In this document: in pieces, positions 1 through 38,695 of the stretch | How the letters are laid out: each line of letters begins with the position of its first letter | Position numbering within the stretch: position 1 is the first letter of the stretch | Assembly: GCA_027068415.1 (NCBI GenBank) | Contig: JAMOTD010000013.1 | Location: 1-38,695 of the forward strand | DNA from: Desulfurobacteriaceae bacterium | GTDB lineage: Bacteria; Aquificota; Aquificia; Desulfurobacteriales; Desulfurobacteriaceae | Direction of reading: 5' to 3' | Length of the DNA stretch: 38,695 nt | The notes under the pieces: generated by a model | Database searches by the model: none | What the model was told of the DNA's origin: nothing | The model's input: only the letters and a program-made list of their open reading frames with translations | Program-made: the position numbers and the translations under genes

Positions 1-311
1 CACTTTAAATCTCACTTGTTCAGATAAAACCGAGCCCGGTGCATATTCAGAAGTCAAAGAGCTACCTATGTATTCCAAGTATAGCAAATTACGGATAAAG
101 GTAGTGAAGTGCAGTGAACCTTGATTAAGGTTATGATAAAGTTCTAATAAAGTCGGGGAAAACGCAAGCAGAACAAGAGTTTAAAGCATGTCGGAATTGA
201 AAAGAGATTCGCTGCAGGTTATAAGAAGTTATCGGGAGCTCCTTTATTATTCTACTGCCGGGAAATTTCTAAGGATAACAGGAAAAGCGCCCGAAAGGGC
301 GCCGAAAGAAA
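1..311. other. Gene-poor left edge
   Basis: I see no convincing gene in the first 311 bases. Plus frame 2 is open from the edge to a stop at 122-124 (about 40 codons) and could be the tail of a gene entering from the left, but nothing in it is recognisable. A 47-codon plus-strand frame starting at 188 lacks a ribosome binding site and runs through the terminator and the end of the superoxide reductase gene, so I do not call it. No tRNA-like or riboswitch-like structure was apparent. The right end holds the terminator of the superoxide reductase operon. Confidence 0.5.
283..302 (-). terminator. Rho-independent terminator of the suf-SOR operon
   Basis: Read on the minus strand, GCGCCC, a TTTC loop and GGGCGC form a perfect 6-bp stem (287-302), followed by TTTT (286-283). 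It starts 9 bases past the superoxide reductase stop codon. Confidence 0.75.
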
Positions 312-647
312 TTACTCCTCAACCTCTACTTTAACCTCTTCGCTGTGCCAGAGGCCGTGGAGGTTGCAGTAGGCGTGGGCAGTTAAAGTTGTAGTTTCCT
401 CAAGCTTAATCTTGAAGACAACTTCGGAAGCTGCCCTTTCAGGCTCAAGGTCTGCCCTTCCGACCAAAAAGTCCCCTGCCCAGAGGGAGATGTGCTCAAT
501 CCAGTGCTCCTTCGTGTTGGGGTGGGGAATGTCTTTACCTACAACAACCCTTACTTCAAACCACTCTCCTTTCTTTACTTTAGCGGGAGCCTCAATTACC
601 GGCGTGTGCTTCCTTTTACCTTCAGGCTCAGGTCCGTGAACTCTCAT
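312..647 (-). CDS. Superoxide reductase (neelaredoxin/desulfoferrodoxin class II)
   Basis: Reduces superoxide to hydrogen peroxide in the cytoplasm, usually with electrons from rubredoxin. At 111 residues it matches the one-iron class: there is no N-terminal desulforedoxin domain. Likely iron ligands are His14 (in KRKHTP), His42 and His48 (in HPNTKEHW), Cys94 and His97 (in CNLHG). The catalytic lysine before His14 is present (Lys13), but the usual preceding glutamate (EKH in Pyrococcus) is replaced by Arg12. A strong AAGGAGGAGG ribosome site precedes the ATG. It is the last gene after sufC and sufB, 27 bases downstream, which suggests joint expression of Fe-S assembly and oxygen defence. A rubredoxin gene lies at 35808 but not in this operon. 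Confidence 0.93.
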   Translation of the reverse strand: MRVHGPEPEGKRKHTPVIEAPAKVKKGEWFEVRVVVGKDIPHPNTKEHWIEHISLWAGDFLVGRADLEPERAASEVVFKIKLEETTTLTAHAYCNLHGLWHSEEVKVEVEE

Positions 648-674
648 CGTTCCTCCTCCTTAGTATAGTAAGTT

Positions 675-1622
675 TTATCTGAGCATTCCCTGAACAATTA
701 CATCAACAGCCTCGTCTTCGGTTAATCCCCTTGCCATAAGGGTTTCAAGCTGTTTCTTATCTATGCTGCCGATTGCCGCCTCGTGGGTAACTTTGGCGGT
801 TTCATCGTTTACAACAACAACGGGAACAGCCTTAACTACAACGTCTTTACCCCTTATAACTTCGGAGCAGTCTATGTGGCCGCGGCACTTTGGAGCGTTT
901 CCGTAGGTTTCCCCCACAAAAGTTGCCTTTGTCTCATCTACCGCAATTATACGGCTCTTTGAGATTCCTCTTGACTCTTCACCATTAAGGTGAATTACGT
1001 CCTCAACGTAGATTTCGTCATCCTTCTTACCAATCATCTTTGTCTCAAAAACGGCAACGCCTTTTTTGTCAACGTTGGCCTTAAGAACTATTCTAACTCT
1101 ACCAGCCCTTCCTCTGGTCTGCTTAAAAATAGAGCGGAAGTAGGCGTTTTCGCCGACGTAGGCATCGGTCTCGGTTTCAAGCTCAACGAAGGTCTCCTCA
1201 CCGTTATAGTGAAGGTCAAGGAACTCAAAGCGAGCGTTCTTCTCTACCCTTACTTTAAGCTTATTTTCGTGCTTGAGCTTTATACCTTCAGCCATTGCAC
1301 CGTAAACCTGAAACTTAACGTCGGCTCCTTCGCCTACGATTATCTCTCCCTCGGTGGTCTGAACCTCGGTAGTTTCTGCGGCGCCGAAGCAGAGGATAAC
1401 CGGTTCCTCAAGTTTTGTTCCGGGCTCAACGTAAACTTTGGTTTTAACCCCTGTCGGAGTCTCAATCACCTCAGAGCGAACTCCGGGAGCCGGATAGCGA
1501 ACAACGATTTTGTTCCTGTCAACAAGCAGGTTAAACCTGTTCTTCTCAAAAAGCTCCCTCGGAAGCCCTACTTGAACGAACTTCTTTCCGATTGTATCAA
1601 GAAGGTTTTTCTTAACTTCCAT
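675..1622 (-). CDS. sufB: SufB/SufD-family Fe-S cluster scaffold
   Basis: Scaffold subunit of a SUF-type Fe-S cluster assembly system, working with the SufC ATPase encoded immediately upstream; the two genes share one base (1622). At 315 residues it is much shorter than SufB of six-gene SUF operons (about 480-495) and has the size of the single SufBD protein of minimal two-gene (SMS-type) systems of archaea and deep-branching bacteria. The C-terminal part carries the family-typical region KCRGHIDCSEVI near residues 240-252 and HEAAIGSID near 280. No SufS, SufU or SufE gene is nearby. Whether it acts as SufB or SufD is not decided by sequence; the minimal system probably has one homomeric scaffold. 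Confidence 0.88.
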   Translation of the reverse strand: MEVKKNLLDTIGKKFVQVGLPRELFEKNRFNLLVDRNKIVVRYPAPGVRSEVIETPTGVKTKVYVEPGTKLEEPVILCFGAAETTEVQTTEGEIIVGEGADVKFQVYGAMAEGIKLKHENKLKVRVEKNARFEFLDLHYNGEETFVELETETDAYVGENAYFRSIFKQTRGRAGRVRIVLKANVDKKGVAVFETKMIGKKDDEIYVEDVIHLNGEESRGISKSRIIAVDETKATFVGETYGNAPKCRGHIDCSEVIRGKDVVVKAVPVVVVNDETAKVTHEAAIGSIDKKQLETLMARGLTEDEAVDVIVQGMLR

Positions 1623-2356
1623 TACTCACCTCCAACGAGCTCAGGGTTCCTAACCTCACACTTAACGCACATCGTCTTAAACTTCTGACCCACCTCTTTG
1701 GGGGAGCCGGTCTGAACTACTTTGCCGTCGCACATTAAAGTTGCCCTATCGGCTATCTCGGCAATCTCCTCTCTGTGGGTAATCATCAAAACGGTGGTTC
1801 CCCTCTCTCTCATGGTCTTAATCATATTGGCAATGTCTTCCATAGAGACGAAGTCAATTCCGCTGTCTGGCTCATCAAGAACTGCAAGCTCGGGCCTCAT
1901 TGCAAGAATTGAGGCAAGCTCAACCCTCTTCCTCTCACCGCCGGAGAGGGTTTCATCAACGAAGCGGTTAAGGTAATTGCAGTCAAGGCCAACAAGCTCA
2001 AGGCACTCTACAACGTCAAGTTCCGGGTTGTTCCTGCCGGAGAGTTTCAGGTACTCCTCAACAGTTATTCCTTCAAACCTTGCAGGGTCCTGCCAGGCAA
2101 GGGTCACGCCGAGCTTTGCCCTCTCGTATATTTCAAGACCGTTAAGGAGTTTATCTCTGAAGATAATTTCTCCGTCTGTAGGCTCTTTTAGGTCGTTAAT
2201 TCCCATTATTAGGGCCGCAAGGGTTGACTTACCGGCACCGTTGGGCCCCAGTATTGCGTGGATTTCCCCTTTATTGACGACAAGGTCAACCCCTTTGAGA
2301 ATAGGCTTGCCGTTTATGGTAAGCTTAACGCTGTTTACCGTTAAAATCGGATTCAT
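1622..2356 (-). CDS. sufC: Fe-S assembly ATPase SufC
   Basis: ABC-type ATPase that drives conformational change in the SufB scaffold. The 244-residue length is typical. Visible motifs are Walker A GPNGAGKST (37-45), ABC signature LSGGERKR (137-144) and Walker B LAVLDEPDSG (157-166), the last with the SufC-typical DSGID continuation. The C-terminus has an extra CVKCEV pair of cysteines that I cannot assign. It is the first gene of the operon sufC-sufB-SOR, with an AGGAGGGAAAGT leader before ATG and a likely promoter at 2385-2413. Confidence 0.95.
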   Translation of the reverse strand: MNPILTVNSVKLTINGKPILKGVDLVVNKGEIHAILGPNGAGKSTLAALIMGINDLKEPTDGEIIFRDKLLNGLEIYERAKLGVTLAWQDPARFEGITVEEYLKLSGRNNPELDVVECLELVGLDCNYLNRFVDETLSGGERKRVELASILAMRPELAVLDEPDSGIDFVSMEDIANMIKTMRERGTTVLMITHREEIAEIADRATLMCDGKVVQTGSPKEVGQKFKTMCVKCEVRNPELVGGE

Positions 2357-2384
2357 ACTTTCCCTCCTTCTCAGGTTAGTTTAA

Positions 2385-2413
2385 ATCTTATAGCCAAATT
2401 TTCGTCGTGTCAA
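2385..2413 (-). promoter_or_regulatory. Promoter of sufC-sufB-SOR
   Basis: On the minus strand a perfect TTGACA (2413-2408) is followed by TATAAG after 15 bases (2392-2387) or TAAGAT after 17 bases (2390-2385). It sits about 30 bases before the sufC start in a short divergent intergenic region. No operator repeat was recognised. Confidence 0.6.
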
Positions 2414-2451
2414 TACTTTACCCATCCTTATTGAGAACAATTCCTGATTAA

Positions 2452-2479
2452 TTGAAAGGGGCGAGTCGTAGAATATATT
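2452..2479 (+). promoter_or_regulatory. Promoter of the RCK/antiporter operon
   Basis: TTGAAA (2452-2457), a 16-base spacer and TATATT (2474-2479) lie 31 bases before the ATG at 2510, which has an AGGTGA ribosome site at 2501-2506. Confidence 0.5.
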
Positions 2480-2509
2480 TCCCAGTCAGTTTAAAGGTTG
2501 AGGTGAAGA

Positions 2510-3916
2510 ATGAAGCTGATAATCGTCGGTGCCGGTGAGGTGGGGAGGGAGCTCCTCAAAAGACTCCAGAAAGAGTGGAGCATAGTAGTAATTGACCAGG
2601 ACGAAGAGAAGCTCAAGAAAATCGTTGAAATACTTAACTCCGAAAGTATGAACAGAGTTTTACTCCTTCAGGGGGACGGAACGAGCAAGCTGATACTGAA
2701 GAAGGCCGGAATAGAGGAGGCAACGGCCTTTACCGCCTGCACCGGCGACGACGAGGTAAACCTTGAGGCGTGCAGGCTGGCAAAGGAGTTTGACGTTCCC
2801 ACAATCTACGCAGTCTCAAACAGCACAGAGCACGACCACCTCTACGAGAGGGAGGGGATTAACTACATAAACAAGGCCGTGGCCACAGCATCCATCCTTG
2901 AGCGGCAGATTGAGTCGGGCGTGGTTGCCCCCACAAACATCGGTTTAGGTCAGGGGGAAATTATTGAGGTGAGCGTGATGCCCACCTCAATTATTGCGGG
3001 CTATCCGGTGGGCAAGTTCTCATCAAGGCGCTGGAGGATAGTTGCAATCTTCAGGGGGGATAAACTAATCCTACCCAAGCCCAGAACGATAGTGAAGCCC
3101 GGAGATAGGGTTTTAATAGTGGGAGACCCGAAAATCCTCAAGTACATAGCGGGGCTTATAAAGTCGGGGGAGCCCCAGTTCCCCCTCCAGTTCGGCGTTG
3201 AGGAGGTTATCTTCCTCCCCGAGGAGAAGGAAGAGGTAATAAAGGACGGAAAGTACTTCTACGAGAATACAAGGGTTCAAAAGGTTTCAATCTACTACTG
3301 TAAAGAGTTTAAAAAGACCACAGCGGAACTTTTCAACCACCTAAAAAAGGGAGAGATAAAAACAAAGAAGCTGAGGCTGTGCGAGAAGGAGTTCTTTAAC
3401 GAGGTTAAAGGGGAGAGTTTCGGCCTGCTTGTAATGCCCGACAAATACAAGGAACTCCCCCTCAATTTCGGAATAAAAACACTCCCCGTTTTAATTGCAG
3501 AGGAGACCCTCTCCCCTGTAATGGTGGCAAGGGGAACGACGCCGGTTGAGAGGATTCTCGTTCCCGTTTCGGGCTCTTTCAGCAGTTTAAGGGCCCTTGA
3601 AGTGGGGATAGAGCTCTCCCTGATGCTCGGTGCAAAGCTGAGCGCCCTTTACGTAGCCCCTTCGGAAAACGACCAGAAGGCAAATCAGCTGAGAGAGAAG
3701 ATTACAAAGCTCTCCCACATGTACAAAACCCCTATTGAGTTTATAAAGAGGGTGGGAAACCCCGTAAGGGAGTTTGCAAAGGAGAGCAGGAATTACAGCC
3801 TTGCCGTAATAGGGGCAAGGAAGGGAAGGAAGGTCAACTGGTTCTCCCCCTACCCTCCCTACTTTATGCTCCACAAGGCAAAGTGCACCTCAATACTAAT
3901 CTGCGTAGGTGAGTAA
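2510..3916 (+). CDS. TrkA-type RCK regulator fused to a universal stress (Usp) domain
   Basis: Cytosolic, nucleotide-binding regulatory subunit for the cation/proton antiporter encoded next. Residues 1-130 form a Rossmann RCK_N domain (GAGEVG at 7-12, with IDQDEEKL as second strand), residues 150-220 an RCK_C (TrkA_C) domain ending near GDRVLIVGDPK, and about 345-466 a UspA-like domain (ERILVPVSGSFSSLRALEVG and late AVIGARKGRK). The 100 or so residues between RCK_C and Usp are not recognised. RCK proteins gate K+ transport in response to NAD(H), ATP or cyclic dinucleotides; which ligand acts here is unknown. The next gene starts 2 bases past this stop, so the two are almost certainly co-translated. 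Confidence 0.85.
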   Translation: MKLIIVGAGEVGRELLKRLQKEWSIVVIDQDEEKLKKIVEILNSESMNRVLLLQGDGTSKLILKKAGIEEATAFTACTGDDEVNLEACRLAKEFDVPTIYAVSNSTEHDHLYEREGINYINKAVATASILERQIESGVVAPTNIGLGQGEIIEVSVMPTSIIAGYPVGKFSSRRWRIVAIFRGDKLILPKPRTIVKPGDRVLIVGDPKILKYIAGLIKSGEPQFPLQFGVEEVIFLPEEKEEVIKDGKYFYENTRVQKVSIYYCKEFKKTTAELFNHLKKGEIKTKKLRLCEKEFFNEVKGESFGLLVMPDKYKELPLNFGIKTLPVLIAEETLSPVMVARGTTPVERILVPVSGSFSSLRALEVGIELSLMLGAKLSALYVAPSENDQKANQLREKITKLSHMYKTPIEFIKRVGNPVREFAKESRNYSLAVIGARKGRKVNWFSPYPPYFMLHKAKCTSILICVGE

Positions 3917-3917
3917 G

Positions 3918-5072
3918 ATGAGTGAGAGCTCCTTCCTTTCAATCCTCCTGATTTCAATCGGAATACTCTTTGTACCCTTTTTGAGCAAACTCTTCAGAAT
4001 CCCCGTTGCGGTAGGTGAAATCCTTTACGGAATAGTTATAGGAAAAAGTTTCCTTGATATAGTTGAGCCCTCCCAGTGGCTCGGCTTCCTCTCAACGTTC
4101 GGCTTCCTGCTATTAATGTTCATTGCCGGCCTTGAAGTTAAACTGAAGGAGATTTACTCTCTCCCTCTAAAAAGCAAGCTCCTCTATACCCTTATACCCT
4201 CACTGGTCTTTATCCTCTCCTTCTGGCTGGGTAAGGAGCTGGACTTCAACGCTCTCATCTGCGTTGCAATAGGGGCAATCTCTGTGGGGATTGTGGTTTC
4301 GGTCTTGAGGGAGAAGGGGCTCCTCTCAACTCCCTACGGAAAGACTGTCTTCCTCGTAGGAATCGTGGGGGAAGTCCTCAGCATCGCCGTCCTTACCTTC
4401 CTCTCACTCTACTACGAGTACGGCTTCGGCCTTGAGTTTTGGCTGGGAATAGGAAAGCTCATTCTCTATCTCTTAGTTGCAAGGGTTGTCCTTCTCTTTT
4501 TAAGGAGCTTTGTCTGGTGGTACCCGGACAGGTTTAAGTTCTTCTTTGAGAAGAACCCCGCAGAAATCGGCGTGAGGATTAGCCTTGCGGTAATGTTTAC
4601 CCTCTCCGTTGCTGCTTCCCTAATTAACATTGAGCCGATAATCGGGGCGTTTATCTCGGGAATGATTTTCGCAACGGTTTTTGAGGAGACCGAGAACATT
4701 GAGGAGAAGCTATCGGGAATAAGCTTCGGTTTCTTAATTCCGATTTTCTTTATCTACGTGGGAATAAACTTCGTAATGCCCCACCTTGACGGCCACACCT
4801 TAAAAGTCTTGGCAATTCTGGTTGTCGCAAGTTTCGGAGTAAAGCTGATTTCGTCCCTCCTGCTGGTTTTTGAAGGGTACTCCCTGAAGGAGGCCGCAGG
4901 GGCGGGAGCTCTCCTCTCTGCTCCCCTAACCCTCGTCATCGTCACGGCGGAGCTGGGTGTAAAGATGGGGTTGATAGACCACCACACGGAGAGCATCTTA
5001 ATACTACTTGCAATAACTACTGGAGTAGGAGCTCCCACCCTCTTTAACCTCCTCCTCAAGGAGAGAGAATGA
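3918..5072 (+). CDS. CPA2-family monovalent cation/proton antiporter
   Basis: Integral membrane antiporter of the KefB/KefC (Na+ or K+/H+) type, about 384 residues with roughly 12 hydrophobic segments, covering only the transport domain. Typical patches are the LMFIAGLEVKL region near residue 75 and the GAFISGMIFATVFEE region near 250. It lacks a fused RCK domain; the RCK protein comes from the gene just upstream. I prefer ATG at 3918, since AGGTGAG at 3907-3913 is well placed for it; an in-frame GTG at 3909 would add three residues. Its end overlaps the next gene by ATGA. Ion selectivity cannot be read from the sequence. Confidence 0.87.
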   Translation: MSESSFLSILLISIGILFVPFLSKLFRIPVAVGEILYGIVIGKSFLDIVEPSQWLGFLSTFGFLLLMFIAGLEVKLKEIYSLPLKSKLLYTLIPSLVFILSFWLGKELDFNALICVAIGAISVGIVVSVLREKGLLSTPYGKTVFLVGIVGEVLSIAVLTFLSLYYEYGFGLEFWLGIGKLILYLLVARVVLLFLRSFVWWYPDRFKFFFEKNPAEIGVRISLAVMFTLSVAASLINIEPIIGAFISGMIFATVFEETENIEEKLSGISFGFLIPIFFIYVGINFVMPHLDGHTLKVLAILVVASFGVKLISSLLLVFEGYSLKEAAGAGALLSAPLTLVIVTAELGVKMGLIDHHTESILILLAITTGVGAPTLFNLLLKERE

Positions 5073-6760
5073 GAGTAGCAATTGTTGACGGCTACGTTGA
5101 CGAGCCTACTTGCCTGGGCGTTCCCCCCTACATCTCAACCTACGTCCGCTACACGGCCGGAGCTCTCGTAGCAGCGGGGGTTCCCGAGGAAGCGGTAGAG
5201 TACTACGCAATTGACCAGCTCAGGAGAGAGCCCGAGCTGAAAGAGGCCCTCTTTGACGCAGACGTAATCTTCCTCATTACAGGAATGACCGTTCCGGGAA
5301 GGTATTTGGGGGGAAAGCCCATAACCGAGAGGGAGATTAAGGAAATCGGGAAAATTCCCGCCTACAAGGTGGTGGGCGGCCCCATAAAGTTCGGCTTTAC
5401 CCTACAGGGGGGGAGCAGGGCAAAGGAGCTCCCCTTTGGCGGCTACCAGCTAATCTGCCGGGGAGACGTTGAGCTCGCCGCCTACTACGTCGGGAAGTAC
5501 CTCGTAGAGGGGAGGGAGCTCCCCGAAGGGGTTTTTAACCAGAAAAGGACGGCAAAGCACGTTGACAAGTTTGCCCCCCTGGGAGCCTTCATAGTTAAAC
5601 ACCACTTTTACTACCCCAACGTAATCTGCGAGATTGAGACCTTCAGGGGCTGTGAGAGGAGAAGGCACTGCTCCTACTGTACAGAGGGCTTCTACGGTAG
5701 CCCCGATGAGAGGGAGCCCGAAAAAATTGTTGAGGAGATAAGGGCACTTTATAGAGAAGGGGTAAAGTACTTCAGAATCGGACGCCAGCCCAACATCTTG
5801 GGCTATAAAGCCGTTAAAACCGAAGGGGAATTCCCCAAGCCAAACCCTGAAGTAATCTGCAACCTCTTTAGGGAAGTTAGGGAAATCGGGGAAATCAGAA
5901 CCCTCCACATAGACAACGTCAACGCAGGAACGATAGACGCCCACCCGGTTGAAAGCGAAAGAGCCCTTGAGTGTATAGCAAAGTACGACACAGAGGGAGA
6001 CGTAGCCCCCTTCGGCCTTGAGACGGCAGACGAGAGAGTAATAGAGAAAAACTTCCTAAAGGTTAACCCTGAGGGAATAAAGAGGGCAATAAGGATAGTA
6101 AACAGGGTGGGGGCCTTTAAAGAGAGGGAAGACGGCCTCTACAAGCTCCTTCCGGGAATAAACTTCTTAGTAGGGCTTCCGGGAGAGACAAAGGAGACCT
6201 TCAGGAAAAACATTGATTTCTTAAAGTCAATTCTTGACGAAGGACTGCTCGTTAGAAGAGTTAACATAAGGCAGGTAATGGTTTTTGAAGGAACGCCCAT
6301 TGCCGAAATGGTTAAGAGACCGAAAACCAAGTACAGAAAGGAGTTTGAGAAGTTTAAGGAGTGGGTTAGGGAAAACTTTGACCTTCCGATGATGAAGAGA
6401 GTCTTTCCCGTCGGGACGGTTATAAGGGACGTCCTCCTTGAAGCCCACGACGGGGAGCACACCCTCGGAAGGCAGCTTGGGAGCTACCCGATTTTGGTAA
6501 GGATTCCGGAAAAGATGGAGCTCTTTAAAAAGGTAAACGTGGTGGTCGTCGGCCACAGGGAGCGCTCGGTAATGGGAATTCCCCTGCCGATAGAGATTAA
6601 CAAAGTAAGTCTGAAACTCCTCTCCTACATTCCGGGAATCTCAAAGAAGAGCGCAACGGAAATCGTCCTGAAGAGGCCTTTTAAGGACAGCGTGGAGCTC
6701 CTATCCCTCTTTCCCCAGCTTGAGCCCTTCGCAAAACACATCTCTTTCAGCAAAGAGTAG
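5069..6760 (+). CDS. Radical SAM protein, COG1031-like, with C-terminal helix-hairpin-helix
   Basis: Predicted radical SAM enzyme of unknown substrate, 563 residues. Residues 1-140 resemble a B12-binding-like Rossmann region (MRVAIVDGYVDEPTCLGVPP; VVGGP at 101-105). The cluster-binding cysteines appear to be Cys195, Cys201 and Cys204 (CERRRHCSYC), an unusual C-x5-C-x2-C spacing. The C-terminal part has a helix-hairpin-helix segment (SYIPGISKKSATEIVLKRPF, about 520-540), suggesting contact with nucleic acid. This domain order matches a family I know mainly from archaea. It overlaps the antiporter gene by ATGA, so it is in the operon, though no functional link to ion transport is evident. Family call is from memory. 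Confidence 0.75.
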   Translation: MRVAIVDGYVDEPTCLGVPPYISTYVRYTAGALVAAGVPEEAVEYYAIDQLRREPELKEALFDADVIFLITGMTVPGRYLGGKPITEREIKEIGKIPAYKVVGGPIKFGFTLQGGSRAKELPFGGYQLICRGDVELAAYYVGKYLVEGRELPEGVFNQKRTAKHVDKFAPLGAFIVKHHFYYPNVICEIETFRGCERRRHCSYCTEGFYGSPDEREPEKIVEEIRALYREGVKYFRIGRQPNILGYKAVKTEGEFPKPNPEVICNLFREVREIGEIRTLHIDNVNAGTIDAHPVESERALECIAKYDTEGDVAPFGLETADERVIEKNFLKVNPEGIKRAIRIVNRVGAFKEREDGLYKLLPGINFLVGLPGETKETFRKNIDFLKSILDEGLLVRRVNIRQVMVFEGTPIAEMVKRPKTKYRKEFEKFKEWVRENFDLPMMKRVFPVGTVIRDVLLEAHDGEHTLGRQLGSYPILVRIPEKMELFKKVNVVVVGHRERSVMGIPLPIEINKVSLKLLSYIPGISKKSATEIVLKRPFKDSVELLSLFPQLEPFAKHISFSKE

Positions 6761-6778
6761 GGGGAGCTCCCCCTACTC
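6755..6778. terminator. Perfect 24-bp palindrome spanning both stop codons of convergent genes
   Basis: GAGTAGGGGGAG (6755-6766) is followed directly by its reverse complement CTCCCCCTACTC (6767-6778). The plus-strand radical SAM gene ends in GAG TAG inside the left arm and the minus-strand aldolase gene ends in GAG TAG inside the right arm. Only 12 bases separate the two stop codons. There is no T-tract, so it is not a standard intrinsic terminator, but it could form a hairpin at the 3' end of both mRNAs. Confidence 0.6.
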
Positions 6779-7567
6779 AAGGTACTTTGCGGCCTCTTTT
6801 GCAGTTTTACCCTCGTGAACTATCGCGGCAATAGCCCTAACGATTTTCTCGGGGTTCTCGTGCTGGAAGGCGTTCCTTCCGATTGAGACTCCCCTGGCAC
6901 CGGCTTTCATTGCCCCTTCAACCATCTCCAAAATCTCCATGTCGTTACTCATCTTGGGGCCGCCGGCGATTACAACGGGAATGGGACAGCCTTCGGTAAC
7001 CTTCTTGAAGGAATCGGGGTCTCCGGTATAGACAACCTTAACAATATCAGCCCCGAGCTCCGCCGCAACCCTCGCACAGTGGGCAACTACTTCGGGGTCG
7101 TAGGGGTTTTTAATGTGCTCGCCCCGGGCGTACATCATTGCAATCAAAGGCATTCCCCACTCAAGGCAGCTTTCTGAGACCTTTCCGAAGTCCTCAAGCA
7201 TCTTGTCCTCGTTTATATCCCCGAGGTTAACGTGAACGGAGACTCCGTCAGCGCCAAGCTTTATGGCCTCCTCAACTGTGCAAACGAGAACCTTTGAGTT
7301 GGGCTTGGGGGAGAGGTTTGTGCTTGCAGAGAGGTGAACGATGAGGCCTACGTCCTTGCCCCCCTTCCTGTGGCCGTGGCGAACGAGACCCTTGTGGATA
7401 ATAACGGCGTTTGCCCCACCGTTTGCAACTTTGTCAATAGACTCTCTGATGTTGATAATACCGGGAATGGGGCCCATTGAGACGCCGTGGTCCATCGGAA
7501 TAATAACGGTGTTCCCGGTCTCCCTGCTTACAATCCTCTCCATTCTGATTGCCTTTCCGATTTTCAT
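6773..7567 (-). CDS. DhnA-family class I aldolase / ADH synthase-like
   Basis: A TIM-barrel Schiff-base aldolase of the DhnA family, 264 residues. Known members are archaeal-type class I fructose-bisphosphate aldolase and 2-amino-3,7-dideoxy-D-threo-hept-6-ulosonate (ADH) synthase, the first step of the alternative 3-dehydroquinate route. Likely catalytic residues are Asp26 (PMDHGVS), Tyr146 (MMYARG) and Lys177 ([10 protein letters not shown]), with a phosphate site VVIAGGPK and GVSIGRN. The pattern closely recalls Methanocaldococcus MJ0400 (ADH synthase). No dehydroquinate synthase II gene is adjacent to settle the choice. It is the last gene of the minus-strand operon, 77 bases after gmhA. 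Confidence 0.85.
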
Positions 7568-7644
7568 AACAGAAACCTCCGAAAAGATTATTTTTTCAGG
7601 GATTATTTAAAGGTGGGATTTTACTATTCCGGCAGGACTTTAGA

Positions 7645-8253
7645 CTACTCCCTCCCCTCCCCGAAGGGAGGGAAGTAGAGCTCGTAGGAGAAGAGATACT
7701 TCTCAATGAAATCGCAGAGAACGTGGCCGAGGGTTATGTGAACTTCCTGTATCCTCGGAGTTGAGTGACTTTTAACCACAAAGGAGTGACGGCAGAGACC
7801 GGCGAGCTCCCCCCCGTCTTTACCGAGAAAGCCCACAGTTAAAAGCCCCTTTTCGTTGGCCTTCTTTACGGCGTTAATGACGTTTTTTGAATTTCCGCTC
7901 GTGCTTATTCCTATAAGCACGTCCCCTTCCTCTCCGAGAGCCTCAACCTGCCTTTCAAAGATTTTATCAAAAGAGTAATCGTTGGCAACGGCGGTAAGAA
8001 TTGAGGTATCGGTCGTAAGGGCAATTGCGGGGAGAGCTCTCCTCTCCATAGAGAACCTCCCCACGAGCTCGGCGGCTATGTGCTGGCAGTCTGCTGCAGA
8101 GCCTCCGTTTCCGCAAAGGAGAATCTTCTTCCCCTCCTTAACTCTCTTTGCTATCTCAAGAAAAACCTCGTAAATCTTCTCTCTGTTTTCCTCAATAAAA
8201 GCCCTCTTTAAGTCTGCACTCTCAAGGAAGGTGTAGTAAATCAGCTCCCTCAT
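7645..8253 (-). CDS. gmhA: Phosphoheptose isomerase (sedoheptulose 7-phosphate isomerase)
   Basis: Converts sedoheptulose 7-phosphate to D-glycero-D-manno-heptose 7-phosphate, the first step of ADP-heptose synthesis for the lipopolysaccharide core. The 202-residue SIS-domain protein shows [19 protein letters not shown] (46-64, with Glu62 as likely catalytic residue), [12 protein letters not shown], the phosphate-binding [11 protein letters not shown] loop and a late [12 protein letters not shown] with the expected histidine. Its ATG overlaps the rho stop codon (ATGA), so translation is coupled. A heptosyltransferase-like gene at 35984 fits the same pathway. DiaA, a close SIS relative, is less likely. 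Confidence 0.92.
7655..7672 (-). terminator. UUCG-capped hairpin at the 3' end of gmhA
   Basis: On the minus strand CCCTCCC, TTCG and GGGAGGG form a perfect 7-bp stem closed by a C(UUCG)G tetraloop, overlapping the last codons of gmhA. No T-tract follows, so it may stabilise or stall the RNA more than terminate it. Confidence 0.35.
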
Positions 8254-9521
8254 GCGTTCATCGCCTTCAGGAAGTCTTCGTTGGTCTTGTACTTCCTGAG
8301 CTTGTCAAGGAGAAACTCCATTGCCTCAACGGGGGACATTGAGGTTAAGAGCCTCCTTAAAATCCAGATTCTGTTAAGCTCCCACTCTGAAAGGAGGAGC
8401 TCCTCCTTCCTCGTTCCCGATTTGTGAATGTTTATTGCAGGGAAGATTCTCCTCTCAACCAGCTGCCTGTCAAGGACGATTTCCATATTACCGGTTCCTT
8501 TAAACTCCTCAAAGATAACGTCGTCCATTCTTGAGCCGGTCTCAACGAGGGCAGTTGCCAAAATCGTTAAACTTCCGCCCTCTTCTATGTTCCTTGCGGC
8601 TCCGAAGAACCTCTTGGGCTGCCTGAAGGCGTGGGCGTCAATACCTCCGGAGAGAACCTTTCCGCTGGGAGGAGTTAAAGTGTTGTAAGCCCTTGCAAGC
8701 CTCGTTAGGGAGTCAAGGAGGATTACAACGTCCTTTTTGTGCTCAACAAGTCTTTTTGCCTTCTCAATAACGATTTCGGAAACCTGAGCGTGCCTCTCGG
8801 GGGGCTCGTCAAAGGTTGAGGAGATAACCTCGTCGGCGAGGGTATTCCTCTTCATGTCGGTAACTTCCTCGGGACGCTCGTCAATGAGGAGGATAATCAG
8901 ATAAGTATCGGGGAAGTTTGTCTTTATCGCGTTTGCAATTTTCTGAAGAAGAACGGTTTTGCCGGCCCTGGGGGGAGCAACTATAAGTCCCCTCTGTCCC
9001 TTCCCTATGGGCGTAATTAGGTCAACAACCCTGGTAGAGAGCTCGCTGGGGTCGTGCTCAAGCCTGAAGCGCTCGGTGGGATGAAGGGGGGTAAGCTGGT
9101 CAAACTGGGGTCTCTCCTTTGCAACCTCGGGGGGCTCCCAGTTGATTGCGTAAACCTTCAAGAGGGCGTAGTACTTTTCGTTCTCCTTGGGCGGCCTTAC
9201 CTCGCCTGCCACCGTGTCGCCCGTCCTCAAACCGAACTTCCTTATCTGGGAGGGGGAGACGTAGATATCGTTTGAGCTCGGAAGGTAGTTATTCTCAGGA
9301 GAGCGGAGGAAACCGAAGCCGTCGGGGAGAACCTCAAGAACGCCCACCCTGAAGATTGCTCCCCTCCTCTCGGCGTCCTTTTCAAGGATTTTCTTTATAA
9401 GCTCCTGCTTCTTTGCAGACTTTACCTCAACCCCGAGGCTCTTTGCAATCTTCCTCAGGTCAAAGATGCTCATCTTCTGAAGCTGGTCAATAGTAAAGCC
9501 CTCAAGTAAGTTTTCAGCCAT
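8250..9521 (-). CDS. rho: Transcription termination factor Rho
   Basis: Hexameric RNA helicase that ends transcription at rut sites. The 423 residues are of normal length. In order: Rho_N helical domain (about 5-50), OB-fold RNA-binding domain (about 55-128, with DGFGFLRS at 67-74), and the ATPase with Walker [12 protein letters not shown] (181-191), the [13 protein letters not shown] Walker B region and the [20 protein letters not shown] region that includes the Q/R loops. It lies between tatC (21 bases) and gmhA (ATGA overlap) in a long minus-strand operon. Confidence 0.97.
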
Positions 9522-9542
9522 AAACTTTTCCCTCCGAAGTGG

Positions 9543-10280
9543 TTAGGAGTTATTATTCCTTCCTGCAAGTTTTGAAATCCAGATGCTCAGTTCGTAAAGG
9601 GCAAGGAGTGGTAGAGCCATCATTACCTGTGAAAAGGCATCGGGAGGAGTTAGAACTGCTGCCACTATAAATATTACTAAAATCGCAAACTTTCTGTTCT
9701 TCTCAAGCATCGTGTAATTTATGATACCCAGCCTGGAAAGCAACCACACTACCACAGGTAGAAGGAAAACAAAACCGAAGGCTAAAATCATCTGTATAAC
9801 GAAGGAGATGTAGCTGCCGATTGTAATCTGGGGGGTAAGGAGGTCTCCCATAAAGCCTAAGAGAAACCTAAGGCCGAAGGGGAGGATAACGAAGTAGGCA
9901 AAAGAGGCACCGAGGAAGAAAAAGAGAACAGAGAAGAACATAAAGGGCAGTATAAACCTTTTTTCGTGCTCGTAAAGACCCGGCTCTATAAACTTCCAGA
10001 CCTGATAGAGGACAAAGGGCAGGGCTATCAAAATTCCGGCAAAGAAGGAGACCTTAAGGGCGGTGAAGAAGGCCTCCGGAGGTGATAGGAAGATTAACTT
10101 ACCATGAAGGTTCGGGGGAAGAGGCCTTTCAAGGAAAAGGAGTATCTTTTTCTTAAAGGGCCAGGCAATAAGGAAGCCTACTACTACTGCTACTGCAGAT
10201 TTTATAAGACGCTCCCTGAGCTCTTCTACGTGCTCGGTTATGGGGAGTTCTTCCTCGTGGACTGTGTTCCTATCAGGCAT
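9543..10280 (-). CDS. tatC: Sec-independent protein translocase subunit TatC
   Basis: Core receptor of the twin-arginine translocase, six-helix inner membrane protein of 245 residues. It has the family features EEELPITEHVEELRERLI at the N-terminus (with the key Glu in EHVEELR), FLSPPEAFFTALKVS after helix 1 and VLTPPDAFSQVMMALPL near the last helices. It follows tatA by 8 bases. The translocase is needed for NapA and NapG, whose twin-arginine leaders are encoded elsewhere in this window. Confidence 0.97.
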   Translation of the reverse strand: MPDRNTVHEEELPITEHVEELRERLIKSAVAVVVGFLIAWPFKKKILLFLERPLPPNLHGKLIFLSPPEAFFTALKVSFFAGILIALPFVLYQVWKFIEPGLYEHEKRFILPFMFFSVLFFFLGASFAYFVILPFGLRFLLGFMGDLLTPQITIGSYISFVIQMILAFGFVFLLPVVVWLLSRLGIINYTMLEKNRKFAILVIFIVAAVLTPPDAFSQVMMALPLLALYELSIWISKLAGRNNNS

Positions 10281-10288
10281 CTCTCCCT

Positions 10289-10537
10289 TTACTGTTCCTT
10301 AACCTTAATTTTTTCTACGCTCTCTTCCTTTTCGCTTTTAAGGGCAGTCTCTTCCTTCTTGCTCTCTTTCTTTTCCTTCTTTTCCTCTTCCTCGTCAAGG
10401 AGACCTGAAGAGGCCTTCCTGAACTCGTTTATAGCCTTACCGGTTGAACGAGCAAGCTCGGGGAGCTTCTTAGGACCGAATATCAGGAGGGCGATTACTA
10501 AGATTATTATTAGCTCTTGGGTTCCTAAGCCAAACAT
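10289..10537 (-). CDS. tatA: Sec-independent protein translocase subunit TatA
   Basis: Pore-forming TatA/E subunit, 82 residues. One N-terminal transmembrane helix (ELIIILVIALLIFGPKKLPEL) is followed by an amphipathic helix with the FGPKKLPELARS motif and a long, very charged Glu/Lys tail, as usual for TatA. No separate tatB is visible, consistent with two-component TatAC systems in which TatA serves both roles. It lies 15 bases after trpA and 8 bases before tatC. Confidence 0.95.
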   Translation of the reverse strand: MFGLGTQELIIILVIALLIFGPKKLPELARSTGKAINEFRKASSGLLDEEEEKKEKKESKKEETALKSEKEESVEKIKVKEQ

Positions 10538-10552
10538 GGGTACCTCCGGAAA

Positions 10553-11341
10553 TTAGGGGGATTTGGTAGCCTCTTTGAGGGCTTTTAAGAGCTGTGAAAG
10601 ACCCTCTCTGTCTCTCTTCTCTATCCTCTTTACTACGGCACTTCCTACAACAAAGCCATCTGGAGTATTATACATCTTTCTTATATGCTCCGGTTTGGAA
10701 ATTCCGAAACCTACAACAGCCCTCTTCTCGGTTATCCTCTTGACCCTCTCTATGTCCTCCTCTATCCGGGCGTAGGCGAGCTTTTCCCTCTCTCCGGTTA
10801 TTCCGGTAACGGAGACGTAGTAGATAAACTCACCCGAGAGCTCCCCTATTCTCTTTAACCTCTCGTCGGTGCTGGTGGGGGCCGCAAGGAAGACCGGAGA
10901 GAGCTTCAAACTCTTAACCTTCCTTGAGAAGTCCTCCCCCTCCTCAGGCGGGAGGTCGGGAACGATAAAGCCGTCAACTCCGGCGGCCTTTGAGTCCCTT
11001 ATAAACCTCTCTTCACCGTAAACGAAAATCGGATTGTAGTAGCCCATGAGAATTATAGGCTTTTCGGGGGCAAACTCCCTGAGCTTACTAACCAGCTCTA
11101 AGACCCTGCAGGTATTTGCACCGGCAGAGAGGGCCCTCTCGTGGGCCTTCTGAATGGTGGGGCCGTCTGCAAGGGGGTCTGAAAAGGGCATTCCCACTTC
11201 AACCATGTCGGCGTACTCAAGGATTAGCTTAAAGTAGTCAAGGGACTCCCTGCAGTTCGGGTCGCAGGCGGTTGCGTAAACTATAAGGGGCTTTTCTCCC
11301 TTTCTCTTAAGGTTTTTAAAGGTTTCCTCTATTCTTTCCAT
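10553..11341 (-). CDS. trpA: Tryptophan synthase alpha subunit
   Basis: Cleaves indole-3-glycerol phosphate to indole and glyceraldehyde 3-phosphate, passing indole to TrpB. The 262-residue TIM barrel has catalytic Glu48 (MVEVGMPFSD) and Asp59 (SDPLADGP), the FIVPDLPPEE loop and the phosphate-binding VGFGISKPEHI and GFVVGSAVVKRI. trpB and the other trp genes are absent from the window, so the pathway is dispersed. The start overlaps the dedA-like gene by 26 bases and tatA follows 15 bases later. Confidence 0.96.
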   Translation of the reverse strand: MERIEETFKNLKRKGEKPLIVYATACDPNCRESLDYFKLILEYADMVEVGMPFSDPLADGPTIQKAHERALSAGANTCRVLELVSKLREFAPEKPIILMGYYNPIFVYGEERFIRDSKAAGVDGFIVPDLPPEEGEDFSRKVKSLKLSPVFLAAPTSTDERLKRIGELSGEFIYYVSVTGITGEREKLAYARIEEDIERVKRITEKRAVVGFGISKPEHIRKMYNTPDGFVVGSAVVKRIEKRDREGLSQLLKALKEATKSP

Positions 11342-11948
11342 ATCTTCTCCAGATTAAGTAGGCTATGAGGATAAGAAGGAAAAGAGGAAGAGCCACTTCC
11401 TTGTGCCTAATGATAGTTAAAAAAAACTCCCCTATCAAGTTTCCGAAAAAGAGGTAGGAGAGCATCCAAATAACAGCACCTAAAAGGTTAAAGAGAGTGA
11501 AGTTTAAAAAAGAAGGCTTAAAAGAGCCTATAACCACCGGAAGAAGAGGTCTAACAACCGGAATGAACCTTCCAAAGAGAACCGAGAGCTCCCCCTTCTT
11601 CTCAACAAACTCCTTTGTCTTAAGGAGGTCATCCTCGCTTACACCAAACCTCTTTATTAACCTCCCTAAAACCCCTTCCCCCAGGTAAGCCCCCATAAAG
11701 TAGGAGACGGTATAGCCGAGGAAGGTTCCGAGAGTACCGCAGACGACGAAGTGGAGTGGAGAGATTACGCCCTTTGCGGCCAGAACCGAGGATAGAACGA
11801 GAACTTTCTCGGCCGGCAGGATAAGCCCCAGAAGGAGGGCAGTTTCAAGGAAAGCCCACCCAAAAATGACCAAGCAGGCAAGCTTCGGGTGGAGCTCTAT
11901 AAACTTTACAGTCTCAGAGACTAAAGAGTAGAAAGAGGAAAGCTCCAC
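11316..11948 (-). CDS. DedA-family membrane protein
   Basis: Inner membrane protein of the DedA/SNARE-associated family, 210 residues with several hydrophobic segments. Members are thought to be flippases or transporters that affect lipid recycling and membrane potential; the substrate here is unknown. The family motif is clear: LFGRFIPVVRPLLPVVIG around residues 124-141. The start is GTG (11948) with a poor ribosome site, so the N-terminus is uncertain. It is the first gene of the operon running to the aldolase, with a likely -10 TATAAT at 12003-11998. Confidence 0.85.
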   Translation of the reverse strand: MELSSFYSLVSETVKFIELHPKLACLVIFGWAFLETALLLGLILPAEKVLVLSSVLAAKGVISPLHFVVCGTLGTFLGYTVSYFMGAYLGEGVLGRLIKRFGVSEDDLLKTKEFVEKKGELSVLFGRFIPVVRPLLPVVIGSFKPSFLNFTLFNLLGAVIWMLSYLFFGNLIGEFFLTIIRHKEVALPLFLLILIAYLIWRRYGKNRGNL

Positions 11949-11977
11949 TTGACACCCACAGGTGGCTAAACTAAACT
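11949..11977 (+). promoter_or_regulatory. Promoter of rpmE
   Basis: A perfect TTGACA (11949-11954), 17-base spacer and TAAACT (11972-11977) precede rpmE by about 40 bases. The -35 abuts the start codon of the divergent dedA-like gene. Confidence 0.5.
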
Positions 11978-11997
11978 TCCCTTACGCAATTAGGCCA

Positions 11998-12003
11998 ATT
12001 ATA
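11998..12003 (-). promoter_or_regulatory. -10 element for the dedA-to-aldolase operon
   Basis: A perfect TATAAT on the minus strand lies about 50 bases before the GTG of the dedA-like gene. No good -35 was found 16-18 bases upstream, so strength and regulation are uncertain. It lies within 20 bases of the rpmE start, making the divergent promoters interleave. Confidence 0.35.
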
Positions 12004-12017
12004 TCAGGAGGTTTACC

Positions 12018-12224
12018 ATGAAAAAGGGTATTCACCCCGAATACAGGGAGACCAGGGTTATCTGCGCCTGCGGAAATACTTGGGTAACCCGCTCAACAAA
12101 GTTCCCCGAAATCAGGATAGAGGTCTGCAACCAGTGCCACCCCTTCTACACTGGAACCCAGAAGCAGAAGGTAGTAAGAGGTAGGGTAGAGAAGTTTATG
12201 GCCAAGTACCAGGGCAAGTACTAA
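12018..12224 (+). CDS. rpmE: 50S ribosomal protein L31
   Basis: Ribosomal large-subunit protein that bridges to the small subunit, 68 residues. It has the zinc-binding form, with Cys16, Cys18, Cys37 and Cys40 (VICACGN and [11 protein letters not shown]). The HPFYTGTQK segment is diagnostic of the family. A strong AGGAGG site (12006-12011) precedes the ATG. In many bacteria rpmE lies next to rho; here the dedA operon containing rho is divergent, which keeps a weak trace of that linkage. Confidence 0.97.
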
Positions 12225-12228
12225 GGAG

Positions 12229-12633
12229 ATGGTTGAGCTCCTGTCTCAGACAGAGAACCTGATTAAGGTTATCGCAACCGCCGCCCGGGTCTGCTACTCC
12301 GGGCTTCCCCTTAAAGAGCTCCTCTCCCGTTATACCGAGGAGGAGGACAGGGAGCTCATAGAGAGAGTTGTCTCTATGGGACACCTTTCGGTGATTGAGC
12401 ACGGAGTTTTAACCTTTAGGGTAAGCGGGGAGCTGAAGGAGGAGCTCTTTGAGATTATGGTTGATAAACCCTATTTGAAGATTACCCCCAAGGGGGATTA
12501 CTTTATAGTCTCCCTTAACTTGAGAACCGCAGTTGAGCTCCTTGAGGAAAAGCCGAACCTGAAGTTCGTCAGGGAAATTGAGAAGTTCATTCCCGACTTT
12601 GTCAGGCCGAGAACTCAACAAAACTCCCCTTAA
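12229..12633 (+). CDS. ThyX-like protein lacking the catalytic core
   Basis: The 134-residue product aligns by eye with both ends of FAD-dependent thymidylate synthase ThyX but not its centre. Residues 1-63 match the N-terminal part (KVIATAARVCYS; then MGHLSVIEHGVLTF at 50-63), and residues 90-126 match the late part (FIVSLNLRTAVELL, recalling the TVNARSLMNFL region of true enzymes). The intervening ThyX motif RHRxxSxNExSxR and its flanks are absent, so I doubt thymidylate synthase activity. The frame is intact and conserved-looking, unlike a pseudogene. AAGGAG abuts the ATG with no spacer, and the rpmE stop is 4 bases upstream, suggesting translational coupling. Its last 32 bases overlap the convergent gene. 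Confidence 0.7.
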   Translation: MVELLSQTENLIKVIATAARVCYSGLPLKELLSRYTEEEDRELIERVVSMGHLSVIEHGVLTFRVSGELKEELFEIMVDKPYLKITPKGDYFIVSLNLRTAVELLEEKPNLKFVREIEKFIPDFVRPRTQQNSP

Positions 12634-13603
12634 TTAACTTCCTCTTCACTTCCTCTAACCTTTCCCTATCAACCTTCTTAACCGAAACCGGTTTTAAACC
12701 CTCCTCTTTAAGGAGATTTAAGAGCTCCTCCTCTTTTATCCTCTCTAAGAGCTCCCTGCTGCCGCTCAGCTCAACCGAGACGGAGCTCCCTATTGCCCTA
12801 ACGAGCCCCAAAAACTCCCCCAAAGGGCTCTTCCCATCAATCAGGGCGACCTGAAAGCCTTCATAACTGCCGAAAATCACTCTCCCTTCAAAGCCCTCGC
12901 CTGAAAGGGGAAGGAGGAGAACCCCGAGGGTAGAGAATAGAAGGAGAGAGCCAACGGTAAACTCAATCAGCTCCTTTATAACCTGCCTGTTTACCTCTTT
13001 GGGGAGCTCCCCCTTAACCCTCTTGTAAACCTCCGGCCTGAGGATTAAGAGAAGGGAGATTAGGAGCTCTTTCCCCGGTAGGAGCTCACCTTTTGAAAAG
13101 AAGGCCGAGAGCTCCCGGTAGAGCTCGGGGTAGTTCAGCCTAACAAACTCAAGGACTTCTTTCCTAACCTTTTCATTTAAAACTGAGTAAACAAGAGCCC
13201 CGTTTACTTTAAAGAGCTCCGGTAGGAGTTTACCCAAAAGGGCAAGCCCCTTACCCTCAACCAGCGAAAGCTCAATACGGGGAGAGGTTGACTTAACCCT
13301 CAGAAAGAGCTCCTGTCCTGGCTCAAAACTCCTCTCAACCTCAAGCCTTGCGGCAATTACGCTGTTGCCGACCTTTAAAAGGGCTTTACCGTCGGGGGTG
13401 TACTCAAGGAAGAGTGCCTTTAATAAGAGGTTCTCAAACTCCTGCCCCTTATCCCCCTTTGCCGCCCCCTTTGAAATCTGGGCAAGGAGCTTCTTCATAT
13501 CGTAGTAGGAGAAGTTCTCAAGTTTTAAGGGTAAATCCCTGCTTATCGCCTCTACCGGGATAATCCCCTCTATCCGCCTGATTTCCAACTCTTCCTCACT
13601 CAA
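12602..13603 (-). CDS. Conserved hypothetical protein, weakly FliK-like
   Basis: Function unknown; 333 residues, no signal peptide. The N-terminal half has a small beta-rich segment (LLKVGNSVIAARLEVERSF to RVKSTSPRIELSLVE, about 75-115) and the C-terminal part a pattern resembling the FliK hook-length-control C-terminal domain (KSPLGEFLGLVRAIGSSVSV, then RELLERIKEEELLNLLKEEG). A hydrophobic stretch (FTVGSLLLFSTLGVLLLPL) lies near residue 225. No flagellar genes are near. The listed start is TTG at 13603 inside the cysK end; a TTG at 13588 with GAGG upstream is an alternative. Its stop lies inside the convergent ThyX-like gene. Confidence 0.55.
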   Translation of the reverse strand: MSEEELEIRRIEGIIPVEAISRDLPLKLENFSYYDMKKLLAQISKGAAKGDKGQEFENLLLKALFLEYTPDGKALLKVGNSVIAARLEVERSFEPGQELFLRVKSTSPRIELSLVEGKGLALLGKLLPELFKVNGALVYSVLNEKVRKEVLEFVRLNYPELYRELSAFFSKGELLPGKELLISLLLILRPEVYKRVKGELPKEVNRQVIKELIEFTVGSLLLFSTLGVLLLPLSGEGFEGRVIFGSYEGFQVALIDGKSPLGEFLGLVRAIGSSVSVELSGSRELLERIKEEELLNLLKEEGLKPVSVKKVDRERLEEVKRKLIKGSFVEFSA

Positions 13604-14507
13604 AGAGGTCTGTACTCAGATACCTCTCTCCCGTATCGGGAACGACAGTAACAATCCTCTCTTTTATCCCCAGCTCTTTGGCCACCTTAACTGCAGCGTA
13701 AAGGTTTGCACCTGCCGAAATCCCCGCCAAAACCCCAAACTCCCTTGCAAGGAGCCTTGAGTACTCCTTTGCCCTCTCGTAAGGGACGGCTACAACCCTG
13801 TCTATCAGGGAGGTGTCAAGGGTTTTGGGAATAAACCCTGCACCTATACCCTGAATCCTGTGGGGAGCAGGGGGCTTTCCCGAAAGGACCGCACACTCCT
13901 CGGGCTCAACGGCAACGCAGGTGCAGTCGGGGTTAACCTCCTTAAACCTCTTTGAAATTCCGGTAAATGTTCCTCCCGTTCCGACGCCCGCAACGAAGAG
14001 GTTGGGGAGCTCTCCCATCTGCTCAAGGATTTCCCTTGCGGTCTGCCTATAGTGGACGAGGGGGTTAACGGGGTTCTCAAACTGGCGGGTGGGGTAGTAC
14101 TTATCGGGGTTCTCCTTAACGAGCTCCTCAAGTCTCCTAACCGCCCCGGGAATTCCCTCCTCGGCGGGAGTTAAGAGGAGCTGTGCGCCGTAGGCCTTTA
14201 AAATCCTCTTCCTCTCATCGCTCATGTTCTCAGGCATAACGATTAAACACTTTAAGCCCTTTGCCGCACAGACGAGGGCTATACCGATTCCCGTATTCCC
14301 GCTCGTCGCCTCAATAACAGTCTTCTCGGGGGTGAGCTCCCCGCTCTTTAGGGCCTCCTCAATTATTGCAAGGGCGACCCTGTCCTTTATTGAGCCTCCC
14401 GGGTTGAAGCTCTCAAGTTTCAGGAAAACCTCAATCCCCTCAACAGTAACCCTTAAAAGGGGAGTATTCCCGATTGTCTCAAGGATATTTCGCGACAATG
14501 TCTTCAT
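13596..14507 (-). CDS. cysK: Cysteine synthase (O-acetylserine sulfhydrylase)
   Basis: PLP enzyme making L-cysteine from O-acetylserine and sulfide, 303 residues. PLP lysine is Lys41 (NPGGSIKDR), the asparagine/substrate loop is EATSGNTGIG, and the phosphate loop GVGTGGTFTG is intact; the late GISAGANLYAA and VVPDTGERYLST are also family-typical. The start (ATG 14507, AGGAG upstream) overlaps the Trm10-like gene by 29 bases and its end touches the next gene. CysM or cystathionine beta-synthase are less likely from the length and motifs. Confidence 0.95.
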   Translation of the reverse strand: MKTLSRNILETIGNTPLLRVTVEGIEVFLKLESFNPGGSIKDRVALAIIEEALKSGELTPEKTVIEATSGNTGIGIALVCAAKGLKCLIVMPENMSDERKRILKAYGAQLLLTPAEEGIPGAVRRLEELVKENPDKYYPTRQFENPVNPLVHYRQTAREILEQMGELPNLFVAGVGTGGTFTGISKRFKEVNPDCTCVAVEPEECAVLSGKPPAPHRIQGIGAGFIPKTLDTSLIDRVVAVPYERAKEYSRLLAREFGVLAGISAGANLYAAVKVAKELGIKERIVTVVPDTGERYLSTDLFE

Positions 14508-15570
14508 CTCTTAGCTCCTTCAGAACGTAAACCTTCTTCTTCCTCTTCTCGGTTTCTCCGATTACTCTATCAAAAACCGACGGTCTGTAGACGAAAAAGC
14601 CGCTGACGTGCTTTGCCCCTTTCCTAAAGAAGAAGTCGGTTAACGAGAGCTCCTCCTTCCACCTTCTGTAAACCTCTTCCGGAATTCCCCTCAGGAGCGC
14701 CCCTCCCACGAGGAAGCGGCGGCTCTCTTTCTGAAGGAGCTCCCTTAAAAACCTGAGCTTTGAGTCTCTGGTCAAGTTCCTCTTTACCGCTTCGTAGAGG
14801 GAGAGGTTGGAGGTAAGGTAGTCGCAGACGATTTTCACAATCTCGTTAATCCTGTCGGGAACAACCGAGACAATCCCTTTATAGGTAATCCTCCTGTGGA
14901 GGAACTGGGGAAGAACCCGGGCGGTTGAGCCCTTTAGCCTCTCGCTGCTGTCAACAATACCCCCGACAACAATTAAAGTGTTGGGTGTCACCTCCTCGTG
15001 GGTGAACTCCTCTTCAGCGTTCGGGTCAAGGACTATAACCCTATCGTAGCGTTTCAACCCTTCGGGCTCAAGGAGTTGAAAGGGGAAGGGCTTAAAGATT
15101 CCCTTTAAGAAGAAGAGGGCTTCGTCGGAGGCAGAGAGGATGTAGAAGTTCTCCGGGGTAAAGTAGTCCTTAATCGTCCCGTAGGTTATCTCAATCTGAA
15201 CGGCCAAACTCTTCCTCTCCCTCTCTCTGAGCTCGTTAAAAAGGGAGAGCTCCACCGCAAAGTCGGGGTAGTTGAAGGTAATGTCAGAGAAATCTACAGT
15301 CCCCTTCCTCTTAACAACGGCGGCGTCCGCCTCCTCACCGCCTCTAAAGGCAAGGAGCTTAACTTCCCCCACCTCGTCAAGGACTTTACCCGGCAGGATT
15401 TTCTCCTCAAACTCCTCCTGAAGGATTACTCCGTAGCTCCCCTTAACGAGGCCGTAGGCAAGGCGGTTAAAGAAGTCTCCCCTTCCCGGCTTAAAGAGGA
15501 GCTTCGGCCTTTTTACTCCTAAAACCGATAACCTTTCGGCTACAATTTCCTTAGGTCTTTTAAACTTCAT
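14479..15570 (-). CDS. Trm10-like SPOUT RNA methyltransferase (archaeal type)
   Basis: Predicted SAM-dependent RNA methyltransferase, 363 residues. The segment TLIVVGGIVDSSERLKGS (about 203-220) followed by KGIVSVVPDRINEIVKIV (about 236-253) and a late NLTRDSKLRFLRELLQKE resembles archaeal Trm10, which makes m1G9 or m1A9 in tRNA. The N-terminal 190 residues are not recognised. Trm10 is known from archaea and eukaryotes, so a bacterial copy would suggest transfer from archaea. The gene starts 27 bases from the divergent argJ, overlaps cysK at its end, and may be transcribed leaderless (TATAAT at 15583-15578). Confidence 0.6.
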   Translation of the reverse strand: MKFKRPKEIVAERLSVLGVKRPKLLFKPGRGDFFNRLAYGLVKGSYGVILQEEFEEKILPGKVLDEVGEVKLLAFRGGEEADAAVVKRKGTVDFSDITFNYPDFAVELSLFNELRERERKSLAVQIEITYGTIKDYFTPENFYILSASDEALFFLKGIFKPFPFQLLEPEGLKRYDRVIVLDPNAEEEFTHEEVTPNTLIVVGGIVDSSERLKGSTARVLPQFLHRRITYKGIVSVVPDRINEIVKIVCDYLTSNLSLYEAVKRNLTRDSKLRFLRELLQKESRRFLVGGALLRGIPEEVYRRWKEELSLTDFFFRKGAKHVSGFFVYRPSVFDRVIGETEKRKKKVYVLKELRDEDIVAKYP

Positions 15571-15577
15571 GGGGTAA

Positions 15578-15583
15578 ATTATA
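15578..15583 (-). promoter_or_regulatory. -10 element for the Trm10-like operon, possibly leaderless
   Basis: A perfect TATAAT on the minus strand ends 7 bases before the ATG at 15570, which would put the transcription start at or next to the start codon. There is no ribosome binding site upstream of that ATG, consistent with a leaderless mRNA. No clear -35 was found; it would lie inside argJ. Confidence 0.4.
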
Positions 15584-15597
15584 CGGAAGGAGGAGAG

Positions 15598-16767
15598 ATG
15601 AAAAAGGGAATAGCGGAAGTTCCGGGAATTGAGTGCGGAGTTGCCTTCGGAGGGATAAAGAAGACCGAGAAGAAGCTAAACAGACCAGACCTTCTCGTAG
15701 TTGCAACGAAAGAGCCCTGCCCCTTTGCCGCCGTTTACACGACAAACGACGTTAAGGCAGCCCCCATTAAGGTGAGTATGGAGGTAAAGGGAAAGGTCTC
15801 TGGGATAGTTGCAAACAGCGGCAACGCAAACGCCTGCACCGGAGAGAGGGGAATAGCAGATGCAATAGAGATGGCAAAGTTAACATCCCAGCTTACCGGG
15901 AGGGGGAGGTTCTTAGTGGCCTCAACCGGCGTAATCGGAGAGCCGTTGCCGATGGAGAGGGTCAGGAAGGCAATAGCCGAAGCGGTCAAGAACCTCGGGA
16001 AGGCTAAGGGAGAGGAGCCTGCAAGGGCAATAATGACCACGGACACCTTCCCCAAAACGGCCTTTAAGGAGGCGGAGGGCTACGCTATAGGGGGAATAGC
16101 CAAGGGAGCGGGAATGATAGACCCGGCGATGGCGACGATGCTCGCCTTCATTGCAACAGATGCGAAATTGGAGCCGGAGCTCTTAGAGGAAGCTTTAAAA
16201 GAGGCCAACGAGGAGAGCTTCAACGCAATAACCGTTGACGGGGATATGAGCACAAACGACTGCGTCTTCCTCCTCTCTACGGGCCTGGGAAGGGAAATAG
16301 GCAGGAATGAGTACGGGGAGTTTGTTGAAAACCTGAAGGAGGTGATGAAAAACCTTGCCTACCAGATAGTTAAAGACGGAGAGGGAGCAACAAAGGTTGC
16401 CCGGATTAAGGTTATAGGGGCAAAAACGAGAGAGCAGGCAAGGGAGGTTGCAAGGAAAATCGCCCTCTCCCCGCTGGTTAAAACCGCCCTCTTCGGCTGC
16501 GACCCCAACTGGGGAAGGATTGTCGCCGCGGCCGGAGCCGCAAGGATGGGAGTTATTGAGGAGAAGATGGAGCTCAAAATCGGAGGTTACCTCCTCTTTA
16601 AGGGAGGAAAGGTTGATTACAGGGAAGAAGAGGTTGCAAAGTACATGAAAGAAAACGATGAGGTAGAGATAGAGCTGAACCTTAACTTGGGGAAGGAGAG
16701 CTTTACCTACCTTACATGCGACCTAACCTACGACTATGTGAGGATAAATGCAGAGTACAGAACTTAG
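15598..16767 (+). CDS. argJ: Bifunctional ornithine acetyltransferase / N-acetylglutamate synthase
   Basis: Transfers acetyl from N-acetylornithine to glutamate and can also use acetyl-CoA, giving the cyclic arginine route. At 389 residues it is the usual length of the self-cleaving precursor. The cleavage site GAGMIDPAMATMLAF places the nucleophilic Thr at residue 180. Other family patches are NSGNANACTG (73-82), TVDGDMSTND and FGCDPNWGRI. AAGGAGGAGAG precedes the ATG. coaX starts 20 bases before its end. Confidence 0.97.
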   Translation: MKKGIAEVPGIECGVAFGGIKKTEKKLNRPDLLVVATKEPCPFAAVYTTNDVKAAPIKVSMEVKGKVSGIVANSGNANACTGERGIADAIEMAKLTSQLTGRGRFLVASTGVIGEPLPMERVRKAIAEAVKNLGKAKGEEPARAIMTTDTFPKTAFKEAEGYAIGGIAKGAGMIDPAMATMLAFIATDAKLEPELLEEALKEANEESFNAITVDGDMSTNDCVFLLSTGLGREIGRNEYGEFVENLKEVMKNLAYQIVKDGEGATKVARIKVIGAKTREQAREVARKIALSPLVKTALFGCDPNWGRIVAAAGAARMGVIEEKMELKIGGYLLFKGGKVDYREEEVAKYMKENDEVEIELNLNLGKESFTYLTCDLTYDYVRINAEYRT

Positions 16768-17458
16768 GGCCCTCTTAATTGACGGAGGGAATACGGCGGT
16801 TAAAATCGGGGAGCTCTCGGGAGAAAGGGTAGAGCTGATAGCCCGCCTTCCCACAGAAGAAGTAATAGAGAGGCCGGAGCTCCTTCTACAGAAAATAAAG
16901 GGTTTTAAAGGTAAGGTCGGAATCGCCTCGGTAGTTCCGGAGCTCTCAAAAGTCTTGAGGGAGCTCTTTCCCGAAGGGGAGTTTGTGGGACTGAGGGGGG
17001 AGCTCCCGGTAAAAATCCCCTACAAAGGGGAGATGGGGGCAGACAGGGTTGCAAACATTTTAGGGGGGAACTCCCTCTTTGAGAGCTTCATAATTGCGAG
17101 CCTCGGAACGGCAACGGTTATTGACGTGGTAGTTAACGGGGAGTTTAAAGGAGGTTTTATTCTGCCGGGAGCGAGGTTGATGGCAAGGAGTTTGAAAGAA
17201 GGTACCGCCCTCCTGCCGGAGGTGAAAAAGCTGCAAAACTTCCGGCCGGGGAACAAAACGAAAGAGTGCATTGAAGCGGGGATTTTAAGGGGAATCGGCG
17301 GTGCAATCTCTTCGGTTAGAAGTGAGTTTCCCGGACTGCCTCTAATTTTAACGGGAGGGGACGCCGGAGCGATCTACCCGTTAACCGGCGGAATTCTCGT
17401 TAAAGATTTAACTCTACTCGGAATAGGGGTATATCTTAAATATAAAGGGGGGAAGTAA
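16748..17458 (+). CDS. coaX: Type III pantothenate kinase
   Basis: Phosphorylates pantothenate in the first step of coenzyme A synthesis; an ASKHA-fold enzyme insensitive to CoA feedback. The 236 residues show the phosphate loop LLIDGGNTAVK (9-19), GADRVANILGG (97-107, with the catalytic Asp99) and the LGTATVIDVV strand. The ATG overlaps argJ by 20 bases. The stop codon lies inside a G6/C6 hairpin shared with the convergent cytochrome gene. Confidence 0.93.
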   Translation: MQSTELRALLIDGGNTAVKIGELSGERVELIARLPTEEVIERPELLLQKIKGFKGKVGIASVVPELSKVLRELFPEGEFVGLRGELPVKIPYKGEMGADRVANILGGNSLFESFIIASLGTATVIDVVVNGEFKGGFILPGARLMARSLKEGTALLPEVKKLQNFRPGNKTKECIEAGILRGIGGAISSVRSEFPGLPLILTGGDAGAIYPLTGGILVKDLTLLGIGVYLKYKGGK

Positions 17459-17468
17459 GTCCCCCCTT
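17445..17468. terminator. G6/C6 hairpin between coaX and the small cytochrome gene
   Basis: AAGGGGGG (17445-17452) pairs with CCCCCCTT (17461-17468) around an 8-base loop that contains the coaX stop. The minus-strand side is followed by TATATTT, the plus-strand side by a weaker TGGTTTT, so it may serve both convergent units. Confidence 0.6.
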
Positions 17469-17475
17469 AATGGTT

Positions 17476-17727
17476 TTACTTGTAGAGCTCCTTGGCAGCA
17501 TCCTCAAGGGCTTTTACGTTGCTCTTGAAGGGAGCCATCATCGGGTTGGGAGACTTTTTCGCAGCTTCTACAAAAGCCTTTGCACTCTTAAACTTGGCCT
17601 TAAGCTGTGCTTTGCTGGGAGCGAGGCTTCCGTTGTGGCATCCCGCACACTGGGTTTCCCATACGCCTGCAGAAGCGGGGAGGGCAAAGAGAGCTGCAAG
17701 TGCGAGAGCACTTAAAACCTTCCTCAT
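17476..17727 (-). CDS. Small periplasmic monoheme cytochrome c
   Basis: Class I-like c-type cytochrome, 83 residues including a Sec signal peptide (MRKVLSALALAALFALPASA, cleavage after ASA). One heme site, CAGCH at about 27-31; the sixth ligand is probably a methionine in NPMMAPF. It lies just past napH but has its own promoter (17762-17790), so it can be expressed apart from the nap genes. A likely role is electron shuttling in the periplasm, possibly to NapA or to the octaheme proteins, since no napB exists here; this is inference from position. Confidence 0.88.
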   Translation of the reverse strand: MRKVLSALALAALFALPASAGVWETQCAGCHNGSLAPSKAQLKAKFKSAKAFVEAAKKSPNPMMAPFKSNVKALEDAAKELYK

Positions 17728-17761
17728 TTTCCTCTACCTCCTTACCGGATTTTCGCCTCTC

Positions 17762-17790
17762 AATTTATAACTTTTTCTTTAACAAGTCAA
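17762..17790 (-). promoter_or_regulatory. Promoter of the small cytochrome c gene
   Basis: On the minus strand TTGACT (17790-17785) is followed by TATAAA after 15 bases (17769-17764) or TAAATT after 17 (17767-17762), in an AT-rich gap after napH. AAGGAGG lies before the ATG at 17727. Confidence 0.55.
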
Positions 17791-17810
17791 ATAATTAAAT
17801 TAGTTTAATT

Positions 17811-18677
17811 TTATACCGCTGATTCACCCTTTGTCCCTTTGGGAAGGGTTATAAAGCCCCTGTCCCTCCAGACAAACTTAAGGGCAGAAGTAGGACAGGC
17901 GTCAACACACTCTGCACAGTTCCAGCAGTAAACGGTCTGGCTCTCCCCTACGCTGGGCTTAATCCCCATGGGGCAACGCTTGTCGCAGATTTTACAGCCA
18001 ACGCACTTTGAGGCGTTGTACTCAATGACAAGCTGCCTCTTCTTTCCTATGAGGGCAAGGAGAGCTCCAAGCGGACAGAAGTAGCGGCAGAACATTCTCC
18101 TCGTAATAAGGTTCATAAGGAGGACAACAACAACAATAACCGCCTCAATCGTTATGTGCTTGTAGAAGACGTAGAACATCGTCTCCCTACCCACAAGTCC
18201 GGGAGGAGACCACCAGACGAACATAGGGTAGCCGATAATCATAGTAATCATCAGCTCTGCAACGAGGGCGAACCAGAGGGTGTACTTGGCAAACCTTACC
18301 AAGTCCTTCCTGTACTTTAAATCCTTACCCCACTTGGGAATGAAACCGAGGATTTTATCGGTTAAGAGAGAGAGGAACTCTATGGGACACATCCAGCTAC
18401 AGAAGACCCGCCCCATCAAAAACGCAAGCGTAACGGGAATAACCATTCCCACCAAAGAGGGCATGTAGAAAAACTTCGCCGTAAGTATTGACTCAAGGCC
18501 TTCAAGGGGAGAAACGACCCAAAGATTACCTATACCTATAGACTGGAACCAACCCTGAATAAAGTTGATGTCCCAGTAGTAATTGGTGAAGGGGTTTCCT
18601 ATTACAACGATAAAACAGAGGGTCAGGAAGAGATAGCGCCACAGGGTTATCCTTTTAAAAAAGCTCTTCTTAGCCAC
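17811..18677 (-). CDS. napH: Quinol dehydrogenase ferredoxin subunit NapH
   Basis: Membrane component of the NapGH quinol dehydrogenase that can pass electrons from quinol toward periplasmic nitrate reductase. The 288-residue protein has about four to five transmembrane segments, two cytoplasmic-side CxxxCP motifs (CSWMCP near 93 and CRYFCP near 199) and two C-terminal 4Fe-4S sites (CVGCKICDKRCP and CWNCAECVDACP). The gene follows napG by 11 bases and is the last nap gene. Confidence 0.95.
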   Translation of the reverse strand: MAKKSFFKRITLWRYLFLTLCFIVVIGNPFTNYYWDINFIQGWFQSIGIGNLWVVSPLEGLESILTAKFFYMPSLVGMVIPVTLAFLMGRVFCSWMCPIEFLSLLTDKILGFIPKWGKDLKYRKDLVRFAKYTLWFALVAELMITMIIGYPMFVWWSPPGLVGRETMFYVFYKHITIEAVIVVVVLLMNLITRRMFCRYFCPLGALLALIGKKRQLVIEYNASKCVGCKICDKRCPMGIKPSVGESQTVYCWNCAECVDACPTSALKFVWRDRGFITLPKGTKGESAV

Positions 18678-18688
18678 AGCACCACCCC

Positions 18689-19366
18689 TTAGGATTTCTT
18701 AATGTCCTCAAGCTTAATCTCTTTAATTTTTTTCCACTTAATTGGCTGAATCACAATCGCCTTCTTGCCGTTATTCTCGGGGTAGGTATCGGCTATACAG
18801 GAGTAGGCACAGATTCCGCAGCCGGTACAGTACTCCTCAACGATGTAAGGCCTAAAGTCGTGGTCAATCTTAATTGCAACTCCCGAGAAGGGGCAGACGT
18901 TAAAGCAAGTTTTACACATAAGCCCTGTCTTATCCTGCTGCCAGCTGACGCATATCTGCCTGTTGATTACGGCAACACCCATTCTGACTTCTTCCTTGGC
19001 ACAGGGAACGAGAGAGCCGGTGGGACAAACATAAACACATTTCATACAGAGATAGCAAGGCTTTTCCATAACGTCAATGTAAGGCGTTCCCGAGAAAACC
19101 CCTCCGGTTTTAACGTCAAAGTACTTAATGCAGTGGTAAGGGCAGACCTCACCGCACCTTCCGCACCTAATACATTTCTGGGCAAAGTGCTCTTCGGAAA
19201 CGGCTCCGGGAGGCCTTAAGATGTTCGTCTTGATGGGGCTCTTAACCATAGTTTTCGGGTTTTTAAGGTCCGAAAGGGAGCAAGAGGAAAAGAGAGCTCC
19301 CCCCATAAAAGCGCCGAGAGTAACCTTTAAAAACTCTCTTCTGTCAGTTTTCCTTTCCCTCTTCAT
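18689..19366 (-). CDS. napG: Periplasmic ferredoxin-type protein NapG
   Basis: Tat-exported Fe-S protein, partner of NapH, 225 residues. The leader carries DRREFLK and a hydrophobic stretch ending near Ser-Ser-Cys. Four 4Fe-4S motifs are visible: CIRCGRCGEVCP, CYLCMKCVYVCP, a variant CKTCFNVCP preceded by CVSWQQDKTGLMC, and CTGCGICAYSCI. It overlaps napD by 23 bases, indicating coupling, and napH follows. Confidence 0.95.
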   Translation of the reverse strand: MKRERKTDRREFLKVTLGAFMGGALFSSCSLSDLKNPKTMVKSPIKTNILRPPGAVSEEHFAQKCIRCGRCGEVCPYHCIKYFDVKTGGVFSGTPYIDVMEKPCYLCMKCVYVCPTGSLVPCAKEEVRMGVAVINRQICVSWQQDKTGLMCKTCFNVCPFSGVAIKIDHDFRPYIVEEYCTGCGICAYSCIADTYPENNGKKAIVIQPIKWKKIKEIKLEDIKKS

Positions 19367-19712
19367 CGTCTTCTCCGAGCCACATTCTTTCGGCTTCCTT
19401 TTCGGCCTTCTTCAGGCCGTGGAACGGATTTCCGGGAACAATCTCTCCCTTCTCTATCTTTTCAAACTCGTCCAAGAAATGGGCCTCAACAACTGCAAGC
19501 TGAAGAACCCCGTCTATGCTCTTTATCTTTTTCTCAATCGCCTCAAGCTCTTCGTACCTTTCGGCATCCATAACGATTATTATGTAGTAGGCGTTCTCCT
19601 CCTTCTTTAGCTCTCCTCCGTAAACCTCTACTCCGGGTATCTCAAAAAGTTCCTTCTCAACCTGAAAGCCCTTCTCCGGCTCTGCAGTCACAACGCAGCT
19701 GACGATGGGCAT
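19344..19712 (-). CDS. napD: NapA maturation chaperone NapD
   Basis: Cytoplasmic ferredoxin-fold chaperone that binds the NapA twin-arginine leader and delays export until the Mo cofactor is inserted. The N-terminal MPIVSCVVTAEPEK and the VYGG/IDGVLQLAVVEAHFLDE pattern fit the family. At 122 residues it is longer than usual (about 85-95) because of an acidic C-terminal tail (GEDDEEGKEN end). The gene lies downstream of napA behind a strong hairpin and has its own -10 (19737-19732). Confidence 0.88.
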   Translation of the reverse strand: MPIVSCVVTAEPEKGFQVEKELFEIPGVEVYGGELKKEENAYYIIIVMDAERYEELEAIEKKIKSIDGVLQLAVVEAHFLDEFEKIEKGEIVPGNPFHGLKKAEKEAERMWLGEDDEEGKEN

Positions 19713-19731
19713 ATTTACCTCTCGGCATTAA

Positions 19732-19757
19732 ATTATATTCGGATTTTTGAATCAAAA
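19732..19757 (-). promoter_or_regulatory. napDGH promoter with palindromic operator candidate
   Basis: A perfect TATAAT on the minus strand (19737-19732) lies about 20 bases before napD. No consensus -35 is present; the spacer and -35 region instead contain a perfect inverted repeat TTTTGA-N-TCAAAA (19745-19757). That suggests a regulated promoter, but the site does not match the FNR (TTGAT-N4-ATCAA) or HcpR-like (TTGTGA-N6-TCACAA) patterns. Confidence 0.45.
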
Positions 19758-19764
19758 GTGGCAT

Positions 19765-19791
19765 AAGAAAAGCGGGGGCACAGGCCCCCGC
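19765..19791 (-). terminator. Strong hairpin between napA and napD
   Basis: GCGGGGGC and GCCCCCGC form a perfect 8-bp stem with a 4-base loop (19772-19791), followed on the minus strand by TTTTCTT. It should end or attenuate the napCMA transcript before napDGH. Confidence 0.75.
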
Positions 19792-19805
19792 AGGGAAAAG
19801 TCCAA

Positions 19806-22448
19806 TTACCTCTCGTTGGGGTCAAGCTCGGCGTTGTGGAGGTATCCGCCCCTGACCTTCTCAAGTTTAACGAGGAAGGACTTAAGGGGCTGAGCAGGAG
19901 CATACTTCTTGATGCGGCAAGCACAAATCTTGAACTCTGGCTGCTTGGAGCCGGGGTCAAAGGCATCAAGAGTACAGAAGTTAATCATCCTGCTCTTCTC
20001 CTGGTCGTACCAGTAGACGAAGACCATTCCCTCCATCGGACCTTCGTCGGTGGAGATACGTGCGGGAAGAATGTTCTTACCGCGGCGTGTCTCAACCAGA
20101 ACGAGGTCACCGGGCTGAATTCCGAGACGCTGAGCGTCCTTCGGGTTAATCTCAACCCAAGCGTAGGGATAGTCACCGGCAAGCTCAGGAATACGGCCAG
20201 TCATTGAAGCGGTATGCCAGTGATCAATAACCCTTCCGGTTGAGAGAACAAACGGGTACTCGGCATCTGGTGGCTCGGCAGGACCCTTGTAAGGCCTGAG
20301 CCAAATCCAGAACTTGTGGTCCTTGTGGAGATGACCGTAGTCAACAACCTTCCAATCTGTAAGCCCGTGTTTCTTAGCAAACTCTGTAGCAAGCGGGTCT
20401 TTACCTACGACAAACCTTCTGAGGGTTCCTCCCTTACGGGCAATTTCAACAGTAGGTGCAGGCCACTGAACGCCGTCGGGCCTTTCAAGGAGAACTTCAT
20501 AGGTAGCACCAGCAAGAGTGCTATCTCTTCCTTTTGTTACTTTCTGAGCGTACTCATGCCATACTTCCTTAGAGAGAGTCCACCAGGGGTCTTTCTTTGC
20601 AGCTTCAATAAAGGGAGCTACACACTGGTAAACTGCTGCAGCCCTTGCACGAAGTTTGGGGTCCCTCTCCCTCTTTAACTTCTTAGCGAGGACTTGAGCA
20701 AATTCAACAATCTGCCAGAGTTCAGGCATTGCCTGACCGGGAGCCTTAACGGCTTTTGGTGTTAGCTGTGAACGGCGCTCTGTACAGCCGTAAACACCGG
20801 TCTTTTCAAAGTGGAAGGCCGCAGGAAGGATTAGATTTGCAAACTCTGTCGTCCTCGTTGGGAAGATGTCGGTTACAACAACGAAGACATCATCTCTTGC
20901 AAAGCCCTCCCTGAACCTCTTCATGTTGGGAAGAGACTGGAGGGGTGAAGTTTCCTCAATCCAGATGAAGTGAATGGGTTTGAGTCCGGGGAACCTCTTC
21001 CTGTCCTCCTCAGTATAGGAGATAGCGGAGAACATCTTAACGGTGTGGTATCCGGGCTTGGGAGGAATTGTTCCTTTAGGAACACCCCAAATCTTCTCAA
21101 GCTGAGCCCTGTGCTTGGGATTCTTAACAACCCTGTGGCCGGGAAGGATGTGGCAGAGTCCACCACCTTCACGAACGCCACCGCAAGCGTTAGGCTGTCC
21201 TGTAAGTGAGAGGGCGTCTGCACCGTCCTTACAGATGTTTCCTGTTAAGAGGTGGAGGTTCGTAACGAGGTTGTTAACCCAAACACCGCGGGTCCTCTGG
21301 TTGAGACCCATCGTCCAGATAGAAACAGTTCTGGTTGTTGCAAAGCGCCTTGCAACCTTCCTGATAAGCTCGGGAGTGATGTTACCGCCGCAAATTTCGG
21401 CAGCGTACTCAGGAGTGTACTTCTCAAGAAATCTCTTGTACTCTTCAAAGGAGACCTCATGTCCGATGAGAGGGTTCTTATCCTTACCCTTGGTGTAGAT
21501 GTGGAATGAGCAGTACTTGCTTACAAACTCCTTGTCGTAGAGACCCTCCTTAACGATTACGTGAGCCATTGCGTTGAGGAGGGCAAGGTCTGTACCGGGC
21601 TTAAATTGCATGTGGATGTCTGCAATCTTGGAAGTGGGTGAAACCCTCGGGTCAACGTTAATTACCATATAACCGCCAGGGTTGGCAAGCTTATTTTTCA
21701 TAATACGGCGGTAGAGAATCGGGTGGCACTCTGCGGTGTTTGAACCGATGATAAAGACTGTTTGAGCCTTATCAAAGTCAGCATAACCGCCTGCAGGCTC
21801 GTCGGTTCCGAAGGAGGTGAGGTATCCCCCAACCGCAGATGCCATACAAAGCCTCGGGTTTCCTTCGACGTGGTTGGTACCGATGCACCTAAAGAGCTTT
21901 TGGAAGAGGTATGTCTCTTCAGTTAAAGCCTGACCAGAACCGTAGTAGGCAATTCCCGACCAGCCGAAGGGAGTCCATTCGCCCTTCTTGATGGCCTTAA
22001 TCATTTCGTCGGCCATTATGTCAAAGGCCTTCTCCCAAGAGATGGGCTTAAAGGGCTCATCCTTGCTCTTCCTGTAAAGGGGCTGGGTAAGCCTGTCGGG
22101 ATGCCTGAAGATTTTGTAAAAGAGCATTCCCTTCATACAGAGGAAACCGAAGTTAATTTGTGAATTCTTCTCACCGCGGATAATTGCAGGTTTACCGTTC
22201 CTCAGACCAAGCCATACTTTACAACCAGTTCCACAGAAACGGCAAACTCCCCTTACCCACTCAATATTTCCTTCTTTCTTATAAGCAGGGGAACGCTTTA
22301 CTTCTTCGGGAATTTGAGCAAGGTTTTCACCGGCAGAAGCCTCAACGGGTGCAATACCATCCGCCTTTATCTTAAGATTAACTCCCACAAGGGAGGCTGC
22401 TGTTAAAGCTGCACTTTTCTTAAGGAAGTCTCTCCTTCCGATTCCCAT
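19806..22448 (-). CDS. napA: Periplasmic nitrate reductase catalytic subunit NapA
   Basis: Reduces nitrate to nitrite with a Mo-bis-MGD cofactor and one 4Fe-4S cluster; exported by Tat. The 880-residue precursor has a twin-arginine leader (GRRDFLKK at 4-11), cluster cysteines Cys69, Cys72, Cys76 and Cys104 (CRFCGTGC; FLCMKG) and the probable Mo-ligand Cys201 (GNPRLCMASAVGGY). The C-terminal molydopterin dinucleotide-binding domain ends near KKYAPAQPLKSF. A KKP-type basic patch of other NapA families was not checked. It is preceded by napM (23 bases) and napC and followed by a terminator. Confidence 0.97.
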   Translation of the reverse strand: MGIGRRDFLKKSAALTAASLVGVNLKIKADGIAPVEASAGENLAQIPEEVKRSPAYKKEGNIEWVRGVCRFCGTGCKVWLGLRNGKPAIIRGEKNSQINFGFLCMKGMLFYKIFRHPDRLTQPLYRKSKDEPFKPISWEKAFDIMADEMIKAIKKGEWTPFGWSGIAYYGSGQALTEETYLFQKLFRCIGTNHVEGNPRLCMASAVGGYLTSFGTDEPAGGYADFDKAQTVFIIGSNTAECHPILYRRIMKNKLANPGGYMVINVDPRVSPTSKIADIHMQFKPGTDLALLNAMAHVIVKEGLYDKEFVSKYCSFHIYTKGKDKNPLIGHEVSFEEYKRFLEKYTPEYAAEICGGNITPELIRKVARRFATTRTVSIWTMGLNQRTRGVWVNNLVTNLHLLTGNICKDGADALSLTGQPNACGGVREGGGLCHILPGHRVVKNPKHRAQLEKIWGVPKGTIPPKPGYHTVKMFSAISYTEEDRKRFPGLKPIHFIWIEETSPLQSLPNMKRFREGFARDDVFVVVTDIFPTRTTEFANLILPAAFHFEKTGVYGCTERRSQLTPKAVKAPGQAMPELWQIVEFAQVLAKKLKRERDPKLRARAAAVYQCVAPFIEAAKKDPWWTLSKEVWHEYAQKVTKGRDSTLAGATYEVLLERPDGVQWPAPTVEIARKGGTLRRFVVGKDPLATEFAKKHGLTDWKVVDYGHLHKDHKFWIWLRPYKGPAEPPDAEYPFVLSTGRVIDHWHTASMTGRIPELAGDYPYAWVEINPKDAQRLGIQPGDLVLVETRRGKNILPARISTDEGPMEGMVFVYWYDQEKSRMINFCTLDAFDPGSKQPEFKICACRIKKYAPAQPLKSFLVKLEKVRGGYLHNAELDPNER

Positions 22449-22471
22449 CGTGCCCTCCTATTACAAGGTTA

Positions 22472-22888
22472 TTAGTACTGAGCCGGGTTAAAGTCTTTAG
22501 CTGTCTTTATATTCTTTACACCTTCTCCATGGAACTGGAATACGTGCTCTTGATGACAATCCCAACACTTCATACCAGGCTTTTTCTTCTGCATAGTTTC
22601 CACTTCGTGGAAGTGGCAAGCCATACACTTCTCTATAGGCGGAGTTTTGTGGAAGTCCTCAAGGGTTCCGTGGCACTGGAAACACCTTACGTTAGCAACT
22701 GCGTGCCTTGAGCGAGCCCACTCTTTGTAAACTTTGGGAGTAGTCTGCTGGTGGCAAACTCTACACTGCTGCTGCTGAGGTGGAAGCTTTGCTATTACAT
22801 TAGGTGGTAAAGGGTGCTGGTCAGCCATCGCTACACCGCTTCCTACAAGGAACAATCCCGCAAAAAGCGATAGTGTTTTTACCTTCAC
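22472..22888 (-). CDS. napM: Tetraheme cytochrome c NapM
   Basis: Periplasmic multiheme cytochrome thought to carry electrons from NapC to NapA in clusters that lack NapB. I place the start at GTG 22888, which has GGGGAGG 6 bases upstream; a TTG at 22903 would lie before that ribosome site and is unlikely. The 138-residue product has a Sec signal (to about residue 22, VAMA) and four heme sites: CRVCH 42-46, CFQCH 69-73, CMACH 88-92 and CWDCH 108-112, with extra histidines for bis-His ligation. It lies between napC and napA. Confidence 0.9.
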   Translation of the reverse strand: MKVKTLSLFAGLFLVGSGVAMADQHPLPPNVIAKLPPQQQQCRVCHQQTTPKVYKEWARSRHAVANVRCFQCHGTLEDFHKTPPIEKCMACHFHEVETMQKKKPGMKCWDCHQEHVFQFHGEGVKNIKTAKDFNPAQY

Positions 22889-22918
22889 TTTGCACCTCCC
22901 CAAGATGTTGTTTTAAGG

Positions 22919-23473
22919 CTACTCATAGCCTTTCTCTCCCTCTTTCTTACCGAAGAACTCCTTTAGTTTCTCCTCAAAGTCAAAACCATGACCTACGTAC
23001 CAGTGGCAGTTAAGGCAGTTCCCCTCAATTTCCCCAAGTTTAATCTTCTCATGCATAACGTTGTCTGGAAGCTGTATATGACAGTGGGTACAGTTTGTAA
23101 TGAAAACGTAGTGATCCCTCTCCTTCCTCTTCTCAATCCAGTGCTCAAGGTCGTCTGAATAACCACCTTTAAAGAAGTGACCAAACCCATCTTGAATTCC
23201 AAATTTAGCCTTGTTTACTAAATATGATATTACATTATCATGCGGTAAATGGCAATCGGCGCAACTGGCTCTAACAGCCCCTCTTCTGTTTCCAAGTGGA
23301 CCGTGGGGTCCCTTTTCCCAGGCTTCGTACATCGGTTTCATCTCATGGCAGGAACTACAGAATTCAATCTCTGCAGTATTCTCAATCATCTGAGCTGAGA
23401 TGAGAGCCCCTACCCCGGCAATTACGATTCCGACTATTCCTCCTACTATGAAGGCCTTCGTCTTCTCAGTCAC
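22919..23473 (-). CDS. napC: NapC/NirT-family tetraheme quinol dehydrogenase
   Basis: Membrane-anchored cytochrome that oxidises quinol and passes electrons to periplasmic reductases. The 184-residue protein has one N-terminal transmembrane helix (about 8-29) and four heme sites: CSSCH 39-43, CADCH 71-75, CTHCH 128-132 and CLNCH 153-157. NrfH, a close relative, is the alternative; the napM-napA context favours NapC, though it might also feed the octaheme proteins encoded upstream. It is the first nap gene, with a promoter at 23521-23549. Confidence 0.92.
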   Translation of the reverse strand: MTEKTKAFIVGGIVGIVIAGVGALISAQMIENTAEIEFCSSCHEMKPMYEAWEKGPHGPLGNRRGAVRASCADCHLPHDNVISYLVNKAKFGIQDGFGHFFKGGYSDDLEHWIEKRKERDHYVFITNCTHCHIQLPDNVMHEKIKLGEIEGNCLNCHWYVGHGFDFEEKLKEFFGKKEGEKGYE

Positions 23474-23520
23474 CTCAACCTCCTAACCCAAATATTCAAA
23501 ATTCATTATTGAGCTCTAAT

Positions 23521-23549
23521 ATTTTATCATCATCTTGATGATTCTTCAA
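23521..23549 (-). promoter_or_regulatory. Promoter of napC-napM-napA with an inverted repeat in the spacer
   Basis: On the minus strand TTGAAG (23549-23544), a 17-base spacer and TAAAAT (23526-23521). The spacer contains the inverted repeat ATCATC-N2-GATGAT (23529-23542), which would lie under RNA polymerase and is a plausible repressor site. Nearby TTGAT and ATCAA half-sites (23535-23557) are 13 bases apart, too far for a standard FNR box. Confidence 0.5.
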
Positions 23550-23570
23550 GTTATCAATAAAAATCTAAAC

Positions 23571-24068
23571 TTAATAGTCCTCATCACGAAAATATCTCTG
23601 GAGCTCTCTAACCTCCTTACCTGAAGGATTAATTGAGAGCATATTTGAGTAGCACTTAAAAGCACTGTCGTAATCCCCCTTATTTATGTACCCTTTTGCG
23701 GCTTTATAGTAGTACTTGTAAGCATCCTTTCTCTCCTCTTTTGCGTCAAGAACAACGGCCTTTATGTAGTTGTAGCGGGGGTCGTCAGGAGAGCAGTACC
23801 TGGCAGCTTCTTTTACTTCGTCAGAGGCCGAGTCGTAATCGGAAGCCGTTATGTACTGGTCGGCAAAGAGAAGGTGGCGGGTACAGGGGTCAACCTTTTT
23901 CACATCAACGGGGAGAGTTATCGGGAGTTCCTGAGACCGAGCTCCCTCAAGTTTCCTATCAAGGGCGGTTTTGGGAGGAGACGAAGGAGTATAGGTTCCT
24001 TGGTTAACCTTACCCCCCGTAGCACAGGAGGCAAGAAGGAGGGGGATTAAGAGCAAGCCTTTACGCAT
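23571..24068 (-). CDS. TPR-containing lipoprotein
   Basis: Not a named family. The 165-residue precursor has a lipoprotein signal (MRKGLLLIPLLLASC, lipid Cys15), a proline/serine-rich linker, and two or three TPR-like helical pairs (about 75-150; YYYKAAKGYINKGDYDSAFK and the following NMLSINPSG). It overlaps the upstream TPR gene by 8 bases and precedes the napC promoter. It may anchor or assemble the periplasmic cytochromes at a membrane; this comes only from the neighbourhood. Confidence 0.7.
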   Translation of the reverse strand: MRKGLLLIPLLLASCATGGKVNQGTYTPSSPPKTALDRKLEGARSQELPITLPVDVKKVDPCTRHLLFADQYITASDYDSASDEVKEAARYCSPDDPRYNYIKAVVLDAKEERKDAYKYYYKAAKGYINKGDYDSAFKCYSNMLSINPSGKEVRELQRYFRDEDY

Positions 24069-24969
24069 CGCTTTTACCCTTTCTCTTAAGGAGCTTTAAG
24101 TACTTTGAGGAGGGGTTCATAAGCTCCAGTTTCTTAACGACCTCTTTGTAACCTTCAATGTCCCCTTCTTTCTTCAGAATTAAGGCGGCCTTGTAGTAGG
24201 CCTCCTCGGCCGCCTGAGAGGTCTCGGGCATGCTTTCGGAGAGAGCTCCGCTGTAAAGGTTCCCCAATTGATAGTAGGCAAGTGCGTTTTCCGGGTCTAC
24301 CTCAACTGCCTTTTGGAGCTCAGTAAAGGCCATCCTCAAGTACTCAAGCCTCTTCCTGTCCTGCTCCTCAGCAGCCCTTTGGGCTTTAGCCATAAGCTCG
24401 TCAAGCTCCTTCTCGCTTACCCCCATCTTCTTTAAGAGCTCGTTATACCTTTTAAGCTTCTTTTCGTCCATCTGGTCGGGGAAGAGCCTCTTCATACTGT
24501 AGAGGGCCATAAGCTCGTTAATTTGAACGAAGTCAAACCCCCTCTTCTGGAGCTTCTCAATGAAAGGTTTGTAAATTTCTTTCTCGCTTGAGTCGTCAAT
24601 GTTTATACTCTTTTTGTAGTAGAGCATTCCCAAAAGCATGTGAAGGTCTGAAGCGACCTTATAGACGTGGGGGTCTCTCAGTTTTGCGTTTTTCTGCTGA
24701 GCGTTAGGAACTATAGTTTTAGGATTTTTCTTTAAAAGGGGCTCTATCTCCTTCAAGGCCTTCTTTGCTTTCTCAATTCCCTCATCGTACTTGTGGTTGT
24801 GGTAATCACGGTAGATGCAGTAGAAGTAGAGGGGAGGGTTTTGTAGGAAGTCTGTCGGGCACTTTATCTTTTTTTCAATCTCTTTTTCGTAAGTTGCACT
24901 TTTTGATAGAGCTAAAGAGGGTGTTAAAAGGATTAGGGATATTAAGAGAGCCAAGATTTTCTTTTTCAA
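24061..24969 (-). CDS. Periplasmic TPR-repeat protein
   Basis: Unknown function, 302 residues. Sec signal peptide (MKKKILALLISLILLTPSLALS), a long helical middle, and TPR units near residues 210-290 (AFTELQKAVEVDPENALAYY; then EEAYYKAALILKKEGDIEGY). The start is TTG (24969) with AGGAGG 5 bases upstream. It lies 25 bases past the terminator of octaheme gene 1 and no separate promoter fits in that space, so its expression probably depends on read-through. It overlaps the lipoprotein gene. Confidence 0.75.
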   Translation of the reverse strand: MKKKILALLISLILLTPSLALSKSATYEKEIEKKIKCPTDFLQNPPLYFYCIYRDYHNHKYDEGIEKAKKALKEIEPLLKKNPKTIVPNAQQKNAKLRDPHVYKVASDLHMLLGMLYYKKSINIDDSSEKEIYKPFIEKLQKRGFDFVQINELMALYSMKRLFPDQMDEKKLKRYNELLKKMGVSEKELDELMAKAQRAAEEQDRKRLEYLRMAFTELQKAVEVDPENALAYYQLGNLYSGALSESMPETSQAAEEAYYKAALILKKEGDIEGYKEVVKKLELMNPSSKYLKLLKRKGKSDA

Positions 24970-24993
24970 GATTTCCTCCTAAGGGGGAATAGT

Positions 24994-25019
24994 AAAAAGG
25001 GGGAGGAAGAACCTCCCCC
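24994..25019 (-). terminator. Terminator of octaheme cytochrome gene 1
   Basis: Minus-strand stem GGGGGAGG/CCTCCCCC (8 bp, loop TTCTT) followed by TTTTT (24998-24994), starting a few bases past the stop codon at 25026. A canonical strong intrinsic terminator. Confidence 0.85.
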
Positions 25020-25025
25020 GATAGG

Positions 25026-26402
25026 TTACTGAGCAGACTGACCGTAACGCTTAGCGTAGAAGGCAGCAATCTTCCTGAGCTCTTCCTTGTTAAACTCGTG
25101 GAACCACTTGTGGTAGGGATTGGCAAAGAGTTTCTTCTTGAACTCCTCCCACTGCTTCTTAACTCGCCTGTTGCCCTTCTCCTCAACGAGCTTGTCGGCT
25201 TCAGGAAGGAGCTTGAAGTAGAAGTTGTAAGCAACTTCAAAGAGACCGTGCCAGTGGGTCCAGTCAGGAGCCATCATAGAAGCACCGTGCCTTGCCCTAC
25301 GACCTTCGTGATGCCAGAGGAGGAAGTACTCCCACTCAATCTTCTGGTTAAACGGAATCGGGTCAATAACCTTGTTCTTCCTGAGGAACTTCATGACTTG
25401 TGCGGCAGGCTTAGCAAACTTCTCGTTGTAGAGCTCAACGAGGTTGTCAAACTGGTAATAGAACGCGTCAACCCAGAGCTTCTGGTGGCAAGCGGCACAG
25501 ACCTTCTTCATCTCGGCACGCTTGGCCTGCCAGTTCTCCTTGTGCTTAGAGACAGGCGGCCTGAGGGTCCAGGAGAGCCTTGCTCCAACGTCGTGGGTTG
25601 CCTTAGCACCGGTCACAGTAGCACCCATGTGGCAGGTTACACAGTTGGGAGCCTGGTAGTAGTCCTCACCGAGAACCCACTTAGCCTTGTCAAGGGTCTG
25701 CTCAATTTCAGACTGGTGAGCCTTGTAGGCAATACCGTGCTTACTGAGCTCCCAGATTTCAATCTGTGGATGGTCGGGACCCTGGTGACACTTACCACAC
25801 ATGTCGGGCTCACGAACCTGCTTGAGGCTGAAGCTGTGCCTGAAGTGGCAAGCTGCACAGTTTCCGAGTGAGCCGTCGGGGTTAACCCTTCCGATACCCT
25901 CGTTGGGCCACGGTCCCATGATGGGAAGACCGTTCTTAACGGGAATTGTACGGCCGTGACACTGCGCACAGCCGAGGTTGAAGAGGGCCTCACCCTCAAC
26001 AATCCTTCCGAGAACGTTGTCAAGAGAACCTACGAACTGAGCAGCCTTTGCGTGGTGGGACTCGGTAACTTCCTTCATCTCCTTGGGGTGACACTTACCA
26101 CAGTCAAGGGGTGAAACGATTGTGGAGATTGTGAAGCCGAAGTGCTGGAAGGCGTCCTTCTCGCCTTTGTTGGCCATGTGACACTCGTAACAGCCAACAC
26201 CTGCCTCAGCGTGCTTGCTAATTCCCCACTGCTGAACGAGAGCAGGGTTCATTCCCTTGTGACAGCCAAGGCACGCCTGAGACTCCTTAGAGATGTTCCT
26301 GAGGGCTGCGCCGGCATCGGTAGTATTAAGACCAATTACTGCTACTGCAGCAAAGGTAGCCGCCAGCAGCCCTGTGCGAAGCTTGCTGAGCTTCCCCTTC
26401 AT
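25026..26402 (-). CDS. hao: Octaheme cytochrome c 1, hydroxylamine oxidoreductase family (reductive type)
   Basis: Periplasmic multiheme enzyme of the HAO family. I use ATG 26402 (AAGGAGGAG upstream), giving 458 residues; a start at 26441 would precede the promoter. Signal peptide ends near DAGA (28-31). Eight CxxCH sites start at residues 44, 71, 101, 145, 182, 202, 254 and 302. The C-terminal helical part carries WHHEGRRARHGASMMAPDWT near 364-383. In Nautilia and Campylobacter, such proteins are linked to nitrite or hydroxylamine reduction (reverse HURM) rather than ammonia oxidation. No CxxCK site exists, so it is not NrfA. Its own promoter and terminator make it monocistronic apart from read-through to the TPR genes. 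Confidence 0.88.
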   Translation of the reverse strand: MKGKLSKLRTGLLAATFAAVAVIGLNTTDAGAALRNISKESQACLGCHKGMNPALVQQWGISKHAEAGVGCYECHMANKGEKDAFQHFGFTISTIVSPLDCGKCHPKEMKEVTESHHAKAAQFVGSLDNVLGRIVEGEALFNLGCAQCHGRTIPVKNGLPIMGPWPNEGIGRVNPDGSLGNCAACHFRHSFSLKQVREPDMCGKCHQGPDHPQIEIWELSKHGIAYKAHQSEIEQTLDKAKWVLGEDYYQAPNCVTCHMGATVTGAKATHDVGARLSWTLRPPVSKHKENWQAKRAEMKKVCAACHQKLWVDAFYYQFDNLVELYNEKFAKPAAQVMKFLRKNKVIDPIPFNQKIEWEYFLLWHHEGRRARHGASMMAPDWTHWHGLFEVAYNFYFKLLPEADKLVEEKGNRRVKKQWEEFKKKLFANPYHKWFHEFNKEELRKIAAFYAKRYGQSAQ

Positions 26403-26441
26403 ACTCTCCTCCTTGCTTAAAGAGTTTTTTCTAAGATACAC

Positions 26442-26469
26442 ATTATAATCAAACTTTCACAACTTGCAA
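26442..26469 (-). promoter_or_regulatory. Promoter of octaheme cytochrome gene 1
   Basis: On the minus strand TTGCAA (26469-26464), 16-base spacer, perfect TATAAT (26447-26442). The predicted start is about 33 bases before the ATG. A single TTGTGA half-site lies in the spacer; no full dyad is evident. Confidence 0.65.
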
Positions 26470-26549
26470 GATTATTCAAACAAAATTCTCGTTCTTATTT
26501 ATTAGCATATATTCAGGTATTCTTATTATAAAACAATTCGCAACAGGTC

Positions 26550-27053
26550 TCATTTTACCAAAACTTTTATCCTATGTTTTGCCCTCAACTTCTCTATAAG
26601 AGTCTCATAGGCCTGACGCCTTTTCTGAGAAAGAAGCTCTGCATAAGCTCTATTCTCACTTATATGTTTCTGCTCAGCAAGCTGTTTAACTTCTTCCTTA
26701 GAAATTGTTATTTTGCCACTTATCTCCTTTGATAGGTAAGCTATAATGTAAGCTGCATCTTTATCCATTCCTACATGGGCATTAAAAGAGCCTTCTCGGG
26801 ATGAAACGCTTTTCTTTGCCTCCTCAAGAATTATCTGCCGATCAATGTAATAACCGAGCAGTTTTTTAAGCCCCTGATTAGTGGTGAGCATCTTTTTATA
26901 CTTTTCTCCCGGAAGGAGCTCTACGTAGGACTTTAAATCTGAATAAGTTATAGGCTTTCCATCCAAATAAGCCAGTACTCTATCCTTCTCCTCTCCGTAA
27001 ACCGTAGAACCCACAAAGACAAAAACCAAGAAAATCAAAGTTAAAAACCTCAT
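26550..27053 (-). CDS. SurA_N-type periplasmic chaperone without a PPIase domain
   Basis: Residues 1-20 form a Sec signal; residues 27-80 match the SurA/PpiC N-terminal chaperone region (VLAYLDGKPITYSDLKSYVE, then LKKLLGYYIDRQIILEEAKK). The remaining helical part (to residue 167) closes that fold, but the parvulin domain of SurA or PrsA is missing. It lies between the two octaheme cytochrome genes, behind the terminator of gene 2, with its own GGAAGGA ribosome site but no obvious promoter. It may assist folding or heme attachment of the octaheme proteins; this is inference from position. Confidence 0.7.
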   Translation of the reverse strand: MRFLTLIFLVFVFVGSTVYGEEKDRVLAYLDGKPITYSDLKSYVELLPGEKYKKMLTTNQGLKKLLGYYIDRQIILEEAKKSVSSREGSFNAHVGMDKDAAYIIAYLSKEISGKITISKEEVKQLAEQKHISENRAYAELLSQKRRQAYETLIEKLRAKHRIKVLVK

Positions 27054-27091
27054 TCCTTCCTCCCGAACTGCTAAAAATTTAGGCCAAAATG

Positions 27092-27120
27092 AAAAAAGGG
27101 GGGAGTAAAACTCCCCCCTT
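27092..27120 (-). terminator. Terminator of octaheme cytochrome gene 2
   Basis: Perfect 10-bp stem AAGGGGGGAG/CTCCCCCCTT with a 5-base loop (27096-27120), followed on the minus strand by TTTTTT. The strongest intrinsic terminator in the window. Confidence 0.9.
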
Positions 27121-27142
27121 AGAATGAATGAGAAAGCTCAGC

Positions 27143-28765
27143 TTATTTCTCTCCTGCCTCAAAGAGGGTTGGCGTTCCGGCATCGTCAAGCAGATGGATA
27201 GCCTGATAGAGCGGACTGTTGGGGTTCTTAGCATTAAGCTCGGCCTTCTTACGCTTCTTGTAAGCTTCAAATACAGGGTTGTGACCGAACTTCTTGCCGA
27301 GGTACTTATCGCGGTTGTTGTACCTCTCAAGCCACCTCTGCCACTCCTCATCGCTGAGCCAACCCTTCTTATAGGCGGCCTCAACGTTCTTTTTAACCAT
27401 CTCCCAGTACTTGTCACCAAGGAGCTTGTAGGCCATTGGTGTCTCGTACATCTCAGATGTAACGATTGACCAAACGTTGCCGGGGAAGTCATAAACCCTG
27501 TAGGGGAAGAACTTGAGGGGTGACTTGCTCTCCCAAATCTTCTTGGCCTCAGGAATTCCATTCTCGGCAAGGTAATGGATTGTTTCCATAAGGTCGTACT
27601 GGAGCTCCCAGATACCGTGCCACTGGGTGTAGTCGGCCGCCATCATCTCGGCACCCATCCTGAATCTACGACCTTCATGGTGCCAGCCGTGGTACATAGC
27701 TTTAGCAGGTTGAGGTACCCAACCACCGTTTATAACCTTCTTAAGCTTTTCAGGTATCTTAACGGGGTTAAAGATATCACCGTACTTCTTGGGATTCTTC
27801 TCTGCGTACTTCTTAGCAAGGTTGTTCCAGTAAACGAACTGCCTCCTCAACTCGTTGTATTGAAGGTTAACAAGGTCCATCTGGAGGAAGTAGTCGGTTA
27901 CGAAGTTGGGGGAGTGACAGTTCTTACATACTGCTTCCATTCTTTGACGCTTAACTTTCCAGTCGCCGAGCTTCTCCTTAAACCAGATTGTCCTGTAAGA
28001 CCAAGGAGCCTGAGATTCCCAAGCAAGCCTTGCACTTACGTTGTGGGTTCCCTCAACACCGGGAGCGGCGTCCATGTGGCAGGTTGTACACGTAGGAACG
28101 GGAATCGGAATTCCTGCCTGTGAAGACTTGTAGCCGAGGTCCCACTCCTTGTAGTGGGTCATGAAGATGTTTCCGTGCTTAGACTCAAGGTATTCCTCAA
28201 TGTGAGGATGGTCTGGTCCGATGTGACACTCACCACAGGTGTAGGGGTTCCTTGCAACCGCAATGTCAAATGTGTGTTTGGGGTGGCAGGCATCACACTC
28301 ACCTACGCTGCCGTCCCAGTGGAGAGCAGTAATGTTGTGGCACTGCTCACAGCCAGCCTTTGTTGCAACAATAGGCTCCCAAATAGCCCTGTCGGCATTT
28401 GCATAGAGCCAGAAGGGATAGGCGTGCTTACTTTCTGTAAACTCCTTAACCTCTTTGGGGTGACACATAGAACAATCTTTAGGAGTCGGGTGGCTTGCAA
28501 CAATGGGACCGCCCGGACACTGGAAGGCATCTCCATCGTTGGCCGAAGCCCTGTGACAGATTGCACAACCTACACCCATTTTAGCGTGTTTACTCTGGGC
28601 CCACTGCTCAATAACCTTTGGTGCTACTCCCTTTTTCAGGTGACACTCAACACAACCTTCAGAGGACTTAGGTACCTCCACACCGTTTACGGTAAGAGCA
28701 TAGGATGAAGCCCCAAGGATAACGGTGAGGAGGCAGGCCTTCAAGGCCATTCTGAGTCCCTTCAT
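27143..28765 (-). CDS. hao: Octaheme cytochrome c 2, hydroxylamine oxidoreductase family
   Basis: Paralogue of the 25026-26402 product, sharing its heme spacing and many segments (CHPKEVKEFTESKHA; GPDHPHIEEYLESKHG; WHHEGRRFRMGAEMMAADYT). I use ATG 28765 (AAGGAGGG upstream), 540 residues. Signal peptide to about residue 23. Eight CxxCH sites begin at 38, 67, 98, 139, 157, 177, 226 and 280. Compared with protein 1 it has about 80 more residues, mainly at the C-terminus. In the shared motif it has Tyr379 where protein 1 has Trp381. Likely a periplasmic nitrite or hydroxylamine reductase; which paralogue does which is unknown. First gene of the respiratory region, promoter near 28809. Confidence 0.88.
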   Translation of the reverse strand: MKGLRMALKACLLTVILGASSYALTVNGVEVPKSSEGCVECHLKKGVAPKVIEQWAQSKHAKMGVGCAICHRASANDGDAFQCPGGPIVASHPTPKDCSMCHPKEVKEFTESKHAYPFWLYANADRAIWEPIVATKAGCEQCHNITALHWDGSVGECDACHPKHTFDIAVARNPYTCGECHIGPDHPHIEEYLESKHGNIFMTHYKEWDLGYKSSQAGIPIPVPTCTTCHMDAAPGVEGTHNVSARLAWESQAPWSYRTIWFKEKLGDWKVKRQRMEAVCKNCHSPNFVTDYFLQMDLVNLQYNELRRQFVYWNNLAKKYAEKNPKKYGDIFNPVKIPEKLKKVINGGWVPQPAKAMYHGWHHEGRRFRMGAEMMAADYTQWHGIWELQYDLMETIHYLAENGIPEAKKIWESKSPLKFFPYRVYDFPGNVWSIVTSEMYETPMAYKLLGDKYWEMVKKNVEAAYKKGWLSDEEWQRWLERYNNRDKYLGKKFGHNPVFEAYKKRKKAELNAKNPNSPLYQAIHLLDDAGTPTLFEAGEK

Positions 28766-28803
28766 GGTACCCTCCTTCCTTAATGTTTGCTTTTTCACCA
28801 AGT

Positions 28804-28809
28804 ATTATA
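28804..28809 (-). promoter_or_regulatory. -10 element of octaheme cytochrome gene 2
   Basis: A perfect TATAAT on the minus strand about 40 bases before the ATG at 28765. The upstream DNA is very AT-rich (a run of eight A on the minus strand) and has no consensus -35, so an UP-like element or an activator may be used. The rest of the 212-base divergent region to 28978 shows no clear plus-strand promoter. Confidence 0.5.
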
Positions 28810-28977
28810 CATAAATTTTTTTTAACTTTTATACAAACATTCAAAAGATAAAATTAATACTATCGTTAATTAAAATAAGATTTCTTATTTAGAATCTTCC
28901 TTGCCAGCAAAAACCTGGAAACCGAAGTAAAAAGAAAACATTTTTAACACTACAAAATAAAGCGGAAGGAGTAAAAG

Positions 28978-29889
28978 ATGGAAGTAATTAAATTTAAATA
29001 CCCAGATACAGAAAAGATGGGCCTTGCAAAGGGAGAGACAGGAGAGCTCCCTCACGGCAAAGAGGTCGTGGTAAAGACGGAAAGGGGCCTTGAGCTCGTT
29101 AAGGTTTTAAAAACCTACAGGGTGGAGCCCGAAACTCTGAGTAAGTTCGGCCTCAAAGAGGAGGAGCTTTACACCCTCGTAAGGGAGGCAACGGAGGAGG
29201 ACAAAAACCGATTTCTCTCAAACCTCCTCTTTGCAGAGGAAGCCCTTGAGGTGTGTAGGGAGAAGGTTGAAAAGCACGGCCTTGAGATGAAGCTGGTAAA
29301 GGCCTACACAACCTTAAAGAAGGAGAGAATCGTCTTTTACTTTACGGCGAAGAACAGGGTTGACTTCAGACAGCTGGTAAGGGACCTGGCCGCCCACTTC
29401 AGGACGAGGATAGAGCTCCGCCAAATCGGAGTAAGGGACGAGGTAAAGATGCTCGGGGCGGTAGGGATGTGCGGAAGGGTATGCTGCTGTAAGGACTTTA
29501 TTGACTGCTTCCAGTCAATTTCCCTAAACCTTGCAAAGCTTCAGGGGCTCCCCCCTAACCCTGCAAAGCTCTCGGGAACCTGCGGAAGGCTCATGTGTTG
29601 CCTCAAGTTTGAGGAAGCCAACTACTTCGTAAGGCAGTTTTTACCCGAAGCGGGACAAGAGGTTGAAACTCCCGAAGGCAAGGGAAAGGTCGTTGACGTT
29701 AACGTTCTCCTTGAGAAGTTAACAGTTGAACTTGAAGAAGGGAGGAAAGTTGACTTCCCCATACAGGCCTTTTTAACAAAGGAGCAGTGGGAGGAATACA
29801 TTAACAGACTGAAAGAGAGAGCAGATGACAGATTCAGCTGCTTTACAAAAGCGGGAGTAATAGGAGATGAGAGTAGTCAAAAGTCTTAA
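28978..29889 (+). CDS. ricT: PSP1/RicT-family protein
   Basis: Homologue of Bacillus RicT (YaaT), a 4Fe-4S-containing member of the Ric complex that affects RNase Y-dependent mRNA maturation. The 303 residues have the cysteine-rich core GAVGMCGRVCCCKDF (about 160-174) and SGTCGRLMCCLKFEE (about 200-214), family hallmarks. A GAAGGAG site precedes the ATG. RicQ and RicF partners are not in the window. It is the first gene of the operon that ends with tmk and holB, a neighbourhood also seen in Bacillus. Confidence 0.9.
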   Translation: MEVIKFKYPDTEKMGLAKGETGELPHGKEVVVKTERGLELVKVLKTYRVEPETLSKFGLKEEELYTLVREATEEDKNRFLSNLLFAEEALEVCREKVEKHGLEMKLVKAYTTLKKERIVFYFTAKNRVDFRQLVRDLAAHFRTRIELRQIGVRDEVKMLGAVGMCGRVCCCKDFIDCFQSISLNLAKLQGLPPNPAKLSGTCGRLMCCLKFEEANYFVRQFLPEAGQEVETPEGKGKVVDVNVLLEKLTVELEEGRKVDFPIQAFLTKEQWEEYINRLKERADDRFSCFTKAGVIGDESSQKS

Positions 29890-30676
29890 GAGCCCACTAA
29901 ACAGGCTCTTCATATACGAAACAGACGACGGCTACAGGGTTGAGAGCGTCTTCTACAAGGGAGAGAGGCTCTGCGTCTCCTCACAGGTAGGCTGCCCGGT
30001 AAGGTGTGCCTTTTGCGCCTCGGGAATGTTCGGACTAAAAAGGAGCTTAAAGGCAGAGGAGATTTTTGCCCAGTACGGGCTGCTAAAGGGGGAGCTCCCT
30101 GTAAAGGGAGTTGCCATAGCCGGAATAGGCGAGCCCTCGGCAAATGCAGATGAGGTTATAAAGGCCATAAAGCTCTTCAAGGAGGAGGGGCTGAAGGTAA
30201 CCGTAAGTACGACCGGCTACCCCTTAGAGGGTTTTAAGAAGCTGATGAGAGCTCCCCACGACGGCCTGACCATTTCGGTTCACGGAATATCGGAAGAGGT
30301 AAGGAAGAGGGTTTTCGGCGTAGAGATACCCCTAACCGAAGTTCTGAAAGCCCTTGAGGAGTACTTTAAAGAGGCCTCTTCCTCAAGGAGGAAGAAGTTC
30401 CAGCTGGGCTACCTATTAATAAAAGGATTAAACGACAGCAGGCAGGAGCTCCAGAAATTGGGGGAGCTTGCAAAGAGGTATAGGATGACCGTAATGCTCA
30501 TGGCCTACAACGAGGTTGAGGGAATACCCCTTAAGGGGTTAACCGAAGAGGAGTACGAGAAGGCCTTTTTAACCTTAAGGGAGATGGGAGTGAGGGTCAC
30601 CCTCTCAAACAGGTTCAGAAGGGATAAGCTTGGAGGTTGCGGAACCCTAACAATAGCAAGGGAGGTTGAGAGATGA
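29867..30676 (+). CDS. RlmN/Cfr-like radical SAM methyltransferase, short form
   Basis: Radical SAM enzyme related to RlmN (C2 methylation of A2503 in 23S rRNA and A37 in tRNA). Cys43, Cys47 and Cys50 (CPVRCAFC) bind the cluster; the two mechanistic cysteines of RlmN/Cfr are also present, Cys36 (LCVSSQ) and Cys258 (GGCGTLTIA). At 269 residues it lacks the roughly 90-residue N-terminal accessory domain of RlmN, so its RNA target may differ. The gene overlaps ricT by 23 bases; TAGGAG abuts the ATG, so a GGGAG at 29853 may be the ribosome site. Its end overlaps the next gene (ATGA). Confidence 0.85.
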   Translation: MRVVKSLKSPLNRLFIYETDDGYRVESVFYKGERLCVSSQVGCPVRCAFCASGMFGLKRSLKAEEIFAQYGLLKGELPVKGVAIAGIGEPSANADEVIKAIKLFKEEGLKVTVSTTGYPLEGFKKLMRAPHDGLTISVHGISEEVRKRVFGVEIPLTEVLKALEEYFKEASSSRRKKFQLGYLLIKGLNDSRQELQKLGELAKRYRMTVMLMAYNEVEGIPLKGLTEEEYEKAFLTLREMGVRVTLSNRFRRDKLGGCGTLTIAREVER

Positions 30677-31272
30677 GGGGAGCTCTGGCGCTCCTTGTAG
30701 CACTCCTCTTAACGGGCTGCACCCATCAGGAGAAACCATTAACACAGAAAGAGAGGGAGAGGGCGGCCTCAATCGGCCAGATGGCGGTAAAGAGGTTAAT
30801 GGGAGAGCTTAAGACGAACCTCGGAACGGCCTTAAAGGAAGGGGGATTTCCCAAAGCGATAGAGTTCTGTGCGGGAAAGGCCGAAGAGCTTACGGCAAAG
30901 GTTAACAAAGAGCTGGTGGTAGTAAGGGTAAAGAGGGTTTCGGATAAGTACCGGAACCCCAAAAACAGGCCCGACAAGCTTGACCTCGCAGTTATAAAGG
31001 AGTTTAAAGAGAAGCTGAAGGAGGGGAAACTGCCTCCTTACGAAATCAAGAGGATTAAGCTAAACGGGAAAGAGTACCTCGTTTACTACAAGCCGATACT
31101 GGTAGCTCCTTTTTGTCTTAACTGCCACGGAGAGCCTACGAGAATGAACCCGGAAGTTCTAAGGGTAATAAAGGAGAAGTACCCTCAAGACAGAGCTCTC
31201 GGCTACAGGGCCGGCCAGCTCAGGGGAGTCTTTAAAGTTCTCATACCCGAAGAAGAGGTTAAGGGAGGTTAG
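30673..31272 (+). CDS. DUF3365 (Tll0287-like) c-heme lipoprotein
   Basis: The 199-residue product has a lipoprotein signal (LLVALLLTGC, lipid Cys16) and one heme site CLNCH (about 152-156) in the typical DUF3365 context KPILVAPFCLNCHGEP. Related proteins have a PAS-like fold with one c-type heme and are thought to sense redox or oxygen. It overlaps the rlmN-like gene by ATGA and lies 2 bases before the khtT-like gene, tying an extracytoplasmic heme protein to a K+ efflux module. Function unproven. Confidence 0.85.
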   Translation: MRGALALLVALLLTGCTHQEKPLTQKERERAASIGQMAVKRLMGELKTNLGTALKEGGFPKAIEFCAGKAEELTAKVNKELVVVRVKRVSDKYRNPKNRPDKLDLAVIKEFKEKLKEGKLPPYEIKRIKLNGKEYLVYYKPILVAPFCLNCHGEPTRMNPEVLRVIKEKYPQDRALGYRAGQLRGVFKVLIPEEEVKGG

Positions 31273-31274
31273 AG

Positions 31275-31766
31275 ATGTACGTGAAAGAGGGGGAGCTCCC
31301 CGGAATAGGCAAGAAGTACACAATCAGAACCGAAAACGGTGACACGATTGTAGTCGTAATCCACTACACAGGAAAGCGGGAGGTTTACTACTTTGAGGAG
31401 GACAGCGAAGAGCCTACGGCGGTAATTGAGCTTACAGACGAAGAGGCCAGAACCTTAGGAACGATTTTAGTAGGCGCCCTCTTCCAGCCCACTTCAGACG
31501 AGGAGAAAATCGGCTTCCTGGTAAAACACCTCGTGTTTGAGTGGGTCAAAGTTCCCGAGAACTCCTTCCTTGCAAATAAGAGCATAAAGGAGCTTGAGAT
31601 AAGGAAGAAGTGGGGAGTTATTGTTGTGGCAGTAATAAGGGAGGATAACGTCATAGTCTCTCCCTCTCCCCTCTTTAAAATTGAGCCCGGGGATACCTTA
31701 ATAGTCGTTGGAAACCTTGAGAGCGTTAAGAAATTCGTTAAAGCGGTAGAGGAGAACAAAGGTTAA
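31275..31766 (+). CDS. KhtT-like RCK_C regulatory subunit of a K+/H+ antiporter
   Basis: Cytosolic regulator of 163 residues. Residues 1-70 match the small N-terminal domain of KhtT (ELPGIGKKYTIRTENGDTIV), and residues about 85-163 form an RCK_C domain (WVKVPENSFLANKSIKELEI, ending GDTLIVVGNLESVKKF). In Bacillus, KhtT gates the antiporter KhtU and responds to pH and cyclic di-AMP. GGAGG precedes the ATG. The antiporter gene starts 1 base after its stop. Confidence 0.87.
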   Translation: MYVKEGELPGIGKKYTIRTENGDTIVVVIHYTGKREVYYFEEDSEEPTAVIELTDEEARTLGTILVGALFQPTSDEEKIGFLVKHLVFEWVKVPENSFLANKSIKELEIRKKWGVIVVAVIREDNVIVSPSPLFKIEPGDTLIVVGNLESVKKFVKAVEENKG

Positions 31767-31767
31767 G

Positions 31768-32946
31768 ATGGAGCACTTTACGACTGTTCTTGCACTCTTT
31801 ATGACTGCACTTCTCTTTTCCTACTTTATTGCAGAGAAGTTAAAGTTCCCGGTAATACCCGTTTACATAATTGCCGGAATCGCAATCTCACTCTTTTACC
31901 ACGCTCACTCTGTCCACGTTTTTGAGGCCTTGGGAGTAATTCTCCTTCTCTTTTACATCGGCCTTGAGTTTTCACTGGCCGAAATGGAGAAAAACTTTAA
32001 GAACATTCTCTCGGTTGGAGCTGTTGACTTTATCCTCAACCTCTTTCCGGTATTTGCCGTTGCTAAGTTAATCGGCTTTGACTCAATCACCTCTTTCGTT
32101 ATCGCCGTAATTCTCTACCCCAGCTCTTCTGCAATCGTCTCAAAGCTACTAATTGACCTAAAAAAGCTCGCAAACCCCGAAGTTGAGCCGGTTTTGGCAA
32201 TCCTCGTCTTTGAGGACATAGCGGCGGCAACCCTGCTGGCGATTCTCGTTAACCTCTCTTCTGGAAGCCCCAGCTCCGTTGAGGTCTTAAAAGTTGTTAT
32301 AAAGATTGCAATCTTCATCTTCTTTGCAGTTGTCTTCGTAAAGAACTTTAACAGGGTTATTGACGCGGTTGTCGGAAAGTACGGAACGGCAACCGAGTTT
32401 ATGGTTCTTTTAATCGGAACCGTTCTCTTCCTGATGGTTGAGGCGGCAATAGGTTTCGGCCTGTCTGAAGCAATCGGCGCCTTTGCGGCCGGAACGCTCT
32501 TTGCTGAGAGCTCCCACAAAGAGAGGGTTGAACAGGTCGTAATTCCCTACAGGGATTTGTTGGGAGCACTCTTCTTCCTATCATTCGGCCTCTCTATAGA
32601 GCTCTCCAAGGTAAACTCCTCAATCATCCTCCCCCTTCTCGTTCTCCTTCCCCTCTCACTCCTAACGAAGGTGATTACGGGGCTCATAGCCGGAAAGCTC
32701 TACGGCCTCTCACTAAAGAGGGGAGCTTCTGCAGGCCTGATGCTCCTGCCTCGGGGCGAGTTCTCAATCTTAGTTGCCGCAACAAACCCGAAGCTCGTTC
32801 CCTTTACGGCCATATACGTCCTAATCTCCTCAATAGTGGGCTCCGTTGCTGTTAAGGAGTCGGGGAAAATCCTCTCCCTCTTCTTCAAAAAGAAGAAGCC
32901 AAAGAAGAAGAGCAGGCTTACAAAATCCCAACTTCTGGGGGATTAA
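31768..32946 (+). CDS. KhtU-like CPA2 monovalent cation/proton antiporter
   Basis: Membrane antiporter of 392 residues with about 12 hydrophobic segments and a basic cytoplasmic tail (FFKKKKPKKKSR). Typical patches are LLLFYIGLEFSLAEME and GLSEAIGAFAAGTLFAESS. Paired with the KhtT-like subunit it most likely exports K+ in exchange for protons. It is the second CPA2 antiporter of the window; the first (3918-5072) uses a full RCK-Usp regulator. tmk starts 3 bases after the stop. Confidence 0.87.
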   Translation: MEHFTTVLALFMTALLFSYFIAEKLKFPVIPVYIIAGIAISLFYHAHSVHVFEALGVILLLFYIGLEFSLAEMEKNFKNILSVGAVDFILNLFPVFAVAKLIGFDSITSFVIAVILYPSSSAIVSKLLIDLKKLANPEVEPVLAILVFEDIAAATLLAILVNLSSGSPSSVEVLKVVIKIAIFIFFAVVFVKNFNRVIDAVVGKYGTATEFMVLLIGTVLFLMVEAAIGFGLSEAIGAFAAGTLFAESSHKERVEQVVIPYRDLLGALFFLSFGLSIELSKVNSSIILPLLVLLPLSLLTKVITGLIAGKLYGLSLKRGASAGLMLLPRGEFSILVAATNPKLVPFTAIYVLISSIVGSVAVKESGKILSLFFKKKKPKKKSRLTKSQLLGD

Positions 32947-32949
32947 AGG

Positions 32950-33564
32950 GTGTTTATAACCTTTGAGGGAATTGAAGGGTGCGGCAAAAGTACTCAGGCA
33001 AAGCTCCTCTACGAGTGGCTCCTTGACAGGGGAAAGGAGGCGGTTCTGACGAGGGAGCCCGGAGGAACGCCTGCAGCCGAGGAGCTGAGGGAGTTTATTT
33101 TAAGGGAAAGGGAAGAGGTATTCCCCCCTTTTAGCGAGCTCTCCCTCTACATTGCCGCAAGGGGCTTCCACGTTGAGAACCTGATAAAACCCTCTCTTAA
33201 AGAGGGAGCATTCATAATATGCGACAGGTTCTCAGACTCAACCCTTGCCTATCAGGGCTACGGAAGGGGGCTTGACATTGAGCTCATAGAGAGAATGAAC
33301 AGGGAGGCCACCGGAGGGCTTAAGCCCCACATAACCTTCCTCATTGACCTTCCCGTTGAGGTAGCCTTTGAGAGGATTAGGGAAAAGCGAAAGGACAGGC
33401 TTGAGAAAGAGAGCCTTGACTTCCACAGGCGGGTTAGAGATGGGTTTCTGAAGATTGCAGAGAGGGAGAGGGACAGGGTAGTTGTTATTGACGGAAGGAA
33501 GGGAGTTGACGAGATTTTTAGTGAAGTTTTAAAGGAGCTCTCAAGGAGGGCCGGTGCTCTTTAG
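32950..33564 (+). CDS. tmk: Thymidylate kinase
   Basis: Phosphorylates dTMP to dTDP. The 204 residues have the P-loop FEGIEGCGKSTQ (5-16), the DR(F/Y) motif CDRFSDSTLAYQGYGRG and the lid region RIREKRKDRLEKES. The start is GTG. It overlaps holB by 11 bases, an arrangement common in bacteria. Confidence 0.96.
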   Translation: MFITFEGIEGCGKSTQAKLLYEWLLDRGKEAVLTREPGGTPAAEELREFILREREEVFPPFSELSLYIAARGFHVENLIKPSLKEGAFIICDRFSDSTLAYQGYGRGLDIELIERMNREATGGLKPHITFLIDLPVEVAFERIREKRKDRLEKESLDFHRRVRDGFLKIAERERDRVVVIDGRKGVDEIFSEVLKELSRRAGAL

Positions 33565-34369
33565 CTCTGTTGTAGGACACTCAAAACAGCTGGGAATTAT
33601 AAGGGAGCTGGTTGAAAAGGGGCTCTTCCCCTCAACTACGCTCTTTTGCGGGCCCGAAGGGGTAGGGAAGAGGCTGATAGGGAGAGAGCTCCTAACCTAC
33701 CTAACCGGCTCTCCCTTTTCGGTAAGGGAAATAGGGTTAGAGAAACCTCCTACGATAGAGGAAATCAGAGAGCTAACCGAGTGGCTCTTTACAAAGCCGA
33801 CGGAAGGGAAGGGGAAGGGAGCCCTCATAGACAACGCAGAGCTCATGAGGAGCGAGGCCGCAAACGCCCTCCTTAAAACCCTTGAAGAGCCCCCCGACTA
33901 CGCCTACCTGATTTTAATCGCAAGGAACGAGGAGGGCGTTCTTCCCACAATCCGCTCAAGGTGTAGAGTCTTCAGGTTCGGAAGGCTCAGCGATGCAAAC
34001 GTTGAGTACGTCCTTGAAAGGCTCGGAATTGATTACGACAAAAGGGCTATCAAAGTTTCAAGGGGGAGCCCGGGAGTTGCCCTTAAGATAGCAGAGAACC
34101 CCACAGTTTTAGAGCTCCTATCAGACTTTGTTAACCTTATGAAGAGCAAAAACAGGCTCAAGGAGATAACGGCTTTCTCCTCAAAGTTTTCAAACTTATC
34201 AAGGGAGGAAACTCTCCTCTTCCTTGACAGCCTTGAAGCGCTTCTGTCTCAGAAGGAGACAATTTTAAAGTGGGCAGATAAGATTGAAGAGGCCAGAAGG
34301 TTCTTAAGGTTCTACGGGAAACCCCAGTCGGTAATTGAGTGGCTTTTAATAGAAAAGCTTACCTTTTAA
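33554..34369 (+). CDS. holB: DNA polymerase III delta prime subunit
   Basis: Clamp-loader subunit, 271 residues. It has the AAA+ fold with a P-loop variant GPEGVGKR (33-40), in which Arg replaces the usual Thr/Ser as often in non-hydrolysing delta prime, the NALLKTLEEPP motif and the TIRSRCRVFRF (SRC) motif near residue 135. The start is GTG with AAGGAGGG upstream, inside tmk. Its last 11 bases overlap the convergent LuxR-type gene. Confidence 0.92.
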   Translation: MLFSSVVGHSKQLGIIRELVEKGLFPSTTLFCGPEGVGKRLIGRELLTYLTGSPFSVREIGLEKPPTIEEIRELTEWLFTKPTEGKGKGALIDNAELMRSEAANALLKTLEEPPDYAYLILIARNEEGVLPTIRSRCRVFRFGRLSDANVEYVLERLGIDYDKRAIKVSRGSPGVALKIAENPTVLELLSDFVNLMKSKNRLKEITAFSSKFSNLSREETLLFLDSLEALLSQKETILKWADKIEEARRFLRFYGKPQSVIEWLLIEKLTF

Positions 34370-34946
34370 TGTAGGGGTAGAGCTTACTGAAAAGGCAGAC
34401 CAGCTCAACCCTGTTTGAGCAGCCGGTCTTTTTGAGAAGTTGGTTAACGTAATACTTAACCGTCTGCTCGGTAACTCCGAGCTCCCGGGCAACCTCTTTA
34501 TTGGTCATTCCCTGAATCAGGTAGCCTATAACCTTAATCTCCCTATCGGTAAGGTTTGAGGCGCTGACGCTCTCCTTCCCAGCACTGACTAAGAAGTCCC
34601 TCTTAAACCACTTATCCCCCATAGCAACGGCATTTATGCACTTTTTCAAGAGCTCGGGCTTCATGTCGGGATAGACGATTCCAGAAAGGGGGTAGTTTTT
34701 TACGAGGAAGTAGAGCTCAACTTCGTCAAGCCCCGTATCAATTAAGAGGAAGTTAACCCCTTCTTTGTGGAGCTCGGAGATGGGATATTGGGTAAGTTTC
34801 GTCCTGTCTATAACAGCTACGGAGCTCTCCTCAATTGAAGAAGCAACCGGAAATCCAAGCTTCTCAAGGTACTCTCTAAAAGAGACTTCAAGAATGTAGT
34901 TATACAAAGAGACAAAAACGGCGCTCCCACCTTTCAAACCACTCAA
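34359..34946 (-). CDS. LuxR/NarL-type regulator with a degenerate receiver
   Basis: DNA-binding regulator of 195 residues. The C-terminal HTH is clear (LTDREIKVIGYLIQGMTNKE, then VARELGVTEQTVKYYVNQLL, about 133-175). The N-terminal 115 residues have receiver-like order but no acidic pocket at the N-terminus, so phosphorylation is doubtful; Asp47 (AVIDRTKL) is the nearest candidate. No sensor kinase is nearby. The start is TTG 34946 with GGAGGTG upstream. It could be an orphan regulator of a respiratory or stress response; target unknown. Confidence 0.8.
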   Translation of the reverse strand: MSGLKGGSAVFVSLYNYILEVSFREYLEKLGFPVASSIEESSVAVIDRTKLTQYPISELHKEGVNFLLIDTGLDEVELYFLVKNYPLSGIVYPDMKPELLKKCINAVAMGDKWFKRDFLVSAGKESVSASNLTDREIKVIGYLIQGMTNKEVARELGVTEQTVKYYVNQLLKKTGCSNRVELVCLFSKLYPYIKR

Positions 34947-35034
34947 ACCACCTCCACACCTAAAAGGGATTGGTTAGCTCAATTTTACAAAAAGGGTAAA
35001 ACTTAAAGTAGCGAAAAACAAACCATAGACAAAG

Positions 35035-35322
35035 TTAAAAAATCTCCTTCCTGTAGCCGACGATGAGGCCGGGGGAGAGCTCCTCAACGAACGAGACAAC
35101 CTTTTCAAGGGTCGCGTCAACGACCTGCTTGCTGGTTCCAACCGTCACAACCCCTATCACCGAGCTCTGCCAAGAATCCTGACTTCCGACTTCGCTTACC
35201 GACACGTTGAACTTCCCCTTCAACCTCTCAAGAACCTTCTTAACAACGCTCCTCTTCTCCTTTAAAGAGTGGGAGTGGGGAATGTGGAGCTCCAACTCCA
35301 AGTACCCTATAACCGAGGCCAC
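35035..35322 (-). CDS. DUF503 family protein (YlxP-like)
   Basis: Small conserved protein of 95 residues with the family signature ELHIPHSHSLKEKRSVVKKV and the later FNVSVSEVGSQDSWQSSVIG. YlxP-type genes often accompany infB/rbfA and are suspected ribosome-assembly factors; here they are not neighbours. It follows the 142-residue unknown by 2 bases. Confidence 0.9.
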   Translation of the reverse strand: MASVIGYLELELHIPHSHSLKEKRSVVKKVLERLKGKFNVSVSEVGSQDSWQSSVIGVVTVGTSKQVVDATLEKVVSFVEELSPGLIVGYRKEIF

Positions 35323-35324
35323 AG

Positions 35325-35753
35325 CTAACCCTCCAAGAGCTTATTCCACTCCTGTCTGATTGAATCCCTTATGTCCACATAGTCCTTCCCCTCTTCGTAG
35401 GCCTTCAATATGGCCGGAGAGAAGACCTTTTCGTAGAAATCCCTGCCCATCCTCTCAACTATCTTCTCGTCAAACTCCTTGGCGCTTGCCAACTTTTCCC
35501 ACCACTTCTGGGTAGTTTTACCCTCAAGGTACTCCCTCGTTGCTCCCCTGTACTTTAACCTGTGGCCGAAGAACTTCCTTGCGGCAACAACCTTAGCAAC
35601 GGCAAGGCCGTAGGCCTTTGCGTCCTCTTCGGAAAAACCGTACTCCTTCAAAGCCTTAATCCTGTTCCACTCTGCAAAGACGTCAAACCGTCTAATAGGG
35701 ACTTTCGGCTTTAAAATCTCTACTTTAACCTTTTTCTCAAGCTTCTTCTCCAT
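35325..35753 (-). CDS. Conserved hypothetical protein
   Basis: Not recognised. The 142-residue product is very charged and mostly helical, without signal peptide or membrane segment. It has a basic N-terminus (KKLEKKVKVEILKPKVPIRR) and an aromatic-rich middle (ARKFFGHRLKYRGATREYLE and TTQKWWEKL). The start has GGGAGGGAGAG upstream. It lies before the DUF503 gene and is divergent from rubredoxin with a 54-base AT-rich promoter region (35754-35807). Confidence 0.7.
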   Translation of the reverse strand: MEKKLEKKVKVEILKPKVPIRRFDVFAEWNRIKALKEYGFSEEDAKAYGLAVAKVVAARKFFGHRLKYRGATREYLEGKTTQKWWEKLASAKEFDEKIVERMGRDFYEKVFSPAILKAYEEGKDYVDIRDSIRQEWNKLLEG

Positions 35754-35807
35754 CTCTCCCTCCCGATTCGTTTATATTTAAGTTAAGTCATAAAAGGAGG
35801 TATAAAA

Positions 35808-35984
35808 ATGGAAGTAAGGCACAAACTCTGGAGGTGTACCGTCTGCGGGTACATCTACAACGTAGACGAGGGAGACCCCGATAACAACATACCTCCCGGA
35901 ACGCCCTTTGAAGCCCTGCCTGTTGACTGGGTTTGTCCGGTGTGCGGAGCCACAAAGGATAAGTTTGAGCCAGTTGACGAGTAA
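35808..35984 (+). CDS. Rubredoxin
   Basis: One-iron redox protein of 58 residues, cytoplasmic electron carrier and classic donor to superoxide reductase (gene at 312-647). The translation reads [20 protein letters not shown], then [20 protein letters not shown], then [18 protein letters not shown]. The two CxxCG iron sites and the aromatic core are intact. AAAGGAGG lies 7 bases before the ATG. The stop overlaps the next start as TAATG. Confidence 0.96.
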
Positions 35985-36952
35985 TGAGGGCTTTAATAAT
36001 CAGGCTCTCCTCGCTGGGAGACGTGATACTGGTCAGCTCCGTCCTTCCCGCCCTGAAGGAGAAGGGGTGGGAGGTGGAGCTCCTAACATTTAAACCTTTC
36101 GGGGAGCTCTTTAAAAACCAGCCCTTCTTGAAAAGGGTAATAGAGGTTGAAAAAGAGGAGCTAACGGGTCTCAAAAGAATAAAAAAGTTCACCCGAAAAC
36201 TTGAAGGCTTTGACGCCGCCTTTGACCTCCACGACACCCTAAGAACCAAGATTTTAAGGCACTACCTCGGGTTTCCCGTTTACACGTACAGAAAAAGAAG
36301 TTTCTTAAGGCGGGTAATAACCATTTTTAAGCCATTTAAGGCAAAGTGGCTATTCGTTCCCGAGCTCTACGCCGAGGTTTTCCGAAAGGTGGAAGTGGAG
36401 ATTAAAAACCCCCGCCCCTACCTGAAAGTTGACGGAGAAGCCCTGAGAAAAGTCGGAAAGAAAATCAAGGGGTTAAAGAACCCCGTCGCCGTAGCTCCCG
36501 GGGCAAGGTGGGAGGGCAAGGCCTACCCGATTGAGAGGTTTAAAAAGGTAGCAGAGCTCTTAGTAAAAGAGGGCTTCACCCCGATTGCAGTCGGCGGAAG
36601 GGAGGAGAGGGAAAAGGGAAAGGCCTTAGAGGAGGCGGGGGCGGTTAACCTGTGCGGGGAGCTCTCTCTAAAGGAGAGCCTTGCTCTTATTTCTCTCTGC
36701 AGGGGAGTTATCTCAAACGACTCTGCCGTAGTCCACATGGCAAGGGCAGTAAAGACTCCGGTTCTCTCAATTTACGGCCCCACCCACCCGGCCTTCGGCT
36801 TTGCACCCTATCCCGACGAAGGAAAGGCCTTAACCCTCAACCTTCCTTGCTCACCCTGCTCTATTCACGGGAAGACCCGATGCAGGGAGAGAAAGTGCTT
36901 TGAAATTCCGCCAGAAAGGGTGGTTGAGGAGCTAAAAGGTGTTATAAAATAG
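35984..36952 (+). CDS. Glycosyltransferase family 9 (heptosyltransferase-like)
   Basis: Probable ADP-heptose:LPS heptosyltransferase, 322 residues. It starts with the GT9 pattern [22 protein letters not shown] and has the donor-binding motif ISNDSAVVHMARAVKTPVLSIYG (first part about 244-256), with SIYGPTHP typical. The late CSPCSIHGKTRC cysteines occur in WaaF-like proteins. It fits with gmhA at 7645 in core lipopolysaccharide synthesis. It is co-translated with rubredoxin (TAATG), with no functional reason evident. Which heptose it adds cannot be told. Confidence 0.87.
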   Translation: MRALIIRLSSLGDVILVSSVLPALKEKGWEVELLTFKPFGELFKNQPFLKRVIEVEKEELTGLKRIKKFTRKLEGFDAAFDLHDTLRTKILRHYLGFPVYTYRKRSFLRRVITIFKPFKAKWLFVPELYAEVFRKVEVEIKNPRPYLKVDGEALRKVGKKIKGLKNPVAVAPGARWEGKAYPIERFKKVAELLVKEGFTPIAVGGREEREKGKALEEAGAVNLCGELSLKESLALISLCRGVISNDSAVVHMARAVKTPVLSIYGPTHPAFGFAPYPDEGKALTLNLPCSPCSIHGKTRCRERKCFEIPPERVVEELKGVIK

Positions 36953-36972
36953 CCTTCCCAAGGAGGAGGGCG

Positions 36973-37962
36973 TTGAAGTTAAAGAGACTCCTTACTGAGT
37001 TTGCCGTAATCTTCCTTATAAGCTGGGTGATTGAGTTTGCCTACATGGGAATAAAAGGGGTCTTTGAGGGAACGACTCTGTCCCTCCTTGAGATTTCCCT
37101 CTCCTTTGATAACGCCGTAATGAACGCCGTTATCCTCTCCGGCCTCTCAAGGGTCTGGAGGAGGAGGTTCTTAACCTGGGGAATGGTCGTAGCCGTTTTC
37201 GGAATGAGGTTCCTCTTTCCCGTCTTAATAGTTTCCCTTACGGCAGGCCTCGGAGTGGGCGAGGTTATAAAAATAGCCTTTAAAGAGCCCGAGGTTTACG
37301 GCCGCTACCTTGAGAGTGCAGAGCCTTTAATCCTTGCCTTCGGCGGCTCTTTTCTCTTTATGGTTTTCGTCAACTGGCTCTTTGACGCCGGGAGGGAGCT
37401 CCACTGGATTAGGACTTTAGAGGAGAAGGCCGCAAAACTTGCAAAGCTTGGGGAAATAAAGCTGATAATAGCCCTAACGGTCATCTTTACCGTGGGCTAC
37501 CTTAAAAGAGAGCCCTCAATAATCCTTGCGATGATTTTAGGAGTTCTGCTCTTTGAAATAGTTCACTTTATAAAGAGCGCGATTGAGTACTTTAAGGAAA
37601 AGAGGGGAATAGATGCGGGGATAGGAGCCTTTATCTACTTAGAGCTCCTTGATGCCTCATGCTCCCTTGACGGAACCGTCGGCGCTTTCGCAATAAGCCA
37701 GAACCTTATAATAATCACCGTCGGCCTGTCTGTCGGTGCCTTCATTTTAAGGAGCTTAACGGTTTACTTCGTTGAAAGCGGTAAGTTAAAAGAATTTCCC
37801 TACTTGGAACACGGCGCCCACTGGGGAATAGGGGCGTTGGGAATAATGATGTTGCTGGAGCTCTTCTTCCACATTCCGGAAGTTGTAATAAGCTCCTTAG
37901 CCCTGATTTTTATCCTCTCTTCTCTCTACTCCTCAATCAAGCGGGCAAAACCTTTACTTTAA
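36973..37962 (+). CDS. DUF475 / TerC-like membrane protein
   Basis: Integral membrane protein of 329 residues with about eight to nine hydrophobic segments. The paired acidic motifs LEISLSFDNAVMNAVIL (about 39-55) and LELLDASCSLDGTVGAFAI (about 223-241) mark the family. TerC-related proteins are linked to metal (Mn2+) export or tellurite resistance; a role for this one is not known. The start is TTG with AGGAGGAGGG 3 bases upstream. It follows the glycosyltransferase by 20 bases. Confidence 0.82.
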   Translation: MKLKRLLTEFAVIFLISWVIEFAYMGIKGVFEGTTLSLLEISLSFDNAVMNAVILSGLSRVWRRRFLTWGMVVAVFGMRFLFPVLIVSLTAGLGVGEVIKIAFKEPEVYGRYLESAEPLILAFGGSFLFMVFVNWLFDAGRELHWIRTLEEKAAKLAKLGEIKLIIALTVIFTVGYLKREPSIILAMILGVLLFEIVHFIKSAIEYFKEKRGIDAGIGAFIYLELLDASCSLDGTVGAFAISQNLIIITVGLSVGAFILRSLTVYFVESGKLKEFPYLEHGAHWGIGALGIMMLLELFFHIPEVVISSLALIFILSSLYSSIKRAKPLL

Positions 37963-37991
37963 AAATAAAAGCCGCAACTCCATTATCTTCT

Positions 37992-38399
37992 TCAGAATGA
38001 ACTGGGCAGCCATAGGCTTTTTCGGGAAATCTGCAGAAACCTGTAGATCTGAAGCACATTCCTTCTTAAAATTCTCACATCCTTTTCAGAAATGACAAAG
38101 TAAGGGCCCTCCCCAAAGAAGGAATCGGCCACCTGCACCACCTTACCGCACTTTGAAAAAGCAACAGGGATAGCCTTCGACAGAAAGTCTGGCGCCTTTT
38201 TACTCCCCACGAAAGTTTTACTCTGGAGTTCTTTTCTCTTAAATCTCTTCAAAATTCTGTTAAAAAGACTGTAAATCTGACTCTCAAACACTTTGCAATC
38301 CGCTCTAATAACAGTAGGGTTCAGCTTCTCCAGGCTCTTAAAGTCTTCATCGGTAGCCATAACCGGCAAGTTTTCAAGATTTACAGAAATGTTGCTAAG
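37992..38399 (-). pseudogene. Fragment of an unrecognised gene, probably truncated by the adjacent IS
   Basis: The minus frame is open from inside the insertion sequence to the stop at 37992. Possible starts (TTG 38369, ATG 38360) have no ribosome binding site, and the frame continues coding-like upstream (SNISVNLENLPVMATDEDFK), up to the IS end. So it is probably the C-terminal ~135 residues of a longer protein whose 5' end was displaced by the IS. I do not recognise the domain; GPYFVISEKDVRILRRNVLQ is the most distinctive stretch. A short intact gene remains possible. Confidence 0.5.
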
Positions 38400-38403
38400 A
38401 AAG

Positions 38404-38423
38404 CCCTGCTTTTTAAAGCAGGG
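38404..38423 (+). repeat. Left-end hairpin of an IS200/IS605-type element
   Basis: CCCTGCTTT and AAAGCAGGG form a perfect 9-bp stem with a 2-base loop, 34 bases before the tnpB start. Subterminal hairpins of this kind are the recognition sites of IS200/IS605 ends. The exact cleavage point to its left cannot be set. Confidence 0.65.
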
Positions 38424-38446
38424 ATGAATTAGGGGAGGTGGGGGGT

Positions 38447-38452
38447 TATAAT
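38447..38452 (+). promoter_or_regulatory. -10 element of tnpB
   Basis: TATAAT 5 bases before the ATG at 38458, suggesting a very short or absent leader, or a start at the second ATG (38464). A G-rich tract (38432-38445) lies directly upstream. Confidence 0.4.
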
Positions 38453-38457
38453 AGAGA

Positions 38458-38695
38458 ATGAAGATGAAGACAGAAAAAGCTCAAAAGATTAAAGAAACTT
38501 TAAGTGCAACCAAACAGCGTAGGAAAAGTCAAGTCCCGAGGGTCTATCAGCTTAAACTCCACAATCTCTCTAAAAGAGATGAGGAGAGATTAAACAGGCT
38601 CTTTCTTGAAGCCAAGTGGCTGTATAACTACATCGTTGCGAACATTGAGAACCGATTAAACAACAATGCTTGGAAGCTTAAAGAAGTAGAGATTA
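38458..38695 (+). CDS. tnpB: IS200/IS605 OrfB (TnpB) N-terminal part, cut by the window edge
   Basis: Seventy-nine codons to the right edge. The translation has the OrfB N-terminal helix-turn-helix pattern (VYQLKLHNLSKRDEERLNRL, then FLEAKWLYNYIVANIENRL). TnpB is the RNA-guided nuclease of these elements; catalytic RuvC residues and any guide RNA lie beyond the window. The codon choice (AAA, ATT, TTA rich) is more AT-rich than the neighbouring genes, as expected of a mobile element. Confidence 0.85.
   Translation, partial: MKMKTEKAQKIKETLSATKQRRKSQVPRVYQLKLHNLSKRDEERLNRLFLEAKWLYNYIVANIENRLNNNAWKLKEVEI

Follow-up and report, generated by a model that had tools for sequence, protein, structure and literature searches.

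Octahaem HAO-type cytochromes and their separate partner proteins in a nitrate reductase operon of a deep-sea vent bacterium

We analysed a window of 38,695 nucleotides (contig JAMOTD010000013.1, assembly GCA_027068415.1) from a Thermovibrio-group bacterium (Desulfurobacteriaceae) of deep-sea vents. A single minus-strand operon of 12 genes encodes two octahaem cytochromes (HAO1 and HAO2), a SurA_N-only protein, two TPR proteins, NapCMADGH and a monohaem cytochrome. Motifs and profile matches agree with an initial annotation made from the sequence, which had reported this gene content, with the SurA_N-only gene between the two octahaem genes, and had seen no CxxCK haem in the window; the single CxxCK is the CVGCK of NapH, part of a 4Fe-4S motif. 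The features are as follows.

27143..28765, minus: HAO1, exported octahaem cytochrome c of probable reductive HAO type, cassette A enzyme (8 CxxCH; Pfam Multi-haem_cyto 1.2e-22; PDB matches HAO/IhOCC; Asp–His pair; W382 and M374)
27096..27120, minus: terminator-like hairpin and T tail directly 3′ of HAO1
26550..27053, minus: SurA_N-only exported protein without PPIase domain, HAO1 partner (SurA_N_3 7e-6; AF2 pLDDT 86; Foldseek; linkage to HAO1-type genes)
25026..26402, minus: HAO2, octahaem cytochrome c of probable reductive HAO type, cassette B enzyme (8 CxxCH; Multi-haem_cyto 3.2e-23; W384 and M376)
24999..25019, minus: terminator-like hairpin and T tail directly 3′ of HAO2 (same spot in 8/8 genomes)
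24061..24969, minus: TPR2, exported TPR protein, HAO2 partner (TPR_11 6.7e-8; AF2 pLDDT 88; Sec-type N terminus)
23571..24068, minus: TPR lipoprotein, HAO2 partner (TPR_2 3.6e-5; lipobox LLASC read from the sequence)
22919..23473, minus: NapC/NrfH-type tetrahaem quinol dehydrogenase (Cytochrom_NNT 8.5e-23)
22472..22903, minus: NapM tetrahaem cytochrome (4 CxxCH; Cytochrome_C7)
19806..22448, minus: NapA periplasmic nitrate reductase with TAT signal (627 bits to NapA model PRK13532)
19772..19791, minus: terminator-like hairpin and T tail directly 3′ of napA (same spot in 8/8 genomes)
19344..19712, minus: NapD chaperone (NapD 4e-11)
18689..19366, minus: NapG ferredoxin (Fe-S motifs in the sequence; position conserved)
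17811..18677, minus: NapH membrane ferredoxin (Fer4_5 1.1e-15)
17476..17727, minus: monohaem cytochrome c, last gene of the operon (1 CxxCH; Cytochrome_CBB3 2.7e-5)

The HAO1 bounds run from an ATG start, with the longest frame reaching 28801, and the TPR lipoprotein and TPR2 genes overlap by 8 bases. The NapC/NrfH-type cytochrome scored 83.6 bits against the NrfH model versus 43.4 against the NapC/NirT model. Across eight genomes, terminator-like hairpins stand behind each HAO and each napA gene but behind none of the other internal genes, a placement consistent with the accessory proteins being low-dose assembly factors.

HAO1 and HAO2 are approximately 36% identical, and each combines its eight haem motifs with HAO-family homology. 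In both, a Trp replaces the cross-link Tyr and a Met lies eight residues before it, at a position placed by motif rather than by alignment to N. europaea HAO; both Trp/Met pairs are invariant among aligned homologues, and the Asp–His pair of HAO enzymes is retained. Haase et al. gave this combination (Trp for Tyr, Met at −8) as the signature of reductive Hao (cited in PMC8940962). By this signature, both octahaems are probably of the reductive, non-cross-linked HAO type, with putative nitrite or hydroxylamine reduction, and they are probably the nitrite reductases with which this bacterium forms ammonia. The initial annotation had called them paralogues, which holds insofar as they are two related octahaem proteins but is a loose term for deep lineages that have separate kin in other phyla in our tree, in which HAO1 clades with SurA_N-linked HAOs (support 100/99). 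A grouping of HAO1 with the 560-aa HAO of genomes G128 and G129 involved long branches and was set aside. A recent HAO1 transfer between genomes G000 and G130, raised by the 97% identity of the proteins (NapA, 90%), was also rejected: third-codon divergence of HAO1 (0.27) resembles that of HAO2 (0.30), so stronger purifying selection suffices to explain the high protein identity. The best-scoring solved structure for the octahaems was IhOCC, an octahaem without proven function, and the HAO family extends to organisms without a link to nitrogen, with sulfur reduction proposed for its members (PMC9213671); both observations count against the reading of the operon given below.

The partner proteins and their two cassettes are the new part of this system: HAO1 with the SurA_N-only protein and HAO2 with the two TPR proteins are separate units. 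The SurA_N-only protein (167 aa) matches SurA_N as its only domain, with a Pfam score just below the curated cut-off, whereas its Desulfobacterota relatives score above it. The best Foldseek match of its AF2 model was SurA in BAM–SurA complexes, consistent with a SurA-type N-terminal chaperone fold, and neither domain matching nor the model revealed a parvulin PPIase domain. Of 395 Desulfobacterota genomes, 12 carry the SurA_N-only protein and 12 an HAO1-type gene, with both present in 11 (p=2e-19), and the two genes adjoin at all eight checkable loci. A candidate SurA_N–HAO pair at locus L082 was rejected, as the SurA_N gene there comes straight after the 3′ end of nrfA, and the locus was scored as NrfA-linked. 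For the TPR proteins, domain searches, and a fold search with TPR2, returned generic TPR matches only, with no detectable NrfG/CcmI homology. TPR2 lies directly 3′ of HAO2-type genes in both Aquificota and Nitrospirota—4 of 4 full-length homologues in 396 Nitrospirota genomes—and in Nitrospirota the TPR lipoprotein then follows. The 395 Desulfobacterota genomes yielded two weak partial TPR2 matches only; this cassette is thus not a general one. Nor are the TPR proteins required by every HAO, given that one genome (G124) has an HAO2-type gene and napC, and two others (G128 and G129) have nap with another HAO type, all without the TPR pair. The linkage of accessory genes to hao, on which the initial annotation had staked its proposal, is therefore conserved in the family and in other phyla, but the helpers are not one shared set. 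They are likely to be assembly proteins for the octahaems.

Profile searches of 22 family genomes, including that of Thermovibrio ammonificans, detected neither NrfA (PF02335; E. coli control positive) nor a sirohaem reductase (NIR_SIR; 11 of 14 control genomes positive) above cut-off, and Hcp (TIGR01703), searched with positive controls too, likewise gave no match above cut-off in the source genome or in any of the 22. A prismane match (PF03063) in every family genome raised Hcp as a hydroxylamine sink, a candidate rejected because the match was the CO dehydrogenase CooS at the three loci checked; the single match in the source genome scored 724 bits for TIGR01702 versus 58 for TIGR01703. A genome search for nrfA and hcp, the check that the initial annotation had proposed, thus found neither above cut-off, which upholds its nitrate-to-ammonia module without NrfA and extends to the whole genome the absence of hydroxylamine reductase that it had claimed for the window.

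The HAO2–TPR–nap operon is present in 14 family genomes, and HAO1 in 2 of 22. T. ammonificans HB-1 has HAO2, beside nap, as its single HAO and lacks HAO1. This organism is a proven nitrate ammonifier whose nitrite step the published genome analysis left unresolved, with a putative NirA (Theam_1000) seen in its proteome (PMC5441870). HAO2 with the NapC-type cytochrome is the likely nitrite-to-ammonia reductase and the best candidate for this step. The proposal that NirA reduces nitrite and that the octahaems are electron-transfer proteins appears very improbable: the proteomic detection speaks for it, but no NIR_SIR domain was found in the 22 genomes, T. ammonificans included, and the Asp–His pair is kept in both HAOs. 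The initial annotation had suggested that the two octahaems split or share the six-electron step. A split, with one octahaem forming hydroxylamine from nitrite and the other converting it to ammonium, would suit an operon with two different HAO types and no Hcp to take hydroxylamine, and a sister-family genome (G114) likewise carries two HAOs around a TPR pair. Both of these, however, are HAO2-type in the tree, HAO1 occurs in only two family genomes against 14 with the HAO2 operon, and T. ammonificans ammonifies with HAO2 but without HAO1, which weakens this reading to an improbable one.

It is rather unlikely that HAO1 serves another substrate or purpose (detoxification of NO or hydroxylamine, or reduction of another oxyanion) and entered the operon only by transfer. 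The Desulfobacterota HAO1 cassette neighbours an ExtP-like cytochrome b, a monohaem cytochrome and a Mo enzyme rather than Nap—the Mo enzyme at the examined cassette belongs to the type-II DMSO-reductase family and is not clearly a nitrate reductase—and sulfur compounds have been proposed for HAO-family proteins (PMC9213671). Against this, Hcp lies in the same cluster as the HAO1 cassette in one genome (G166), pointing to nitrogen oxides, the active-site signature residues equal those of HAO2, and here the gene sits inside a nap operon.

The operon as a whole is, with fair confidence, best explained as a complete module for the periplasmic respiration of nitrate to ammonium. In Nap systems, electrons reach NapA through NapGH and NapM, and NapA forms nitrite; this would be the first step here. 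The NapC/NrfH-type cytochrome would then pass electrons from the quinol pool to HAO2, a role in keeping with NapC-type genes paired with HAO in other genomes with no nap gene detected in the vicinity, and HAO2 may reduce nitrite to ammonium with six electrons without releasing hydroxylamine; Campylobacterota Hao is stated to convert nitrite to ammonium in vitro (PMC9213671). HAO1 may be a second, dispensable reductive octahaem gained in the lineage with its own partner, probably as a parallel nitrite/hydroxylamine reductase. The SurA_N-only protein could act in the periplasm as a holdase specific to apo-HAO1, and the TPR pair could specifically assemble HAO2 or tether it to the outer membrane; given its conserved position, the hairpin after each catalytic gene may hold the downstream SurA_N-only protein, TPR2 and NapD at lower dose. 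The combined proposal—that reductive octahaems are each served by dedicated exported assembly factors specific to that client (for the HAO1 type a SurA domain lacking PPIase, for the HAO2 type the TPR proteins) and that in Desulfurobacteriaceae HAO2 needs no second enzyme to reduce nitrite by all six electrons—is plausible, and we advance it tentatively.

T. ammonificans belongs with its relatives to a deep-branching group of vent autotrophs respiring nitrate to ammonium, and a single gene, HAO2, can now be named as the candidate for the nitrite step in an organism without detectable NrfA, sirohaem reductase or Hcp, so that a free hydroxylamine intermediate would not be necessary. Two small families of unknown role, SurA_N-only and TPR, would gain a specific job, as each tracks one kind of octahaem reductase across phyla; if true, such client-specific factors would mean that multihaem cytochrome biogenesis has a further layer in addition to the general Ccm/Ccs systems.

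The combination of Nap, a reductive HAO and an adjacent NapC/CycB-type quinol dehydrogenase without NrfA resembles the reverse-HURM pathway of Nautilia profundicola (Nap, HaoA, CycB/NapC and Hcp; PMC3701875), but here Hcp/Har was not found in any of the 22 genomes, and there are two HAO types as well as SurA_N and TPR partners, which were not reported for that pathway. Campylobacterota Epsilon-Hao (Haase et al. 2017), likened here by description, shares the Trp and the Met at −8 and is reported to convert nitrite to ammonium; going by the available descriptions, its accessory genes are different. Periplasmic TPR proteins also recall NrfG/CcmI, which hold nitrite reductase apoprotein (PMC12285233), although homology to NrfG was not detected, and the SurA_N-only protein has the fold of SurA but, unlike SurA, lacks a PPIase domain and accompanies a single client gene. 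The nap–hao–hcp cluster of Deferribacter autotrophicus similarly has napMADGH and one hao without NrfA, and differs in having Hcp, a decahaem cytochrome and Otr (PMC6896113). Thermosulfurimonas dismutans differs in lacking NapC and in having an NrfD-type membrane protein, and Hcp and Otr in the genome, but its 11-gene Nap/Hao cluster comprises an HAO-like cytochrome, two periplasmic proteins without known function and then napMADGH (PMC5276818); these two proteins are possibly the TPR pair.

The operon lies on the minus strand and extends from the ATG of HAO1 at 28765 to the end of a monoheme cytochrome gene at 17476, in the order HAO1, SurA_N, HAO2, TPR2, TPR lipoprotein, napC, napM, napA, napD, napG, napH and monoheme cytochrome, bearing out the gene set of the initial annotation. 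Given the divergent gene at 28978 (PSP1) and the convergent gene at 17458, the operon is complete within the window. HAO1 and HAO2 (~36% identity) each contain eight CxxCH motifs. Gene content and conservation are firmly established, and the functions of the gene products are inferred.

The block HAO2–TPR2–TPR lipoprotein–napC–napM is kept in 14 Desulfurobacteriaceae genomes, and napA comes next in every case where the contig or retrieved sequence extends far enough; a sister-family genome (G114) has HAO–TPR–TPR–HAO–napCMADGH. Within the family, HAO1 and SurA_N occur only in the source genome and one other (G130), at the same operon position. Genome G128 has a different HAO type adjoining napCMADGH, without TPR genes, and G124 has an HAO2-type gene and napC, with neither nap nor TPR genes adjoining. 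Among 396 Nitrospirota genomes, a TPR2 profile (one query row of which came from a matching genome, G150) gave four full-length matches, all directly 3′ of an HAO gene and ahead of the TPR lipoprotein gene; the adjoining HAOs fall inside the HAO2 clade (support 100/100). TPR2 was essentially absent in Desulfobacterota by profile search.

SurA_N showed the corresponding association with HAO1-type genes in Desulfobacterota, where a SurA_N profile gave short-frame matches in 12 of 395 genomes. The SurA_N gene lies directly 3′ of an eight-heme HAO gene in eight of the 12, in some cases separated from it by a single small monoheme gene. In three (G396, G514 and G533), the two genes are on different contigs, as a contig break at the SurA_N–HAO junction would give: the SurA_N start is no more than ~360 bases from one contig end, and the HAO gene either runs up to the end of another contig or stops no more than ~320 bases short of it. 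In the twelfth (G136; locus L082, contig C91, 6–868), a SurA_N-only gene directly follows the 3′ end of nrfA and precedes an HAO2-like gene, which suggests that SurA_N-only proteins may serve NrfA too. A reverse search with HAO1-type HAO gave strong matches in 12 Desulfobacterota genomes, with a clear gap to the next best (278 bits); 11 genomes had both genes (Fisher p = 1.8e-19, a guide only, since the SurA_N query included G136 among its rows and related genomes are not independent samples). HAOs identified solely via SurA_N group with HAO1 in one clade (support 100/99; 57–61% identity). Conserved linkage to hao, whose absence would have counted against the initial annotation, was found for both the TPR and SurA_N genes. 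The HAO1–SurA_N cluster of G166 (Desulfobacterota) also includes a type-II DMSO-reductase-family enzyme and a true Hcp (L204:14255–15958; 836 bits).

NrfA, the nitrite/sulfite reductase domain and Hcp each had no match above cut-off in the source genome and 21 further family genomes, with control genomes positive; the genome-wide check for nrfA and hcp proposed earlier therefore favours the suggested module. A prismane match was present in all 22 genomes, and the three that were checked were assigned by score to anaerobic CO dehydrogenase rather than Hcp. Octaheme tetrathionate reductase was not found in the source genome. Thermovibrio ammonificans, a member of the family, is a nitrate ammonifier for which the nitrite step was left open (PMC5441870); the genome of strain HB-1 (G133) lacks a NIR_SIR domain match, which conflicts with that study's naming of a NirA (Theam_1000).

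The combination of Nap with HAO in the absence of NrfA has been established or proposed for Nautilia (PMC3701875), Deferribacter (PMC6896113) and Thermosulfurimonas (PMC5276818), which, unlike Desulfurobacteriaceae, have Hcp. Nap–HAO linkage is wider still: HAO genes are found on the same contig as a napA-like Mo enzyme, in many cases directly or one gene downstream, at loci L076, L086, L090, L112, L121, L123 and L124 (Myxococcota, Planctomycetota, Gammaproteobacteria, Cloacimonadota and Bacteroidales). Grimontia celer (L095) has two close-set HAO gene copies, identical in the tree.

The Asp–His pair, which has a catalytic role in HAO, is kept in HAO1 and HAO2 when aligned to HAO structures. 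Both have an invariant Trp preceded by a Met at position −8 (HAO1 W382/M374; HAO2 W384/M376), assigned by motif match rather than by alignment to the N. europaea HAO C terminus; this combination, in which Trp takes the place of the cross-linking Tyr found in oxidative HAO, is described as characteristic of Campylobacterota-type Hao (PMC8940962). NapC scored 83.6 bits against the NrfH model and 43.4 against the NapC/NirT model (both below cut-off), and NapC-type genes lie directly 3′ of HAO in genomes with no nap gene found nearby. NapC probably serves HAO2, and NapGH probably serves NapA.

The predicted SurA_N structure (pLDDT 86) matched SurA chains in experimentally solved BAM–SurA complexes (E 2.7e-5), and a PPIase domain was not found in the protein. 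TPR2 is predicted with confidence to be a helical-repeat protein (pLDDT 88), and database and fold searches gave it only generic TPR matches. In eight related genomes, with thresholds chosen after inspecting the window, terminator-like hairpins with T tails were present 3′ of HAO1, HAO2 and napA (18/18 such gene ends) and at none of 44 other internal gene ends. By analogy with NapD, the known chaperone encoded after napA behind its hairpin, SurA_N and TPR2 would be assembly factors made in smaller amounts. We found no description of SurA_N or TPR partners of HAO in the open-access literature.

One further gene near the operon was identified by a domain match:
30673–31272, plus strand, putative lipoprotein carrying a Tll0287-like domain and a single CxxCH
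This protein is a possible heme sensor for the HAO system. Several relatives have a one-heme ORF at the equivalent position near the operon. At L204:2846–4528, adjoining the HAO1 cassette, a histidine kinase carries a fused Tll0287-like domain.
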